Shown here piece by piece: positions 1-64,000 of a DNA stretch of 64,000 nucleotides. Location: assembly GCA_016199745.1 (NCBI GenBank), contig JACQFZ010000048.1, positions 1 to 64,000 of the forward strand, in the 5' to 3' direction. The notes under the pieces are model-generated. The model had not been told where the DNA came from. It ran no database searches and worked only from the letters and a program-made list of their open reading frames with translations. Position 1 is the first letter of the stretch; every line of letters starts with the position of its first letter. This stretch comes from Gammaproteobacteria bacterium. Lineage in GTDB: Bacteria; Pseudomonadota; Gammaproteobacteria; Acidiferrobacterales; Sulfurifustaceae. The position numbers were made by a program, and so were the translations under genes.

Positions 1-2
1 AT

Positions 3-125
3 GAAATGCTACAGATCTTGAGTCTGACCTTGTTCGAGCGAATGCCATTGGATCAGCTACTTAATAACATCATCACGGATGACATCCAGGCGCTTGCGGC
101 TAATCAGCTGACTTTATTCGATTAA
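3..125 (+). pseudogene. C-terminal remnant of an IS4-family transposase
   Basis: The first 125 bases carry an open frame that ends at a TAA and enters from outside the window. The peptide contains LQILSLTLFE and ends NQLTLFD, which resembles the extreme C-terminus of IS4-family DDE transposases (identified from memory of the family). About 40 residues are visible. The rest lies upstream of the window, so it could be the end of a whole element or an isolated tail. No terminal inverted repeat was recognised after the stop. Confidence 0.55.
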
Positions 126-144
126 CGTCCGGACACTACTGTCT

Positions 145-471
145 TCATATATTGAGATAACGCGGAACCTTTGTCTTGAGCAACCGGACTAGCTGAGGCT
201 GCATGTAGTCGTACTTATCCAGAATACCCAGCACCACAATTCGTTTGCCTTTAAGCGCCGCCCCAAACTTGTCGTTGAGTTTTTTTCGGTGTCTCTCTTC
301 CATAGCAACGATGATGTCGGCCCATTCGATAAGATCAGCACAAACTGGGGTCGCGGCATCGTCGTCGAGACCCGCGGAAAGCGCTTCTACCCCAGGCCAC
401 TTGGAAAAAATGGTTTCCGCGGTAGGACTCCGCAAGCGATTTTGGCTGCAAAGAAAAAGCAATTTCTTCAC
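145..471 (-). CDS. Low-molecular-weight protein tyrosine phosphatase-like protein
   Basis: This 108-residue protein starts with a beta strand followed by CSQNRLRS, which fits the CX5R(S/T) phosphate loop of low-molecular-weight tyrosine phosphatases (Cys8, Arg14). The downstream segment DIIVAMEERHRKKL resembles the helix that follows a second strand in this fold. At about 108 residues it is shorter than classical PtpA/Wzb (about 150) and matches the small 'predicted protein tyrosine phosphatase' group. Its start codon overlaps the stop of the upstream small basic ORF in an ATGA, suggesting translational coupling. The substrate cannot be inferred. Confidence 0.75.
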   Translation of the reverse strand: MKKLLFLCSQNRLRSPTAETIFSKWPGVEALSAGLDDDAATPVCADLIEWADIIVAMEERHRKKLNDKFGAALKGKRIVVLGILDKYDYMQPQLVRLLKTKVPRYLNI

Positions 472-653
472 TTGCGGCGGCCGCGACTACGTTTGCGCGC
501 GCCGGGTTTGGCATCAGCCTTTACCAGGAGCTTCTTTGCCAAAGCATTCGACCTGGCGCGCGCCGCCGGCGATAGGCGTGTGCGTCGTTCGCGGAATTTG
601 TTTGCGCGTGATCGTTTTGTGTTCGACACGACGACAATGTTTTTGTGAGGCAT
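468..653 (-). CDS. Small Arg/Lys-rich protein, unknown function
   Basis: A 61-residue frame begins MPHKNIVVVSNTK and ends in a very basic tail. Its stop overlaps the start of the phosphatase gene (ATGA), the main reason to believe it is translated. The composition (many Arg, Lys and Ala) is what a small nucleic-acid-binding protein would show, but no family was recognised. No convincing ribosome-binding site precedes the ATG at 653. The frame stays open further upstream across the TfoX-like gene, so the start is uncertain and a chance ORF is possible. Confidence 0.35.
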   Translation of the reverse strand: MPHKNIVVVSNTKRSRANKFRERRTRLSPAARARSNALAKKLLVKADAKPGARKRSRGRRK

Positions 654-693
654 TACTAACGATTGTCTTAGTAATGCGCCGTCAAGCGGTTTT

Positions 694-1056
694 TTAACGG
701 CGTCTTGGTTTCTTCTTCTTTTTTCTCGTCTCGTCGCGCGCGATGCGAATGGATTCGCGCGCCCATGACAACAGCTCCACCGGATCGAGCAGAATCTCTT
801 CCGGCAGTTCAAAGTAGCGCCGGACCTGTATCCGTCCTTTTTTGGTGACATAAGAAAAAGCGCCCATGCCCGCCCGCTCATACGTCGGACGCGTCGTGTC
901 ATCGACGACAAAATACAGGCTGTTTTTCATGATCATCGCGAACTGCGCCGGGCCCGACGATATTCCTACCCCGCCGAAAAAACGGTTCGTGCGTACCGGC
1001 AAAACCGGCTCCAATAGATCCAGCACGTAGGTCACGTATTCACGATTGGCGGTCAT
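694..1056 (-). CDS. TfoX/Sxy N-terminal domain protein
   Basis: The 120-residue product contains the TfoX N-terminal fold: an early helix, the signature RTNRFFGGVGISSG, then MIMKNSLYFVVDD and a C-terminal helical part ending in a run of Lys and Arg. Such single-domain TfoX proteins are common in proteobacteria, where the full Sxy/TfoX is a competence co-regulator; single-domain members have no settled role. The ATG at 1056 was chosen because the domain begins right after it, whereas the longer frame runs back through the operator into the divergent regulator. It probably shares the 1120-1141 operator with the TetR gene. Confidence 0.75.
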   Translation of the reverse strand: MTANREYVTYVLDLLEPVLPVRTNRFFGGVGISSGPAQFAMIMKNSLYFVVDDTTRPTYERAGMGAFSYVTKKGRIQVRRYFELPEEILLDPVELLSWARESIRIARDETRKKKKKPRRR

Positions 1057-1119
1057 GGCGCGAGCGCGGCGTTCAAACGAGTGTGCGGCGACGTGTTGTC
1101 TTTTGTCGGTGTCGGCATA

Positions 1120-1141
1120 TACTAGAACGATCGTTCTAGTA
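1120..1141. promoter_or_regulatory. Perfect 22-bp palindrome, probable TetR operator
   Basis: The stretch tactagaacga followed by its exact reverse complement forms an uninterrupted 22-bp palindrome. It lies between the divergent TfoX-like (start 1056) and TetR-type (start 1163) genes. Size, symmetry and position are typical of an autoregulated TetR-family operator controlling both directions. Confidence 0.7.
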
Positions 1142-1162
1142 ATAGCAACCGCACTCGTTATC

Positions 1163-1735
1163 ATGGCTGGCCGCAAATCATTTGACGACTCGGAAGTTTT
1201 GCAGACGGCGCTTCGTATCTTTATCGCGAAGGGCTACTCATCCACGTCGATGAGGGATATCGAGAAGGCGAGCCGGTTGAGCGCCGGCAGCCTGTATTTC
1301 ACCTTCAAAAACAAGCGGGCGCTGTTTCGGCAGGTGATGAACCATTACTTACGGCACGTCGTCATCGGCCGGATCGAGGCGTATCTCGGCCATCGCGAGT
1401 TTCACAAAGGCGTTCGGGCGTATTTCGAGTCCACGTTTACCAACAAGAATTACCGTAAGTGCGGATGTCTATTGACGATCACCTCCGCGGAACCGGGCCT
1501 GGATAAAGCGGTGGCTCGGAAAATCGAAACCGGTTTCAAGATCATCGAAGAAAAATTCGTCGAGATCGTCCGGCGAGCGCAAAAGAACGGCGAGATCGAC
1601 CGCAGAAAAGACCCGGCGCTGATCGCGCAACATTTATTCACGAGTTACCAGGGTTTATTGGTGCTGGTAAGGTTCGGCAAAAGTAATCGTTACCTCAAAA
1701 GGGCGACCGACGCCGCGATCACCCTTCTCCATTAA
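1163..1735 (+). CDS. TetR/AcrR-family transcriptional regulator
   Basis: This 190-residue protein has an N-terminal TetR HTH: ALRIFIAKGYSSTSMRDIEKAS, then AGSLYFTFKNKRALFRQVM, the conserved recognition-helix and F.NK region. The C-terminal half is a divergent ligand-binding domain with KCGCLL, a Cys pair that could sense electrophiles or oxidants as in NemR-like members (inference). ATG 1163 is 21 bp after the perfect palindrome, so it probably represses itself, the TfoX-like gene and the DJ-1/PfpI gene that begins 22 bp after its stop. Confidence 0.85.
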   Translation: MAGRKSFDDSEVLQTALRIFIAKGYSSTSMRDIEKASRLSAGSLYFTFKNKRALFRQVMNHYLRHVVIGRIEAYLGHREFHKGVRAYFESTFTNKNYRKCGCLLTITSAEPGLDKAVARKIETGFKIIEEKFVEIVRRAQKNGEIDRRKDPALIAQHLFTSYQGLLVLVRFGKSNRYLKRATDAAITLLH

Positions 1736-1757
1736 AAAACCAACCAAGGAAAAAATC

Positions 1758-2453
1758 ATGGCCAGCACAGCAAAGAAAGTACTCATCGTCGTTACATCGC
1801 ACGATCGCTTGAGCGATACCGGCAAACAAACCGGATTTTGGTTCGAAGAGTTGGCCACGCCCTACTACGTATTTGTCGATGCCGGCTACACGGTGGACAT
1901 TGCCTCCATCAACGGCGGCAAGCCGCCCGTGGATCCCGGCAGCGAAGGCGAGCCGGGCAATCGGCCGGCGTCCGTTCAACGTTTCATGACGGATTCCTCG
2001 GCCATGAACAAGCTTGAGAAAAGTTTGGCGATCCAAGCGGCGGACACTAAACCGTATGACGCCATATTTCTGTCGGGTGGGCACGGCGCCATGTGGGATA
2101 TGCCGTCGAATACGCCGCTGGCAACCGCGCTTGGCGCGGCGTTCGACGCCGGCAAAGTGATCGCGGCGGTCTGCCACGGGCCGGCCGGGTTGGTGTCGGC
2201 GCGACGTAAAGACGGCAAGTCGATCGTGCACGGCCGACGGGTGAATTCGTTCACCGATACGGAAGAGTCGGCGGTGGGTTTGTCGAGTGTTGTGCCGTTT
2301 TTGCTGGAAAGCCGGCTTCGGGAATTGGGCGGCATCTTCGAACGAGCGCCGGATTGGCAGCCGATCGCCGTGCGCGACGGCAACCTCGTTACCGGCCAAA
2401 ACCCGCAGTCGTCGCATGTGGTAGCGGAACAAGTTATCGAGGCGCTACGCTAG
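1758..2453 (+). CDS. DJ-1/PfpI family protein (class I glutamine amidotransferase-like)
   Basis: The 231-residue protein carries the DJ-1/PfpI nucleophile elbow AVCHGPAGLV, with the catalytic Cys followed by His, and the upstream FLSGGHGAMWD loop. The N-terminus KVLIVVTSHDRL and the length match the Hsp31/HchA-like and yeast Hsp31 branch, whose members act as glyoxalase III or holding chaperones on methylglyoxal-damaged proteins. It follows the TetR gene closely, with a good purine-rich ribosome site before ATG 1758, so an electrophile-inducible two-gene unit is likely. Whether it is a glyoxalase or a chaperone cannot be told from sequence. Confidence 0.88.
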   Translation: MASTAKKVLIVVTSHDRLSDTGKQTGFWFEELATPYYVFVDAGYTVDIASINGGKPPVDPGSEGEPGNRPASVQRFMTDSSAMNKLEKSLAIQAADTKPYDAIFLSGGHGAMWDMPSNTPLATALGAAFDAGKVIAAVCHGPAGLVSARRKDGKSIVHGRRVNSFTDTEESAVGLSSVVPFLLESRLRELGGIFERAPDWQPIAVRDGNLVTGQNPQSSHVVAEQVIEALR

Positions 2454-2500
2454 TGTAGTGCTTCGTTCTTCTTGGAACTTAAACGGCGGTTGGCACGAAA

Positions 2501-3180
2501 GGGCGTGTCACCAATTAACCCATCCGCCACAATCCCAACCTCAACCCATCAACACGAGGCGAGAGCACGTCGAATGACAAGGAGATATGGACTGCGCGAT
2601 GACCAATGGGAGCGGATCAAAGATTTATTACCCGGCCAGGAAGCCCACGTCGGGGTGACCGCGAAAGACAATCGGTTGTTCGTGGAAGCGGTGCTGTACC
2701 GCTATCGCGCCGGTATACCCTGGCGAGATTTGCCGGAACGGTTTGGCGACTTTCGCGTCGTCCACACACGGTTTAGTCGGTGGGCGAAAGGCGGTGTCTG
2801 GGAACACGTATTTCGCCAGTTGGCGACAGCGGCCGATAACGAATACGCCATGATCGATGCCACCATCGTCCGCGCGCATCAGCACAGCGCCGGCGCCCAA
2901 AAAAAGCCGGGCAAACGGAAGAAGACAATCGAACCACAGAGAAAATCGGCCGGAGCAAAGGCGGTCTGACAACAAAGATTCATGCCACGGTCGATGCGCT
3001 CGGCAATCCCACCGGATTCTTCCTCACACCGGGACAAGCGTCCGATCTCGAGGGTGCCGATGTGCTGCTACCGTGCGTATTGGCCGACACCGTGATCGGC
3101 GACAAAGGGTACGATGCCGAGGCGCGGGTCATCCAGCCGTTACGCGACGCCGGCAAGACGGTGGTCATTCCGCCTGACGC
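2501..3180 (+). mobile_element. Truncated IS5-family (IS427 group) insertion sequence
   Basis: The transposase starts at ATG 2574 (RRYGLRDDQWERIKDLLPG; RAGIPWRDLPERFG) and the first frame ends at 2969. Seven A residues at 2899-2905 followed by G form a typical -1 slippery site. Slipping there leads into the second frame ([28 protein letters not shown]), the normal IS427 arrangement, so this frameshift is programmed and not damage. Homology stops near VVIPP at about 3177, where sequence of a Tn3 transposase begins. The C-terminal end with the catalytic Glu and the right inverted repeat are missing, so the element is dead. The left end is placed only roughly at gggcgtgtcaccaatta. Confidence 0.8.
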
Positions 3181-3728
3181 GCCCCATCGATTGGGAGTTA
3201 ATCGCGAATCAGTACGACGAAATGGTGAAGTACACGACGGCATTGCGGTTAGGCACCGCGGAATCGGAGGCGATCCTACGCCGCTTCACGCGCGACAACG
3301 TTCAACACCCGACGTACCGAGCGCTCGCTGAACTGGGCCGGGCGGTGAAGACGATCTTTCTCTGTCGGTATCTGCATTCCGACGATCTGCGTCGTGAAAT
3401 CCACGAGGGGTTGAATGTCGTGGAAAACTGGAACAGCGCCAACAGCTTCATCTTTTACGGCAAGGGCGGCGAGGTCGCCTCCAACCAGTTAGAGGATCAG
3501 GAGCTCTCTATGCTTGCGCTGCATTTGCTGCAGCTACATCATACCTTAATGATTCAACGCGTTCTGGTGGAAGACCGTTGGCACAAACGCCTGAAGGAAG
3601 CCAATCGCCGCGGGTTGACGCCGCTCATTTACGCCCACATCAACCCATATGGGCGCTTCGACCTCGACATGAACGAGCGCATGGCGATCGATACGGAAGG
3701 GGCAGCGGTAGCGGAGGCCGTACAATGA
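3180..3728 (+). pseudogene. C-terminal fragment of a Tn3-family transposase
   Basis: From about 3180 a frame encodes [34 protein letters not shown] and [15 protein letters not shown], the conserved C-terminal block of Tn3-family TnpA (Tn3 transposases are about 1000 residues; about 180 remain). The frame is open to a TGA at 3728 but has no start of its own because it is joined directly to the truncated IS5 element. It is a deletion scar between two elements. No resolvase or 38-bp terminal inverted repeat was seen. Confidence 0.85.
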
Positions 3729-3999
3729 ATGGGCCCTCCAACCGCAACGCCTCAAGACATGAGATTAGGTTGCGGCTCCCTGTCACTGGGCCTCACAGGT
3801 GGTTGAAAAACTTCCACACGCGTGGCGTTGTTTGAACGACGGGAAGAGGCAGGCAAACAGAAGCGGCTACCGAACGGCTATTTTTTGTGCGGCGTTATCC
3901 AAAACCCATCAATGAACAACCACGCCCCAAGGGGCGGGGTATCGATTTTGTGTTGCTAAATGCTTCGCCGCAAGCGGCGGGGAATTACACCCGGAGAGA
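3729..3999. other. Intergenic remnant with two small GC hairpins
   Basis: No gene was recognised between the Tn3 fragment and the KAS III remnant. The stretch holds two short inverted repeats, gccccaaggggc and cgccgcaagcggcg, about 55 bp apart, each able to form a stem with an AA loop. They may be leftovers of the end of a mobile element. Nothing else could be supported. Confidence 0.4.
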
Positions 4000-4142
4000 T
4001 TAACCCCAGACCAATCCCAAGTGGCTCACCACCAGCCCGCCGCCGACGATGACGACTTTATCGCCCGGCTTGGCGAGTTTGCGCTCGGCGATCAAATGAA
4101 GACCGATCGGCACATTTGACTCATTTGCGCCGCGCGGATTTT
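4000..4142 (-). pseudogene. C-terminal remnant of a KAS III-like gene
   Basis: Reading the minus strand, a frame ends at TAA (4000-4002) and encodes NESNVPIGLHLIAERKLAKP followed by GDKVVIVGGGLVVSHLGLVWG. This is the terminal segment of ketoacyl-ACP synthase III proteins (compare PLGLHFAIEQGRL...GHKVLLYGQGAGLALGIVTFVY in the adjacent gene). It is clearly diverged from that neighbour, so it derives from a separate paralogue and not from a recent copy. No start or catalytic domain remains. Confidence 0.6.
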
Positions 4143-4174
4143 TTAATATCGATGGGTTTCAATCCTCACCCTCA

Positions 4175-5479
4175 TCAATAGACAAACGTGACGATGCCCA
4201 ACGCCAGTCCGGCGCCTTGGCCGTATAGCAACACCTTGTGTCCGCGCGTAAGACGCCCTTGCTCGATGGCGAAGTGTAGGCCGAGCGGGATCGACGCCGC
4301 GACGGTATTGCCGTAGTCGCGCAGGTAGACGAAGTGGCGCTCCTTGGGCCAACCGAGGCGGCGGCTCATAAGTTTTACGGCAGGTCCGCTCGCTTGATGG
4401 AACATGAACAGGTCGATGTCCGACAGTCGCTGTTCGTTCTCTGTGAGGAATCGCTCGTAAAAGCCGGGCATGTGCTGCGCCGCTAGGTGGAAAAGTTTAG
4501 GTCCTTCCATCGTGAAGAAGTCGCCACGCTTAAGTCGTCCTTGCTCGATGGCGAAGTGTAAGCCGAGCGGGATCGATGCGGCAATGGTATTGCCGTAGTC
4601 GCGCAGGTGGACGAAGTGTCGTTCCTCGGGCCAATCGAGTTGGCGGCCGATGAGTTGAATCAGCGGTTCGCTCAATTGATGCGTGAGGAACAGATCGATG
4701 TCTGCGGGTTGCTGGTTGTTCGCTGTGAGGAATCGCTCGTAAAAGCCGGGCGTGATCTGTCCTATCAGACGCATCATGTGGCGTCCTTGTATGGTGAAAA
4801 AAGAATCCTCGGGTGTGGGCGTACGGGGACTGCGGGGGCCGTAAATGCTGCCGCCAATACGCACGCGGGCATAGTCGCGGCCTTTGGGCGCGATCATGAA
4901 ACTGCCCGCGCAGAATTGCGACGCTTTGCTGTGTTGCTGTGTTGCTGTGTTGCTGTGTTCGGTGTCGCGTTCGATGACCACCGCCACCGCCGCATCGCCA
5001 ATGAGCGCCGCACTTTCCCATTCGTGCGGGTTCAGATGCGAGGAACCGTTCTCGGCGGCAACCAATACCACCCGCCGATAACGACCGGCGGCAATCAGAT
5101 GCGCCATGGTGTCGAAGCCGACAAGAAAACTGAGGCAGGTCGCGTCGATATCGAAAACCGCCAGGTGACGCGGCGCCTCATCTAGCTCTGCCAAGATCAA
5201 GCTAGCCGTGCAGGGCAATCCCTGTGCGGGACCTCCGCTAACCGAAATAAGGGCATCGACATCGTCGAGCGTCAGCTGCGCACGATCGAGCGCAGCCTTC
5301 ACGGCTTTCCCACCCATGTACGGAGAGATTTCGACTTCATTGCCATAATAGCGGGTACGGATACCCGTTTTCTTCTCGACCGTGCCGGGCTCGAGGTCGA
5401 ACTTTTCGTCAAAGTCGGTGGACGGAACTTTCACGCTCGGGATATAGCATCCGGTGGAGACGATTTTTACGGGCAGCAT
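4175..5479 (-). CDS. KAS III-like (FabH family) synthase with duplicated C-terminal catalytic segment
   Basis: The protein has 434 residues, against about 320-350 for normal FabH-family enzymes. The N-terminal half is standard, with the acylated Cys at position 115 (DIDATCLSF). The C-terminal part occurs twice with a period of 94 residues: copy 1 at about 225-319 (His267, DYGNT with Asn297) and copy 2 at about 320-413 (His361, Asn391). Only copy 2 is followed by the terminal strand VLLYGQGAGLALGIVTFVY. The copies differ at many positions, so the extra segment is either old or came from recombination between two paralogues; a third remnant lies just downstream. The family condenses acyl thioesters with malonyl-ACP or a second acyl chain; the substrate is unknown. 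A four-unit octamer repeat lies inside the gene. Confidence 0.8.
   Translation of the reverse strand: MLPVKIVSTGCYIPSVKVPSTDFDEKFDLEPGTVEKKTGIRTRYYGNEVEISPYMGGKAVKAALDRAQLTLDDVDALISVSGGPAQGLPCTASLILAELDEAPRHLAVFDIDATCLSFLVGFDTMAHLIAAGRYRRVVLVAAENGSSHLNPHEWESAALIGDAAVAVVIERDTEHSNTATQQHSKASQFCAGSFMIAPKGRDYARVRIGGSIYGPRSPRTPTPEDSFFTIQGRHMMRLIGQITPGFYERFLTANNQQPADIDLFLTHQLSEPLIQLIGRQLDWPEERHFVHLRDYGNTIAASIPLGLHFAIEQGRLKRGDFFTMEGPKLFHLAAQHMPGFYERFLTENEQRLSDIDLFMFHQASGPAVKLMSRRLGWPKERHFVYLRDYGNTVAASIPLGLHFAIEQGRLTRGHKVLLYGQGAGLALGIVTFVY
4926..4957. repeat. Octanucleotide tandem repeat (4 x ttgctgtg) inside the KAS III gene
   Basis: Four exact copies of ttgctgtg run from 4926 to 4957 within the coding region and encode HSNTATQQHS in a loop that is not conserved. 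Eight is not a multiple of three, so gain or loss of a unit would shift the frame. Confidence 0.9.
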
Positions 5480-5634
5480 GGGCTTACGCCTTTTGGTTTT
5501 TTGAATTCGCGACCATATCTTACGCCTAGCCGAGAAGCAGTAAACTCACTGCACGGCAAGCGCACGTCCAGGTAGCACGTGGGGAATTTTTAGAGGTTCC
5601 CATTATTAAGTTTCACAATGAGTTGATGCATGGT

Positions 5635-5952
5635 TTAGACCGTCGACGTTAGCATGCTGGCACGGCGCTGTCCTTCAAGCATCGCCTGTTGTTGCAGCGT
5701 CTGTTGATGGATTTCTGCCAGCGTTTCGAATTTGCGTTCCGCCTCCATCCGTCTGCCATCGAGTAGCGTCTTCTCGTTCTCGACCACCGCGATCTGCGTT
5801 CGTGTTTCAGCCAGTGCGATCTGGACATCGCGATAGTCTCGGACAAGCGCCTCGTGGGTGTGGCGCAATTCGTCGAACTGATACGACAACCGATCTCGCT
5901 CGGCGGTGACTTTTAGGGTGAGATCTTGCTGGTGTTGCCACGCGAGAAGCAT
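5635..5952 (-). CDS. Coiled-coil protein of unknown function, possibly a fragment
   Basis: A 105-residue frame is almost entirely heptad-like helix (for example RLSYQFDELRHTHEALVRDY and KTLLDGRRMEAERKFETLAE), rich in Glu, Arg and Gln, with no membrane segment or signal peptide. It resembles the coiled-coil tail of KfrA-type DNA-binding proteins such as the one at 54652-55479 but lacks the DNA-binding head, so it may be a truncated relative. No close family was recognised. It is transcribed in the same direction as the KAS III gene but lies 155 bp upstream of it. Confidence 0.45.
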   Translation of the reverse strand: MLLAWQHQQDLTLKVTAERDRLSYQFDELRHTHEALVRDYRDVQIALAETRTQIAVVENEKTLLDGRRMEAERKFETLAEIHQQTLQQQAMLEGQRRASMLTSTV

Positions 5953-6152
5953 TTATGCGCCCCTGATCGCTGACGTACTCGACGCGGGTGACAGTCCCGT
6001 GTCCTCTCTGCCGGAACTCTTTCTCTCCGATGTAACCTCATTTGCGTAAGCCGCCCCGGTTGTGCATGCCCCTGCGCAACTTCCTCATAACTGCTGTGGT
6101 TCGCTGAGCCGGGGGATGGCAACGTGCCGCGTCATTGCGGTCATCACGCAAC

Positions 6153-6168
6153 ATTACAAAATTGTAAT
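6153..6168. promoter_or_regulatory. Candidate CopR/CzcR-type metal-response operator
   Basis: The sequence attacaaaattgtaat has 7-bp inverted arms with a 2-bp centre. It matches the TKACA-N4-TGTAAT pattern of pseudomonad CopR/CzcR response regulators. It lies 30 bp upstream of an FNR site and ahead of the copper P-ATPase operon, so combined metal and oxygen control is plausible. Confidence 0.5.
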
Positions 6169-6197
6169 CTGGCGGCCGGGACTTTGTTAAGCCCGAC

Positions 6198-6211
6198 TTG
6201 ATCTAGATCAA
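6198..6211. promoter_or_regulatory. FNR/ANR site TTGATCTAGATCAA
   Basis: A perfect 14-bp FNR palindrome (TTGAT-N4-ATCAA). A TAAATT hexamer at 6234-6239 gives a -10 box at the class II spacing (site centred about -41.5), with a predicted start of transcription near 6246 and the first gene at 6270. Confidence 0.85.
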
Positions 6212-6269
6212 GAGTAGATGCCGCATTCCCGCCTAAATTGAATCGGGTTCTTCAGGTCAAAGGTGACGT

Positions 6270-6386
6270 ATGCACGATGGCGGAATAGGTGGCATGGGTT
6301 TCGGTATGGTGGTTTTCTGGATCGTTGTGGTCCTGGCCATCGCCGCGCTGATTAAGTACTTGCTCGGGAATTCGGGCAAGAAATAA
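6270..6386 (+). CDS. Small single-span membrane protein (38 aa)
   Basis: A short frame from ATG 6270 encodes MHDGGIGGMGFGMVVFWIVV followed by more hydrophobic residues and ends GNSGKK. It has a Gly/Met-rich N-terminus, one transmembrane helix and a basic C-terminus, like the small membrane proteins often found beside copper ATPases (SHOCT-type leaders without the SHOCT domain). The purine-rich ggtgacgt before the ATG gives only a weak ribosome site. It is the first gene after the FNR site and 72 bp upstream of the P-ATPase start. Confidence 0.6.
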   Translation: MHDGGIGGMGFGMVVFWIVVVLAIAALIKYLLGNSGKK

Positions 6387-6458
6387 ACGTGCCGCACACT
6401 GGTTCATCGCAGCGACGTGAGCAGAGACCAAATGATAGAACGCGACGGAGCGGCAGCG

Positions 6459-8831
6459 ATGGCGATTGATCCAGTGTGTGGCATGACGGTGCGGGAACGA
6501 ACCGCGGCGGGTTCGACGAACTACCGCGGCAACACTTATTACTTTTGCTCTCCCAACTGCGTCGAGAAATTCAAAGCGAATTCGGCGGCATATGTGGACG
6601 CGCAGACCGATCGCTTACCTATGAAGGTCGCGGTAGACCAACGTCACATCCCCAACGGCGCGGCCACGCGACCCGCGAAAGATCTCGCCAAGGATCCGAT
6701 CTGCGGCATGGTGGTGGAAAAGGCGAGCGCGCTTAAAACCGAGCGCGCCGGACGCACGTATTATTTTTGTTCCAGCGGCTGCCAGCGCACCTTCGAATCG
6801 CCCGAGCAAGAGCTGAGCTCGATGAAACGGCGCGTGACGATCGCACTCGCCGGCGTGCTCGCGTTGGCGATCTTGCGCGCCGCCGCGTTCATAGCACTCG
6901 CTGCCGGCGCCACGATCGTGACCTGGGCGCCGATTCCGCAGCTACCTTGGTTCACTTGGGGGATGTGGCTGTTTATCCTGGTCACGCCGGTGCAGTTCAT
7001 CGGTGGCTGGAGTTTTTATAAAGGCGCCTGGGCCGCGATCAAGACGCGCTCCATCAACATGGATTTCCTGATCGCGCTCGGTACGTCGGTGGCGTACTTC
7101 TACAGCGTCGCGGTGATCTTTTTCCCGGACGTGTTGCCGGTCAAGGTCGAGGAGCGCGATGTCTATTTCGAAGTGTCGGCGGTGATCATCGCGTTCGTGT
7201 TGCTTGGCAAGTACATGGAGGAGGTCATCAAGAAGCGCTCTTCGGCGGCGGTGCGCAAGCTGATGGATCTGCGGCCGGCGATCGCGCATGTGGTTCGTGG
7301 TGGCGCCGAGATGGACGTGCCGGCGGAATCGGTCATGGTGGGGGAAACGGTGATCGTGAAACCGGGCGAAAAGATTCCCAGCGACGGTGCGGTGCTCGAA
7401 GGAACATCGAACATCGACGAGTCGATGCTGACCGGCGAATCCATGCCGGTCAACAAGAAGCCAGGCAACGGTGTCATCGGCGGCACGTTGAACAAGGCCG
7501 GCTTGCTGCGCCTCCGCGCCACCCGCGTCGGCGCCGAGACCGCGCTCGCGCAGATCATAAAGATGGTCGAGGAGGCGCAAGCCACGAGCGCGCCGATTCA
7601 GCGTATCGCCGATCAAGTGACGGCGTATTTCGTACCGGCGGTGGTTGTGGTCGCGATCGCTGCATTCGGCGGCTGGTGGCTCGCCGGCAATTTTCCGCAG
7701 GGCCTGCTCGCCTTCATCGCCGTGCTCATTATCGCCTGTCCTTGCGCGCTCGGTATCGCTACACCTGCCGCACTCATGGTCGGCGTCGGCAAGGGCGCCG
7801 AAGCGGGGATCCTGATTCGCGGCGCCGAGGTGCTTGAACGCGCGCGCAACCTTACAACCGTCGTCTTCGACAAGACCGGCACGCTCACGCGCGGCGAGCC
7901 CAACGTGACCGACATCGTGTCGCTCGGCGCGATGGATGAGGCCGCCGTGTTGCAGCTCGCGGCCGCGGTCGAGGTCGGTTCGGAACATCCGTTGGGCGAG
8001 GCAATCGTGCGTGCCGCTAAACACCGCGATCTCAAGCTTTCCAAGGTAACCGGATTCGAGGGAATCGCCGGCCACGGCATTCGTGGCCGAATCGACGGTA
8101 AAGACGCCTTACTCGGCAATCGTCGCTTGTTCTATGACGAAAGCATCGACGCCACAGCTGCCGAAACGGTGATGACTCGGCTCGAAAGCGAAGGCAAGAC
8201 CGCGATGTTGGTCGGTTACGCCGGCGCGCTTGCTGGCGTGATCGCCGTGGCCGATACGCTCAAGCCTGAATCGAAGGAGACGGTGGCCGCGCTTCAGGCC
8301 GAGGACATCGACGTGGTCATGCTTTCCGGCGACAACCGGCGCACCGCCGAGGCCATCGGCCGCGAACTCGGCATCAGCAATGTCATTGCCGAGGTCTTGC
8401 CGGGCGATAAGGCCAAGATCATTCGAGAGTTGCAGCAGCAGCGCAAGGTCGTGGCCATGGTCGGCGACGGCGTCAACGACGCGCCGGCACTGGCTGCCGC
8501 CGACATCGGCATCGCGATCGGCAGCGGTTCGGACGTCGCCAAGGAGACCGGCTCCATCATTCTCGTGCGCGACAACGTTCGCGACGTGGTGACGTCGATT
8601 CAGTTGTCGCGCGCGACGCTCCGGAAGATCAAGCAGAACTTGTTCTGGGCGTTCTTCTACAACGCGGTGGCGATCCCGGTTGCGGCTTTCGGGTTCATGA
8701 ACCCGATCATTGCGGCGGCGGCGATGGCGCTGTCGTCGCTGTCGGTGATCGTGAACTCGGCACTACTCAAGGGCATGAAGGTCTCACCCGATCTCGGTAC
8801 TCCGCGAGGGTTCGCCCATGACGTTGCGTAA
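6459..8831 (+). CDS. Heavy-metal (probably Cu+) P1B-type ATPase with two N-terminal YHS domains
   Basis: This 790-residue inner-membrane pump exports a soft metal using ATP. Two YHS metal-binding domains come first (DPVCGMTV...YYFCSPNC and DPICGMVV...YYFCSSGC) in place of CXXC HMA domains. Core motifs follow in order: TGES at 325-328, the membrane CPC at 427-429, the phosphorylated Asp471 in DKTGT, and GDGVNDAP from 669. CPC indicates Cu+/Ag+ in known P1B-1 pumps. ATG 6459 was chosen because GGAG lies 8 nt upstream; an in-frame GTG at 6417 would add 14 residues but has no ribosome site. It heads a run of overlapping genes to 9983 and lies behind CopR-like and FNR sites. Confidence 0.93.
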   Translation: MAIDPVCGMTVRERTAAGSTNYRGNTYYFCSPNCVEKFKANSAAYVDAQTDRLPMKVAVDQRHIPNGAATRPAKDLAKDPICGMVVEKASALKTERAGRTYYFCSSGCQRTFESPEQELSSMKRRVTIALAGVLALAILRAAAFIALAAGATIVTWAPIPQLPWFTWGMWLFILVTPVQFIGGWSFYKGAWAAIKTRSINMDFLIALGTSVAYFYSVAVIFFPDVLPVKVEERDVYFEVSAVIIAFVLLGKYMEEVIKKRSSAAVRKLMDLRPAIAHVVRGGAEMDVPAESVMVGETVIVKPGEKIPSDGAVLEGTSNIDESMLTGESMPVNKKPGNGVIGGTLNKAGLLRLRATRVGAETALAQIIKMVEEAQATSAPIQRIADQVTAYFVPAVVVVAIAAFGGWWLAGNFPQGLLAFIAVLIIACPCALGIATPAALMVGVGKGAEAGILIRGAEVLERARNLTTVVFDKTGTLTRGEPNVTDIVSLGAMDEAAVLQLAAAVEVGSEHPLGEAIVRAAKHRDLKLSKVTGFEGIAGHGIRGRIDGKDALLGNRRLFYDESIDATAAETVMTRLESEGKTAMLVGYAGALAGVIAVADTLKPESKETVAALQAEDIDVVMLSGDNRRTAEAIGRELGISNVIAEVLPGDKAKIIRELQQQRKVVAMVGDGVNDAPALAAADIGIAIGSGSDVAKETGSIILVRDNVRDVVTSIQLSRATLRKIKQNLFWAFFYNAVAIPVAAFGFMNPIIAAAAMALSSLSVIVNSALLKGMKVSPDLGTPRGFAHDVA

Positions 8832-9102
8832 CGAAAATCCTGTACTCGACCAATCGGCGGGCCGTCGCCGCTGGCGCTATCGAGCCACCTGCTTTCTCCT
8901 CATGGTGGCGCTCGCGGCGTTGTCATACACCGGGTCCGGACTCGCTTGGTGGACCTTGTTCGCAATTGCCGTTGCCATTTCCTGCCCGATCGTGATGGCG
9001 ATTGCCTGGTGGCAGGGTGAGCGCGCGCAACGAGAGGTGAAGCGTGCGCTGGCGCAACTTCCCGAAATTCAATCGATCCCAGGAAAAACTCATGGACCAT
9101 AA
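8818..9102 (+). CDS. Two-span membrane protein of unknown function
   Basis: A 94-residue protein with a basic N-terminus (GRRRWRYRA) and two hydrophobic helices (ATCFLLMVALAALSY and WWTLFAIAVAISCPIVMAIA), then a charged tail. It overlaps the ATPase by 14 bp and the next gene by 11 bp, which argues for translational coupling in a metal-stress operon. No family was recognised with confidence. Confidence 0.65.
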   Translation: MTLRNENPVLDQSAGRRRWRYRATCFLLMVALAALSYTGSGLAWWTLFAIAVAISCPIVMAIAWWQGERAQREVKRALAQLPEIQSIPGKTHGP

Positions 9103-9322
9103 CCCTTCCAGCGACCATCAACGACACTCGAACGGGCGCATGTGGTGGGTGTTTTTGGCCTTCGCCGCGATCGCCGGATTCTTTCTGCTGACTGAGCATC
9201 GTGCGCACGTGCTCGGCGCTTTGCCCTACGTATTACTCGCACTCTGCCCGCTGATGCACCTCTTCGGTCATGGCGGCCACGGGGGCGGCGGATCGCGCCG
9301 AGGAGGTTCGCGTGAACACTGA
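9092..9322 (+). CDS. DUF2933-like small membrane protein
   Basis: A 76-residue protein: a polar N-terminus, then two hydrophobic segments (MWWVFLAFAAIAGFFLL and LGALPYVLLALCPLMHLF) and a tail with HGGHGGGG. The pattern H..LP..LL..CPLMH.F.H is that of DUF2933 proteins, which are repeatedly found in copper and heavy-metal operons. The His/Gly tail and CPLMH could bind metal (inference). ATG 9092 has AGGA 7 nt upstream, and the gene overlaps both neighbours. Confidence 0.75.
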   Translation: MDHNPSSDHQRHSNGRMWWVFLAFAAIAGFFLLTEHRAHVLGALPYVLLALCPLMHLFGHGGHGGGGSRRGGSREH

Positions 9323-9983
9323 CACCGCACCGGCCTATGGACTTTGGACGTTGGTAATTCTCAACTCGGCGGTCTTCATTATCTTTCTCTACAGCTTCGC
9401 TAAACCGCAGAGCCCGCGCGACTGGCGCTCGTTCGGCGCGATCTCAGGATTCATCGTTGCGCTGTTCGCCGAAATGTACGGCTTTCCGTTGACGATCTTT
9501 CTGTTGTCGGGGTGGCTGCAAAGCCGCTTCCCTGGTGTCGACTGGCTCTCGCACGACGCCGGACACCTGCTCGAGATGCTCTTCGGCTGGAAAGCCAATC
9601 CGCACTTCGGGCCGTTTCATCTGCTCAGCTTCATATTCATCGGCGGCGGTTTCGTATTGTTGGCCGCGGCGTGGAAGGTATTGTTCCGTGCGCAGCGAAC
9701 GCGCGAGCTCGCCATCAGTGGACCCTATGCACAGATCCGCCATCCGCAGTACGTCGCCTTCGTGTTGATCATGTTCGGCTTCCTCTTGCAGTGGCCAACG
9801 TTGCTCACGCTCGCCATGTTTCCGATATTGGTGTTCATGTATGTGCGACTGGCGCGGACCGAAGAGCGGGACGTCGAACGTGAATTCGGTGAACGTTACC
9901 GTCGATATGCGACGCATACGCCCGCTTTTGTTCCGAACTGGCGGACGTTCTTCGGCGAGCGTACCCATGGAACAAATTCTTGA
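9312..9983 (+). CDS. Isoprenylcysteine carboxyl methyltransferase (ICMT)-like membrane protein
   Basis: This 223-residue protein has about five hydrophobic segments and the C-terminal ICMT/PEMT signature GPYAQIRHPQY...F, followed by EERDVEREFGERYRRYAT. In this superfamily that region binds S-adenosylmethionine. Bacterial members are common in metal-resistance operons but their substrates are mostly unknown. The GTG at 9312 was chosen because AGGAGG stands 5 nt before it; the frame overlaps the DUF2933 gene by 11 bp. Confidence 0.85.
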   Translation: MNTDTAPAYGLWTLVILNSAVFIIFLYSFAKPQSPRDWRSFGAISGFIVALFAEMYGFPLTIFLLSGWLQSRFPGVDWLSHDAGHLLEMLFGWKANPHFGPFHLLSFIFIGGGFVLLAAAWKVLFRAQRTRELAISGPYAQIRHPQYVAFVLIMFGFLLQWPTLLTLAMFPILVFMYVRLARTEERDVEREFGERYRRYATHTPAFVPNWRTFFGERTHGTNS

Positions 9984-10064
9984 GTCGTCAACATAGTTGG
10001 TGAATCGGGAAGGAGGGGGATTATAACAACGAGCAAGGCAGTTTCCGTGGGATAGACACCGTAA

Positions 10065-10078
10065 TTAATAGAGATCAA
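10065..10078. promoter_or_regulatory. FNR-like site TTAATAGAGATCAA
   Basis: One mismatch from TTGAT-N4-ATCAA (TTAAT in the left half). The centre is about 47 bp before the Met-rich gene at 10118, closer than at the other sites, so the start of transcription or the mode of action may differ. Confidence 0.5.
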
Positions 10079-10117
10079 CAACTTTCATCTTCCCTCACTA
10101 CTAAAAAGGAGCACGCT

Positions 10118-10468
10118 ATGAGAAATGCAACAAACCGTAGATGGGTTACCGCATTGTGTGTCGCGACGTGGGTATTCGGCGCATCGGCGTATGCGGCAAC
10201 GGCCGCGGGCCCTGGGTCGGCGCACATGTCAGGCATGATGCATGACATGTCGGCACAAATGGAAGGCATGTCGCAGGAGATGACCGACTGGACCAACAAA
10301 GACGCCACCGAGCAGAAGCGCATGGCCGAGCGCATGAAGCAGATGTCGAAATGGATGGGTGACATGTCAGGCATGATGGGCAAAGGTACGAAGCTTGGCA
10401 CCGATCCGCACATGCAGCAACAGATGGAGCAGATGCGCAAACAGATGGACATGATGAAATCGCAGTAG
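10118..10468 (+). CDS. Methionine-rich periplasmic protein, possible copper buffer
   Basis: The 116-residue precursor has a signal peptide ending near ASAYA/A and a mature part with about 20 Met, many in MxxM or MM pairs (SGMMHDMSAQMEGMSQEM; MQQQMEQMRKQMDMM). It is predicted to be a helical, exported protein. Met clusters bind Cu(I) in periplasmic copper chaperones such as PcoC/CopC-type and CopK-like proteins, so metal buffering is plausible but unproven. AAGGAG precedes the ATG. It is followed by a stable hairpin and may lead a long transcript running to transaldolase. A second Met-rich protein lies at 34154-34594. Confidence 0.7.
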   Translation: MRNATNRRWVTALCVATWVFGASAYAATAAGPGSAHMSGMMHDMSAQMEGMSQEMTDWTNKDATEQKRMAERMKQMSKWMGDMSGMMGKGTKLGTDPHMQQQMEQMRKQMDMMKSQ

Positions 10469-10487
10469 TAGATCTTGCGATCCATCG

Positions 10488-10521
10488 GGCATCGGCGACA
10501 GGCAATGCTTTCGCCGATGCC
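10488..10521. other. Intercistronic hairpin (11-bp perfect stem)
   Basis: Arms ggcatcggcga and tcgccgatgcc enclose a 12-base loop between the Met-rich gene and the next gene. No U tract follows, so it is more likely an mRNA-stabilising or attenuating stem than a strong terminator. Confidence 0.6.
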
Positions 10522-10553
10522 AATTCTGCGCGGGGCTTTTGAGGAGCACGGAC

Positions 10554-11021
10554 ATGTTGACTCGTTGGCGAAGATTATTTTTTTGGGTAGCGGTGTTTGT
10601 GCCTGTCATCGTTTTCGCCGCGACAACAACTGGTTCCGCAGAACGCGCGCGCCAACAGGTTGTCGATGGTGTCGCTATCTACTTCGGCATCGTGCCGGCT
10701 GAACTGGTGCGAGGTCACCCACCGCAACATGCCGAAAGCGACATGCACGGAGGTGTCCCGGTAGGGGAGAGTCATATCATGGTCGCGCTGTTCGACAACA
10801 AGACCGGTAAGCGCATAGACAACGTCGAGGCAAACGCACGCGTAACCGGCAGTGGACTCCACGTGGAGAAAAAATTGGAACCGATGGTAGTAGCGGGCAG
10901 TTTGACCTACGGCAATTATTTTTCGTTGACGGGTAGCGGCCCGTATCGAATCGCCATACGTTTCCGCCTTCCCGGCGCCGCACACGAAAGCCACGCGGAA
11001 TTTGCGTGGGCACGATCCTAG
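10554..11021 (+). CDS. Exported protein of unknown function
   Basis: A 155-residue protein with a signal peptide (RRLFFWVAVFVPVIVFA) and a soluble beta-rich remainder containing YFGIVPAELVRGHPPQH and GGVPVGESHIMVALFDNKTG. Its arrangement (a strand with a 'V.IY.G..P' start, then H and M residues) recalls periplasmic metal-binding beta-sandwich proteins, but no family could be named. GAGGAG lies 7 nt before ATG 10554. It stands between the Met-rich protein and the beta-CASP RNase, with 8 bp to the latter. Confidence 0.6.
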   Translation: MLTRWRRLFFWVAVFVPVIVFAATTTGSAERARQQVVDGVAIYFGIVPAELVRGHPPQHAESDMHGGVPVGESHIMVALFDNKTGKRIDNVEANARVTGSGLHVEKKLEPMVVAGSLTYGNYFSLTGSGPYRIAIRFRLPGAAHESHAEFAWARS

Positions 11022-11029
11022 GAAATGCT

Positions 11030-12409
11030 ATGGACATCATGTTCCTCGGCGCAACAGGTACCGTAACCGGATCGAAATATCTGGTAACCGCTGGCGCAAA
11101 AAAGATACTCGTCGACTGCGGTCTGTTTCAGGGATACAAACAGCTGCGGCTGCGCAATTGGGCGCCGTTTCCGTTTCCAGCGGCGGAGATTGACGCCGTC
11201 GTACTCACGCACGCGCATCTCGATCATAGCGGCTATCTGCCGCTGTTAATCAAAAGCGGTTTTACCGGCAAGGTTTATTGCAGCGACGCGACGCGTGACT
11301 TGTGCGCCATTCTGTTGCCGGACAGCGGCCACCTGCAGGAAGAAGAGGCGGAGTACGCCAACCGCCGCGGGATTTCCAAGCACAAGCCTGCGCTGCCGCT
11401 CTACACACAGGTGGACGGCGAACAGGCACTGAGCCGTTTCACGCCGATCGCGTTCAACCAGGACGTGACCATCGCCGGCGACGTGAAGATTCGTCTCGCG
11501 CCGGCCGGTCACCTGCTCGGTGCTGCGATCGTGCGTCTCGACCATGGCGGCACGTCGCTCGTGTTCTCCGGCGATCTCGGGCGGCCGAACGATCCCATCC
11601 TCGTGGCACCGACAGCGATCACTCGCGCCGATTATCTCGTCATCGAATCCACGTACGGCGATCGTCTCCATGATCCGGCCGATCCCAAGGTGCTGCTCGC
11701 CTCGGTTGTCAACCGAACTGTCGCGCGCGGCGGAGTGGTGATCGTTCCGGCGTTTGCAGTGGGTCGGGCACAGACGCTCATGTATCTGATTCACCAGCTC
11801 AAGGAAGCGCGCACCATTCCCGATATCCCGGTGTATCTCAACAGTCCGATGGCGGTGAATGCTACGCGCATCTTTCACCATCACCGTGACGAGCATCGGC
11901 TGACACCGGCGCAATGCGATGCGATGTGCGGCGCCACCAACATCGTCAACAGCGTCGACGAATCGAAACACCTGAACACCTTAAGCGGACCGATGATCAT
12001 CATCTCGGCGAGCGGCATGGCGACCGGCGGTCGCGTCGTGCATCACTTGAAGGCGTTTGCGCCGGACGCGCGCAACACTATTCTCTTCGCCGGTTTCCAG
12101 GCCGGCGGCACGCGCGGTGCCGCCATGCTCGCCGGCGCCGAGACCATCAAAATCCACGGCGAGTACGTGCCGGTGCGCGCCGAGATAGCACGCCTGGACA
12201 ATCTGTCCGGGCATGCCGATGACGGCGAAATCCTCGAATGGCTCCGGCGTTTCGAGGCGCCGCCGCGCAAGACCTTCATCACGCACGGTGAACCGCAAGC
12301 GGTCGACGCTTTGCGCCGGCGTATCGAAGAAGCGCTGCATTGGTCCGTCGCCGTACCGGAATACCGGGAACAGGCGGCGCTAACCGCTGTCGCCGAGAGG
12401 AATTCATGA
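11030..12409 (+). CDS. Metallo-beta-lactamase/beta-CASP RNA exonuclease-like protein
   Basis: This 459-residue protein has the MBL zinc motif [20 protein letters not shown], the beta-CASP region (IISASGMATGGRVVHHL) and the C-terminal RNA-specificity motif ITHGEP. This is the Ysh1/YmdB-type family of zinc-dependent nucleases that act on RNA. ATG 11030 is used because AGGA lies 6 nt upstream; GTG 11006 would overlap the previous gene. A broken paralogue with nearly the same N-terminus lies at 52616-53427. It sits upstream of DUF2934 and FtsH in what looks like one operon. RNA turnover under stress is the likely role (inference). Confidence 0.9.
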   Translation: MDIMFLGATGTVTGSKYLVTAGAKKILVDCGLFQGYKQLRLRNWAPFPFPAAEIDAVVLTHAHLDHSGYLPLLIKSGFTGKVYCSDATRDLCAILLPDSGHLQEEEAEYANRRGISKHKPALPLYTQVDGEQALSRFTPIAFNQDVTIAGDVKIRLAPAGHLLGAAIVRLDHGGTSLVFSGDLGRPNDPILVAPTAITRADYLVIESTYGDRLHDPADPKVLLASVVNRTVARGGVVIVPAFAVGRAQTLMYLIHQLKEARTIPDIPVYLNSPMAVNATRIFHHHRDEHRLTPAQCDAMCGATNIVNSVDESKHLNTLSGPMIIISASGMATGGRVVHHLKAFAPDARNTILFAGFQAGGTRGAAMLAGAETIKIHGEYVPVRAEIARLDNLSGHADDGEILEWLRRFEAPPRKTFITHGEPQAVDALRRRIEEALHWSVAVPEYREQAALTAVAERNS

Positions 12410-12461
12410 CCGCATCGGTCCAACGTTCCGATGCGCGGCTAGTAGAAGGCAAGCGCACACC

Positions 12462-12680
12462 TTGAAAGGAGAACTCCCACGACACAAGCAAGTGAAACAG
12501 CCGTCCGGACACGTAAAGCCCAGCGCGCCATCGGACGGCGAACGCGAGCGCATGATTGCCGAAGCGGCGTACTATCGGGCACAGGCGCGTGAATTCGCGC
12601 CGGGTGGCGAGATCGACGATTGGCTGCAAGCGGAAACAGATATCGATCGTTTGCGGCGCGAGGCGCAAGACACGCGTTGA
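12462..12680 (+). CDS. DUF2934 small protein
   Basis: This 72-residue product contains the DUF2934 core RMIAEAAYYRAQAREFAPGG followed by EIDDWLQAETDID. Such small helical proteins are widespread in stress loci and have no assigned activity. The start is unclear: the only upstream in-frame start is TTG 12462, with AAGGAG just inside the frame, while GTG 12492 would be about 20 nt from that ribosome site. A second DUF2934 gene is at 31984-32283. Confidence 0.75.
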   Translation: MKGELPRHKQVKQPSGHVKPSAPSDGERERMIAEAAYYRAQAREFAPGGEIDDWLQAETDIDRLRREAQDTR

Positions 12681-12690
12681 CGAGGTATTG

Positions 12691-14583
12691 ATGGAAAACA
12701 AGCAACAATTCTCGCTCTGGTATTTCGTGATCGTGTTTCTGGTGTTGATCGCGTTCCAGAATTACTTCGCGAACGGGCATACCGAGGAGCTCGCGTACAG
12801 CGACTTCAAGATCTTGCTCAGGGCCGGCAACGTCGAGGAGGTGGCACTGACCGAGACGACGATCGAGGGCGAGCTGCGCACAAAAGACCTCGATGGAAAG
12901 TTGCCGGCAACGATGCTCGAACGATTGCAGCGCGCCGGTGGCGATCGGCATCGTTTTGCGACTGTGCGGGTCGGCGATCCGGATCTCGTCAAGGAGCTTG
13001 AGACCGCCAACGTCCGTTTCACCGGCAAGATCGAAAGTCGTTGGCTTGCGACATTACTGTCGTGGATTGTGCCAACAGCGATGTTCGTCGGCGTCTGGTG
13101 GTTCTTGATGAAGCGCATGGGCGGCGCTGCCGGAGGAATGCTCGAGATCGGCAAGAGCAAGGCCAAGGTCTATATGGAGAAGCAGACCGGCGTGTCGTTC
13201 GACGACGTCGCCGGTGTCGATGAGGCCGAGGAAGAGCTGCAGGAGATCGTCGAGTTCCTCAAGGATTCGAAACGCTACGGCCGCCTCGGCGCGCGTATTC
13301 CCAAAGGCGTACTACTGGTTGGCCCGCCAGGCACCGGCAAGACCCTGTTGGCGCGTGCAGTCGCCGGTCAAGCCGGCGTGCCGTTCTTGACCATCAGCGG
13401 CTCCGAGTTCGTCGAGATGTTTGTCGGCGTCGGCGCGGCGCGCGTGCGCGATTTGTTCGAGCAGGCACGCAAGCTCGCGCCGGCAATTATCTTCATCGAC
13501 GAGCTGGACGCCTTGGGCCGCGCCCGCGGTGCCTCGCCGCTCGCCGGTGGGCACGACGAAAAAGAACAGACGCTGAATCAGTTGCTCTCGGAGATGGATG
13601 GTTTCGATCCGAGCGTCGGGCTGATTCTGCTGGCGGCGACCAATCGGCCGGAGATCCTCGATCCGGCATTGCTACGCGCCGGCCGGTTCGATCGGCAGGT
13701 ATTGGTGGATCGGCCGGACAAAAAAGGACGGGTCGATATTCTAAAAGTCCATCTGAAGAAGGTGCAGCTCGCCGCCGATGCCGATCCGGAAAAGATCGCC
13801 GCGCTCACGCCGGGTTTTTCCGGCGCCGATCTCGCCAACTTGGTGAACGAAGCGGCATTGCTCGCGACTCGGCGCAGCGGCGATGCCGTCACGCTCGATG
13901 ATTTCACGCGGGCCGTGGAACGCATCGTCGCCGGCCTCGAAAAGAAAAACCGGCTGCTCAATCCCAAAGAGCGCGAGATCGTCGCGCATCACGAGATGGG
14001 CCACGCGCTGGTGGCGTTGTCGTTGCCGGGTACCGACGCGGTGCACAAGGTGTCGATTATCCCGCGCGGCATCGGCTCGCTCGGCTACACCATCCAGCGC
14101 CCGACCGAAGACCGTTACCTCATGACGCGCGCCGAGCTTGAAAACAAAATGGCGGTATTGCTCGGCGGGCGTGCCGCTGAGCAACTTATCTACCAACATT
14201 TTTCCACCGGTGCCGCCGACGATCTCGCCAAGGTGACCGATATCGCCCGCAGCATGATCATGCGCTACGGCATGGTCGAGGCGCTTGGCCACGTCACCTA
14301 CGAGGCCGAACGCGGCACGCTGCTCGATGTACCGGGGATGACCCGCCCGCGCGAGTACAGCGAAGAGACGGCGCGCGAGATCGACCACGCTGTGCGCGAC
14401 ATTATCGGCGCTGCGTTTGATCGGGCGCTCGCCATTCTGGGTGAGCGACGCGAAACGCTTGAACGTGGCGCGCGCCAGTTGCTAGAAAAGGAAACGCTGG
14501 CGGAGGATGAGCTACTAAGTCTCATCGGCAAACCGGTTGCACGTCCCCCCGTACGCACGGGTCAAGTCGAGGTCATTCGATAA
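12691..14583 (+). CDS. ftsH: FtsH-type membrane AAA+ zinc metalloprotease
   Basis: The 630-residue protein has an N-terminal transmembrane helix ([16 protein letters not shown]), a periplasmic domain, a second helix near residue 125, an AAA+ module with Walker A GPPGTGKT from 211 and FIDELDAL (Walker B), the pore-loop [17 protein letters not shown], and a protease domain with HEMGH at 434-438. It degrades membrane and short-lived cytosolic proteins as a hexamer. It lies in a stress operon away from the usual rrmJ-ftsH-folP context, so it is probably a second, accessory FtsH. GAGG stands 5 nt before ATG 12691. The stop overlaps the next start (TAATG). Confidence 0.95.
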
Positions 14584-14938
14584 TGAAAACTGTCGTCATC
14601 GACGTCGCCGGCATGCTCTCGCCGCTGAGCGCGCGCGGTGTGGAAAAGCAGCTGCTCGACCTTCTTGGTGTACATAAGGCAGAGGTGAACTACGTCGCTG
14701 GAAACGCAACAGTCTGTTTCGACGAGGCGCAAACGAAACTTTCGACCATCAAGCAGCACGTGCAGGAGTGTGGATACCACTGCAGTGGCGAGGTCGTGCC
14801 GAAACATGTGTGCCTGCCGGAAGATCCGGCGGCCGCCGTTGCGGCGATGGAGCATGCGGGACATGTGGCTCGCGCATCGGCTGCGCCAGCCCACGCCCGC
14901 CATGCGAAACCGGCGACGTCTATTGCGGTACCCGCCGA
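14583..14938 (+). pseudogene. N-terminal HMA-domain remnant of a P-type ATPase
   Basis: The frame starting at 14583 encodes a heavy-metal-associated-like domain (VVIDVAGMLSPLSARGVEKQ; ECGYHCSGEVVPKHVC) and a His/Ala-rich linker, as at the N-terminus of a class of P1B ATPases. The usual CXXC is replaced (GMLSPLSA). Homology stops near 14930, and the frame then runs into basic sequence overlapping the phosphoketolase start, because it is joined to the tail of an acetate kinase gene. The transmembrane and catalytic parts are absent. Translation is probably coupled to FtsH, so a short HMA peptide could still be made. Confidence 0.6.
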
Positions 14939-15094
14939 ACCGAAGCGAATCAAGCGGCGGTCGGCGCGGAAAAAAAGATCAGTGATGCCGACAGTCGTGT
15001 GGACGTATGGGTCATTGCCGTCGACGAAGCGCTGGCGCGTGCCGCCCGAGCTGTCGTTCCGGCGCTTTCTACGCGCAATAGAATTCCCGTTTGA
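14939..15094 (+). pseudogene. ackA: C-terminal remnant of acetate kinase
   Basis: In another frame ending at TGA 15092-15094 the peptide reads TEANQAAVGAEKKISDADSR followed by VDVWVIAVDEALARAARAVV. This matches the end of acetate kinases, where 'IS...SRV..wVIpTdEel.IAR' is conserved (family knowledge). Only about 50 residues are left. Acetate kinase uses the acetyl phosphate made by phosphoketolase, and the two genes are often adjacent, which supports the call. A deletion seems to have fused an HMA ATPase 5' end to the ackA 3' end. Confidence 0.65.
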
Positions 15095-15129
15095 TGTCAG
15101 TACAGGGACCGAAATCCCGAGGGACAGCG

Positions 15130-17538
15130 ATGAACGAAGTAGTGACAAAGTCGACACCGACAGAGCGCACGCTCAAACCCGACGAGTTGCAGCGTCTCGA
15201 CGGCTGGTGGCGAGCGGCGAATTATCTTTCCGTCGGTCAAATTTATCTGCTCGACAATCCGCTGTTGTGCGAGCCGCTGGCATTGAAGCACATCAAGCCA
15301 CGACTGCTCGGGCATTGGGGCACGACGCCGGGGCTTAACTTCATTTACGCGCATCTGAATCGCGCTATTAATAAGCATGACCTCGACATGATTTACATCG
15401 CCGGCCCCGGTCACGGCGGCCCGGCGCTCGTTGCCAATACCTGGCTCGAAGGCAGTTACAGCGAGCTCTATCCGAACGTGCCGCGCAACGCCGACGGCAT
15501 GGCGCGCCTATTTCGCCAATTCTCGTTTCCCGGCGGCGTCGGCAGCCATGCCACGCCCGAGACGCCGGGATCGATTCACGAAGGTGGTGAGCTTGGCTAC
15601 GCGTTGTCGCACGCCTACGGCGCGGCCTTCGACAATCCCGATCTCGTCGTTGCCTGCGTGATCGGCGACGGCGAGGCCGAGACCGGACCGCTCGCCGCTG
15701 CTTGGCATTCGAACAAGTTTCTCAATCCGGCGGCCGATGGCGCGGTGTTGCCGGTCCTGCATTTAAACGGCTACAAGATTGCGAACCCGACGGTGTTGGC
15801 GCGCATTCCGCGCGAGGAACTCGAAAGTCTTATTTCCGGCTACGGCTATCGGCCGTATTGGGTCGAAGGCGACGACCCGAAAGCGATGCACGAATTGATG
15901 GCGACGACGCTCGATGCCGTCATCAGCGACATACGGGCGATCCAGCGGGCTGCACGCGCATCAGACGCGGGCGAGTCGCGTCGCCCACGTTGGCCGGCAA
16001 TTATTCTTAAAACACCGAAGGGCTGGACCGGGCCGAAGGAAGTCGATGGCAAGAAGACCGAGGGCCATTGGCGTTCGCATCAAGTCCCGTTCAGCGATCT
16101 GGCAAAACCCGAACATCGACAGTTGCTCGAACAATGGATGAAGAGTTACCGACCGGAAGAGCTCTTCGGTAACGATGGTGTGTTGAAAAATGAAATTGCG
16201 GGAGTCGCGCCCCAGGGAAGTCGTCGTATGGGCGCCAATCCACACGCCAATGGCGGTGCGCTACTGACCGACCTGCGTTTACCCAAAGTTCGCGACTACG
16301 CGCTCCCCGTGCCGCAACCGGGCGCGACTAAGGCCGAGGCGGCGCGGGTGATGGGCGTATTTTTGCGCGACGTCATGAAGCTCAATCTCGACGCGCGTAA
16401 TTTCCGTGTGGTCGGACCTGACGAGACCAACTCGAATCGACTCGGCGCGCTGTTCGAGGTCACCAATCGTGCTTGGATGGCCGAGCGTATCGCTGGCGAT
16501 GATCATCTCGCGCCGGACGGCCGGGTGATGGAAATCTTGAGCGAACATACCTGCCAGGGTTGGCTCGAAGGTTACTTGCTGACCGGGCGTCACGGATTTT
16601 TTTCTTGCTATGAGGCATTCGTCCACATCATCGATTCCATGTTTAACCAGCACGCCAAGTGGCTCAAGGTAAGCAAGGAAATACCGTGGCGCCGGCCGAT
16701 CGCGTCTCTCAATTACCTGCTGACCTCGCACGTCTGGCGCCAGGATCACAACGGCTTCTCGCACCAGGATCCGGGCTTCATCGATCACGTCATGAACAAG
16801 AAGGCCGATATCATCCGCGTGTACCTGCCACCGGACGCCAACACACTGCTATGCGTAACGGATTGTTGCCTGCGGTCACGCGATCTCATCAACGTGATCG
16901 TCGCTGGTAAAAACGAGCAGCCGCAATGGCTCGACATGGACGCTGCCATCAAACACTGTTGTACCGGCATCGGCGTCTGGCAATGGGCAAGCAATGACGG
17001 AGGGGCGACGCCGGATGTCGTGATGGCATGCGCCGGCGATGTGCCGACGATAGAAACGCTCGCTGCGGTCGACCTGCTGCGCCAACTCGTGCCGGAACTG
17101 AAGGTGCGCGTGGTGAATGTAGTGGATCTCATGACACTGCAACCGAAGGAGGAACATCCGAACGGGTTATCGGACCGCGACTTCGATGCGCTGTTCACGA
17201 CCGACACACCCGTCATTTTCGTTTATCACGGTTACCCCTGGCTGATTCACCGCCTGACATACCGGCGCACCAATCACAAAAACCTGCACGTGCGCGGCTA
17301 CAAGGAAGAGGGCACGACCACGACACCGTTCGACATGACGGTATTGAACGACCTCGACCGATTCCATCTGGTCATGGACGTGGCCGACCGCGTTCCGTTG
17401 CTCGCCGGCCGAGCGGCGTACCTCAAACAGCTCATGCGCGACCGGCGCAGCGAGCATAAGCACTACATCGTCGAGCACGGCGAGGACATGCCGGAGATCC
17501 GTAACTGGAAGTGGCCGTACGGAGCGAACGGTGTATGA
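15130..17538 (+). CDS. xfp: Xylulose-5-phosphate/fructose-6-phosphate phosphoketolase
   Basis: The 802-residue ThDP enzyme cleaves xylulose 5-P or fructose 6-P with phosphate to acetyl-P plus glyceraldehyde 3-P or erythrose 4-P. Recognisable blocks: [40 protein letters not shown], the ThDP motif [19 protein letters not shown] from residue 179, and C-terminal [11 protein letters not shown]. Length is normal. ATG 15130 follows GAGGG. The stop overlaps the transaldolase start (ATGA). With the upstream ackA broken, acetyl-P must be used by another enzyme. The pair points to fermentative or overflow carbon metabolism under low oxygen. Confidence 0.96.
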
Positions 17539-18638
17539 AGAAATTCGGGCAGTCGCCGATGAATCCGCTGCTTGAAATAAAACGCCTAGGTCAGAGCGTA
17601 TGGCTCGACAACTTGTCGCGCCCGCTGCTGCGCGATGGCGGCTTGCGGCGGCTGATTGAGCAGGACGGCCTTACCGGTGTGACCTCGAACCCGGCGATCT
17701 TCCAAAAGGCGATCGCCGCCGACACGTATTATCGCGATGATCTCGCGCGATTGAAGACGACGACGCTTGATCCCGAACAGCGCTACGAGAGCCTGGCGAT
17801 TGCGGATGTTCAAGCGGCGTGTGATCTGTTGAGTCCGATTTACGAGACGACTCGCGGGGATGATGGTTATGTAAGCCTGGAAGTTTCGCCAACGCTTGCC
17901 CACGACGAGACGGCAACCGTGGACACCGCACGCCGTCTGTACCGCGCGGTGAATCGCCGCAACGTGTTAATCAAAGTGCCAGCGACACCGGCCGGCGTAC
18001 GTGCGTTCGGGCGATTGATCGCCGACGGCATCAGCATCAACGTCACGCTCCTGTTCTCGTTGTGGCACGTGCTGCAGGTCGTGCAGGCGTACATTCGGGG
18101 CATGCGTGCGCGGATCGATAACGGCGGCGATCCGCGCACGATCAAAGCGGTTGCCAGCCTCTTCGTAAGCCGCGTGGATACGCTCGTGGACAAGCAGTTG
18201 GAGACGCTTGGCAGCGCCGAGGCATTGAGTTTGCGCGGCCGCACCGGCGTGGCGATCGCGAAGCTCGCCTACCAACGCTACAAGGAATTGTTTCATGGGC
18301 CGGCGTTCGTCGAGCTCGCGGCACGCGGCACTCGCCCGCAGTACCTCTTGTGGGGTAGCACCGGCACCAAGAATCCAGCCTATAGTGACGTGCTGTACGT
18401 TGAGCCGCTCATTGGGCCGGAGACGATCAACACGATGCCCGACGCCACGCTGGCGGCGTTCCGCGATCATGGGCAGGCGCGATTGACGTTGGAGCAGGGT
18501 GTGGAGGAAGCCGAGGCGCATTTCCTCGCGCTGGAGAGAATCGGCATCGATCTGCACGTCGTGGGCGAGACGTTACAGGTCGATGGTGTGAGATTGTTCG
18601 ACGAGGCTTACAGCAAGCTGCTCGAACTGACGCAATGA
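17535..18638 (+). CDS. tal: Transaldolase
   Basis: The 367-residue protein has [10 protein letters not shown] near the start, [13 protein letters not shown], the Schiff-base Lys147 in [20 protein letters not shown] and the [11 protein letters not shown]-type block ([12 protein letters not shown]). Length and motifs fit the tal type found in actinobacteria and in tal-pgi fusions, not the 317-residue E. coli TalB. It moves a dihydroxyacetone unit between sugar phosphates and so supplies phosphoketolase substrates. ATG 17535 overlaps the xfp stop; ATG 17559 is an alternative. Confidence 0.94.
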
Positions 18639-18650
18639 GCGCCCCTGCCC

Positions 18651-18664
18651 TTGATCTGCATCAA
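18651..18664. promoter_or_regulatory. FNR/ANR site TTGATCTGCATCAA
   Basis: Perfect TTGAT-N4-ATCAA, 12 bp after the transaldolase stop and 76 bp before the small gene at 18740. A gatagt hexamer at 18685-18690 is a possible -10 box. This would drive the 18740 gene and perhaps the LolA-like/ABC cluster. Confidence 0.8.
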
Positions 18665-18739
18665 CGCCAAATTTGCACATCATTGATAGTGTTTGCCTAA
18701 GCGGCCCTGAAGCCGGGCCAAAACAAGGAGGATAGGGAC

Positions 18740-18946
18740 GTGGAGCTACAACAACTGCAAGAGCAGGCAGACGCGCTGGAAATTCGCGGGTCTTATCCGG
18801 TGACCAAATCGAAACTCGTGCGAGCGATACAACATCGCCTCGGGGAGCAACCTTGTTTTGCGACGGAAGTGCGTTGGCAATGTGCGAATAGTGTCTGTGT
18901 CTGGCGCCAGGACTGTTGCAAACCCATTGCGGAATGGTTGCGCTGA
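18740..18946 (+). CDS. Small SAP/Rho-N-like protein with a Cys-rich tail
   Basis: A 68-residue protein beginning at a GTG preceded by AAGGAGG. The first 40 residues (LQEQADALEIRGSYPVTKSK) look like a SAP or Rho N-terminal helix-extension-helix, usually nucleic-acid binding. The tail carries five Cys (CFATEVRWQCANSVCVWRQDCC), which could bind metal or a cluster. It follows an FNR site directly. The family is not recognised with certainty. Confidence 0.55.
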   Translation: MELQQLQEQADALEIRGSYPVTKSKLVRAIQHRLGEQPCFATEVRWQCANSVCVWRQDCCKPIAEWLR

Positions 18947-19002
18947 GTCTGCGGCCGAGCAGGATAAAGAGCCAGGCGCGATCCCGGAATTGAGGTCATG
19001 AG

Positions 19003-19761
19003 ATGCGAATAGGGAAGACTCGTTGGGTGTTGTTGCTCTGTGTGCTCGTTCTGGGTTCCGCTGGGGCGGCCGAACCGACGGGACAGGAACTCGTCGCGCA
19101 CGTCGAGCGACTGCTTTGGGGCAAGACCAGCCAGGGCGCCGCCGAGATGACGGTGATCACGCCGCGCTGGCAGCGGAAGCTCGAAATGCGTTTCTGGATG
19201 GAGCGCCCTGAGCGCACGTTCATCCGCATCGTGTCGCCGCCGAAAGAGGCGGGCATCGGTTCGTTGCGGATCAAGGCCGAGATGTGGAATTACCTGCCCG
19301 CGGTTGAACGCGTCATCAAGATTCCGCCGTCGATGATGTTGCAGCCGTGGATGGGCTCCGATCTGACGAACGACGACCTCGTCAAAGAGAGCAGCGCCGT
19401 CGAGGACTACACGCATACCTTGGGCGCGAACGAAGAGATTGATGGCATCAAGGTCTATCGGGTGGACTCCATCCCGAAACCCGAGGCCGCAGTGGTCTGG
19501 GGCAAAGTCGTTTACAAGATTCGCATCGCCGACCGCATACCGCTGCGTCAGGAGTACTACGACGAACGCGGCGAGTTGATCAAGGTGTTGCGGTTCCTCG
19601 ATGTGCGCGAGCTGGGCGGACGCCTGATTCCCACCCGTTGGCAGATGCAGCCGGTACAAAAGCCGCAAAATCGGACGGAGTTCGTGCTGAGGCAGATGAC
19701 CTTCGATGCACCGATTCCAGCGGACGTCTTTGCATTACGCAACCTGCAGCGGACGCGTTAG
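19003..19761 (+). CDS. Outer-membrane lipoprotein-sorting (LolA-like) protein
   Basis: The 252-residue precursor has a cleavable signal peptide (VLLLCVLVLGSAGAAE) without a lipobox. The mature part resembles the TP_0789/LolA-like fold: GAAEMTVITPRWQRKLEMRF, PKEAGIGSLRIKAEMWNYLP and the C-terminal RLIPTRWQMQP. Members are periplasmic and usually sit beside LolCDE-like transporters. It starts the four-gene cluster to 24138 and probably carries a hydrophobic cargo between the permease and the outer membrane (inference). Confidence 0.8.
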   Translation: MRIGKTRWVLLLCVLVLGSAGAAEPTGQELVAHVERLLWGKTSQGAAEMTVITPRWQRKLEMRFWMERPERTFIRIVSPPKEAGIGSLRIKAEMWNYLPAVERVIKIPPSMMLQPWMGSDLTNDDLVKESSAVEDYTHTLGANEEIDGIKVYRVDSIPKPEAAVVWGKVVYKIRIADRIPLRQEYYDERGELIKVLRFLDVRELGGRLIPTRWQMQPVQKPQNRTEFVLRQMTFDAPIPADVFALRNLQRTR

Positions 19762-19818
19762 CGTGAACTGGGATGGCAGGTAAGAGGAAAAAGAAATGGC
19801 ACACTTTAGGAGCCAACA

Positions 19819-20496
19819 ATGTCCGGCGTCCGCGCTGAGAAACTGACCCGCGTTTACCGGCAGAACAGTATCGAAGTCACCGCGCTCAAGGACGTCGATC
19901 TCGAAATCGCCGCCGGCGAATTTATCGCGCTGATCGGTCCCTCCGGCTCCGGAAAATCCACGCTGCTCAATCTCCTCGGCGGTCTCGACCGTCCGACCTC
20001 GGGGCGATTGTGGGTCGCCGATCGCGAGCTCGGTGCACTAAGCGCGCGCGAATTGGCCGACCTGCGTTTGCGTCGCATCGGTTTCGTGTTTCAGGAGTAC
20101 AACCTGATCCCGGTGTTGAGCGCTATCGAGAACGTCGAGTACGTCATGCTGTTGCAAGGCATCAGCGACGACGAACGCCGGCACCGGTCGCTTGCCGTGC
20201 TCGCCGACGTCGGCCTGACCGGTCTCGAAGATCGTCGCCCCGGTGAGTTGTCCGGCGGCCAACAGCAACGGGTCGCGGTCGCGCGCGCGATTGTGGCCGA
20301 GCCGGCGCTGGTGCTCGCCGATGAACCGACTGCCAACCTCGATTCAACGACGGGTGCGGCGCTCATGGATCTCATGCGGCGCTTGAACGAAACCAAGGGC
20401 GTCACCTTCGTGTTTTCGACGCACGATCCAATGGTGATGGAACACGCGCGGCGCCTGGTGCAGCTCAAGGACGGCCGGGTGGTGCCCTCGCCATGA
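19819..20496 (+). CDS. ABC transporter ATP-binding protein, LolD/MacB type
   Basis: A 225-residue ATPase with Walker A GPSGSGKST, Q-loop FQEYNLIPVLSAIENV, signature LSGGQQQRVAVARA, Walker B LVLADEPTANLD and the switch His (STHD). The motifs and size are those of the LolD/MacB/FtsE class, which energise mechanotransmission permeases. TAGGAG precedes ATG 19819, and the stop overlaps the permease start by 4 bp. Confidence 0.93.
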   Translation: MSGVRAEKLTRVYRQNSIEVTALKDVDLEIAAGEFIALIGPSGSGKSTLLNLLGGLDRPTSGRLWVADRELGALSARELADLRLRRIGFVFQEYNLIPVLSAIENVEYVMLLQGISDDERRHRSLAVLADVGLTGLEDRRPGELSGGQQQRVAVARAIVAEPALVLADEPTANLDSTTGAALMDLMRRLNETKGVTFVFSTHDPMVMEHARRLVQLKDGRVVPSP

Positions 20497-23009
20497 CCGA
20501 GCGCGTATTTTTCAAGCTCGCCTTACGAGGGCTGCGGCGTAATCGGCGCCGCAGCCTAATCACACTTTCCGCGGTCGCCATCGGTCTCGCGGCGCTGGTA
20601 TTCCTCTGGGGTTATGTCGACGGCATCAACCGGCAGATGGTCGACAACATCACCGGTTATCTGACCGGCCACCTACAGGTACACCAGCGCGGCTATCACG
20701 ACGATCCGACGCTTGATCTCACGTTCGCCCGCGCCGACGAGCTGATGCGGCGCTTCGATACACGCGGCGGCACCATCGCCGCTATTGCTCCGCGCATCGA
20801 GACTCAGGCACTCGCCAGTGGACCGGAGAAGACGCGTGGAGTAATGGTGTTGGGTATCGATCCGGCGCGCGAGCGCCGGGTGACGACGCTCTTTCGAGCG
20901 CTGAAGGACGGCGAGTATCTCGACGCCGCCGATCGTCAGGGCGCCGTGCTAGGTGAGCGGACCGCGGCGATCCTCGGCGTGAAAGTGGGTGGGGAGGTGG
21001 CGCTGGTGACGCAGGCCGCCGACGGTTCGATCGGTGCCGCGCGCTTTCGCGTGCGCGGCATCTACCGCAGCGGCATCGACGTGATCGATGCCTCGTTCAT
21101 CGTCGTGACGTTAGCCGCGGTGCAGGAGTTGCTCGCGCTCGACGGGCAGGTCACGACGCTCGCGATTCGACTCGGCGATATCGACGATGTTCCGCGTTCA
21201 GTTGCGCAACTGCGGCGTGAGCTCGGGCCGGATTTCGAAGTGCTCGGTTGGGAGGCATTGATGCCGGAGCTCTCGGGCAACGTGGCGCTGCACAATCTGT
21301 TCGCGACCATCATTTTGTTCGTCGTCTTCGTCGTCATCACGTTAAGCATCGCCAACACCGTGCTGATGGGCGTGATGGAGCGCTCGCACGAGTTCGGTGT
21401 GATGCTCGCCCTTGGCACACGGCCGGCACAAGTGGCGCGCATCGTCCTCTACGAGGCGCTGTTGTTGGGCGTAGGGGCCGCGGTGCTCGGCGGTGCTATC
21501 GGTGCGGGAGTTACCGGCTACTTTGGCTATCGCGGCGTCGATCTCGGCGGTTACTCGCAAGCAGTGCAGATGATGCCGGGTCTCACCGGCGTGGTTCATC
21601 CGGGTGTACGTCTCGCGCACCTGCTACTGCTCGCAGCAACGTTGCTTGCTACCACCGTCTGCGCGTCGGTCTATCCTGCGTGGAAGGCGGCGCGTCTGTC
21701 GCCGATCGCGGCCATTCGCGGAGCGCGCCAGCCGTTGCGGCGGCGCTTACCGATGTTGCGCGTAGCGCTGGCTTGGCTGCCGCGCGCCGTGTTCGCGCGC
21801 ATCGCGCTACGCGGCATCGCGCGCAACCCGCGGCGCACGCTGCTGACGCTCGGTGCGCTTGGTGCTGGACTCGCGGCGTATCTGTTCTTGAGCGCGCTGA
21901 CCTCGGGCTTTTTTCTACAGATGCGCGATAACGCCACGGATCTCATCACCTCGCATCTCCAAGTCGAGCGCAAAGGATTCCGCGACGAGTTTGACGCCAA
22001 GCTCACGCTCACACAGACCGACGAGCTACTCGCGCGCGTGCGCGCAAACCCGCTGGTGGCGGCAGCGACCCCGCGCCTGCAGGCGCAGACGATGGCGAGC
22101 AGCCCGACGAAGTCCGAGCCTTTGATGGTATACGGCGTCGATCCATTGGCTGAGACGATGGTGACGACGTTGCATCGAAAAATTGTGGAGGGCACTTATC
22201 TGAGTGGCGGGCGCGGGCGCGAAATCGTCATCGGTCGCAAGCTCGCCGAGCGGTTACGCGTGCGCCTGGGCGAGAAGATCGTGCTGATGGCGCCGGCCGC
22301 CGACGGTTCGCTCGGTTCGGCCGCGTTGCGCATCGTCGGCATCGTCGAGACCGGGAATGACATGTTCGATCGCACGATGGCCGTGACCAACCTCGCGATC
22401 GCGCGCGAGTTGCTCGCCGTGCCGAACGGGATGTCGGCGATTGCGGTACGGCTCTACGACATCGACGCCGTCGACGGCGCGGCCGCGACGATAACGGCTG
22501 GCCTGGCCGAACCGGCACAACAAGTGGTCACCTGGAAAACGTTGTTGCCCGAGGTCGTGCAGATGCTTAGCCTCATTCGCATGAATCTGCGCGTCATCTT
22601 GATTGTCGTGTTCGTCGTCGTGGCGCTGGGCGTCATGAACACATTGCTCATGGCGGTGTTGGAACGCACACGCGAGTTCGGACTAGAGCTTGCGCTCGGC
22701 ACGCGGCCGGCTCAGATCGTGCGTACCGTGCTCTACGAATCGTTGGGTCTCGGTGCATTGGGGCTCGGTGCCGGTATCGTCGCCGGCGCTCTCGTCGTCG
22801 GTTATTTTCACACCGCCGGTTTTGATCTGAGCGCGTATTCCGTCACCGGCCGGATCCCCGGTCTGACGAGCGTTATCTACCCAACGATTTTGTTTGCCAA
22901 CGTCTGGCTGCCGACGTCGGCGCTGTTCGTCACCAGTACGGTCGCGGCCCTATATCCGGCCTGGCGCGCCGCGCGGCTTGATCCGGTTCAGGCGCTACGT
23001 AATGTGTAA
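20493..23009 (+). CDS. Double FtsX/MacB-type ABC permease
   Basis: The 838-residue membrane protein consists of two homologous halves, each with an N-terminal helix (RSLITLSAVAIGLAALVFLW; RTLLTLGALGAGLAAYLFL), a large periplasmic domain and three C-terminal helices with the FtsX motif (VLMGVMERSHEFGVMLALGT; LLMAVLERTREFGLELALGT). It therefore equals a fused LolC/LolE-like heterodimer. With the cognate ATPase it should extract a substrate from the inner-membrane outer leaflet and not pump across the membrane. It overlaps the next gene by 8 bp. Confidence 0.88.
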   Translation: MTERVFFKLALRGLRRNRRRSLITLSAVAIGLAALVFLWGYVDGINRQMVDNITGYLTGHLQVHQRGYHDDPTLDLTFARADELMRRFDTRGGTIAAIAPRIETQALASGPEKTRGVMVLGIDPARERRVTTLFRALKDGEYLDAADRQGAVLGERTAAILGVKVGGEVALVTQAADGSIGAARFRVRGIYRSGIDVIDASFIVVTLAAVQELLALDGQVTTLAIRLGDIDDVPRSVAQLRRELGPDFEVLGWEALMPELSGNVALHNLFATIILFVVFVVITLSIANTVLMGVMERSHEFGVMLALGTRPAQVARIVLYEALLLGVGAAVLGGAIGAGVTGYFGYRGVDLGGYSQAVQMMPGLTGVVHPGVRLAHLLLLAATLLATTVCASVYPAWKAARLSPIAAIRGARQPLRRRLPMLRVALAWLPRAVFARIALRGIARNPRRTLLTLGALGAGLAAYLFLSALTSGFFLQMRDNATDLITSHLQVERKGFRDEFDAKLTLTQTDELLARVRANPLVAAATPRLQAQTMASSPTKSEPLMVYGVDPLAETMVTTLHRKIVEGTYLSGGRGREIVIGRKLAERLRVRLGEKIVLMAPAADGSLGSAALRIVGIVETGNDMFDRTMAVTNLAIARELLAVPNGMSAIAVRLYDIDAVDGAAATITAGLAEPAQQVVTWKTLLPEVVQMLSLIRMNLRVILIVVFVVVALGVMNTLLMAVLERTREFGLELALGTRPAQIVRTVLYESLGLGALGLGAGIVAGALVVGYFHTAGFDLSAYSVTGRIPGLTSVIYPTILFANVWLPTSALFVTSTVAALYPAWRAARLDPVQALRNV

Positions 23010-24138
23010 TAGGCCGCTCGCCGTCGCCATGATGCTGTTCCTCGTAACGACCCAGGCCATTGCGGAAGGCGAGGCCATTGAGTTCAAGGGTTACTACAAG
23101 AATCTCGTAACGCATTCACGTACCACCTTTCCGCAGGTCGAACCTTACACGCTAGACATGAACCGGCTGCGCCTCGAAGCCCGCGGACGCCCGGCCGATT
23201 GGCTCGGTTTCGAAATCCAATACGACAACGAGGCGCTGCTCGGCAGTTATTTGCAGACCGCACAATTCGCGCAACTCAAGGCCGCGAGACCGCCGACGTA
23301 TTGGGATCTGGAAGACGATTACGTAGACCGGCCGTCGATGTTTGCGCGTCATCGGTTACACCGCGGCTTCGTAACTCTGAACACCTCGGCGGTTGATGTG
23401 TATCTCGGCCGACAGCGCATTGCCTGGGGCAGCGGACGCTTATGGAATCCCACCGATCTGTTCAATCCTTACAACCCGACCCAACTCGAGCGCGAAGAGC
23501 GCGTGGGCGTGGACGCCGCATTGGTGGAAAAAAACTTTACCGCACTTTCTCGCCTCAGCCTGGCGTATGCGCCGCAGCGCAACGCATCGGCCAGCCGCGC
23601 GGTCCGTTATCGTACGAATTTCGCCAATACCGACGTGGCGCTGATGGCGGGAGAATTTCGCCAGTCGCGCGTTGTTGGATTCGATCTTGCCGGCCGTATC
23701 GGTAACGCCGGTGTATACGGCGAAGTCGCGCACACGCGTCCCGAGGGACAAGACGCTTTTACCCGCGCCGTGTTAGGTACTGAATACGCATTCGCCAATA
23801 CGCTAACGATCGGTGCCGAGTATTACTGGAACGGCGAGGGCACAACGCAAGAATCGCGCTATGACTTCGCGCGTTTGTTCGACGGAGAAATTCAGAATGT
23901 TGCCAAGTACTACCTCGGCGCGCATCTGAAATACGACCTGACACCGCTCCTGCGTTGGGAGAATTACCTGATCCTCAATCGCGACGATGCCAGTTATTTC
24001 TTCGCACCAACCCTGGTGTACTCTCTGACCCACGAATGGGACGTAGCGATCGGCACGCAGCGCTTTGGCGGCGGTTCAGGTAGCGAATATGGCGGGGTTC
24101 ACGATGTTTACTACGCGTATCTGCAATTATTTTTCTAA
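23002..24138 (+). CDS. Outer-membrane beta-barrel protein of the LolA/ABC cluster
   Basis: The 378-residue precursor has a signal peptide (AVAMMLFLVTTQAIA) and alternating aromatic/polar strands through to a terminal FF, the hallmark of outer-membrane barrels. Blocks such as RLRLEARGRPADWLGFEIQY and YLGRQRIAWGSGRLWNPTDL recall DUF1302/porin-like barrels. ATG 23002 lies inside the permease stop, so the gene is coupled to the ABC transporter. It may be the outer-membrane receiver of the cargo. No substrate can be inferred. Confidence 0.7.
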   Translation: MCNRPLAVAMMLFLVTTQAIAEGEAIEFKGYYKNLVTHSRTTFPQVEPYTLDMNRLRLEARGRPADWLGFEIQYDNEALLGSYLQTAQFAQLKAARPPTYWDLEDDYVDRPSMFARHRLHRGFVTLNTSAVDVYLGRQRIAWGSGRLWNPTDLFNPYNPTQLEREERVGVDAALVEKNFTALSRLSLAYAPQRNASASRAVRYRTNFANTDVALMAGEFRQSRVVGFDLAGRIGNAGVYGEVAHTRPEGQDAFTRAVLGTEYAFANTLTIGAEYYWNGEGTTQESRYDFARLFDGEIQNVAKYYLGAHLKYDLTPLLRWENYLILNRDDASYFFAPTLVYSLTHEWDVAIGTQRFGGGSGSEYGGVHDVYYAYLQLFF

Positions 24139-24166
24139 ACGACGCCGCATAAACGTTCGATCGAGA

Positions 24167-24817
24167 CTAGCCAGCATCCGTGTCGGAGTCGTCGACCAAT
24201 CGATGGTTGATAGCGTAGTGGATCAATTCCGCCTGATTGCTTAGGCGCATCTTTTCCATGAGTCGGGCCTTGTGCGTGCTCACGGTTTTGACCGACAGGT
24301 TTAAGCGCTCGCCAATCTCGGTGACGGATTTTCCGGAGACCAATAGCTGAAACACCTGGTATTCGCGATCGGACAACGTCGTGTGCGGTGCGCCTACGGC
24401 TTGCGGCATGACGCCGAGGGCCAGTTGCTCGGCAACGGCGCCGCTGATGAAAGCGCCGCCGACAGCGACTTTGCGGATCGCCGACATGAGCAGTGCCGGG
24501 GCGCTCTCCTTGGTGAGGTAGCCGGAGGCACCGGCCTTGATCGCGCGGATGGCGTACTGTTGCTCTTCGTGCATGCTCAAGACGAGCACACGTAGCTTCG
24601 GACTTTCGCTTTTGATCTGTTTGATTAGCTCGATACCGCTTTTTTTGGGCATCGACATATCGAGCAACAATACATCCGCCTTGAGCGTTCGTACGCATTC
24701 GAGAACCTCGTGGCCATCACGCGCCTCGCCGACGATTTCAAAATCCGCGCCGGCGAGCAGCTGCTTCAGCCCTTCGCGCACGATCGGGTGATCATCGGCG
24801 ATAATGATGCGTATCAT
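24167..24817 (-). CDS. NarL/LuxR-family response regulator
   Basis: The 216-residue protein has a receiver domain (IIIADDHPIVREGL; phospho-acceptor Asp53 in LLLDMSMP; Lys in YLTKES) and a C-terminal LuxR-type HTH (LSDREYQVFQLLVSGKSVTE; LSVKTVSTHKARLMEKM). It overlaps the upstream histidine kinase by 4 bp (ATGA), which identifies the pair. It is convergent with the outer-membrane barrel gene. Confidence 0.94.
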   Translation of the reverse strand: MIRIIIADDHPIVREGLKQLLAGADFEIVGEARDGHEVLECVRTLKADVLLLDMSMPKKSGIELIKQIKSESPKLRVLVLSMHEEQQYAIRAIKAGASGYLTKESAPALLMSAIRKVAVGGAFISGAVAEQLALGVMPQAVGAPHTTLSDREYQVFQLLVSGKSVTEIGERLNLSVKTVSTHKARLMEKMRLSNQAELIHYAINHRLVDDSDTDAG

Positions 24818-26121
24818 GAGTCGAATGGTAAACGAACTGTGACGCACGTTCCCTCGCCGGGAGTGCTGTCGATCGCCACCGTGCCACCGAGCAGATAGGC
24901 GCGCTCGCGCAGGCCGATGAGCCCGTAGGAATTGGGCTTGCGCGGCGATTGCAGCGAGAAGCCGGCGCCGTCATCGCGCACGCTGAGTGTCACCGCGTCG
25001 TCGGCGATCGCCAGGGTGACGTTGACGTTGCCGGCGTTTGCATGTTTGGCGATGTTGGTCAGCGATTCCTGCAAGCCGCGGAACAGGGTGGTGGCATGCA
25101 GATCGCGCAGATCGAGGTTCGGGTCGGTGAGGGTGAACTCGCAACGGGTGCCGGTGCGTTCGATAAAATTTTGCACCAGCCATTCGATCGCCGGTACCAG
25201 TCCGAGGTCATCGAGCATCATTGGCCGCAGATCAGCGGAGATGCGCCGGGTAGCGGCGACGGTGCTGTCGAGTAATGTTTCCATGCTCTGCAGTTTATCC
25301 ACAACCACCGCCGGCGGTGCTGGAAATTTGTCTTTGATCCAGGCGACGTCCATTTTGAGGCCGGTCAATGCCTGCGCCAGTTCGTCGTGCAGTTCGCGCG
25401 CGATCGCGCGTTTTTCCTGTTCGCGCAGCTGATTGGCGGCTGCCGCCAGTTCGCGCAGCTCTTCTTTCGAGCGGCGTAACGCATCCTCCGTTTTCACGCG
25501 CTCGGTGACGTCGCGCAGGATGACGGTGTAGAGTTTTTGCTCGCCTTGGCCGAACTGTGAGATAGACGCTTCCACCGGGAATTCATCGCCGTTGGCGCGC
25601 AAACCGGTGAGGACGGTACTCGCGCCCATGCGGCGCGAGGTAACGCCGGTATCGCCGAAACGCTGAACGTGTTGCTGGTGCAGGCCGCGAAAGCGCGCCG
25701 GTAGTAATCGCTCGAGCGGTTGGCCGATGATCGCTGCACGCGGCCAACGAAATACCTGTTCCGCCGCCTCGTTGAACAGGACGATGCGTTGATCGCGATC
25801 GATGGTGATGATGGCATCCATCGCTGAATTGATGATGCCGCCGATCCGCGCTTCGACATCGTCCAGTGCGCGACCGGCGGTGCGCTGTTGCGCCGCTTGC
25901 CGATAAAGCAGGACGGTAGCAAGGACGAGCGCGGCACCGGTGACCACAGCGGTGATGATTGACATTCCAGTACGATAAAAGCCCAGGGTCGCGGCAAACA
26001 CGGCCAGCGCGACGGTTACCCCAGTCAGGAACAGTGCCGGCCCGAAAACGGTAGGCAACCGTGAGTCTGGAGCGATGGAAGCCGGCCTAGCGTCGGTGGA
26101 CGAGGGTGATATTTGATTCAT
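24814..26121 (-). CDS. PAS-containing NarL-type sensor histidine kinase
   Basis: The kinase (435 residues from ATG 26121) has two N-terminal membrane helices, a PAS domain with INSAMDAIITIDRDQRIVLF and a following PAC motif, then a HisKA_3 domain (REQEKRAIARELHDELAQAL, phospho-His in ELHDE) and a HATPase_c domain with DDGAGFS and GLIGLRERA. PAS plus HisKA_3 is the NreB/UhpB class, often sensing oxygen or small molecules. An FNR site overlaps the ATG. A TTG at 26175 with GAGG 8 nt upstream is an alternative start that would place the site within the gene. Confidence 0.9.
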   Translation of the reverse strand: MNQISPSSTDARPASIAPDSRLPTVFGPALFLTGVTVALAVFAATLGFYRTGMSIITAVVTGAALVLATVLLYRQAAQQRTAGRALDDVEARIGGIINSAMDAIITIDRDQRIVLFNEAAEQVFRWPRAAIIGQPLERLLPARFRGLHQQHVQRFGDTGVTSRRMGASTVLTGLRANGDEFPVEASISQFGQGEQKLYTVILRDVTERVKTEDALRRSKEELRELAAAANQLREQEKRAIARELHDELAQALTGLKMDVAWIKDKFPAPPAVVVDKLQSMETLLDSTVAATRRISADLRPMMLDDLGLVPAIEWLVQNFIERTGTRCEFTLTDPNLDLRDLHATTLFRGLQESLTNIAKHANAGNVNVTLAIADDAVTLSVRDDGAGFSLQSPRKPNSYGLIGLRERAYLLGGTVAIDSTPGEGTCVTVRLPFDS

Positions 26122-26126
26122 ATCAA
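26113..26126. promoter_or_regulatory. FNR/ANR site TTGATTCATATCAA over the kinase start
   Basis: A perfect FNR half-site pair whose spacer contains the ATG of the histidine kinase on the minus strand. It could repress the kinase or serve the divergent YHS gene at 26400, about 270 bp away. The 26127-26399 stretch between them holds no convincing gene. Confidence 0.6.
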
Positions 26127-26399
26127 TACCGGTGCAGTGCAGAACGTGCGAAGTTCTCGTATCTACTGGCCTCAAGAGAGACGCCTCGTATGACCGATGG
26201 TCCCACGAAGCACCTGAGAATTGCTAGGCATATTATCCAGGCGGAAGCGGTTTCGCTATGAGCGACGGACGTCGCTTTGGACGGCGCCGCGACCAGAAGC
26301 AGCGGGCAGGAAGTATGCGGAAAACGCGGACACTTTTGACTTCGATCAATCCGAGTGTCGGCGCGCCGTGCTAGAAAGAGCGAAAGAGGAGGGCTCTAT

Positions 26400-26636
26400 A
26401 TGCTGACGCACGCCTTACGATCATTTTCTCGGTTTCCAGAGCCGGCGCCGCAACAAGCCAGGGCGTTGTTCGCTGACCCAGTTTGCGGGCAGACGCTGAA
26501 CGAGTTTCGAACCGCGGCGAGCGTTGTTTATCGCGGTGCAACCTATCATTTCTGCTCCGGCGGGTGTCACGCGCGTTTCTCGTCCGAGCCGGGCAAGTAT
26601 CACGAGGCAGCAACGCGTTATATGAATAAGAGTTAG
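26400..26636 (+). CDS. YHS-domain protein
   Basis: A 78-residue protein whose core FADPVCGQTLNEF...VVYRGATYHFCSGGCHARF is a single YHS metal-binding domain, like the two at the N-terminus of the copper ATPase at 6459. Free YHS proteins probably bind copper or other soft metals. AGGAGG lies 7 nt before ATG 26400. Confidence 0.85.
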   Translation: MLTHALRSFSRFPEPAPQQARALFADPVCGQTLNEFRTAASVVYRGATYHFCSGGCHARFSSEPGKYHEAATRYMNKS

Positions 26637-26661
26637 TCGGCGGGCGTCTCACTTACGTATC

Positions 26662-27804
26662 ATGCATCGCTACGGTTCAAGCTTCCGAGAACGCCGGCTT
26701 GCCCATATACGCGAGTGCGCGCCAACGCTGGCACCGATCGTCGAGCCAATCGAGCTGTTTACGGATGGCGATGGGCTCTACGACGCAATGCTTGCCGCTA
26801 TCCGCTCGGCCGTCGAGAGCGTTCGACTCGAGAGCTACATCTTTGCCACCGATGAAATCGGTTGGCAGTTTGCCGAGGCACTCGCCGAAAAGGCGCGTCA
26901 GGGCGTGGACGTGCGCGTGCAGATCGACGCCGCCGGCTCGTTCCTGCAATCTACCCGATCGGTGGATCGCTACCTGCGCGAAAAGGGCGTGCAGCTACGC
27001 TGGTTTCATCGATGGCGCTGGCGCAATCCGCTGCGGTATAACCGGCGCAACCATCACAAGATTCTCGTGGTCGACGAGACCAGTGCTTATCTTGGCGGCT
27101 TCAATATCCATCGGCAAAGCTCACGCCGGCTTTACGGCGATAAGCGTTGGCGCGATACGCATGTCGGCATGCGCGGCGATCTCGCGCGCCAGGCGACACA
27201 GCTATTCGACGCGTTCTGGCATGGTCAACGGCGCTGGCAGTGGCAACCGAGCGCACCGTCCGGCGCGGTCCTGGTCGCCAACCGTTCCTTCGATTGTCAT
27301 CATCGACTCTATTGTTGGTTCGCCGAGCGATTTCGCACGGCACACCATTCGATCGACGTGACGACGCCGTATCTCGCGCCGAGTCTACGCTGGCAGCGGG
27401 CGCTCATGGGCGCCGCCGGCCGCGGCGTCGACGTGCGCCTGCTGGTGCCGAGTCACGGCGACGTCGCGTTGGCGGAATGGGCGGCGCACGCGGTGTTCGC
27501 ACCGTTACTGCGCGCCGGCGTGCGGATCTATGAATACCTCCCGCGAGTGCTGCACGCGAAGACGGCGGTGATCGACGGGGAATGGAGCACGGTCGGCACC
27601 GCCAATATGGATTACCGCAGCTGCTTCACGAATTACGAAGTCAATCTGGTCGCGCGCGACCCGGTGTTGGCGACGGCGTTGACGCAACAGTTTCTGGTCG
27701 ACCTGACGGAAGCCGCGCCGGTTGAATTACAACGGTGGCTGCGCCGCGGCTGGCACCGACGTTTGCGGGAGAACATCGGCTGGCAGATGCGTCGATGGCT
27801 GTGA
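26662..27804 (+). CDS. Phospholipase D-family cardiolipin synthase
   Basis: The 380-residue protein carries two HKD motifs, HHKILVVD and HAKTAVID...GTANMD, each with the expected downstream Gly/Asn, so it is a two-motif PLD enzyme like ClsB. It lacks the N-terminal membrane helices of ClsA. The family joins phosphatidylglycerol molecules, or PG and PE, into cardiolipin. It lies between YHS and YqjD-type genes, consistent with membrane remodelling under stress. Confidence 0.88.
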   Translation: MHRYGSSFRERRLAHIRECAPTLAPIVEPIELFTDGDGLYDAMLAAIRSAVESVRLESYIFATDEIGWQFAEALAEKARQGVDVRVQIDAAGSFLQSTRSVDRYLREKGVQLRWFHRWRWRNPLRYNRRNHHKILVVDETSAYLGGFNIHRQSSRRLYGDKRWRDTHVGMRGDLARQATQLFDAFWHGQRRWQWQPSAPSGAVLVANRSFDCHHRLYCWFAERFRTAHHSIDVTTPYLAPSLRWQRALMGAAGRGVDVRLLVPSHGDVALAEWAAHAVFAPLLRAGVRIYEYLPRVLHAKTAVIDGEWSTVGTANMDYRSCFTNYEVNLVARDPVLATALTQQFLVDLTEAAPVELQRWLRRGWHRRLRENIGWQMRRWL

Positions 27805-27820
27805 GATATCTCGCCTGGCG

Positions 27821-27834
27821 TTGATGTAAGTCAA
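27821..27834. promoter_or_regulatory. FNR-like site TTGATGTAAGTCAA
   Basis: One mismatch (GTCAA in the right half). A TTATAA-type -10 lies at about 27856-27862, giving the class II spacing with a start near 27869 and the DUF883 gene at 27904. Confidence 0.65.
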
Positions 27835-27903
27835 AGCACGACCGCCTTTGACCGTTATAAGGTAGCCGCGATATCTACACCCATCAGCCAAGAGGACAAT
27901 GCC

Positions 27904-28224
27904 ATGAACGGAACCACGCAGACCGAAGCGGCGAGAGAAAAACTGGTGAAGGATTTTCGCGCCGTCGTTGCCGACACCGAGGAGCTGTTGAGAGCGACGG
28001 CGACGCAAACCGGCGAGAAAGTCACCGCCGTGCGCGCACGCGTCGAAGAGCGCTTAGCCGTCAGCAAACAGCAGCTCGCTGAGCTGGAGCGCGGTATCGC
28101 CGAGAAGACCCGAGCAGCAGCACGTGCGACCGACGACCTGGTGCGGCAACATCCTTGGCAGTCGGTGGGTATCGCGGCAGCTACGGGGTTTTTGATCGGG
28201 CTATTGACGTCTCGCCGCTCGTAA
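27904..28224 (+). CDS. DUF883/ElaB-YqjD family protein
   Basis: The 106-residue protein is a long charged helix followed by one C-terminal membrane span (QSVGIAAATGFLIGLLTSRR), with the family's DLVRQHPWQSVG motif. E. coli YqjD and ElaB are inner-membrane proteins that bind ribosomes in stationary phase. It opens the yqjD-yqjE-yqjK-like operon and follows an FNR-type site. Confidence 0.88.
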   Translation: MNGTTQTEAAREKLVKDFRAVVADTEELLRATATQTGEKVTAVRARVEERLAVSKQQLAELERGIAEKTRAAARATDDLVRQHPWQSVGIAAATGFLIGLLTSRRS

Positions 28225-28225
28225 C

Positions 28226-28615
28226 ATGGACGACGCCCGCGCCGTTCCCGCCACCGGGTTGCTTGCGTCGCTACAGCGCTTGCTCGCTACGCTGATCGAG
28301 ATCCTGCAGACGCGCGTCGAGATCGCTGTGACTGAGTATGAAGAAGAGCGCGTGCGCCTCCGTGAACTGCTGGTGTTTGGTTTCATGACGTTGTTCTTCA
28401 TCGGCTTCGGGACCATTTTACTGACGCTCTTCATCGTCACGCTATTTTCGGAAACATACCGGCTGCTTGTCTTGGGCGGCTTCGCGACGTTGTACCTCGC
28501 GGTCGGCGTCGCGGCGGCGATCGTTCTACGCAACCAACTCAAGTCCCGACCGCGGCTTTTGGCGGTGACGATGGCGGAGTTTTCCAAAGACCGCGAACGA
28601 TTGGTGGCGCACTGA
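28226..28615 (+). CDS. YqjE-like membrane protein (phage holin superfamily)
   Basis: The 129-residue product has an N-terminal amphipathic helix (LLASLQRLLATLIEILQTRV) with EIAVTEYEEERVRLRELL, then two membrane helices. This is the pattern of YqjE/DUF1469-like proteins, which follow yqjD in many proteobacteria. It starts 1 bp after the DUF883 stop. Confidence 0.82.
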   Translation: MDDARAVPATGLLASLQRLLATLIEILQTRVEIAVTEYEEERVRLRELLVFGFMTLFFIGFGTILLTLFIVTLFSETYRLLVLGGFATLYLAVGVAAAIVLRNQLKSRPRLLAVTMAEFSKDRERLVAH

Positions 28616-28616
28616 C

Positions 28617-28889
28617 GTGGGCGGCAAACTCGTCGACATATGCCAACGCCGGGCGCGACTGGTAGCGCGAGCCGCCATCCAGCGCGACGAGCTGGCCCGT
28701 GTAACGCAATCCTGGCGCGCGCCGCTCTCATTAGCGGATCGCGGCATGGCGGTTGTGCAGACGCTGCGGCGATACCCACTTGCTATCGGCTTAGTGACGG
28801 CCGTGCTGGTTCGGATGGTTTTCAAAAAGCGTAGTGGATGGATGAAGCGCTGGGTGATGTCGCGGATTTGCCGTTCGATATTGGACTAG
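28617..28889 (+). CDS. YqjK-like protein
   Basis: A 90-residue basic protein starting at GTG 28617, directly after the YqjE-like gene. It has a helical N-terminus (RRARLVARAAIQRDELARV) and one hydrophobic stretch (YPLAIGLVTAVLVRMVF). Position and layout match YqjK, the third member of this operon type; sequence similarity alone is weak. Confidence 0.65.
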   Translation: MGGKLVDICQRRARLVARAAIQRDELARVTQSWRAPLSLADRGMAVVQTLRRYPLAIGLVTAVLVRMVFKKRSGWMKRWVMSRICRSILD

Positions 28890-28984
28890 AACTCCCTCCG
28901 TTCGTTTCGCTAAGAAGCCAAGAGCACTATCGAGACGCCACGACGGCTTCGGTGGAGCCATAAACGACGGCGGTCGACCATGGT

Positions 28985-28998
28985 TTGATTTGCATCAA
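28985..28998. promoter_or_regulatory. FNR/ANR site TTGATTTGCATCAA (upstream of HemN-like gene)
   Basis: Perfect site and identical to the one at 51083. It is the distal of two sites before the HemN-like gene. Confidence 0.75.
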
Positions 28999-29053
28999 TA
29001 GCTGCGTCTCATTCCAGCCGGATTCATGCAAAGGTTTCTCGGCGATACCGCGC

Positions 29054-29067
29054 TTGACCCACGTCAA
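29054..29067. promoter_or_regulatory. FNR-like site TTGACCCACGTCAA (proximal to HemN-like gene)
   Basis: A symmetric variant (TTGAC-N4-GTCAA). Its centre is 41.5 bp before about 29102, which leaves a 25-base leader to ATG 29127. TATGCG at 29083-29088 is a weak -10 candidate. Confidence 0.55.
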
Positions 29068-29126
29068 AGGCACGCCGACAGATATGCGCAATCATGTTAG
29101 AAATGAACAGAGGCGCCGATCACAGC

Positions 29127-30356
29127 ATGTCGGTAAATCGAACTGCGGATTTCACGCTTTTGCGCAGCTACAACCCGTGCGGGGAGCGCTACACGTGTTA
29201 TCCACCGAGTGATTGCTTTAGGGCCGACTTCGATGTTCGCATCCATGAGCAGCAGCTGCGCGACCGCGGCCGCGGGCTTGTGCCGGTATCGGAATTGGCG
29301 CTGTATGTCGGCGATCCGCGACGGCAGCGATCACGCAACAACGCCGCCAATGACTGTAGTGCGGAGCTTGTGAATCGCGAGCTGAGGCTCGTTGCCGAAC
29401 GTGTATTGGTCGATCGTACCGTATCGCGCGTCGATTGCCGCGCCGTCGGCGGCGGTGAGCTGATGGCGCTTGCCGGTCGCGACTTCGATCTACATCCGTC
29501 CGGCGCCTATACCGCTTTCATGGAGCTCGGCGATGCGAGCGCAGACCGAGTCGTGCGGTTGGTAGCGCAGGGTTTCAATCACCTGCGCATCGACGCGCGC
29601 TGTGCTCCCGGTGCGGCGGCTGATTTGAAGGAGGCGGTCGACAGCGCCCGTGGTGCCGGCTTTAAAACCGTCGATATTGTTAGCGATTTTCCCTCAGTCG
29701 AAGCGGGTGGTTCTGGATACGAGCTGGCGGACATTATTGCGGCCCGAGCCGACAGCGTGCGTTGGCAGGCGCCCGCACCGACGCCAGTACCGTCCGCCAA
29801 TGCGCTCGATGTGCAGCGGGCGACATTGCAAGTGCTCGATGCAGCGGGTTACGTCTATCTCGGCATGGATCATTTCGCGCTACCCGAGCACGAGCTGGCA
29901 CAGGCGCGCCGACAGGGGCGGCTCCACTTTGGTGTCCGCGGCTACTGTGCCGGCCACGATTGCGATTGGATCGGTTTGGGTCCAGATGCCATCAGCAAAA
30001 TTGGCTCGACGTACTGCCGGAACGAGGACAACCCGGTGCGGTACTCGGAGCTCGTCGATTGTGGGCGGCTCCCGATCAAGTACGGCGTCGTTCTCAGTCA
30101 AGATGACATGGTGCGACAAAGCGTCATTCATTCGCTGATCAACCACCTCAGCGTGTCGTTTGAGGCGATCGGCATGGCTTACCTTATCGATTTCGCACAG
30201 TACTTCGCATCGGAGCTTTCGTTATTGGAAGCGTTCGCTCATGGCGGCCACGTGGAATTGAATCACGAGTGGATCACGGTCATGCCACACGGTCGGTTGT
30301 TGCTGCCCGCGGTTTGCGGTGTGTTTGATCGATATCGACGTGACCCTGCTTGGTGA
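29127..30356 (+). CDS. HemN-like protein lacking the radical-SAM cysteines
   Basis: The 409-residue protein aligns with coproporphyrinogen III dehydrogenase HemN along its length: MSVNRTADFTLLRSYN and ERYTCYPPS at the start, GFNHLRIDA, GYVYLGMDHFALPEHELAQA, IGLGPDAISKIG, RQSVIHSLI. The radical-SAM motif CX3CX2C, which in E. coli lies in YVHIPFCHKLCYFCGC, is replaced by LYVGDPRRQRSRNNAAND, so it cannot bind the catalytic [4Fe-4S] cluster in the usual way. The glycine-rich GGGTP strand is also altered. ATG 29127 was chosen because the alignment with E. coli HemN begins there. It may bind haem or porphyrin without oxidising it (inference). Confidence 0.8.
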   Translation: MSVNRTADFTLLRSYNPCGERYTCYPPSDCFRADFDVRIHEQQLRDRGRGLVPVSELALYVGDPRRQRSRNNAANDCSAELVNRELRLVAERVLVDRTVSRVDCRAVGGGELMALAGRDFDLHPSGAYTAFMELGDASADRVVRLVAQGFNHLRIDARCAPGAAADLKEAVDSARGAGFKTVDIVSDFPSVEAGGSGYELADIIAARADSVRWQAPAPTPVPSANALDVQRATLQVLDAAGYVYLGMDHFALPEHELAQARRQGRLHFGVRGYCAGHDCDWIGLGPDAISKIGSTYCRNEDNPVRYSELVDCGRLPIKYGVVLSQDDMVRQSVIHSLINHLSVSFEAIGMAYLIDFAQYFASELSLLEAFAHGGHVELNHEWITVMPHGRLLLPAVCGVFDRYRRDPAW

Positions 30357-30391
30357 ACTACCGCTTTTTTTATGAACCACCATTCATCCTC

Positions 30392-30432
30392 GAAGCGTTC
30401 CCCTCCCCCCTTGCGGGGGAGAGGAACGCTTC
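30392..30432. repeat. Long hairpin after the HemN-like gene
   Basis: Arms gaagcgttcccctccccc and gggggagaggaacgcttc pair with one mismatch around a short loop. It lies just upstream of an FNR site. It may act as a terminator-like stem, though no T tract follows. Confidence 0.65.
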
Positions 30433-30433
30433 A

Positions 30434-30447
30434 TTGATCCGGATCAA
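30434..30447. promoter_or_regulatory. FNR/ANR site TTGATCCGGATCAA
   Basis: Fully palindromic TTGAT-N4-ATCAA, 31 bp before the remaining N-terminus of the PEP synthase pseudogene. Confidence 0.75.
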
Positions 30448-30477
30448 TAACAGCGGCGCCGGCGTCACCGACAATGA

Positions 30478-31282
30478 TCAACAAATCACCGCGTCATCTA
30501 TGTCTGCTGGTTCAACAGTATCGGCTTCGATGACGTCGCGACCGTAGGCGGCAAGAACGCATCGTTGGGCGAGCTCTATCGGTCGCTGGCGCCACTCGGC
30601 GTCAACATACGAGTACGCCGCCTTGCTCGGCGGGCGTTAGTTCGAGCCCAAGAAAGAAAATCCGATGCTCGGTTTTCGTGGCGCATCGCGCTACGCGCAT
30701 CCGGCCTATGCTGAAGGGTTCGTGCTCGAATGCACCGCGCTCAAGCGCGTCTGCGAAGACATGGGGTTCGACAACGTCATCATCATGGTGCCATTCGTGC
30801 GGCGCCTGGCCGAGGCCGATCAAGTACTGGCGAAGATGGTGGAGTGCGGTCTCAAACGCGGAGAGCGGGGTCTTGAGATCTACGCCATGTGCGAGATCCC
30901 GAACAACGTCGTCTTGGTCGACGAGTTTGCCCAGCGCTTCGATCGATTCTCGATCGGATCGAACGATTTAACGCAACTGACGTTAGGCGTCGACCGCAAC
31001 TCCGCACTCGTCGCATTCGACTACGACGAGCGCGACGCGGGCGTCAAAGCCATGATCCGGCTGGCGGTCGAAGGCTGCCGGCGTAATCGGATCCACTCTG
31101 GCTTGTGTGGCCAGGCGCCGTCCGACTATCCGGAGATGGCCGAGTTCTTGGTGCATCTTGGGATCGATTCGATCAGTCTCAATCCCGACGCGGTGCTGAA
31201 GACCACGCGGCGGATATTGAAAATCGAGCAGCAGCAAGATCAAACGGCGTCGACGGACCGGGCGGCAGTATCGGTGTCGTAA
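30478..31282 (+). pseudogene. ppsA: Phosphoenolpyruvate synthase pseudogene with internal deletion
   Basis: The first part encodes YVCWFNSIGFDDVATVGGKN and ASLGELYRSLAPLG, the N-terminus of PEP synthase. After about 45 codons the frame shifts and jumps to the C-terminal PEP-binding domain: FEPKKENPMLGFRGASRY preceded by an in-frame TAG, then FSIGSNDLTQLTLGVDR and SGLCGQAPSDYP, to TAA 31282. Around 500 of the normal 790 or so residues are missing, including the catalytic His region. The C-terminal frame is open from ATG 30665 (205 aa) but would not form an enzyme. The start codon also seems lost. Confidence 0.88.
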
Positions 31283-31339
31283 GGTGCCGCGGTAACGAAG
31301 CGCTTTGACCAGAAGCGATTCAAAAATCCCTCACCCCAA

Positions 31340-31392
31340 CCCGTCTCCCGGTGGGAGAGGGGTTTTACTCCCTTCTCCCACCGGGAGACGGG
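31340..31392. repeat. 18-bp perfect inverted repeat between convergent genes
   Basis: Arms cccgtctcccggtgggag and ctcccaccgggagacggg are exact complements around a 17-base spacer. It lies between the ppsA pseudogene and the convergent hsp20 gene, so a bidirectional terminator or REP-like dispersed element is likely. Confidence 0.75.
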
Positions 31393-31419
31393 CCGGGGAT
31401 GACGGAAGCGTGCGCCGAA

Positions 31420-31923
31420 CTACTGAATTTTAACGCTGTGCCGTTTCGCCTTTTCGATCTTCGGCAGTATCAACTCGAGCACACCATCCTTGAACTGCGT
31501 GCGTGCTTTCGCGCCATCGACCTGGGTCGGAAGCTCGACCGTGCGGCTGAACGAACCCTCCGACAATTCGTGGCGATAGTAGTCGCCTTTCTCTTCCTTC
31601 TCCTCGTGACGGGTCGATCCCTTGATCGTGACGTTGTTTTCACCGACCGAAACATCGAGATTTTGCTTATCCACGCCGGGGATTTCGGCGCGCACGACGA
31701 CTTCCGCCTCGCGATCGATGACGTTGACTTTCGGGACGTGGCCGTTGAAGGGAAACGCTTGCGCCAGCGGCGCTGGCCATTCCATCGCCAGCGGGCGCAG
31801 CCATGATTGCCGGAATAAAGAATCGAAGACGCGCTCGATGTCGTGGAAACGCGCCAATGGATGCGCTGCCGATGTTTGTGGGACCTGTTTGCTTTTGTCG
31901 TTACTCGCTGTTTCGTTCGTCAT
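31420..31923 (-). CDS. Hsp20/alpha-crystallin family chaperone
   Basis: The 167-residue protein has a variable N-terminus, then the alpha-crystallin domain (PKVNVIDREAEVVVRAEIPG, NVTIKGSTRHEE, SFSRTVELP, FKDGVLELILPK) and the C-terminal basic tail. Small heat-shock proteins hold unfolding proteins as oligomers. AAGGAG precedes the ATG. It follows the DUF2934 gene by 60 bp and probably shares its FNR-regulated promoter. Confidence 0.94.
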   Translation of the reverse strand: MTNETASNDKSKQVPQTSAAHPLARFHDIERVFDSLFRQSWLRPLAMEWPAPLAQAFPFNGHVPKVNVIDREAEVVVRAEIPGVDKQNLDVSVGENNVTIKGSTRHEEKEEKGDYYRHELSEGSFSRTVELPTQVDGAKARTQFKDGVLELILPKIEKAKRHSVKIQ

Positions 31924-31983
31924 GGTAGTTGCTCCTTGTTGATAGTTGATGGGAAAACATCGTCTCTATAAATTAGTGGAGTG

Positions 31984-32283
31984 TCATTCCGCGGGCGGCA
32001 ATTCTTGCGCTGTCGGCGACCGGCCGATATCGGCGTGGCGAGCGAGGGGGTTGTCAGCGCGCGCCGGTGGATTTTTCGCCGATGGCGTCATCAGCTTCTC
32101 GTCGACCTGTCTCTCGGCCTGCAGCCAGTCGTCGGTCGCGTCACCGCCCGCGAAGCCGCGGGCTTCTGCCCGAAAGTAGGCGATCTCAGCGATCAGCGCT
32201 CGGCGCTTTTCTGCGGTGATCACCTGGCTCGGTTTCGAGGCCGCTACAATTCCATTGAGTACCTGCAGTCGTTTCTTAGCCAC
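31984..32283 (-). CDS. DUF2934 small protein
   Basis: A 99-residue protein with IAEIAYFRAEARGFAGGDAT and DDWLQAERQVDE, the DUF2934 core, plus a disordered Pro/Ala tail. GTG 32283 is preferred: AGGAGGG stands just upstream and the sequence before it is not conserved. It lies upstream of hsp20 on the same strand and 68 bp after an FNR-like site. Confidence 0.78.
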   Translation of the reverse strand: MAKKRLQVLNGIVAASKPSQVITAEKRRALIAEIAYFRAEARGFAGGDATDDWLQAERQVDEKLMTPSAKNPPARADNPLARHADIGRSPTAQELPPAE

Positions 32284-32350
32284 GATTCCCTCCTTCTTGG
32301 CCGCCAATCGGTGCGGCGAGAAAATGTACCTTCGTTGCATGTCCATCGCT

Positions 32351-32364
32351 TTGATCTGCGTCAA
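32351..32364. promoter_or_regulatory. FNR-like site TTGATCTGCGTCAA
   Basis: One mismatch (GTCAA). Placed to serve the leftward DUF2934-hsp20 genes; a neighbouring site at 32387 serves the rightward usp gene. Confidence 0.6.
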
Positions 32365-32386
32365 AGGCAACGCCGTTCGTGATGTA

Positions 32387-32400
32387 TTGATCAACATCAA
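32387..32400. promoter_or_regulatory. FNR/ANR site TTGATCAACATCAA
   Basis: Perfect TTGAT-N4-ATCAA. The centre is about 69 bp before ATG 32463, which allows a class II promoter with a start of transcription near 32435. Confidence 0.75.
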
Positions 32401-32462
32401 TACGGCGAACGCACTGCACGATATCGTGGTCGATGGAATAACGAGACATCAAAGGAGATGAC

Positions 32463-32903
32463 ATGTTCAAGAACATTCTTATACCAACTGACGGATCGGA
32501 GCTTTCCGAAAAGGTGGTTACCGACGGCGTGCGGCTGGCAAAAATACTAAGCGCGAAAATTGTCAGCATTCACGTCATGGAGCCGGCCTTCACGATCGGG
32601 TCCGAATTCGGCGCCATGAGCGGCGACTGGTTGCAGCAATATGAGGCGGCATCGCGCAAGGAAGGCAATGCTTATCTCGATCGCATTGAGACCGCCGCGC
32701 GTGTCGGCGGCGTCGCGTTCGATCGCGTTTTGGTGGAACGTGTGCCGACGTGGAAAGCCATCGTCGAAACGGCGAAGCAGAAACACTGCGATCTGATCAT
32801 GATGGCGGCCCATGGTCGCCGCGGGATCGCCGCGTTGGTTTTGGGCAGCGTCACCAACCAGGTGCTGACGCACTCGTCGATTCCGGTGCTGGTTTACCGG
32901 TAA
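32463..32903 (+). CDS. Universal stress protein (UspA family)
   Basis: The 146-residue protein begins FKNILIPTDGSELSEKVV and ends with the nucleotide-binding signature AHGRRGIAALVLGSVTNQVL then SIPVLVYR (G-2X-G-9X-G-S/T). It therefore belongs to the ATP-binding Usp branch. CAAAGGAG lies before the ATG. Its perfect FNR site parallels the Anr-controlled usp genes of Pseudomonas aeruginosa. Confidence 0.93.
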   Translation: MFKNILIPTDGSELSEKVVTDGVRLAKILSAKIVSIHVMEPAFTIGSEFGAMSGDWLQQYEAASRKEGNAYLDRIETAARVGGVAFDRVLVERVPTWKAIVETAKQKHCDLIMMAAHGRRGIAALVLGSVTNQVLTHSSIPVLVYR

Positions 32904-32975
32904 CGGTTGTCGCACCGTGGCGGCAATGCTCGAGCGGACGAGGCGAGAAGGCCAGTAGTGCCGACGTTCATTTTT

Positions 32976-33425
32976 TTAAGGTCGCGCCATTTGCTCGGTC
33001 GCCTGCGCTCGCGACGCCACGCGCGACAGCTCGGTTGCCTCTTCGGCCACCAATTGCCACAAATCGTCGATCGAAACGATCCCGAGCAACGCGCCCGCGT
33101 CGCTGACGACAGGGAGGCGACGCACGCCGCTGGAACGCATGAGCGCAATGGTTTCGGAGATCCCGTCGCCCTCGCGCGCCGTCACAATGTCCTTACTCAT
33201 GACGTCGCCGACCGATAGGTCGTTCACATTCAAGTTCCTTGCCACGACCTCAATCACGATGTCGCGATCCGTGACCATGCCGACGGGTACGTGATACCCA
33301 TTTCGGCTATCGGCGACGACGACATCACCGATGTGGTGCTGGCGCATGAGCTGCGCCGCCTCCAATAAAGTCGCGTCTTTATCAATAGACACAACTTCGC
33401 GGATATAGATGTCGCCGATAGCCAT
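32976..33425 (-). CDS. Tandem CBS-domain protein
   Basis: The 149-residue protein is essentially two CBS domains: IREVVSIDKDATLLEAAQLM, HHIGDVVVAD and GMVTDRDIV in the first, VMSKDIVTAREGDGISETIA, RRLPVVSD and GIVSIDDL in the second. Such proteins bind adenine nucleotides and report energy state. AAGGAG precedes ATG 33425. It shares a 168-bp region and an FNR-like site with the divergent PilZ gene. Confidence 0.92.
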   Translation of the reverse strand: MAIGDIYIREVVSIDKDATLLEAAQLMRQHHIGDVVVADSRNGYHVPVGMVTDRDIVIEVVARNLNVNDLSVGDVMSKDIVTAREGDGISETIALMRSSGVRRLPVVSDAGALLGIVSIDDLWQLVAEEATELSRVASRAQATEQMARP

Positions 33426-33518
33426 ACTTTTCTCCTTTTCCGATTCGTGGGTTAGCGGGAAAAACTGAAGCGAACGATTAAGACGACAGCAGTATCCAAC
33501 AGCCTGGCCAGTTGTTAT

Positions 33519-33532
33519 TTGACGTAGATCAA
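33519..33532. promoter_or_regulatory. FNR-like site TTGACGTAGATCAA (CBS/PilZ)
   Basis: One mismatch. A taggat hexamer at 33555-33560 gives class II spacing toward the PilZ gene at 33593. The same 14 bp recur before the DksA-like gene at 40348. Confidence 0.7.
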
Positions 33533-33592
33533 TAGTCCCGCCGCCGTTGGCGGATAGGATATTGGCGATATAACAAATCAAGGAGGAGTGAC

Positions 33593-33973
33593 GTGGAGCA
33601 TCGTTACAACGTCCGCATCCCGGTAACGGGAGATATCAACGTCTACTTCCAGCCGGCAGGTTGGTTGAGCGCTGGGATCATCGACATGAGCACGGGGGGC
33701 GCTAGTCTTGCGCTCCATCAGGGTGCCGTGCCGCTCTATGCGCCGATTTCGGTGGCACTACGCTTCGACCGTTCCAACGCGAGCGAGTGGTTCCAGCTGC
33801 GGGCGATGGTGGTGCGGGCTCAAAAAAATGTCATCGGCATTATGTACCTTGAGCAAGACAACTACACCGCGCGGGCGTTGGGACGACTTCTGGAAGAAGG
33901 CTCGCGCATTCCGCCATTAGCGCGCCGCCGCGAGACGGTGATGGTTGCGCCGATGGCGGCATCCGTGCGGTAG
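33593..33973 (+). CDS. PilZ-domain protein (predicted c-di-GMP receptor)
   Basis: A 126-residue protein with RYNVRIPVTGDI near the N-terminus and IIDMSTGGASLAL downstream, corresponding to the RxxxR and (D/N)xSxxG motifs that bind c-di-GMP. The first motif here is RYNVR, which fits. It starts at GTG 33593 after AAGGAGG. A GGDEF protein at 48589 could supply the ligand. Confidence 0.8.
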   Translation: MEHRYNVRIPVTGDINVYFQPAGWLSAGIIDMSTGGASLALHQGAVPLYAPISVALRFDRSNASEWFQLRAMVVRAQKNVIGIMYLEQDNYTARALGRLLEEGSRIPPLARRRETVMVAPMAASVR

Positions 33974-34153
33974 CATTAACGCTCGGCGCGGTAACGTCCC
34001 TAACAACGATGTGGACGTGGGCTCCAGGACGGAGACGCAATTGTTCGCCGTCGTCCGGCTCAACGTCGCCGCGCCTGACGTGGGCCAATGAAACAGCGAC
34101 AGAGTTGTCGCAAATCAATCCTTCCTTATTCGACATTCGACTGGAGACTACTC

Positions 34154-34594
34154 ATGAAACCGATTTTATACGTTGTTACCTTGACCTCGTTCTTGTGTGC
34201 GCTGCCGGTCTATGCCGATGATACGCATCATCCACAGACTCAAACGAACGCATCTACTGCACCGGCCGCGGCCGCTGCACAAAGCGCCGGTATGCCGCCG
34301 GCGATGATGGACGATATGAAAAAAATGCACGAACAGATGGCGAAGATTCGCGAGACCAGCGACCCGAAGGAACGCGAACGCCTGATGCAGGAGCACATGC
34401 AACTCATGCAGACTCATATGCAGGCGATGGGCGGAATGATGGGGGAGGGCATGAAGCCGGCCGAGGGTGCACGCATGCCGACGGAAAAGCGCATGCAGAT
34501 GATGCAGGCGCGAATGGACATGATGCAGCAAATGATGGATCAGATGCTGGGGCAGCAAGAGATGCTGATGAAAGAGATGATGCGCCGGAAATAA
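34154..34594 (+). CDS. Methionine-rich exported protein
   Basis: The 146-residue precursor has a signal peptide (LYVVTLTSFLCALPVYA/D), a low-complexity Ala/Thr linker and a helical tail with more than 30 Met (MQLMQTHMQAMGGMMGEGM; MMQARMDMMQQMMDQML). It resembles the Met-rich protein at 10118 in design and could bind Cu(I) or act as a methionine-oxidation sink (inference). GGAG lies before ATG 34154. A weak FNR-like sequence (two mismatches) at 34105-34118 was not annotated as a site. Confidence 0.7.
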   Translation: MKPILYVVTLTSFLCALPVYADDTHHPQTQTNASTAPAAAAAQSAGMPPAMMDDMKKMHEQMAKIRETSDPKERERLMQEHMQLMQTHMQAMGGMMGEGMKPAEGARMPTEKRMQMMQARMDMMQQMMDQMLGQQEMLMKEMMRRK

Positions 34595-34627
34595 CGGCGG
34601 AAATGTCTAATCGGGGGTAGGCGCCGC

Positions 34628-36319
34628 ATGCAAATCCGTTTTACCCAAGAGCCGCGTGTCGCCTATTTCTCGATGGAGATCGCGCTGCACCCGGACATTC
34701 CGACCTACAGCGGCGGTCTCGGGATTTTAGCCGGCGACACCATGCGCACGGCCGCCGATTTGGAGTTGCCGATGGTGGCGGTGAGTCTCGTCAGCCGCGC
34801 CGGCTATTTTCGCCAGACGATCGATGCCGACGGCCACCAAGTCGAGCATCCCGAACCGTGGGACCCGGCGCGCGCGGCGTCGCCGCTCGACGCGAAGATC
34901 ACCGTACCGATCGAAGGCCGCCAGGTTTGGGTCGGCGGCTGGTTGTATGAGTTGGCCGGGAGTCGCGGCGGAATCCAGCCGGTGGTGTTGCTCGATACCG
35001 ATCTCAACGAAAACACAGCGGCGGATCGCGAGATCACACACACGCTCTACGGTGGTGATGCAGCATATCGTTTGAAGCAAGAGATCGTTCTCGGCATCGG
35101 TGGCGTGCGCTTGCTGCGCGCATTCGGGTTCCGCGTGCGCCATTACCACATGAACGAAGGCCACTCGGCGCTGCTGACGCTGGAGCTGTTGCGCCAATCC
35201 GCTTACGCGCCCGAGGCGATACGGCCCGGCGAGCCGAGCTACGACATCCCGCGCGTGCGCAAGCTCTGCAACTTCACGACCCACACGCCAGTGGACGCCG
35301 GTCACGACAAATTCTCGTATGACCTCGTCAACCGTCTGCTCGGCGGCTATCTCGATATCGGTCTGGTGAAGTCGTTCGCCGGCAACGACGTGCTGAATAT
35401 GACGCGCCTGGCGTTGAGCTTGAGCGAGTACGTCAACGGTGTTGCCCAGCGCCACGCCGAAATTTCGCGCCAGATGTTTCCCGGTTACGGCGTGCGCGCG
35501 ATTACCAATGGCGTGCATCCGCTGACCTGGACCCATCCGAGCTTCGTGAAGCTCTTCGACACGCACGTCCCCGGCTGGTGCCACGAACCGGAATTGTTGG
35601 TGCGCGCCAGTCGCATCCCGGACGAAGCGCTCTGGCAAGCCCACACGGAGGCGAAGCGCGATCTGATCGCGCAGGTACGCGCACGCAGCGGCGTCACGCT
35701 CGATCCGCAACTGCCGATTCTCGGTTTCGCGCGCCGCATGACCGGCTACAAGCGCCCGGATCTGTTGTTCACCGACATCGCCCGCCTCAAGCGCATCGCG
35801 GAACTGCAACCGTTCCAAATCATCCTCGCCGGCAAGGCGCACCCGCACGACGACGGCGGACGACAATTGATCGAACGGCTACACGCTGACATCCGCGCGC
35901 TCGCCGGCATCGTCCCAGCGGTATTCCTGCCGAATTACGAAATGACGCTCGCCCAATCGATCGTCGCCGGCGTCGACGTCTGGCTCAACACACCGCAGTG
36001 TCCGCTGGAAGCGAGCGGCACCAGCGGTATGAAGGCCGCCATCAACGGCGTGCCATCGCTGAGTGTGCTCGACGGCTGGTGGATCGAAGGCTGCCTTGAA
36101 GGCGTGACCGGCTGGGCCGTCGGCGACGGCAACTCTAGAAACGGCGACGATGGACAGTCGCTGTACGACAAGCTCGAGCGCACGGTATTGCCGCTCTATG
36201 GCGACGTCACACGCGCGGCATGGATCGCGGTGATGAAGGGCGCTATCTGTAAAAATGCGTCGTACTTTAACAGTCATCGTATGATGCGGCGGTACGTGAC
36301 CGAGGCTTACCTGCGATAA
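34628..36319 (+). CDS. glgP: Alpha-glucan (glycogen) phosphorylase, short GT35 type
   Basis: The 563-residue enzyme has [44 protein letters not shown] and the PLP-binding region [20 protein letters not shown] with Lys469. It is shorter than GlgP/MalP (about 800 residues), like the archaeal/Thermotoga-type phosphorylases. It releases glucose 1-phosphate from glycogen or maltodextrin. It lies in the stress island with phosphoketolase and transaldolase, suggesting use of stored glucan when oxygen is low. Confidence 0.93.
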
Positions 36320-36358
36320 AAATGGGTCTGATGAACAAGCTTCTTAAAAAACATTCCG

Positions 36359-37438
36359 CTATGGAGGTGCCTTCGCCGGTTTGTTCGTGAATTGACGACC
36401 GCCAATTTTTCCCGGTTTCGAATCGTCGTCACCATTCAAGACGGACGTTGTGCTTGTTGTCCGTCGCCGCGGTGGTTTCGTCAACGCCTGCGCCAACGAA
36501 TGAAACAGTGCCAGGAATGCTTCGGTTCTCTCTCCCAAGTATTGGCGTCGGATGTTCAGGAAGCTTCGCAAGCGCTGTGTCTGTACGTGGGCGCTCAATG
36601 CCGCTAACGCCGGCAGGCGATCAGGCACTGGCGCCTCGCGTCGGCCGTGCAGCGCCGCTTCGATGCCGCGCTTCGCGTGTTCCGCGCCGACGCGCTTTGC
36701 GATGTCGAGCAACTCACGCGCGAGCACGGTGCGGTCGCAGAACTCACCGAGCCGATCCTGGAAATCCTTCAGTTGCTGTAGGCAGCGTTTGCCATTGATG
36801 CGTTCGCGCACCAGCGGTTCCAGCAGGTAACGCAAGCGCTTGGCCTCGATGCGTGCGGCGTGGATATTGTCGGCGTCGTCTACCGAGCGAATCTCGTTCA
36901 TCGTCGATGCCAGCGCGGCGATTTGTTTCGCCGCGATATCGCCGATCGCGTTGCGCAGCAGCTCACGCCGCATCGACGGGTGCGGCGGCCGAGTGCGCAG
37001 GGCCGCGCGCAGACGTGGATGCAATGCGTCGAATTCCGCCATTGTTCGGTCGTGAATTTCGTCATAGGCCGCCTGCCGACGCGATTCGGTCTCGCCGGCG
37101 AACCACTCGGCAGCGCCGCGCGCTGACCGCGGTAAAGAACGTCGAAGCCACTCCAGTCCGACCTCGGCATCACGTGCCGCGTTGGTGGCGTGCACCAGAC
37201 GTTTCAGACGTTTACGCAACTTTCGCGACAACGCCTTTTCATCGAGCCAGGGACGATACAAGCGAATGGTACTGCGAAGCCGTCGTAACGCCACGCGAAA
37301 GTCGTGCAATGCGCCAGCGTCGGTGCCATCGCGCAAGCGCTTACGTGCCTGCGCCGCGGCGGCAAGTTGGTCGAGCGCGAGGCCGCGTGCGGCGACAGCA
37401 GGGGAGGCATCGAGCCAGTGACGTTGTTTCGGTTTCAT
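36359..37438 (-). CDS. CHAD-domain protein
   Basis: The protein (359 residues from ATG 37438) has the CHAD helical pattern with conserved His and basic residues: ALHDFRVALRRLRSTIRLYR, RDAEVGLEWLRR, NIHAARIEAKRLRYLLEPL, LKDFQDRLGEFCD. CHAD domains bind polyphosphate and localise to polyP granules. It follows the MgtA gene on the same strand with a gap of about 30 bp. A TTG at 37462 is a less likely start. Confidence 0.88.
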   Translation of the reverse strand: MKPKQRHWLDASPAVAARGLALDQLAAAAQARKRLRDGTDAGALHDFRVALRRLRSTIRLYRPWLDEKALSRKLRKRLKRLVHATNAARDAEVGLEWLRRSLPRSARGAAEWFAGETESRRQAAYDEIHDRTMAEFDALHPRLRAALRTRPPHPSMRRELLRNAIGDIAAKQIAALASTMNEIRSVDDADNIHAARIEAKRLRYLLEPLVRERINGKRCLQQLKDFQDRLGEFCDRTVLARELLDIAKRVGAEHAKRGIEAALHGRREAPVPDRLPALAALSAHVQTQRLRSFLNIRRQYLGERTEAFLALFHSLAQALTKPPRRRTTSTTSVLNGDDDSKPGKIGGRQFTNKPAKAPP

Positions 37439-37467
37439 CGAAGGCGCCGCGAGACGTGGCAATCCAT

Positions 37468-40026
37468 TCAGATTCTCCGCGCATCATAACGCCGATAAAA
37501 TACACGCTTCACCATCTCCACCGTCAGCAAATAACCCAGCAACAATCCGATCAGCACGGGAAAGAACAACACCGGCGGCGCGACAAAACCGAAATAACGT
37601 CCGATGCCGGTGAACGGCAAAAACACCGCGATCGCGACGATCGCCAGCGCCGTCGCCGTCAACCATCCGCTCGGGCGACTGCGCAGGGGATTGGCGCGGG
37701 TGCGGATGACGAAGATCACGAGCACCTGGGTCGCGATCGACTCGATGAACCAGCCGGTGCGAAACAGCGCTTCCGGCGCATGAAACACATTGAGCAAAAT
37801 ATAAAACGTCAGAAAGTCGTACACCGAGCTGACCGGTCCGACAACGCACATGAAGTTGCGCACGTAGGCGATGTCCCAGTGACGCGGTCGTTCGAGATAC
37901 TCCGGATCCACGCGATCCAGCGGCAGCGGGATCTCAGAGATGTCGTACAGCAAGTTGTTGAGCAACACTTGAATCGGCGACATCGGCAGAAACGGCAGGA
38001 ACAGCGAGGCGCCGGCCATGCTGAACATATTGCCGAAGCTTGAGCTCGTGCCCATCAAGAGGTACTTCATGATGTTACCGAAGGTGCGCCGACCTTCGAG
38101 CACGCCGGCGCGTAGCACTTCGAGATCGTGTTGCAGCAGAATGATCTGCGCCGCCTCCTTGGCGACGTCGACGCCGCTGTCGACCGAGATGCCGACGTCG
38201 GCGGAGTGCAACGACGGCGCGTCGTTGATGCCGTCGCCGAGATAACCGACGATGTGGCCGCGCGCCTTAAGTGCAATGATGATGCGATTTTTTTGCGCCG
38301 GGTTGACGCGGCAAAATAGATTCGTCGTCTCCGCCTGCGCCTGTAGCGCGAAATCGTCCAGCTGCTGAATTGCCTCGCCGGTCAGCACGCCGGTGATCGG
38401 CAGCCCGAGCTCGCGACAAACGTGCTGTGTCACCAGGTCGTTATCGCCGGTCACGATCTTGATCGCGACGCCGCTGGCGGCCAATGCCTTCAACGTTTCC
38501 GCGGCGTCGCGCTTCGGCGGATCGAGGAACGCGGCGAAGCCGGCGAACACCAGCTCGGTTTCGTCGCCGACGACCGCGTGCGGATAATCGGCGGCGACGC
38601 GGCGCGAGGCGATGCCGAGGACGCGGAATCCGTCGCGCGCGAGGGTATCGTGCAGTGCTTGAATGCGGCCGCGCGCGATGTCGTCGAGCGGCACGACTGT
38701 CGTCCGGTCGGCGGCGAGGTAGTGCGTCGACAATCGCAGAATATCCTCCGGCACGCCTTTGACGATCAACCAACGTTCGCTGCCGTCGTCGACCAGCACC
38801 GACACGCGCCGCCGCTCGAAGTCGAACGGCACTTCATCGAGCTTGCGCCAGCGCGAGGCGTCGACGGTCGCGTGTGCCAGGATCGCGTCGTCGAGCGGGC
38901 TTTTGAGCCCGGTTTCGAAATGACTGTTGAGGTAAGCGAGTTCGAGCACGTGCTCGCTGTCACTGCCGTCGGCGTCGATGTGCCGCGCGAGGCGGATGCG
39001 CGCCTCGGTGAGCGTGCCGGTCTTGTCAGTGCATAGCACGTCCATGCTGCCGAGGTTGTGAATCGCCGCGAGCTGCTTCACGATCACCTGGCGCTTGGCC
39101 ATGCACAACGCGCCGCGCGCGAGCGTGACTGACATCACCATCGGCAACAGCTCCGGCGTCAATCCCACTGCCAACGCGAGCGCGAACAAAAAAGATTCGA
39201 GCAGCGGTCGGTGGAGCAGGGCGTTGACCAGCAAGACGAACAACACCAGCAACACCGTCAGCCGCAAGATCAGCAGCCCGAAGCGCTGCGTGCCGATCTC
39301 GAGCGCATTCGGCGGCCGCTTTGCCGCCAACGATTCGGCGATGAGCCCGAGCGCGGTCTCGCGCCCGGTGCGCGACACCAACACCGTCGCCGTGCCGCTC
39401 ACGACCGACGTGCCCATGAACACCGCGTTGCTGGCGTCGCCGACGTCGTCCATTGGGTTTGGCAAATCACCCGCGTGCTTCTCGACCGGATACGACTCGC
39501 CCGTCAGCAGCGCCTGGTTCACGAAAAAGTCTTTCGCCTCGAGTACGCGCGCATCTGCCGGCACCAAATCGCCCGCCGACAACACCGCCATGTCCCCTGG
39601 CACCACCTGCGACAACGCCAACTCGCACGTCTGCCCGTCGCGCCTCACCCACGTGTGCACCGCCACCGACTGTTGCAACCGCTCCGCCGCGCGTCCCGCC
39701 TGGTGCTCTTGAAAAAAATCGAGCGCCACGCTGATAAGAACGATCAAGCCGATGATGACAAAGCTCGCGACATCACCCATCACCGCCGATACCGCGCCCG
39801 CCACCAGCAACACGATGATCAACGGATTCCCGAAGCGTGCCAAAAACTGCCATACCACCGCCCGCGTTCGACGCGCCCGCGGCACATTCAACCCAAAGCG
39901 CGCCAACCGCTGACGCGCGTCTTCGCTCGTCAGCCCTTGCGCGCCGGTATTCAACCGTGCCTCAAGCTCAGCGAGCGATAAGTTCCAAAATGGAAACGGC
40001 GTAGCCGGCACTAGCGTTGCCTCCAA
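37468..40026 (-). CDS. mgtA: Magnesium-transporting P-type ATPase (MgtA/MgtB type)
   Basis: The 852-residue P3B ATPase has an N-terminal cation-ATPase segment, LLTGESYPVEK, DKTGTLTEARIRL with the catalytic Asp, GDGINDAPSLHSADVGISV and the MgtA signatures GLTPELLPMVMSVTLARGA and NLLYDISEIPLPLDRVD. It imports Mg2+ down its gradient using ATP. The very long leader and mgtL/PhoP sites of enterobacteria were not recognised here; a 150-bp hairpin-rich repeat lies upstream. It shares a strand with the CHAD gene, and Mg2+ and polyP metabolism are linked. Confidence 0.95.
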   Translation of the reverse strand: MEATLVPATPFPFWNLSLAELEARLNTGAQGLTSEDARQRLARFGLNVPRARRTRAVVWQFLARFGNPLIIVLLVAGAVSAVMGDVASFVIIGLIVLISVALDFFQEHQAGRAAERLQQSVAVHTWVRRDGQTCELALSQVVPGDMAVLSAGDLVPADARVLEAKDFFVNQALLTGESYPVEKHAGDLPNPMDDVGDASNAVFMGTSVVSGTATVLVSRTGRETALGLIAESLAAKRPPNALEIGTQRFGLLILRLTVLLVLFVLLVNALLHRPLLESFLFALALAVGLTPELLPMVMSVTLARGALCMAKRQVIVKQLAAIHNLGSMDVLCTDKTGTLTEARIRLARHIDADGSDSEHVLELAYLNSHFETGLKSPLDDAILAHATVDASRWRKLDEVPFDFERRRVSVLVDDGSERWLIVKGVPEDILRLSTHYLAADRTTVVPLDDIARGRIQALHDTLARDGFRVLGIASRRVAADYPHAVVGDETELVFAGFAAFLDPPKRDAAETLKALAASGVAIKIVTGDNDLVTQHVCRELGLPITGVLTGEAIQQLDDFALQAQAETTNLFCRVNPAQKNRIIIALKARGHIVGYLGDGINDAPSLHSADVGISVDSGVDVAKEAAQIILLQHDLEVLRAGVLEGRRTFGNIMKYLLMGTSSSFGNMFSMAGASLFLPFLPMSPIQVLLNNLLYDISEIPLPLDRVDPEYLERPRHWDIAYVRNFMCVVGPVSSVYDFLTFYILLNVFHAPEALFRTGWFIESIATQVLVIFVIRTRANPLRSRPSGWLTATALAIVAIAVFLPFTGIGRYFGFVAPPVLFFPVLIGLLLGYLLTVEMVKRVFYRRYDARRI

Positions 40027-40061
40027 GAACCGAAAAACTAGGAAGCTCTGAATAATTCAAC

Positions 40062-40212
40062 GTAGGGTGGGGTGAGGCGGGGTTTTCGCGAATGTCCGGC
40101 GGAGATTCGCGCCGCCGAACGGGTGCAACGGATTTTGTTGCACCCAGGTAGCAATTCTGCCCACGCGGATACTCAACCAAAAAACGCGTGGGCAACAAGT
40201 TGCCCACCCTAC
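40062..40212. repeat. About 150-bp hairpin-rich repeat element
   Basis: The element is bounded by gtagggtggg and its inverse cccaccctac, with nested inverted repeats inside: gggtgcaac/gttgcaccc and gcccacgcg/cgcgtgggc. The structure is that of a small non-coding repeat (MITE- or REP-like). It fills most of the 320-bp gap between mgtA and the FNR site before the DksA-like gene. No gene was seen there. Confidence 0.7.
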
Positions 40213-40347
40213 ATTTTGAATGGATCAGAGGTTTCCTAGGTTAACAGCGTCGGGGTTTTTTATTATCACTTTTTCTCCAAGTGAGAAGCGGGGCGGGGGA
40301 TTTTTGCGATAGATCAGCGAAACGCCGCTGACTCAACGCGATTCTAT

Positions 40348-40361
40348 TTGACGTAGATCAA
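40348..40361. promoter_or_regulatory. FNR-like site TTGACGTAGATCAA (DksA-like gene)
   Basis: One mismatch. A gataat -10 hexamer at 40383-40388 stands at the class II spacing, with a predicted start near 40396 and ATG at 40422. Confidence 0.78.
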
Positions 40362-40421
40362 TACCTCCATCTGGCGTCGGCCGATAATTTGACATGACGA
40401 AGACGCGAACAAGGAGCACAC

Positions 40422-40823
40422 ATGCCGTCACTGACACGCGCCGACCTTCAACTCTTCAAACAGCGACTGCGCGAGCGTCGCGAGCAACTGCGCACGCACC
40501 TACGTTCCGCTTTGGCTCCGAGCCGGCGCGACGAGTACGCCTACCTCGTCGGCGAAACGCACGACGCCGGCGACGAATCGGTAAGCAAGCTATTGCGCGA
40601 CACCGATCTCGCCGGTCGTGAACGCGAGGTGCGGGAACTGCGCGACGTCGGCACCTCGCTCCTGCGAATTGCCGATGGGAGTTACGGCATCTGCACCGAC
40701 TGCAGCGCCGACATCGGTCGCGACCGGCTCGGTGCTTATCCCACCGCCAAACGCTGCCTGCGTTGCCAACGGCACTATGACGTTAGTCGCACTGCGGGAG
40801 TTGATGTGTCGCCGAGTCTTTAA
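40422..40823 (+). CDS. DksA/TraR-family C4 zinc-finger protein
   Basis: The 133-residue protein has a coiled-coil N-terminal half (ADLQLFKQRLRERREQLRTH; REREVRELRDVGTSLLRIAD) and the zinc finger YGICTDCSADI...RCLRCQ with four Cys (CxxC...CxxC). It belongs to short DksA-like proteins that bind the RNA polymerase secondary channel. Four Cys, as in DksA, contrasts with the Cys-poor DksA2. An FNR site and -10 box lie directly upstream, as for a DksA-like gene in the Pseudomonas Anr regulon. It overlaps the 3' end of the alcohol dehydrogenase by 4 bp, tail to tail. Confidence 0.88.
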   Translation: MPSLTRADLQLFKQRLRERREQLRTHLRSALAPSRRDEYAYLVGETHDAGDESVSKLLRDTDLAGREREVRELRDVGTSLLRIADGSYGICTDCSADIGRDRLGAYPTAKRCLRCQRHYDVSRTAGVDVSPSL

Positions 40824-41848
40824 TGGCGAACCCTGATAGGCATGATGAGCACGGCCGCGCCGTTAACCTCGCCATTGCGTAAGCGCGTTAACACCTGGTT
40901 GGCTTGTTCGAGCGGATAGGTTTCAACCTGCGTCTTGATCGGCACGCGCGGCGCCAGCGTGAGAAACTTCTCGCCGTCGTCGCGCGTGAGGTTGGCGACC
41001 GACACGAGGCGGCGCTCGTTCCATAAGATGTGGTAGGGAAATGTCGGGATGTCGCTCATGTGGATGCCGGCACAGACGACGGTCCCACCCTTGGCGACGG
41101 CGCGCAACGCGATCGGGACCAACGCACCGACGGGTGCGAACAGGATGGCGGTGTCGAGTAGCTCCGACGCGGGGGAGGTGGAGTCGCCGGCCCAGACGGC
41201 TCCGAGCGCGCGGGCGAATTGTTGCGCGCGGATGTCGCCGGGGCGCGTGAAGGCGAACACGCGGCGGCCTTGATGGCGCGCGATCTGCGCGACGATATCG
41301 GCGGCGGCGCCGAAGCCATAGATGCCGAGGCGCTCGGCGTCGCCCGCCATCACGAGCGCGCGATAGCCGATCAGGCCGGCGCACAATAACGGCGCCGCTT
41401 CGGCATCCGAGTACGACGACGGCAGTGCAAAGCAGTAACGGCTGTCAGCCAACGCGTACTCGGCGTAACCGCCGTCGATGTGGTAACCGGTGAAGCGCGC
41501 GTTGTCGCAGAGGTTTTCGCGGCCGGCAAGGCAATAACGACAATGTCCGCAGGTCCATCCCAACCATGGAACGCCGACGCGTTCGCCGACGGCGAAACGG
41601 TCAACACCAGCGCCGCGTTCGACAACGGTGCCGACGATTTCGTGGCCGGGAATGACCGGATGATCGAGCGGCGGCAGCTCGCCGTTGACGATGTGCAAAT
41701 CGGTACGGCATACCCCGCACGCAAATACGCGCAAGAGCACCTGTCCCGCGCGGGGATGATCGATATCGCGCGAGACGAGTTGTAGCGGTTCTCGCGGATG
41801 GCGCAGTTGCATGGCACGCATTGGGTCAGGACGCCCGGTTTCTTCCAT
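40820..41848 (-). CDS. Zinc-dependent alcohol dehydrogenase
   Basis: The 342-residue MDR enzyme has the catalytic zinc ligands in ACGVCRTDLH and GHEIVG, the structural zinc lobe CGHCRYCLAGRENLC and the NAD-binding GIYGFGAAADIVAQIA. Sequence style matches AdhA/AdhP-like fermentative dehydrogenases, which oxidise NADH with short aldehydes under low oxygen. GAGG lies 7 nt before the ATG. The FNR-like site at 41892 lies 44 bp upstream. Confidence 0.92.
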   Translation of the reverse strand: MEETGRPDPMRAMQLRHPREPLQLVSRDIDHPRAGQVLLRVFACGVCRTDLHIVNGELPPLDHPVIPGHEIVGTVVERGAGVDRFAVGERVGVPWLGWTCGHCRYCLAGRENLCDNARFTGYHIDGGYAEYALADSRYCFALPSSYSDAEAAPLLCAGLIGYRALVMAGDAERLGIYGFGAAADIVAQIARHQGRRVFAFTRPGDIRAQQFARALGAVWAGDSTSPASELLDTAILFAPVGALVPIALRAVAKGGTVVCAGIHMSDIPTFPYHILWNERRLVSVANLTRDDGEKFLTLAPRVPIKTQVETYPLEQANQVLTRLRNGEVNGAAVLIMPIRVRH

Positions 41849-41891
41849 TGGCTTACCTCATGTTATTTATTTGCGGCGGCGTAAATAGTCT

Positions 41892-41905
41892 TTGACGCCG
41901 ATCAA
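41892..41905. promoter_or_regulatory. FNR-like site TTGACGCCGATCAA (adh / HPF divergent)
   Basis: One mismatch. It lies between the divergent alcohol dehydrogenase and HPF genes. Class II geometry fits the HPF direction best (start near 41940), with an ataaat -10 candidate for the other direction. Confidence 0.65.
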
Positions 41906-41975
41906 AGAGCGATGACCGGCGCGCGCGCAGAATTAAGCAGATTTCCCTTACACCATATATATAAGGAATAGATCG

Positions 41976-42332
41976 ATGAATCAGCCGCTACAGCTCGTTT
42001 TCCGCCACATGGACTCGTCCCCGGCGTTGGAGAAGAACATTCGCGAACAATTGGCCTCGCTGGAGACGCACGGCGAGCCGATAGTGAGTTGCCAGGTCAT
42101 CGTCGAGCAGCGTCATCGACACCATCACCAGGGGAATCATTTCCACGTGCGGCTCAGCGTGCAGGTCGCGGGTCGAGAGTTGGTGGCGAGCCGCGATCCG
42201 GATGCGCCGCATAAACATGAGAATGTCTATGTAGCCGTTCACGACGCGGTCGAGGTAATGCGGCGCCAGCTGCAGGACTATACGCAGCGGCGCCGCGAAG
42301 GAGTGAAGGTGTTGGATCAGCCGGTAGGGTGA
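41976..42332 (+). CDS. Ribosome hibernation factor HPF/RaiA-like
   Basis: The 118-residue protein begins QLVFRHMDSSPALEKNIREQ and contains VIVEQRHRHHHQGNHFHVRL...VQVAGRELVASRD and HENVYVAVHDAVEVMRRQLQ, the S30AE fold of HPF/YfiA proteins (short form, no C-terminal dimerisation domain). It inactivates ribosomes by binding the decoding site. The His-rich loop HRHHHQGNHFH is unusual. AAGGA precedes the ATG, behind an FNR-like site. Confidence 0.85.
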   Translation: MNQPLQLVFRHMDSSPALEKNIREQLASLETHGEPIVSCQVIVEQRHRHHHQGNHFHVRLSVQVAGRELVASRDPDAPHKHENVYVAVHDAVEVMRRQLQDYTQRRREGVKVLDQPVG

Positions 42333-42339
42333 AGCAAGG

Positions 42340-42353
42340 TTGACCTAGATCAA
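42340..42353. promoter_or_regulatory. FNR-like site TTGACCTAGATCAA
   Basis: One mismatch. A gatact hexamer at 42376-42381 gives class II spacing, with a start near 42388 before the gene at 42452. Confidence 0.68.
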
Positions 42354-42451
42354 AACGGCCGAACGGCGATGGGGCGATACTGAAATGCCCCTCTTCCGGA
42401 GGGAGAGGGAATCAATCAGAAGTTTCTTATTGAGATTCATAAGGACATGTC

Positions 42452-44488
42452 ATGAGCCAAGCCTATCCTCTGATGTTCAGCGCTGGCCGCATCGGCCGGT
42501 TAATTCCGAAAAACCGCTTGGTATTGCCGCCGATGGTCCGCAACTACGCCGATGATGACGGGCACGCGACCGGGCGCTATATCACGCATATCGATCGCAT
42601 TGCCCGTGGCGGTGTCGGCACGATCATTTTGGAAGCGAGCTTCGTGCGTCAGGACGGCAAGGGATTTCTGAATCAACTCGGTATTCACCACGTCAGCGTT
42701 ATTCCACGCCTGCGAACGTTGGTCGACGCCGGCCATCATCATGGCGCACTCATGGGCATTCAGCTCTTTCACGGCGGCCGGCAGGCGTCGGCGAAGATCT
42801 CGGGCGAGCAACCGGTGGCGCCATCGGCGATTACCGATCCGGTGGTCAATGAATTGCCGCGTGCGTTGAGCGTGGCCGAGATCGGCGAGATCGTGCTTGC
42901 TTTCGGCAAGGCCGCTCACCGCGCTTACGTCGCCGGCGTCGACTTCGTCGAGTTGCACGGGGCGCACGGTTATCTGATCGCAGAATTTCTCTCGCCGTTC
43001 AGCAATTACCGCAACGATAATTATGGTGGCACGCCGGAGAACCGGCGGCGTTTTCTCGAAGAGGTGTACGCCAGCGTCCGCGCCAGCACCGCGCCGGATT
43101 TTCCGATCATTGTCCAGCTTTCGGGGGAGGAAACGCTGCCGGGTGGTTTGACACTCGATGAGACCGTTGCCACAGCCAAACGCCTGGAGCAATTGGGTGT
43201 AGCGGCACTGCACATCTCAACCGGCAGCTACGCCACCTATGCGCAGGGCACGATGATCCCACCGATGGCAGTCGAGGACGGCGTGCTACGACCGCTCGCC
43301 GAGCGCGTGAAGACGGCGGTCACGATTCCGGTCATTGCCGTTGGCAAGTTGCGCACGCCGGCGATGGTGGAGGAGGTATTGCAAAAAGGCCAAGCGGATT
43401 TCGTGGCCTTGGGTCGCAGCTTGCTGGCCGATCCCGACTGGCCGAACAAAGTAGCGGCCGGTCAACCGGCGGAAGTGCGGCACTGCATTGCCTGCAATCA
43501 AGGTTGTATCAGTCGGCTGTTCGATCAGAAATCGGTGTGGTGCACAGTCAATCCGGAAGTGAGTCACGAAATGTCGTTCGTCAATTTGCGCGGTGGCGAC
43601 GGCCGAAAATTATTAGTGATCGGTGGCGGACCCGCGGGCATGACCGCGGCGCGCTACGGCGCCATCGCCGGTTTCAAGGTGACGCTGCACGAATCGCGCG
43701 CGGTGCTCGGCGGGCAGCTGCCCGCCGCCGCGGCGGCGCCGCATCGGCAGGATTGGGCGATGCTGCGCGATTATTTGGCCCGCGAGCTCGAGCGACTCGG
43801 CGTCGAGGTGCGTCTCAACTCGACGATGAGCGCCGATGATATCGCGCGGCAAAAGCCGTGGGTGGTCATCGTCGCCACCGGCGCTGAGCCAGTGCGGCCG
43901 GAGATCCCCGGTTGGGAAGGCATGTGCGTTGCCACCGGACGCGACATCCTCGAACAATCGACCGCGCCTCAGGACCGCATTGTCATCGCCGGCGGCGGTT
44001 GCGCCGGCGCACAGACGGCGGAGTATCTTGTGGCACGCGGCAGCGATGTCACCTTGCTCGAAGCCGAGGGCGATATCGCCGTCGACGCACCGATCGACGA
44101 ACGCACGTTGCTGCTCAGCCGGTTGCAGCACGGCGGCGTCAAACTTATGCCGAATACACGGTTGGTAAACCTCGCGGTCGGCAACGTAGTGACACTGGCG
44201 CCGCACGAGACGCGCATGTTGCCGGCGGATATGGTCGTACTGTGTCTCGGCTCTCGGCCGGTGAATGCTGTCGCGAAGGGACTTGGCGACAGCGGCATCC
44301 GCCATTATGTGGTCGGCGACGCCGTGCGCCCGCGCAAGGTAACGGACGCGATTGCCGAAGGCGCATTCGCGATTCTCGATCTCGTGGGTACCAAGCTCGA
44401 TACCGAGGAGCGCGCGCTGATTTATCCGTCTCGGCGTGCGGTGAATAAGAATGCAACTAGCGAGGAGCACGAGGTGACCCATGCATGA
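42452..44488 (+). CDS. Old Yellow Enzyme-type NADH:flavin oxidoreductase (2,4-dienoyl-CoA reductase-like)
   Basis: The 678-residue fusion has a TIM-barrel FMN domain (PLMFSAGRIGRLIPKNRLVL; ELHGAHGYLIAEFLSPFSNY), a 4Fe-4S site (CIACNQGCISRLFDQKSVWC) and a C-terminal FAD/NAD domain (LVIGGGPAGMTAARYGAIAG; VIAGGGCAGAQTAEYLV). This is the FadH/BaiCD/TMADH architecture. It reduces activated C=C bonds with NAD(P)H; the substrate is unknown. An FNR-like site and -10 box precede it. The next gene overlaps its stop by 8 bp. Confidence 0.9.
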   Translation: MSQAYPLMFSAGRIGRLIPKNRLVLPPMVRNYADDDGHATGRYITHIDRIARGGVGTIILEASFVRQDGKGFLNQLGIHHVSVIPRLRTLVDAGHHHGALMGIQLFHGGRQASAKISGEQPVAPSAITDPVVNELPRALSVAEIGEIVLAFGKAAHRAYVAGVDFVELHGAHGYLIAEFLSPFSNYRNDNYGGTPENRRRFLEEVYASVRASTAPDFPIIVQLSGEETLPGGLTLDETVATAKRLEQLGVAALHISTGSYATYAQGTMIPPMAVEDGVLRPLAERVKTAVTIPVIAVGKLRTPAMVEEVLQKGQADFVALGRSLLADPDWPNKVAAGQPAEVRHCIACNQGCISRLFDQKSVWCTVNPEVSHEMSFVNLRGGDGRKLLVIGGGPAGMTAARYGAIAGFKVTLHESRAVLGGQLPAAAAAPHRQDWAMLRDYLARELERLGVEVRLNSTMSADDIARQKPWVVIVATGAEPVRPEIPGWEGMCVATGRDILEQSTAPQDRIVIAGGGCAGAQTAEYLVARGSDVTLLEAEGDIAVDAPIDERTLLLSRLQHGGVKLMPNTRLVNLAVGNVVTLAPHETRMLPADMVVLCLGSRPVNAVAKGLGDSGIRHYVVGDAVRPRKVTDAIAEGAFAILDLVGTKLDTEERALIYPSRRAVNKNATSEEHEVTHA

Positions 44489-44888
44489 CCCGGAAAAAAT
44501 AGCTGCCGGTGTATGGATCGATCATTCGAAGGCAGTGATCGTAACGCTCACCACGGACAACGAGCAGATCGACATCATCGAATCGAATGTGCAATGGCAG
44601 CGTCGGCGTAATGGTTCGATAGTGTCGCGGCGACGCGAGCCCCGACCGGCGGACGATCAGCGGACGCGGGATTTCGTTGGCCACTTGAATATCTATTACG
44701 ACGAGGTCATCGCGAAACTGCATGACGCCGACAGCGTGCTGATATTCGGCCCTGGTCTGGCGAAGGGCGAGTTCGAGCGGCGACTCGACCGAAACAAGAT
44801 CCGCGGCCAGATCGAAGAGGTCGAGGCAGTCGATAAAATGACGCCGCGGCAAATCGCGGCGAAGGTACGCCACCATTTTCACCGGTAA
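44481..44888 (+). CDS. eRF1/Pelota-like 'translational machinery' family protein
   Basis: The 135-residue protein begins with GVWIDHSKAVIVTL and ends with SVLIFGPGLAKGEFERRLDR...VEAVDKMTPRQIAAKVRHHF. The pattern VWIDH...GPG.AK.EF...VD..T..QI.A...HF is typical of small bacterial proteins with an eRF1 domain-like fold, which lack an assigned activity. It overlaps the Old Yellow Enzyme gene and lies near HPF and a DksA-like gene, which would fit a ribosome-linked role (inference). Confidence 0.65.
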   Translation: MHDPEKIAAGVWIDHSKAVIVTLTTDNEQIDIIESNVQWQRRRNGSIVSRRREPRPADDQRTRDFVGHLNIYYDEVIAKLHDADSVLIFGPGLAKGEFERRLDRNKIRGQIEEVEAVDKMTPRQIAAKVRHHFHR

Positions 44889-44939
44889 ATTCCACGAATC
44901 GGTCAACACCAGCTTAGCCAGCAGAAGGAAAATCGTGGC

Positions 44940-45479
44940 ATGGCGGAAGAAGTAATGGGATTTATCGCGTCGCATCGCCGCGGCAAGCCGGCCCATCAAA
45001 TCCAGCTACAACTGCGCGAGCTGGCACAGCTGCTTAACTCGATGGACGCAACGCCGTTTCATCACCGCGACCTGGACCGCGATGCAGAAGAGTTTATCGA
45101 AAGTTGGGCATTGGAATTTCCGGCGCGTGGCGACTTCGCAATTAGTATTCTGCTCGAAAAGTTTCCACCGGAAGATCCAACGGCGATTGCGACCGAAGCG
45201 ATCCACAATTACTGCAGAATGGATTTATTTCCAGTAGCTCATGGCCCCACCAATCGTCCATATAACCACGTGCCGGCGAGCATCGCCGCCACGAAGATGA
45301 TGACCGGCGGCGCGAACGTGACCAGCGCGGTAACCGCCGGACCTGGACAGAATCCGGCGAGTCCCCAGCCGATGCCGAACAGCGCCGCTCCACCGATTAA
45401 CCGCAGGTCGAGCTCGGTTTTGGTAGGTAACACGAAGCTGGTCGCGAGCAGCGGATGCGGCCGCTTCAATATCCAGTGA
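44940..45479 (+). pseudogene. Truncated gene fused to antisense of YeeE/YedE
   Basis: The first 95 or so residues look like a real protein (RGKPAHQIQLQLRELAQLLN; DLDRDAEEFIESWALEFP; EAIHNYCRM). After about 45225 the frame enters the complement of the YeeE/YedE gene, and the encoded sequence (MMTGGANVTSAVTAGPGQNP) has no coding character. A deletion seems to have removed the 3' end. The family is not recognised. Translation would give a protein with a random tail. Confidence 0.5.
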
Positions 45480-45676
45480 AATGCCGGTATCGACACCATT
45501 AGTGCGCCGGCGAAGACGACGGCGAGCGTTGGATCCCACTCGCCGGTGATGTCGAGAAAGCCGATGATCTTGGCAGGGTCAACCATCTGTGAGATGACGA
45601 GCCCGAGGCCGAACAGAATACCCGAGGCCAGGGCCGAGAGTAGGTACGCTGCCCGGAGGTGTAGTCCATGCGTCAT
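45239..45676 (-). CDS. YeeE/YedE-family sulfur-transport half protein (DUF6691)
   Basis: The 145-residue membrane protein has about four spans with GILFGLGLVISQMVDPAKII, then FDLDLRLIGGAALFGIGWGL-type sequence (LDLRLIGGAALFGIGWGLAG) and FCPGPAV. This is the second half of split YeeE/YedE transporters that import thiosulfate or persulfide sulfur. It follows the other half by 3 bp. The conserved Cys in GFCPGP is present. Confidence 0.85.
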   Translation of the reverse strand: MTHGLHLRAAYLLSALASGILFGLGLVISQMVDPAKIIGFLDITGEWDPTLAVVFAGALMVSIPAFHWILKRPHPLLATSFVLPTKTELDLRLIGGAALFGIGWGLAGFCPGPAVTALVTFAPPVIIFVAAMLAGTWLYGRLVGP

Positions 45677-45679
45677 GAT

Positions 45680-46108
45680 TCAGGCTCCCAGTACATGACG
45701 TTTGATTAAGACGGTGATGATGGCGCTGAGCTGAAAAACCAACGTCGCCACGATCGAGCGCTTAGAGAAGCGGGCAATACCGCACACCCCGTGGCCGCTG
45801 GTGCAACCGCTGCCCATGCGCGTCCCGAACCCGACCAGCAATCCGGCGACGGCCATCGTTGGCCACGATGCTTCAAGCGTGATGCGCAGAGGTTCGCCGC
45901 GTGCGAACACGAACGCGAGCGCACCGATCCACAATCCGGCGACGAACATGAAACGCCATCCGAGCTCGCCGCGGCGGGGCGCCAGCAGTCCCCCGACAAT
46001 GCCGCTGATGCCGGCGATGCGGCCGTTGGCGAATAACAGCAGGGCAGTGCTGATGCCGATCAGGATACCGCCGAGCAAGCCGCTGTAGGGAGTGAAGTTA
46101 TCTGTCAT
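45680..46108 (-). CDS. YeeE/YedE-family sulfur-transport half protein
   Basis: The 142-residue membrane protein has SGLLGGILIGISTALLLFAN, GRIAGISGIVGGLL and the signature GSGCTSGHGVCGIARFS, in which Cys residues relay sulfur species in YeeE/TsuA. It pairs with 45239-45676 to form a complete transporter. The persulfide dioxygenase gene upstream on the same strand suggests a sulfide or persulfide handling unit. Confidence 0.88.
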   Translation of the reverse strand: MTDNFTPYSGLLGGILIGISTALLLFANGRIAGISGIVGGLLAPRRGELGWRFMFVAGLWIGALAFVFARGEPLRITLEASWPTMAVAGLLVGFGTRMGSGCTSGHGVCGIARFSKRSIVATLVFQLSAIITVLIKRHVLGA

Positions 46109-46172
46109 GGTGTGGGCTACCGGTTGTCGTTAAGGCACCCGGGCTGTTCGGATGCCGGTTTCACAGGACGTC

Positions 46173-46922
46173 TCAGCCTTGCAGGCTGAGCGTCATCTGT
46201 GCACAGTACTCCTTCATCTTCTCCGGCAGATGCGAGGGGCACACGCCGCACTGCCGGTTGCCGGACACCGCGTAGTCGATAAACTTCGGGTACGGCAACT
46301 TCAGCTCGCTCATCAACTGTATGAACTGATCGAGGCGTATCTCTAGATTCACGCGCGGATTGCGCTTTTTTTCTTGCGCGATCGTTGACACGCGGCGGCC
46401 CTGATAGTCGTGCGCTGGATAAATCAGGCAATCGTCCGGCAGCCGAAACAGCTTTTCGTGGATGCTGCGATACAACGCCGCGGCGCTGCCGTTCTGAAAA
46501 TCGGTGCGCCCGCAGCCGTCGATGAGTAGCGCATCGCCGGTGAACACACGGTCGTTCCACCAGTAACAAAAATGGTCGTCGGTATGCCCGGGCGTGTAGA
46601 GCGGAACCAGACGCACGCTCCCGACCTGTAGAGGCACGCCATCTTCGATCGCCACGTCGGCGCACGCCACGCGGTTCATTGCTGGGAAAGCGATACGACT
46701 TCCGGTTTCCTGTTTCAGACGCAACGCGGCGGTGATGTGATCCGCATGGACGTGTGTGTCGACGGTGTATGCGAGCTTTAGACCGAGCGATTTAATCAGC
46801 GCCAGGTCACGCTCCCAGGCGGAGTACACCGGATCGATCAAGACCGCCTGCCGCATTTCTGTGCAGCCCACCAAATAAGTGTAAGTGCTCGACAACGGCT
46901 CAAACAGCTGGTGAAAAATCAT
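46173..46922 (-). CDS. MBL-fold persulfide dioxygenase-like (ETHE1/Blh type)
   Basis: The 249-residue protein has the metal motif THVHADHITAA, YTPGHTDDHFCYW, GDALLIDGCGRTDFQ and YPAHDYQGR, the signature of ETHE1-type persulfide dioxygenases. The C-terminal extension with NRQCGVCPSHLPEKMKEYC adds a Cys pair. It converts glutathione persulfide to sulfite. ATG 46922 has GGAGG close by; the first bases overlap the upstream APH/kinase gene. Adjacent YeeE/YedE genes support sulfur detoxification. Confidence 0.88.
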   Translation of the reverse strand: MIFHQLFEPLSSTYTYLVGCTEMRQAVLIDPVYSAWERDLALIKSLGLKLAYTVDTHVHADHITAALRLKQETGSRIAFPAMNRVACADVAIEDGVPLQVGSVRLVPLYTPGHTDDHFCYWWNDRVFTGDALLIDGCGRTDFQNGSAAALYRSIHEKLFRLPDDCLIYPAHDYQGRRVSTIAQEKKRNPRVNLEIRLDQFIQLMSELKLPYPKFIDYAVSGNRQCGVCPSHLPEKMKEYCAQMTLSLQG

Positions 46923-48582
46923 TTGTCCTCCGTGTTCCAACACGGTCGATTCGGCGGACGATATTCTCCGGCACGAAACCAGTCTTGCGAAAGACAGTCG
47001 CCCAGGCACGCGTTGCGTCGGCACTGTTGAACGGCGCACTCGATTCGTAAGCGACGGTGACGGCCAGCTCCGGCGGTTGCAGCGGCTCATGGATCCGCTG
47101 CTGGTATTCGAGTACAGCGATATCGGCCTCGGAAGCATCGCTCGATGTTCGTTGACGCTCGAGTATACGTGCGCGCAACACGGTGTCGTCGGCGACGATG
47201 TCGAGAATCGCGAACGGTACACGCGCGGCTTGCGCCATATCCCGGAAGGGATCGCGCTGCGCGCGTTTGAGGAACGTGGCATCGACGATAACGGAATAGC
47301 CGGACTCGATGATGGCATGGGCTAAATCGAGCAGCCGCTCATACGTTAGCCCGCTGTCGTCGGCGCTGTATATTCCAGCGCCGACCGCCGAGGTGGTATG
47401 CGCGAGCGCGGGCATGCCATGCTGCCGCTTGCGCTCTACGTCCGAGCGGATGCGCACCGCGCCGATCGCTTCGAGCAGCGGCTGCGTGCAGGTCGTCTTG
47501 CCAGTGCCGGAGAAACCGTGGGTGATCATCAGCATCGGCGGTGGGGCGATCGTCTGTTGCTTCGCCAGCGCGATATAGCCGCGGCACTGGCCGAGCAAGC
47601 GCGTCTTCTCTGGTGGCGATACGTTCGACTGGTGCGTGCGCAGCGCGTGAACCTTGGCGCGCACCAGCGCGCGGTAGACCCCATAGAACCGAAGCACGCG
47701 CAGCCCTTCGTAGTCGCCGGTGATATCGAGGTATCGGTTGAGTAGGCGCTGCGCCAGATCCGTGCGCCTGCGGTCCTGCAGGTCCATGACCACGAACGCG
47801 ACTTCGTTCATGACATCGATCCAACGCAAGTTGGCACTGAACTCGAGGCAATCGAACAGCGTTACCTGACCATCGACCAGCGCCACGTTGCCGAGATGAC
47901 AGTCGCCGTGGCACTCGCGCACGAAGCCGGTGCGCTTGCGTTCGCCGAGCTCGGCCTGCAATACCTGGTGCTGGAAATTGGTCCACTGCTCCAAGGAATC
48001 GAGATCCGCCAGCTCGGACGATCCACTCAGCGTGGTCTTAAGCTGGCGAAAATTTTCCAGCGCCGGCTGCTCGATCGCAGACGGCGTGCCGTACATGTCA
48101 TCGGCCGATGCCGTGCTCGCCGATGCATGCAGCGTGGCGATCCTCTCAGCCAGCTGATCGATGTGCGCCGGCGTCAGCTCGCCGCGCGTTAACAACCGAC
48201 CGAGCAGATGCTCCTGTGAAAAGCGGCGCATCTTCACCGCGTACTCGATCGCTGGCCCGCTGCCGCCGAGCACCGGATGGTCCGCCGTGCCGCTGATGGC
48301 AATAACATCCACGTAGAGCCCCGGCGCGGTTCGGCGATTGAGGCGCAGCTCTTCTTCGCAATAGAACTTGCGCGCGCTCAGCGTGCGAAAATCGAGAAAG
48401 CCTAGATCGATCGCTTTCTTAATTTTGTAAGCAAACGATCCGACGAGGAATACGTAGGAAATATGCGTTTGCAACAACTCGACGCCGCCATCAGCCGCGT
48501 GATCATAGAGCAACAGCTCGTGCAGCGATGCGACGAGTTGTCCCTGGTCGATGGTTAAATATGTGTCCTTGTCTGTCGACAT
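46900..48582 (-). CDS. APH-like and P-loop kinase fusion protein
   Basis: The 560-residue protein has an aminoglycoside-phosphotransferase-like N-terminal domain (FVRECHGDCHLGNVALVDGQ; LFDCLEFSANLRWIDVMNEV) and a C-terminal P-loop domain (LMITHGFSGTGKTTCTQPLL), the common 'bifunctional aminoglycoside phosphotransferase/ATP-binding' family. These are usually not resistance genes and their physiological substrates are unknown. It overlaps the persulfide dioxygenase gene by 23 bp. Confidence 0.85.
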   Translation of the reverse strand: MSTDKDTYLTIDQGQLVASLHELLLYDHAADGGVELLQTHISYVFLVGSFAYKIKKAIDLGFLDFRTLSARKFYCEEELRLNRRTAPGLYVDVIAISGTADHPVLGGSGPAIEYAVKMRRFSQEHLLGRLLTRGELTPAHIDQLAERIATLHASASTASADDMYGTPSAIEQPALENFRQLKTTLSGSSELADLDSLEQWTNFQHQVLQAELGERKRTGFVRECHGDCHLGNVALVDGQVTLFDCLEFSANLRWIDVMNEVAFVVMDLQDRRRTDLAQRLLNRYLDITGDYEGLRVLRFYGVYRALVRAKVHALRTHQSNVSPPEKTRLLGQCRGYIALAKQQTIAPPPMLMITHGFSGTGKTTCTQPLLEAIGAVRIRSDVERKRQHGMPALAHTTSAVGAGIYSADDSGLTYERLLDLAHAIIESGYSVIVDATFLKRAQRDPFRDMAQAARVPFAILDIVADDTVLRARILERQRTSSDASEADIAVLEYQQRIHEPLQPPELAVTVAYESSAPFNSADATRAWATVFRKTGFVPENIVRRIDRVGTRRTNDFSPAV

Positions 48583-48588
48583 CGTTCC

Positions 48589-49617
48589 TCACGACGCTAT
48601 TCGCGGAGAACGACGAATGCGACTTCGCTTTGATAGAGCTTGTCCGGCGGCATTTTCCGCATTGAATTTCTGACCTGAAACCATCAGCCGCGATGCCGTC
48701 GGGCAATGCCGCCGATAGTTATTTCGTCCCTGATTTTTCGCCTGATACATCGCCTGGTCCGCGTTATCCAGCAGGTCTTGCGCGTTATCACCATCACCCG
48801 GATGTATCGCGACGCCAATGCTCACGGATGCATGTACCTTGTGCCCATCGATCATAAAGGGTCGCGAAATCGTGTCTAGCAATTTAGCGGCGAGCTTATC
48901 GGCGATCTCCGGGCCGTCGACATCGGCCTGAAGGACGGCGAACTCATCGCCGCCGAGCCTGGCAACGGTGTCGGTCTTGCGGACAGCGGCGCGTAACCGG
49001 TCGGCGACGGTGAGTAACAGACTGTCGCCGCCGTGGTGCCCCAACGTATCGTTGATCGACTTGAAGTTATCGATGTCGACATAGAGTACCGCCAGCGAAT
49101 TCGGCAGGCGTCCGGACTTGGCGAACGCCTGCTTCAGTGTGTCGAAAAACAAGGCGCGATTCGGCAGGCCGGTCAGTGCGTCATGATAGGCAAGATGTCG
49201 CTCGTGTTCGATTTCTTGCTTGCGTCGCGTGACGTCATGGTGAATAGCGACATAGTGAGTAATGACGCCGGTGTGATTGCGCAGGGGAGTGATCACTTGT
49301 TCCACGGTAAACAGATTGCCGTCTTTGCGGCGCTCTACGATGTCGTCGCGCCAAGTATTGCCGGCAAGAATCGTTTCCCAAAGTTTTCGATAAAACGCTG
49401 TGTCCTGTACGCCGGATTTCAGAATTCGCGGATTCTTGCCGATGATTTCGTCAGACGGGTAACCGCTGATTCGGCAGAAGGCGTCATTGACCCAAACGAT
49501 GTGGCCTTGCCGGTCGGCGATGAAGACCGGATTATCGATCGCCGTCAGCGCGTTCGCCAACAATTCCGGCGGCAGCGATGATCCGACCGCAGAAGGAGGA
49601 TGCCTTTGCGCGCACAT
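48589..49617 (-). CDS. PAS-GGDEF diguanylate cyclase
   Basis: The 342-residue cytosolic protein has a PAS domain (NPVFIADRQGHIVWVNDAFC; RISGYPSDEIIGKNPRI), a PAC segment and a GGDEF domain with LAYHDALTGLPNRALFF and the active-site motif RLGGDEFAVL. It makes c-di-GMP from GTP. No clear RxxD inhibitory site was seen upstream of GGDEF. AAGGAG stands 7 nt before the ATG. It lies just downstream of the FNR gene. The PilZ protein at 33593 is a possible receptor. Confidence 0.92.
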   Translation of the reverse strand: MCAQRHPPSAVGSSLPPELLANALTAIDNPVFIADRQGHIVWVNDAFCRISGYPSDEIIGKNPRILKSGVQDTAFYRKLWETILAGNTWRDDIVERRKDGNLFTVEQVITPLRNHTGVITHYVAIHHDVTRRKQEIEHERHLAYHDALTGLPNRALFFDTLKQAFAKSGRLPNSLAVLYVDIDNFKSINDTLGHHGGDSLLLTVADRLRAAVRKTDTVARLGGDEFAVLQADVDGPEIADKLAAKLLDTISRPFMIDGHKVHASVSIGVAIHPGDGDNAQDLLDNADQAMYQAKNQGRNNYRRHCPTASRLMVSGQKFNAENAAGQALSKRSRIRRSPRIAS

Positions 49618-49640
49618 GGGTGACTCCTTGTCGTATCGCG

Positions 49641-50423
49641 TTACGCCGATCTTCCTAAAATCGCCTGAAGCCCCGTCATGTCACGCAGGTGCACGTGTTT
49701 TTGCTGAATGTCGATCAGACCGGATTGCTGCAACCGCGAGAATACGCGGCTCACGGTTTCGAGTTTCAGCCCAAGATAGCTACCGATCTCCTCGCGCGTC
49801 ATGCGCAGAATAAATTCGGACGCGGCATAACCGCGCGCGGCGAAGCGTTGCGATAGGCCGAGCAAGAAGGCGGTGACGCGGCCCTCCGCGGGCATCGTGC
49901 CGAGCAGCATCATCACGCCTTGATCGCGCACGATTTCGCGGCTCATCATGCGATGGAATTGACGCTGCAAGGTGGGCAAGCGGCTCGCCATTTTTTCGAG
50001 GTGCGCGAACGGAATAACGCAAACAACGGCGTCCCCGAGCGCCTTGACGGTTAGGTTGTGCGTGTCGTTCTCAATACCGTCAAGACCGATGATCTCACCG
50101 GTCATTTGGAAACCGGTCACTTGTTCGTGACCGTCTTCGGTGATTGCGTAGCTCTTGAAAAAGCCGCTGCGAACGGCGTAGAGCGAATCGAAAGCCGCGC
50201 CGGCGCGGTAAAGCGTGTCGCCGCGTTTTAGTTGACGACGAGTGAAGTGCAAGCCATCGAGAAACTCGGCGTCGGTGCCAGTCATGCCGCACGGTAGGCA
50301 GAGGTGACGCAGATTGCAACTCGAACACAATGTCGGGCAACGCTCCACATTTGTTGGCGCTGCGCGGCGATTGCTAGGTATCGACATATTGTCGGTCGTA
50401 CAAAAAGCGGCGGCGGATCCCAT
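49641..50423 (-). CDS. fnr: FNR/ANR-type oxygen-sensing transcriptional regulator
   Basis: The 260-residue protein carries cluster ligands Cys33, Cys36 and Cys42 in CSSCNLRHLC (CX2CX5C) and Cys135 in DAVVCVIPF, the positions of FNR C20, C23, C29 and C122. The cNMP-like domain is followed by a Crp-type HTH (MTREEIGSYLGLKLETVSRV) whose E..SR matches the residues that read TTGAT. It should bind the 14-bp TTGAT-N4-ATCAA sites found throughout the window when the [4Fe-4S] cluster is intact. GAGG lies 8 nt before the ATG. No FNR site was seen before the gene itself. Confidence 0.95.
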   Translation of the reverse strand: MGSAAAFCTTDNMSIPSNRRAAPTNVERCPTLCSSCNLRHLCLPCGMTGTDAEFLDGLHFTRRQLKRGDTLYRAGAAFDSLYAVRSGFFKSYAITEDGHEQVTGFQMTGEIIGLDGIENDTHNLTVKALGDAVVCVIPFAHLEKMASRLPTLQRQFHRMMSREIVRDQGVMMLLGTMPAEGRVTAFLLGLSQRFAARGYAASEFILRMTREEIGSYLGLKLETVSRVFSRLQQSGLIDIQQKHVHLRDMTGLQAILGRSA

Positions 50424-50463
50424 GGTGACGTCCTCTTTGAGGTATTGGCTGATCTATTAATAG

Positions 50464-50847
50464 TTACGCGGGCGCAGCGCCCGCGATAACGTCCTTGATT
50501 TTTCCGAACTCACTCGTTTTATCGAAGAACGCGTTTGCACCCGCATCGAGACACGCGCGGCGGATTTGTGCCAGCGGGTAATTAGTCAGCACAATGACGA
50601 CAGCATTAGGCATCTGCGGGCGAATCATGCGCAGCACATCTGCGCCGGTGCCGCCCTCGAGCTGAAAATCGAGGACGACAAAATCGGGGCGCGTGTTCAT
50701 GATTCCGATCACCGCATCGATCGGCGTTCCGGCCTCGCCGACAACGGTGACACCGTCAATGGCGCGCACTAACTCAACCAAACGCGCACGCACCGCGACG
50801 GAATCTTCGACAATAAAAACGCTCTTTAAAGTAACCGACATTTCCAT
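50464..50847 (-). CDS. Single-domain response regulator
   Basis: The 127-residue protein is a CheY-like receiver: FIVEDSVAVRARLVEL, phosphorylatable Asp in VVLDFQLEGG, Thr in VIVLTNYP and Lys in FFDKTSEF. No output domain. It may relay phosphate or bind a partner; the cognate kinase is not obvious. It lies 40 bp upstream of fnr on the same strand. Confidence 0.9.
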   Translation of the reverse strand: MEMSVTLKSVFIVEDSVAVRARLVELVRAIDGVTVVGEAGTPIDAVIGIMNTRPDFVVLDFQLEGGTGADVLRMIRPQMPNAVVIVLTNYPLAQIRRACLDAGANAFFDKTSEFGKIKDVIAGAAPA

Positions 50848-51082
50848 GGATGAAAGTATCGGTTGGCAATGCCCGCCATCGTATCGGTGGGTGCTGATTC
50901 TGCCGGTCAGGATGTTCTGATTTTAGAGGTAGGACGAGGAGGGGTGTGCGTAGGAATTTTCCTACCTGCACGGGCTCGATTGGACGGTTGTGCGATGCGC
51001 GATCCGAATCGAGCCGCCGGTAGAGCGGGCGTTAACGAAATTCGATCACCGAGCTGAGTTTCCTTCGCGATCCGTCCTTCCC

Positions 51083-51096
51083 TTGATTTGCATCAA
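51083..51096. promoter_or_regulatory. FNR/ANR site TTGATTTGCATCAA (membrane operon)
   Basis: Perfect site, identical to 28985-28998. TATGCT at 51119-51124 is at class II spacing, giving a start near 51131 and a GTG at 51152 with GGAG upstream. Between the response regulator (50847) and this GTG no other gene was seen. Confidence 0.8.
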
Positions 51097-51151
51097 CATG
51101 GCCCATTCGCGGCGGCGCTATGCTGGGGCCAACTTAAGACGGAGAAGTCCT

Positions 51152-51667
51152 GTGACGCCATCCAACCGCATTTGATCGTTTCGGCCTTTGCTGTTTGCCG
51201 GGCTAGTCGGCGGCCTCGCTGAGGTTGTATGGATTGTGCTGTATTCGCAGGTTTCAACGCTCAGCGCCGCTGACGTTTCCCGTCAGGTGGTGGGGAGCGT
51301 AGCGCCTGCGCTCGCGGGATCGACGTTTGCGCCGGCGCTGGAGGTGACGGTGCACATGGCGCTGTCCGTGTTATTGGTGTTGGCGTTCGGCCTATTGGTG
51401 TGGTCGCCGTTGACGCGGAAGCGCGCGTCCGCGCTGACCATCGCCGCCAGCACTGTCGCGCTGGCATTAGTGTGGGCCATCAATTTCTTCGTGGTGCTTC
51501 CGTACCTCAATCCTGCGTTCGTGTCGCTGATGCCTTATCCGGTCACGTTCTTTTCCAAACTGCTGTTCGGTTTGGCCGCCGGTTGGTCGTTGTACCGTTT
51601 CGACCGAGGCGTCCGCGTGGAGTGGATCGCGGTAAGCAATAGTGAACCAATCAGAGGATGGAGGTAG
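51152..51667 (+). pseudogene. Membrane protein gene with an in-frame TGA near the start
   Basis: GTG 51152 is preceded by GGAG at a good distance and by an FNR promoter, and reads MTPSNRI then TGA (51173-51175). The same frame continues as a sensible multi-span membrane protein (LLFAGLVGGLAEVVWIVLYS; LALVWAINFFVVLPYLNPAF; FSKLLFGLAAGWSLYRF) of about 160 residues. CGA to TGA is the simplest cause. An internal TTG at 51188 could restart translation. No family was recognised. Confidence 0.55.
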
Positions 51668-51675
51668 GAGGCGAC

Positions 51676-52166
51676 ATGAGCAAAGAATTTATCTTGATGC
51701 TGCATCCGACCTTCGGTGTGCTGGGGATGCTGGCCGCGGTATGGGTTTTCGTCGAAGTGATCAACGTGAGCGACGCCAACCGCCACCGCATCAACACGGC
51801 GAGCGTTGTGGTCGCCGTGTTGATCTGGCTGTCGTTCCTCTTCGGCGGATACTGGTACGTACAGTTCTACGGCGCAGACAAGGCCATCATCAAACAAGGG
51901 CCGTGGCCATTTGCGCACAGCTTCTTCATGGAAACGAAGGAACATCTCTTTCTGGTGCTGCTCCTCTTCTGGTGCTGCTCCTCATCAGCACCTACCTACC
52001 GATCGCGGTTTCTGGCACGACATCGGCAAATCAATTGGTGACGGACCGTGGCGCGCGCCATCTCGTGCTGACGCTGTCGGCGCTGGTCGTGTTATTGGGG
52101 CTGGCAATGGAAGGTTCCGGGGCCATCGTCGGCCTCGGCGTGAAGCTGGGTCTACTGGGGAAATAG
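51676..52166 (+). pseudogene. Multi-span membrane protein frameshifted by a 17-bp duplication
   Basis: From ATG 51676, after AGGAGG, the frame encodes SKEFILMLHPTFGVLGMLAA, then SFFMETKEHLFLVLL, where the reading is thrown off. The original frame resumes after the repeat as ISTYLPIAVSGTTSANQLVT and ends at 52166. Removing one 17-bp unit restores a continuous protein of about 157 residues with several membrane spans. No family was recognised. It lies in a three-gene membrane operon. Confidence 0.75.
51950..51983 (+). repeat. Exact 17-bp tandem duplication
   Basis: The unit ttctggtgctgctcctc occurs at 51950-51966 and again at 51967-51983 without mismatch. Confidence 0.95.
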
Positions 52167-52168
52167 CG

Positions 52169-52486
52169 ATGGCGACACAAATACAAGTCAGGTATATCTG
52201 GGCGTTTGGTTGGTCGTTGGTAATCGTAAGCGTACTGAGCTCCTTGTTAGTCATCTTCAAGGAGACGAACGTGGCCATCAAGGCGCTCATGCAAACAGCG
52301 ACCGGACATCATTGGGTCACGCACAGCATCATCGTACTCATGTTGTTCATCGTCCTTGGGTGGTTGCTCTCTAAAGCAGGCGCGACGAGCGCGGGCAACG
52401 GCGGTCTAAACGCGCTTGCAGTCATCATTATGGTTGCGACGATTATCAGCGGCCTTATGCTCGCCGGCTTCTTCCTGCTCCACTAG
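52169..52486 (+). CDS. Membrane protein of unknown function
   Basis: A 105-residue protein with three hydrophobic segments (YIWAFGWSLVIVSVLSSLLV; HSIIVLMLFIVLGWLL; LAVIIMVATIISGLMLAGFF). It starts 2 bp after the frameshifted gene. No family was recognised. It is the only undamaged member of this FNR-preceded operon. Confidence 0.65.
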   Translation: MATQIQVRYIWAFGWSLVIVSVLSSLLVIFKETNVAIKALMQTATGHHWVTHSIIVLMLFIVLGWLLSKAGATSAGNGGLNALAVIIMVATIISGLMLAGFFLLH

Positions 52487-52502
52487 TGGTGCCACCCACC
52501 AG

Positions 52503-52592
52503 AAGGTACGCTTGCCCCGATTTCTCTTGGCTGTAGGATCCGATAACTCGATTCGAGCGGTTGAATATGCTTTGAAGCAGTTGGATCGCGGT
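52503..52592 (+). pseudogene. N-terminal remnant of a universal stress protein
   Basis: The frame RKVRLPRFLLAVGSDNSIRA then VEYALKQL matches the start of Usp proteins, where LPRILLAVDGSDNS...AVEYAL is typical. It has no start codon and runs directly to the broken MBL gene. Only about 30 residues survive. Confidence 0.6.
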
Positions 52593-52615
52593 ACCGTTCT
52601 AACGCAGGAGTCACG

Positions 52616-53427
52616 ATGCAGCTAACCTTTCTCGGTGCCACGGGAACTGTCACCGGGTCGAAGTATCTGGTGAGCACGAGCGACAAAAAACTTCTCGTGG
52701 ACTGCGGGCTGTTCCAGGGTTACAAACAGCTACGCCTGCGCAACTGGGCGCCGTTGCCGATTGCGCCACGAGACGTTGATGCCGTCATTCTGACCCACGC
52801 GCATCTGGACCACAGCGGTTACTTACCACTGCTGGTCAAGAACGGATTCAAAGGTACGGTGTATTGCAGCGAGGCGACACGCGACCTCTGTGCAATCCTG
52901 TTGCCTGACAGCGGGGCGGGGTAGTGCTGCACCTGCGACCGGCGGGGCATCTGCTCGGCGCCGCGCTTGTTCAGTTGCGTGGCGATGGCACCACATTGCT
53001 GTTTAGCGGCGATCTCGGGCGACCGCACGATCCTATTATGGCGGCGCCGTTGGCGGTCGGGCGAGTGGATTATCTCGTCATCGAATCCACTTACGGTAAC
53101 CGACGCCACGATCCCACCGATCCCAAAGAAAAACTGGCCGAGGTTATCAACCGAACCGTCAAACGCGGCGGCACGGTTATTGTCCCGGCATTCGCGGTCG
53201 GACGCGCGCAGACGTTGATGTACCTGATTCACCTGCCGAAGGAGGCCGGCCGGATTCCCGATATCCCGGTGTTCCTCAACAGCTCTACGCTCGGCGCCGC
53301 CATGCTGAACGGCGCCGAGACCGTCAAGATTCACGGCGACTGCGGGCCGAGGTGGCGAGCATCGACAATCTCTCCGCACACGCCGACTACACCGAGATCC
53401 TCGACTCCACGATCCAAATTTGGATAA
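52616..53427 (+). pseudogene. Decayed paralogue of the beta-CASP RNase gene
   Basis: ATG 52616 opens [20 protein letters not shown], nearly identical to the intact gene at 11030. After PDSGAG the frame stops at TAG 52924, a segment present in the intact gene (HLQEEEAEYANRRG onward) is deleted, and the homology continues in another frame with RPAGHLLGAALVQLRGDGTT. A second deletion removes most of the beta-CASP region, joining VFLNSSTLGA to AAMLNGAETVKIHG. The C-terminus is scrambled. Confidence 0.9.
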
Positions 53428-53553
53428 ATTGACACCCAAATCGGCAATGACTTGGGGCTCATCAAACACGTTGCGATTGGCAGACTGCCGGGAACTATCG
53501 AAAAAATATCTCGGTAGGATCGATCACCCCACAATGATCGTTTTTAACGTCGA

Positions 53554-54507
53554 TCAAAAATCAATCGCGCGATTGGCTTTCTTTTTCCGTTGTTCGCCGC
53601 GCCGATCATACGCCGCCGTCGTGCGCACGTCGGCGTGTCCGACGATGTCGGCCACGGTCTTGATGTCTTCGCCGTGATCGAGCAAGTACGAGATGAAGGA
53701 GCCGCGCAAATCATGGGGCGAAAAGCGTTTGACCCCGGTGAACGCGATCAACCGTTTGATCAGGTAATACACGGCTTGATCGGTGAGCCGTTCCTGGGTG
53801 ATGACGCCGCCTTTGCGAATACGGCAAAAGAGCGGACCGTCGCCGGCACATCGACCACCGTCGATCCATTCGTTCACCATCTCCCAGGCGCGCGCCGGTG
53901 GATAGACCAGGCGCTCTTTGTTGCCTTTGCCGAGAATGCGAATGCTGCGTTCCGAGGGATCGAGATGGGCCCGATCGAGGCTCACGACTTCCGAGCGGCG
54001 CAGTCCGCAGCCATAGAGCAACCCGAGCAAGGCGGCGTCGCGCAACCCTTGTAAGCGATCGTCGACCAAACAGTGATCGAGCAGGGCGGTGATGTCGTCC
54101 TTAGCGAGCCAGCGACGCTTCTGAACGCGGTGGCCGCGAATCGATCGGGTGTTCTTGATCCGCAGGTAACGATGGTCGCTGATAAGTTTCAGCTCCCAGG
54201 CCTGCAGCGCCACGCCTTTGAGCAACGACAACGTGGCATTGATCGTGTCGGGCGCGCAGTGATCGACGGTCAGGGCTTCCTTGGCCAACAACAACCACGG
54301 ACGATCGAAATCCCGCCAGGGAATCTGCCGCCAGTGCTCGAGTTGCAACAGCCGGGCGAAGCGATTGAGCCGCGATTGCATGACCCGCCGGCTTTGCACG
54401 GAGCCCAAGGTGGCCAGATACAGCGCGGCTGGGTTGGTCAACGCGGCGGTCTGATCACTCAGTGCCGGCATCGTGTCGGACGGCAAAACGGGAACAATGG
54501 ACGGCAT
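53554..54507 (-). CDS. Tyrosine recombinase/integrase
   Basis: The 317-residue protein has an N-terminal SAM-like DNA-binding region and a catalytic domain with Arg in GCGLRRSEVVSL, HDLRGSFIS (HxxR), the second His in VGHADVRTT and the nucleophile Tyr in TTAAYDRR. It lacks the features of XerC/XerD proper and resembles integrases of genomic islands. The neighbouring KfrA-like gene is divergent. Its att site was not found; the dif site is about 2 kb away. Confidence 0.92.
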   Translation of the reverse strand: MPSIVPVLPSDTMPALSDQTAALTNPAALYLATLGSVQSRRVMQSRLNRFARLLQLEHWRQIPWRDFDRPWLLLAKEALTVDHCAPDTINATLSLLKGVALQAWELKLISDHRYLRIKNTRSIRGHRVQKRRWLAKDDITALLDHCLVDDRLQGLRDAALLGLLYGCGLRRSEVVSLDRAHLDPSERSIRILGKGNKERLVYPPARAWEMVNEWIDGGRCAGDGPLFCRIRKGGVITQERLTDQAVYYLIKRLIAFTGVKRFSPHDLRGSFISYLLDHGEDIKTVADIVGHADVRTTAAYDRRGEQRKKKANRAIDF

Positions 54508-54565
54508 GGCCGGGGTAGCGACTTTTGGTGAACTAGGCGGAAAGTATAGTCGCTAGTTTTGAAAA

Positions 54566-54619
54566 GATACATTTACATAAGTAATATATTGATCTATTTG
54601 TCATGTAAAATAATGTATC
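54566..54619. promoter_or_regulatory. Inverted repeat in AT-rich leader of the KfrA-like gene
   Basis: Arms gatacat (54566-54572) and atgtatc (54613-54619) flank a very AT-rich 40 bp. It may be an operator of the KfrA-type protein, which normally represses its own gene. Confidence 0.4.
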
Positions 54620-54651
54620 CGTCCTACAGTACAAAATACTCGGAGACCGTC

Positions 54652-55479
54652 ATGGGCCGTATTGGCGTCAGCGAATACCAGGTTTTTCAGGCGGCGGATC
54701 GGTTGGTGGCCGATGGCGTTAAGCCATCGGTCGACACAGTGCGGCAGGAACTGGGGAACACCGGAAGCCGAACGACCATCAATAAGTACCTAAAGTCCTG
54801 GCGTGAACGACAGGCTCAACGTGAACATGCCGGCGTCAATCTCAGCGATCATTTGTTGCAGGTGTTACGAGAGCAATCCGAGATCATTCTGTTGGCAATC
54901 GAATCCACCGCGCAGGCTAAATTCGAGGCAAAATCACGAGAACATGAAGCCGCGGTGGAACAGCAGCGCCAACGGTTGAGTGAACAGGACGCCGAGGTAG
55001 CTCGATGTCGAACGCAACTAGCAGAGCTTGATGACATACGTGTTCAACAGCTCAGCGTGTTGCAACAACAGCAAGCGCAGCTAACTGATGCACGGGAAGA
55101 CAATCAATCGTTACGAGAGCGGTTGGCCAAAGAAACCGGGCGACGCGAAACGTTGGAAGGTGCGATGACTGAACAAGACCGCCAACTGGGGGCTATTCAA
55201 AAAGAATTGAAAACAATCCAGAACCGTCATGAAATTCTGACCGAGGCGCATGCCACCAAAGCGGCCGAATTACACCGGCTTCAGCAACGCGAACGCGAGC
55301 AATGCCAGCTAGTGACAGAAAGAAATGCAGAAATCAAACGTCTCCACCGAGAGCTGCGAACGGCAAAACAGAGAGGTGAGAAAGACATGAGCCGGCTGAT
55401 GACATCCGTGCGGCAGCTCGCCAAGTCACAACGTACCCAACGTGCCACTCGACGTAAGCCGGCCGCAAACAATGGATAA
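54652..55479 (+). CDS. KfrA-like DNA-binding coiled-coil protein
   Basis: The 275-residue protein has an N-terminal KfrA-type DNA-binding domain (YQVFQAADRLVADGVKPSVD; VRQELGNTGSRTTINKYL) followed by about 180 residues of coiled coil. KfrA proteins of IncP plasmids bind their own operator and form a scaffold for plasmid partition. Here it is chromosomal, next to an integrase, so it probably came with a mobile element. GGAG lies 8 nt before ATG 54652. Confidence 0.8.
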   Translation: MGRIGVSEYQVFQAADRLVADGVKPSVDTVRQELGNTGSRTTINKYLKSWRERQAQREHAGVNLSDHLLQVLREQSEIILLAIESTAQAKFEAKSREHEAAVEQQRQRLSEQDAEVARCRTQLAELDDIRVQQLSVLQQQQAQLTDAREDNQSLRERLAKETGRRETLEGAMTEQDRQLGAIQKELKTIQNRHEILTEAHATKAAELHRLQQREREQCQLVTERNAEIKRLHRELRTAKQRGEKDMSRLMTSVRQLAKSQRTQRATRRKPAANNG

Positions 55480-55539
55480 ACGCCCAGAGTCGGACCCTTT
55501 TGCTTCAGTAATTCGCGTCCACGATAGGCGCGTAAAATC

Positions 55540-56181
55540 ATGACAATGATCACGTCTCCTGAACCACCCCAACGAATCGGCGCCGCCATCGGCGAACTCC
55601 GTCGTATTAGCGGTTTAGCTTGGGATCAGCTTTGCCGTCTCTTTCAGATGGATCGGCCATCGTTTCACGCGTGGGCTAGCGGTCAAACCATGACACCCGC
55701 GGACGAAGAACGCTTGCGGCAAGTACTTGCAGCGATCCGTAGAATCGATCGTGGTGCATCGGATATAAATCGCATTGAACTGTTTACGAAATGATCCGAT
55801 GGTAGCGTTGCATTCGATCTGCTAGTCAGCGGCCAGTATGAGCAGTTCATCATGTTGATAGGTCCGCCACCGACAGCGCCCCAACGACTACGACCCGGAC
55901 CGCCCGCCGACGACGTCATTGCGGCACGCAGGCCACCTCCGCCTGCTGAGCTCGTCGGCGCTCTCCAAGATCGCGCTCACGTTGAACCGAAGGGATCGCG
56001 GATAGCAAAGAGCATGAAAAATAGATCCCGGCCGATCGCCGAGATTATGCGTGAGCATGGTTTCCCTGAGCCCACCAAAGAAGAACGCGCGGAGCGAGTG
56101 CGACGCGCTAGTCGAGTAGCAAGTCGAGAAGATGATGGCGTGGACCCGGCTAGCGATCCAGACAGTCCTGAACCAGATTAA
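55540..56181 (+). pseudogene. HTH-like gene split by one in-frame TGA
   Basis: ATG 55540 encodes 84 residues with an HTH-like part (AAIGELRRISGLAWDQLCRL; MDRPSFHAWASGQTMTPADE) ending IELFTK at TGA 55792-55794. The same frame continues with SDGSVAFDLLVSGQYEQFIM and a Pro-rich, then charged tail to 56181. The sense on both sides suggests one gene of about 213 codons. The front part may still work alone, and ATG 55852 could restart the rest. Function unknown. Confidence 0.55.
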
Positions 56182-56392
56182 AAAAGTGGTACTGAAAATA
56201 TTCCCGTACGCCCTTATTCAGCCAACAATCTCCATCGCTGCGCGAAGGCGCGCTTGAGAGCGGCGTTGGGGCAGGCGGATTGAGCAGCGCTTGGGCGTGG
56301 GACACTTTTCTTTCAACGGACGGAAGGCATAGATGGAGAACCAAATCTCCCAAAAGCGGCTGCAGGAAGAACGATGGCGGGGGATTTCGTAG

Positions 56393-56586
56393 TTTTAGTT
56401 CCTAACTTTCCGTATTTTTAGTTCGCCCGAGTAGTGTGGCCGCCAAGGATTAACACTGTTACCGCACCTAGAATCTTGTATTTAACATAACATACATTAT
56501 GCGTCATTTAGTTAATGTTCCTGCATGTCTTCTAGCCGCCGTTTGTGCCAGGCGAACTAACATATGGGCTCTTTTCGGAACTAAAA
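56393..56586. repeat. Two-block inverted repeat around the dif site
   Basis: Left arm: ttttagttcc (56393-56402) and ttagttcgcc (56418-56427). Right arm: ggcgaactaa (56551-56560) and ggaactaaaa (56577-56586). Gaps of 15 and 16 bases separate the blocks. The pattern resembles arm-type binding sites of a recombinase or another DNA-bending protein. Confidence 0.6.
56480..56507 (-). other. dif: Chromosomal dif site (XerC/XerD recombination)
   Basis: Read on the minus strand the 28-bp site comprises ATGACGCATAA (XerC side), TGTATG (centre) and TTATGTTAAAT (XerD side). Against the E. coli dif site the XerD arm matches 11/11, the centre 5/6 and the XerC arm 7/11, i.e. 23 of 28. A site of this quality normally marks the replication terminus region, though integrative elements can carry copies. 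Confidence 0.85.
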
Positions 56587-56725
56587 TTGCTCACTCGCTC
56601 ACTCCAATAAAACTTCGGATTGCATTCAAATAAAGTTTGGTAAGAAGCATTCCTTCGTAATGCGAAGGACAAAATACTCCACCGCCGGACCGAAATTATA
56701 TCCGGCGGTGGCGATCAGTCCGTCG

Positions 56726-57763
56726 TTACTTGGCCGCCCATACCGCGAAGCGTTTCTCAATCTCGTCGCCGTTATCGGTCCAGAACTGCAGGTTGTGTTG
56801 CACGGCGTTTTTCAGGTTAATCGGTGCCGTCGGTAGGTTCGCTAGATGATTGCCTTCCAACCGATTGAGCGCATTCAAGTTGGTCGGTCCATATGAGATG
56901 TTGCGCGCGTACGCAATCTGCGACTCCGGTGTGCTGGCGAACTTGATATAAGCGAGGGCGCTGTCTTTGTGCTTCGTGCCCTTCGGAATGACCCAGTAGT
57001 CGATATCGTAGATGTTGCCCGCGCGAAAATTGACTTTCAAGTTCTTGCCTTCGCGTTGGGCGGCGTCGATGCGGCCGTTGTACGCCGTGCTCATAACGAC
57101 ATCACCGGCGACCAACATTTGCGGCGGCTGCGAGCCCGCTTCCCACCATTGGATGTTCGGCTTCAGCTCGGTGAGTTTCTTGAACGCGCGGTCGACGCCT
57201 TCCGGTGTCGATAGCACTTTATAGACATCCGGCGCCGGCACACCATCCGCCATCAGCGCAAACTCGAGGTTGTAGCGTGCGCCTTTGCGCATACCGCGTT
57301 TGCCAGGAACTTTTTTGACGTTCCAGAAATCGGCCCACGTGGTCGGCGTATATTTCAAATTATCAGCGTTGAACGCCAGCACGGTCGACCACACGAACGC
57401 ACCGATGCCGCATTCATGAATCGCCGCCGGTAGGAAGGTCTTGGTATCAACCAAGCTCTTAGCATCCAACCGTTCATACAAACCCTCTTCGCAGCCGCGG
57501 CCGATGTCGCCAGACTCGACTTCAACCACATCCCATACAACGTTCTTACTGTCGACCATGGCCTTAATCTTGGCCTGCTCGCCGGCATATTCGACAACGG
57601 TTACGTTGGTTCCGGTCGTCTTGCCGAATGGTTGGATGTAGGCGGGTTTCATCGCGATGCTAACGGCACCACCGAAATTAACGACGGTGAGGTCCTTGGC
57701 AACGGCGGTGGATCCAACAACAGTGGATAGCACAACGACTACCGACTTCATGACACTTTTCAT
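56726..57763 (-). CDS. Polyamine-type ABC transporter substrate-binding protein
   Basis: The 345-residue precursor has a signal peptide (VVVVLSTVVGSTAVA/K) and a periplasmic-binding fold: LTVVNFGGAVSIAMKPAYIQ, VVWDVVEVESGDIGRGCEEG, YTPTTWADFWNVKKVPGKRG, MSTAYNGRIDAAQREG. The pattern matches the PotD/PotF-like spermidine/putrescine family. No permease or ATPase genes adjoin it, so it is an orphan component in this window. GGAG lies before ATG 57763. Confidence 0.88.
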   Translation of the reverse strand: MKSVMKSVVVVLSTVVGSTAVAKDLTVVNFGGAVSIAMKPAYIQPFGKTTGTNVTVVEYAGEQAKIKAMVDSKNVVWDVVEVESGDIGRGCEEGLYERLDAKSLVDTKTFLPAAIHECGIGAFVWSTVLAFNADNLKYTPTTWADFWNVKKVPGKRGMRKGARYNLEFALMADGVPAPDVYKVLSTPEGVDRAFKKLTELKPNIQWWEAGSQPPQMLVAGDVVMSTAYNGRIDAAQREGKNLKVNFRAGNIYDIDYWVIPKGTKHKDSALAYIKFASTPESQIAYARNISYGPTNLNALNRLEGNHLANLPTAPINLKNAVQHNLQFWTDNGDEIEKRFAVWAAK

Positions 57764-58348
57764 CGTTTTCTCCGTTTTACATGGGGATTTGACTGGACGT
57801 TGTTCACCTGTATGTTCATCAACGACAAAATGCACCGGGGCACAAGGAAAAGGCGGCGAGGCTGCTGAATGGCGATACACGTGTCACGACGATCTCCTTG
57901 TCGAAATATCGTAATAATAGTTATAAAAAATAATGCCGATAAGTGAATGATAAGAAAGACAATAAGGTATTCGTCACGTTCGAATTCTCGTCTTTCCGGA
58001 AATGGACGTTCTGCGCTAGGAATCATGCTTAGCTCGGGATACCGTCCAAGTTTTGCCCAACCAACAGGTCAACAGTAGGCTCGATTACCGGGCCAGGTAT
58101 ACAAGGAACTGACTATTGTTTCCAAGAACTGAGGAAACGCCTCCTTCATTCTTTTTGGGAAGAGTTTCCTTAGGGCCTGAGAATATTCATTTCGCATGCT
58201 TATTTTGGTACGAATAACGTCTTAATTCAGCGGCGCGTCAGGAGTTCGCTGATTGAATCTGCAGAGAACTTTGGAACCCAATTACGCGCCCCCTGCCCTG
58301 CTTGCCGCTGAGTAAACATTGCAACCTTGGTATCGTCCGGTTACAGCA
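57764..58348. other. Gene-free stretch upstream of the binding protein
   Basis: About 580 bases with no convincing gene. An AT-rich part near 57900-57960 probably contains the promoter of the binding-protein gene. A short inverted repeat with aggaaac and gtttcct arms is near 58132-58170. Nothing else was recognised. Confidence 0.5.
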
Positions 58349-58642
58349 TCATGCGGTGCCTTCTGGCTTCCATTTGGCAATCGTCTGCTCGTAGTGCTCA
58401 ATCTTCGCCTGAAGCGCCCGCGGGGTAAATCCGATCACTGTCGCCGCGAGCACCTGGTCTCCTTCACAGATTCCGAGGGCAGCGTAAATAATCCGCTTCT
58501 GGAATTCAGCGAGGGACGCATTGAGTGTTATCGGCGGCGACTTCTTGAAGAAGTCCTCCGCCATCTGTTCTTGCAGAACAGCAATGGTCTTATTCAGTTC
58601 TCGCCGCAACGCGGCGATCTCAACGCTCCTGTGACACATCAT
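58349..58642 (-). CDS. Fis-type helix-turn-helix protein
   Basis: The 97-residue protein has an N-terminal helical region and a C-terminal Fis-like HTH (KRIIYAALGICEGDQVLAAT followed by VIGFTPRALQAKIEHY). This resembles the isolated DNA-binding end of NtrC-type regulators or Fis. It follows an HTH-less EpsA-like protein by 14 bp on the same strand, so the two may act together. Confidence 0.65.
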   Translation of the reverse strand: MMCHRSVEIAALRRELNKTIAVLQEQMAEDFFKKSPPITLNASLAEFQKRIIYAALGICEGDQVLAATVIGFTPRALQAKIEHYEQTIAKWKPEGTA

Positions 58643-58656
58643 CTTCCGTGATTCGA

Positions 58657-59265
58657 TTAATGGAACTCATTCTTCCGAACGGCCAGCGTTAGGTCGGTTT
58701 TAAGTGTTATCGCGGCGCGTGCAAGCGCTGCATGAAGATGAGGGATCAGTTGGGTAAGCAGATAGCTGTGTTTTTTTCCAAGTCGCGCGGGAATGCGAAT
58801 GAAACAAAAATACGCAGCGAGTTCATCACCCATATCCGCCATACCATGAACGGCCGCGTTACGGTAATCGTGTGCACGCAAAGCATCGAGCCATGCCTTA
58901 GCACGACGATTGAGATCTATTCCAAATGCGGCTTCCACGTCATCGGCTAATTCGATCATCAGCGGCGCGCGCGATTTACACCAACGCGACACCAACAGGC
59001 GTTCGATTTGTTCGTCCATCGGATCCAACGCTTCTATCACCTTAGTGGGTAAATTGGAAAACAGTGATCGCACGGGCCGTTGGTACTTTCCTGTGATATC
59101 GGCAATGCCGCAGATAAAGCCACCGTGCGGCAGCACCTGCTGTAACCTGACATCAACACAGGTCATAAACTGCTCGATGCCTTTTATCTTTCCAAGTTCA
59201 TTAACAATATCAATGACGGCGACGTGTTCCACTGCCGTCAGGTCAGGACTGCCTGGTTCTGTCAT
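58657..59265 (-). CDS. EpsA-like sensor domain protein without HTH
   Basis: The 202-residue protein matches the N-terminal part of the LuxR-type regulator at 60316: VIDIVNELGKIKGIEQFMTC, HDYRNAAVHGMADMGDELAA and YFCFIRIPARLGKKHSYLL in both. It ends soon after LTLAVRKNEFH, where the paralogue continues with a LuxR HTH. It is therefore a natural or truncated regulator lacking DNA binding. The adjacent Fis-type HTH protein may supply it. Confidence 0.7.
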   Translation of the reverse strand: MTEPGSPDLTAVEHVAVIDIVNELGKIKGIEQFMTCVDVRLQQVLPHGGFICGIADITGKYQRPVRSLFSNLPTKVIEALDPMDEQIERLLVSRWCKSRAPLMIELADDVEAAFGIDLNRRAKAWLDALRAHDYRNAAVHGMADMGDELAAYFCFIRIPARLGKKHSYLLTQLIPHLHAALARAAITLKTDLTLAVRKNEFH

Positions 59266-59334
59266 AGCGCAGCGTTACTAACAACTCATGTGAAAATCTA
59301 TTCAACGCAAAACCACAGCTTGCATTTCTATTCA

Positions 59335-60114
59335 CTAACTCTCCGGTTTATAGATAAACACGTTCTGTTTCGCATCGTTCACCAGCACCAGCACACCGCG
59401 CGAAGGGCTGTAGCGTAGTCGGCCGAAGGTGCCGTTGGGGCTGTTGTGCACCTGGATTGTCGCCGGTACCAATCCAATGCTTCCAAATGTTGGTGGTCGG
59501 ATCGAGACATGTAGACGTCTTGGCCGCCACCCCAGGCAAAAAATTGGTCGCGTACATCCGCATACACAAATCCTGGACGCGTGCCGAGATCCGGTAGCGA
59601 ATCGCCGCTGGTCGTGATCTCGGTATAAATCGGACGCGCGTTCAAGCTGGCGGGCGACGTCAGATCCCAGCGTCGCAACACCTGCCCACCAGTTGGCTTG
59701 TGATAGAGAGCGTAGAAATGATCACGCCGGCGCACGTCGTCTCCGCTCAGCGGCATCGCGGCTGTGTGCGCGGAAGTGATACTGCGTGTTCGGAGACAAT
59801 CCTGAGAGCTGCACGCTGTGGGCGGTCGAAAGTGCCGTGTCTTCAGGCGTGTCTTGTCCGTATGACGGCATGGTGCCGTACTGCACTTGCGAGGTGGTGG
59901 ATTCGTCAGTGGTCCAGGTAATGGTTACACCAAACGCCGTAACGCCGCTCACCATGACGCCGGTAATTTGCGACGAGGTGATGTCGTTGTTAGGAGGGTT
60001 ACTGCCGTCACTACCACCATCACTCACTCCATCGTCCGATCCTCCACCGCAGGCAGAAAGCAAGCTCAATGCCGCAATGGCAACAAATCGTCGTGCGATG
60101 GTGGTTAGATGCAT
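59335..60114 (-). pseudogene. Fibronectin type III/propeller-like lipoprotein pseudogene
   Basis: ATG 60114 starts a lipoprotein (LSLLSACGGG lipobox) with a Ser/Gly linker and an FN3-like domain (ITSSQITGVMVSGVTAFGVT; STAHSVQLSGLSPNTQYHFR). Frameshifts follow near 59750 and 59560; the continuing frames encode DHFYALYHKPTGGQVLRRWD and PGFVYADVRDQFFAWGGGQD, and finally VLVNDAKQNVFIYKPES at the end. The pieces suggest a secreted or surface protein with a beta-propeller-like C-terminus, now inactive. Confidence 0.7.
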
Positions 60115-60315
60115 GCGAGTAACTCCATTGTTATTGTCAGGCGATCAGCTAGCGACCATCCGCCTCCCGTTTTGCTTCTAACCAATTTATGTCAGATGCG
60201 GTTCGCGATATACATTTGCGCGCACCAATCATCCGAACCACCAAACCGCCAAGCGGAGCTGCTCTCGCAAAAAACTATCCTTCGATAGTTTCGTTGCGCA
60301 GTGGTTGGATGCGTT

Positions 60316-61122
60316 TTATTTTTTCGGCATTTCGAGCGAAATAATTTTCAGCGCTAACGCCTTCGACACCGCGTCCGCACGATTCGATGCGTTGAGCTTG
60401 GCGAAGATTTCGCGAACGTAGTACTTCACGTTGGCCTCGCTGATCGCGAGAACGGCGGCGATCTCACGGTTGGTCTTGCCGCAATGCAACCAATGCAGAA
60501 CCTCTGATTGGCGCGCGTTCAATAATATTTTTTTGTGCTCCGCCGTTACCGGCGCCGACACGTCTTCCAACGTTGCCATCGCCCGTACCAGCGCGCTATG
60601 GAGATGCGGCGTCAAAAAATTGAGCAGATAGATTTGCTTCTTCCCTACCGTTCCCGGAATACGAATGAAGCAAAAAAAACTGGTCAATTCGCCTTGCAGG
60701 TCGGCGAGGCCGTGGGCGGCGGCATTGCGGTAATCATGTTTATGAACGTGTGCCAGCCAGGCGGTGTAGCGCTCCGAGACGCGCTCACCCAGCTGCGCGT
60801 CGACGTCACCGGTAAAATCGATCACGATGGGTTCACAACGCTCGCGCCAGCATTCGATCAGCGGGCTATCGATCGTGCCGTCCGACCGACTGACGTCATC
60901 CAGTGCCTGCCTCGGAAAATTGTGTAGCAGCAACCGATACGGCTTCATATCTTTAATGTTCGCCAGCGCGCAGGCGACGCCACCGTACGGCATGACGTCT
61001 TGTAGTGAGCCGCTAAGGCACGCAACCAACGCTTCCGATGTGTTCACCGATTCGAGATCGTCGATCACATCGATCAACGCCAGACGCTGTGACAGCGTCA
61101 GCGGAATCCGTCTATTTTCCAT
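60316..61122 (-). CDS. EpsA-like LuxR-family transcriptional regulator
   Basis: The 268-residue protein has an EpsA-type N-terminal domain (LSQRLALIDVIDDLESVNTS; KHDYRNAAAHGLADLQGELT) and a C-terminal LuxR HTH (LNARQSEVLHWLHCGKTNRE; VKYYVREIFAKLNASNRADA). EpsA proteins are associated with exopolysaccharide/PEP-CTERM loci (XrtB systems). ATG 61122 is used; a TTG at 61134 is possible. The HTH-less paralogue is 1 kb downstream on the same strand. Confidence 0.82.
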   Translation of the reverse strand: MENRRIPLTLSQRLALIDVIDDLESVNTSEALVACLSGSLQDVMPYGGVACALANIKDMKPYRLLLHNFPRQALDDVSRSDGTIDSPLIECWRERCEPIVIDFTGDVDAQLGERVSERYTAWLAHVHKHDYRNAAAHGLADLQGELTSFFCFIRIPGTVGKKQIYLLNFLTPHLHSALVRAMATLEDVSAPVTAEHKKILLNARQSEVLHWLHCGKTNREIAAVLAISEANVKYYVREIFAKLNASNRADAVSKALALKIISLEMPKK

Positions 61123-61134
61123 TGGTGTCGTCAA

Positions 61135-61518
61135 AAAAAAAGATAAACCGAATCAACTCGACCAGACGAGGTTCCTTGATAGAACGCAACTCCGTAAATG
61201 TTCCAAAGCGGCCGAGTCGGCCCCTGCGACAGAACTGACCCGTTCCCAAACATCTGTTTTATATGTTTTTACATAATGATATCGTATATACGACCTTTTA
61301 TTTCATTAAAACGACATTATAGAAGAATTAACACCAAAAACACCGGTTCAGCCTCATGCCTATTCGCCGTTTACTCACAGTTACCGTCATGCCCACTTCG
61401 ACCCTGGACCATTTTCCTTACGCAAAATACTGACAGGCGTAACTACCTCACGAAAGGCCGTGTCTAGACACGAAAGACACGTATAGCCACCAACCTACAC
61501 AACCAACGAGCTGACACG
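61135..61518. other. AT-rich gene-free stretch before the XRE gene
   Basis: No gene was recognised in 384 bases. It contains the promoter side of two divergent regulators and a palindrome at 61459-61472. Confidence 0.6.
61459..61472. promoter_or_regulatory. 14-bp palindrome cgtgtctagacacg, candidate operator
   Basis: An exact palindrome 47 bp before the XRE-type gene, followed by aaagacacg, a third half-site copy. Consistent with autoregulation by the XRE protein. Confidence 0.45.
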
Positions 61519-62187
61519 ATGAAGCGAGACCCCTTCCCCAGACTCGAGGAGGAACGGCTAGATATCGGAAAACTCAAGCAACGGATGGATAAATTAGGCG
61601 TCACTATCGCGACACTCGCGGATCAGTCGGGTGTAGGTGCGCGCACGATTACGCGCTGGCTCGGCGGTCAGCAGTACGCCAAAACGACGTTGATTCGGGC
61701 GGTCGAAGGGGCGTTGAAGTTGGAAGATGGTGGGCTCAGTACCACCGCTGAAATTCATTCGCTAGAAGCGTTTCGCGATTGGACCGGAAAGTATCCGGAC
61801 CTTCGCGGCGAGTGGGAGCTGGATGTTCAGTACAACAGTCGAATCTATACCGAGACATTGCAAATCGCTCGACAAACGATCGACGAACACGGCAACTGCG
61901 TGATCCACGGCGTTCTGTACACGCCGCACCCCACTGATCCGCACCAACTGATCGAACAGTCCTTGTCAGGTACGTTCGAGGATAAATTTCACGTGCTCTA
62001 TCAATTCCGTTGCTGGGAATATACCGAATGCGGTAGTGGCGTTCTCGAAATCAAAACCGACCATCAAGCCATGCGTGGCATGTCGGTGGTTTACGGATTT
62101 ACCTCCAAGAACGCTACCGAGCTTACGATCGCGTGCTTCACGGCGAAAAAGCGGCCGCCGCTGCCGCAACGATCGCTATCGGGCTGA
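61519..62187 (+). CDS. XRE-type HTH protein with unknown C-terminal domain
   Basis: The 222-residue protein has an N-terminal XRE-like HTH (MDKLGVTIATLADQSGVGAR then TITRWLGGQQYAKTTLIRAV) and a C-terminal beta-rich domain (LRGEWELDVQYNSRIYTETL; SGTFEDKFHVLYQFRCWEYT) resembling a ligand-binding or lipocalin-like sheet. The combination was not recognised as a family. It precedes the symporter gene by 56 bp on the same strand and may regulate it. Confidence 0.7.
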   Translation: MKRDPFPRLEEERLDIGKLKQRMDKLGVTIATLADQSGVGARTITRWLGGQQYAKTTLIRAVEGALKLEDGGLSTTAEIHSLEAFRDWTGKYPDLRGEWELDVQYNSRIYTETLQIARQTIDEHGNCVIHGVLYTPHPTDPHQLIEQSLSGTFEDKFHVLYQFRCWEYTECGSGVLEIKTDHQAMRGMSVVYGFTSKNATELTIACFTAKKRPPLPQRSLSG

Positions 62188-62243
62188 GCGACACAGCGAA
62201 TACCAAAACAACCGTTTCCTCGTTCCACTAGCAGCGCATCGAA

Positions 62244-63703
62244 ATGTTACTCGCGTTCGTCATCGTTTATTGGCTGATCTCCGTTGGTATCGGGTTATGG
62301 GCCGCGCGTCTGGTCCACGGTACGAAAGACTATGTGATCGCCGGCCGCGCGTTGCCGCTTTATGTAGTGACGGCGACGATATTCGCCACCTGGTTCGGTT
62401 CGGAGACGGTGCTCGGCATTCCCGCCACTTTCGTACGCGAGGGGATCGGCGGAATCCTCGCCGATCCTTTCGGTTCGTCGCTATGCCTGATCTTGGTCGG
62501 ATTGTTCTTCGCGCGGCCGCTCTACCGAATGAATTTATTGACGATTGGTGACTACTACCGCGTCCAATACGGCCGGAGCGTCGAAACGATCACGACGGTA
62601 CGCATCGTTATCTCCTACCTTGGCTGGGCAGCGGCGCAGATCACCGCCCTTGGCTTGGTGTTCAACACCATCTCGGGCGGTGCGTTGCCAATGTCGTGGG
62701 GAATGGTTATCGGCGCCAGCACCGTAATGTTCTACACACTTTGGGGCGGGATGTGGGCAGTCGCGATCACCGACCTCCTGCAGATAGTGATCCTTATGCT
62801 CGGCATGCTGTATGTTGGCTGGAACATCGGCGCCCATGCCGGCGGTATACCGGCGGTAATCAATCACGCTATCGATGCCGGAAAATTCGCCAATTTCTTT
62901 CCCGATCATGTATCGGCGGCGGCTCTCTTGGCATTCGTTGCCGCGCTGATCACGATGATGCTCGGTTCTATCCCGCAGCAAGACATATTCCAACGCGTCG
63001 CGTCATCGAACAACGAAAGAACTGCCGGCCGGGCATCGGTACTAGGCGGCGTACTTTATTTTTGTTTCGCTTTCATCCCGATGTTTCTCGCCTATTCCGC
63101 GACACTGATCGATCCGACGGCCACCAGCGAACTTCTGGCTGACGGTAAAGCGTCGCAACACATCCTGCCCAACTTGATTCTTGGACATACACCGGTGCTC
63201 GTTCAAGTCATCTTCTTCGGTGCGCTGCTGTCTGCAATCAAAAGCTGTGCATCGGCGACGCTGTTGGCGCCGTCAGTAACGTTTACCGAAAACATCTTGA
63301 AACCAGCGTTAGGCAGAATGAGTGATCGCCAACTGTTGGGTGCGATGCGCATCGTCGTACTCGGTTTTACTTGCCTAGTGACACTATTCGCTTTGCATTC
63401 GAATTTACCGATTTACAACATCGTGGAAAATGCCTACAAAGTGACACTGGTAGGCGCGTTTGTGCCGCTCGCGTTCGGCATTTACTGGAAGCGGGCGAAT
63501 ACCAAGGTGCGCCGCTATCGATCGTGCTGGGACTTGCGACTTGGATTTTGCTTGAGGTCATCGGCGCTAATGCGTCTGCGCCGATGACGTGTCCGCCACA
63601 ACTTGCGGGGCTGGCGATGGCGTTGGTCGGTATGATTGCCGGGTCCTTGCTGCCGGCACTCTGGCCCCATCGATCTTCGAAGTTGTCGCTGCCACCGAAA
63701 TAG
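62244..63703 (+). pseudogene. Sodium:solute symporter (SSS family) with a frameshift
   Basis: The first frame encodes about 420 residues of an SSS transporter (GKDYVIAGRALPLYV-type start: TKDYVIAGRALPLYVVTATI; QDIFQRVASSNNERTAGRAS). At about 63502 the frame shifts; aat acc caa ggt would continue correctly if one C were present, and the next frame gives APLSIVLGLATWILLEVIGA up to TAG 63703. Total length would be about 486 residues. The lesion is a single-base deletion at a short C run, so an assembly error is possible. The substrate is unknown. Confidence 0.75.
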
Positions 63704-63726
63704 CTCCGGCCTTCGTCAACTATCAA

Positions 63727-64000
63727 ATGGATTACAGCGTTCGCTCCATCACAGTGATGGCGACGCCGTTGTGGCGCCGCTTAAACATTTCGATCCATCC
63801 CGATTTTTCGAAAAAATTTTCGGCGATGTGGCGTATACAGGAAGACGTTTCCGCCGATACGTTGCACATCCGCGTCGAAGACGCGGCGCGCAAACGTCTG
63901 GCACCTCTGATCGCACGCAGTGCGGGTCACTACAAAGAAATAATTCCACTTGTTGAAAAAGGACGCGCGGGCGCCACGATCGTACGCCTGGCAAGTGAGC
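63727..64000 (+). CDS. Unidentified protein, incomplete at the window edge
   Basis: ATG 63727 opens a frame with no stop before 64000, giving 91 residues (MDYSVRSITVMATPLWRRLN; FSAMWRIQEDVSADTLHIRV; HYKEIIPLVEKGRAGATIVR). The family was not recognised. It starts 23 bp after the symporter stop on the same strand. Confidence 0.5.
   Translation, partial: MDYSVRSITVMATPLWRRLNISIHPDFSKKFSAMWRIQEDVSADTLHIRVEDAARKRLAPLIARSAGHYKEIIPLVEKGRAGATIVRLASE

Follow-up and report, generated by a model that had tools for sequence, protein, structure and literature searches.

The dif site and its neighbourhood

The window comprises the first 64,000 nucleotides of a 309,817-base contig in a gammaproteobacterial draft genome. 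Near its right end, two divergent genes are followed by a 28-bp sequence resembling the dif site of Escherichia coli, which is bracketed by an imperfect inverted repeat. The features of this region are:

53554-54507, minus strand: tyrosine recombinase (Phage_integrase)
54559-55479, plus strand: KfrA_N protein, divergent from the tyrosine recombinase
56393-56427, plus strand: left arm of the imperfect inverted repeat (TTTTAGTTCC, 15 bases, TTAGTTCGCC), which may be incidental
56480-56507, minus strand: chromosomal dif site, almost certainly, 28 bp, of which 23 match E. coli dif; the sole strong site in the draft, located at the skew change point
56480-56490, minus strand: XerD-binding arm TTATGTTAAAT, 11 of 11 bases as in E. 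coli; an identical arm is present in 19 of 27 loci of relatives
56491-56496, minus strand: central region TGTATG, 5 of 6 bases as in E. coli, with G where E. coli has A (dif position 17)
56497-56507, minus strand: XerC-binding arm ATGACGCATAA, 7 of 11 bases as in E. coli
56551-56586, minus strand: right arm of the imperfect inverted repeat (TTTTAGTTCC, 16 bases, TTAGTTCGCC)

dif is the spot at the replication terminus where XerC and XerD part joined sister chromosomes. On the minus strand, the site reads 5'-ATGACGCATAA TGTATG TTATGTTAAAT-3', that is, two 11-bp Xer arms around a 6-bp centre, which fit the consensus. It shares with the chromosomal dif of E. coli, as given in the part of PMC3025954 that lists the reference sequence, the length of 28 bp, the 11-6-11 layout, the XerD arm, five centre bases and the inner seven bases of the XerC arm. 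The five mismatches are confined to the outer four bases of the XerC arm (positions 1-4) and to centre position 17, where A is replaced by G. Thus, the initial annotation, which had described a 28-bp match to E. coli dif at 23 positions with a complete XerD arm and a nearly normal centre, is borne out in all three respects, the centre being TGTATG instead of TGTATA.

Among ten genes tested between 53.5 and 63.6 kb, three have no Pfam match and two of these have no NCBIfam match either. The local tyrosine recombinase was considered as the Xer protein acting on this dif and rejected: it scores 127.8 bits against the XerC cut-off of 335.15 and 111.3 bits against the XerD cut-off of 329.6, and better XerC and XerD proteins are encoded on other contigs. 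A match to it at an E-value of 1e-30 or better is found in only one of 59 relatives (genome G025), and its plasmid relatives show 43.5-46.3% identity among the 25 matches listed. The TnpS/TnpT resolvase of Tn4651-group Tn3 transposons has a likewise divergent layout in the portion of PMC7157771 that describes it, which gives a lead, and a lead only, for reading the recombinase and KfrA_N genes as a tnpS/tnpT pair. No KfrA or TnpT gene is listed beside the related recombinase in two plasmid records, the gene tables of which are incomplete, and nothing was found that ties the pair to dif. At 54572-54609, the beginning of the KfrA_N frame contains an 18-nt inverted repeat (78%). About 50 kb from the pair there is a fragment of a Tn3-family transposase (3174-3659), which corresponds to the C-terminal part of the protein (profile positions 223-389 of 389) and is the sole such match found in the genome.

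Several other observations concern the surroundings. The segment 56210-56286 on the minus strand shares 77% identity with the end of a gene for a TacA-like antitoxin; that gene is on contig C57 and precedes a GNAT acetyltransferase gene. The segment, next to dif, is probably a decayed remnant. The neighbouring stretch 56297-56323 shows 96% identity to positions 2079-2105 of contig C18. Two adjoining frames at 52616-53427 resemble an RNA exonuclease of the metallo-beta-lactamase fold and, judged by eye, are apparently split by a frameshift. On the other side of dif, at 58657-61134 on the minus strand, there are two EpsA-like genes (XrtB/PEP-CTERM-associated regulator), neither of which reaches the curated cut-off; for the gene at 58657-59265, Pfam gave no match. 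The G+C content of the contig carrying the site (C48) is 0.54-0.56 from about 50,000 to 140,000; it is 0.58-0.61 left of this section and 0.52-0.60 beyond it, and the drop starts near dif.

Uniqueness of the site in the draft and its position at the replication terminus

The initial annotation had placed the window at the replication terminus and had suggested GC skew, a search for a second dif-like site and the location of xerC and xerD as checks. A pattern of the two arms with 17 fixed bases, a free centre and up to three mismatches would by chance occur 0.02 times in the window, as estimated from dinucleotide shuffles, and was observed twice: at the dif site without mismatches and at 30966-30988 with three. 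In the whole draft (4,256,067 bases in 72 contigs, rated 98% complete), the same two places and no others were recovered, although the search would miss a strongly degenerate site or one falling into an assembly gap. With a weight matrix derived from 27 dif loci of relatives, each distinct sequence being used once, the site scores 41.7 bits, the runner-up elsewhere on the contig 6.7 bits and the place at 30966-30988 2.4 bits; the maxima of five contig shuffles range from 2.9 to 9.3 bits. Hence the draft contains one strong site and, apart from the poor place at 30966, no second one within three mismatches; nor was a better dif found anywhere in the 72 contigs at up to three mismatches in the 17 fixed positions. 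The probability that the site is a chance resemblance devoid of function is negligible. Such a reading can point to the five mismatches to E. coli dif and to nothing more, and it is at odds both with the low number of matches expected in the window even at three mismatches and with the location of the site at a skew switch.

This switch is evident at several scales, albeit on one contig rather than on a closed chromosome, with only 56 kb of the contig lying to the left of dif. When the contig is divided into 10-kb bins, five of the six within the first 60 kb have a positive GC skew and 24 of the 25 beyond have a negative one; the two bins of the wrong sign (of 31) are 30-40 kb, which is slightly negative, and 150-160 kb, which is positive. 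With 500-base bins, 57,000 is the best change point from plus to minus (2-lnL range 55,000-60,000, which includes the site), and a change of such strength was reached in none of 2000 permutations of 5-kb blocks. The maximum of the raw cumulative GC skew is at 55,192. We also analysed third-codon skew in open frames of at least 200 aa, of which 29 lie to the left of dif (18 on the plus and 11 on the minus strand) and 154 to the right (45 and 109, respectively). It shifts from -0.040 on the left to -0.115 on the right in plus-strand frames and from -0.125 to +0.010 in minus-strand frames. Since the third-codon skew of both strands shifts in the manner of a terminus, gene direction alone does not explain the change. 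The switch is uninformative on the polarity of dif, because a change from plus to minus looks alike from either strand. KOPS motifs (GGGNAGGG) converge on the site, with 25 of 32 oriented towards dif and seven away (p=0.002); this polarity is due to the right side, where 24 of 29 point towards the site, the three motifs on the left being one towards and two away.

The recombination machinery is encoded in the same genome, each component scoring above its curated cut-off: XerC on contig C57 (360.4 bits, NCBIfam cut-off 335.15), XerD on contig C22 (394.8 bits, NCBIfam cut-off 329.6) and the FtsK gamma domain at position 164744 of the contig that carries dif (95.6 bits, cut-off 30.6). The proposed placement at the terminus is thus supported by the skew change point, the KOPS polarity, the single good copy and the presence of XerC, XerD and FtsK gamma.

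Two other readings take the site as a dif-like sequence of a different kind. The initial annotation had named as an alternative an element integrating through XerC/XerD, such as a filamentous phage or a genomic island, so that the site would be the attL or attR of an insertion at dif made by the host recombinases. The centre departing from the canonical TGTATA, the KfrA_N-family protein (a family named for plasmid replication regions) and the tyrosine recombinase located 1-3 kb to the left, and the drop of G+C content near the site, from about 0.60 to 0.54-0.55, would fit such an element. Integration through XerC/XerD would leave a second dif-like site. This reading fails its defining test, because no second good dif-like site was found in the draft: with the centre free and up to three mismatches in 17, only the 2.4-bit place at 30966-30988 was retrieved, and the 253 kb of the contig to the right of dif contain none by the weight matrix. 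Accordingly, the second dif-like site expected at the far end of an insert by the IMEX attachment-site definition was not found among the contigs, and none of the ten genes at 53.5-63.6 kb matches a phage structural family in Pfam or NCBIfam. The alternative is therefore unsupported, and we regard it as very unlikely. The second reading, which is extremely unlikely, takes the site for the dif of a chromid (secondary replicon) and supposes that the TGTATA dif of the main chromosome is missing from the draft. It draws on the rarity of the TGTATG centre and on the divergence of centres between replicons in multi-chromosome Proteobacteria, noted in the relevant part of PMC2533119, but the FtsK gamma match at 164744 lies on the same contig and an assembly rated 98% complete has no other good dif.

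The site is thus almost certainly the dif of the chromosome, located at the replication terminus. It is an ordinary chromosomal dif, a normal part of the genome with one unusual centre base, because the expected skew and KOPS polarity surround it, XerC, XerD and FtsK gamma are present in the genome and no second copy suggests an element.

dif sites of relatives and the central G

Sites with at most one mismatch in the 17 positions were found in 27 of 60 genomes, and sites with at most two mismatches in 16 of the family's 20 genomes, in both cases including the genome studied here. In the family, three further places, in genomes G012, G015 and G017, were discounted by eye as chance matches, a proper site being present in each of these genomes as well. 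The loci of relatives used for comparison number 27 and come from 26 of the 59 relative genomes. In all 27, the XerC arm contains CGCATAA or CGTATAA, with the outer four bases being variable; G[CT]ATAA was demanded by the locus filter. The site described here has in common with these loci CGYATAA, the 6-bp centre and TTATGTNAAAT, a similarity that is partly imposed by the search pattern and the filter. It differs in the centre, which ends in A in every relative (24 TGTATA, two TATATA and one GGTATA). The flanks were analysed in 15 of the 26 relatives with a site, the choice being guided by the length of the contig. KOPS directed at dif outnumber those directed away from it in each of the 15. 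Skew at the scale of 13-40 kb is a weaker witness: among nine relatives with both flanks, it changes from plus to minus in six (the exceptions are G036, G044 and G046), and among six with one flank the expected sign is found in four (it is wrong in G027 and G047).

The centre was also compared across the class. In a class-wide sample of 370 genomes that includes the genome studied here, 135 contain the exact core GYATAATGTATRTTATGT, at 137 places altogether. Position 17 is A at 136 of these places, and the sole G is that of the present site. Since the exact-core pattern permits no other centre, G17 can be called rare only where the remainder of the site is canonical. In the sections of their study that concern dif centres, Val et al. 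(PMC2533119) report TGTATA in most single-chromosome beta- and gamma-Proteobacteria and two departures of Vibrio cholerae dif1 from the gamma consensus, G17 and T10. The site shares with dif1 the G at centre position 17 and differs from it at position 10, which is T in dif1 and A here, the comparison being limited to these two positions. With the V. cholerae recombinases, the same sections of Val et al. describe more FtsK-independent exchange when A17 is restored and no such rise when A10 alone is restored (PMC2533119). By analogy, a site with G17 and A10 would stay under tight FtsK control.

The inverted repeat and the proposed working of the site

The arms of the inverted repeat around dif consist of two exact 10-base blocks each, separated by 15 or 16 bases. 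The centre of the repeat is 4 bp off the centre of dif, so that the bracket is nearly symmetric. An exact search of the genome for TTAGTTC and TTAGTTCG separated by 12 to 24 bases retrieved these two arms and nothing else. A block statistic that was designed once the repeat had been noticed equals 20, a value reached in none of 300 shuffles and at one of 1497 random places of the contig. Folded as DNA, the stretch gives a z-score of -2.2, with three of 200 shuffles being as good. Gapped local alignment of the 300-base flanks of dif gives a score of 16.5, not above that of the shuffles (n=100, mean 14.1, maximum 23.5). When the same was done for the 27 loci of relatives, only locus L025 was slightly above its own 100 shuffles. 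A scan with the exact arm pattern of a contig collection that may lack records of the genome studied here returned three matches, in records of Cytophagales, Prochlorococcus and Neobacillus, which are probably due to chance. The pattern searches of the genome and of the contig collection do not identify the repeat as an end of any known mobile element; it may be incidental.

The repeat and the central G could be combined into a dif with a control of its own, in which G17 would impose a stricter dependence on FtsK and the inverted repeat would be a putative site for an accessory protein shaping the synapse. Such an arrangement would liken the site to plasmid Xer sites, where an accessory protein takes part, but the present site is at the terminus of a chromosome. 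In the part of Val et al. that treats the flanks, Vibrio dif1 and dif2 have no conserved flanking motifs able to bind accessory proteins (PMC2533119). We consider this combination very unlikely.

As an ordinary chromosomal dif, the site would work as follows, with binding, strand exchange and FtsK dependence being those of the known system, from which we infer them. An odd number of crossovers would leave the sister chromosomes fused as a dimer. FtsK would then pump DNA along the convergent KOPS polarity until both copies of dif meet at the septum, where it would activate XerD bound to TTATGTTAAAT. XerC on ATGACGCATAA would finish the exchange across the 6-bp centre, yielding two monomers.

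The finding itself is routine: dif fixes the replication terminus of this genome, and the contig therefore gains a place and a direction. The G17 centre, found at one of the 137 exact-core places, offers a natural test of FtsK dependence set by the centre outside Vibrio.
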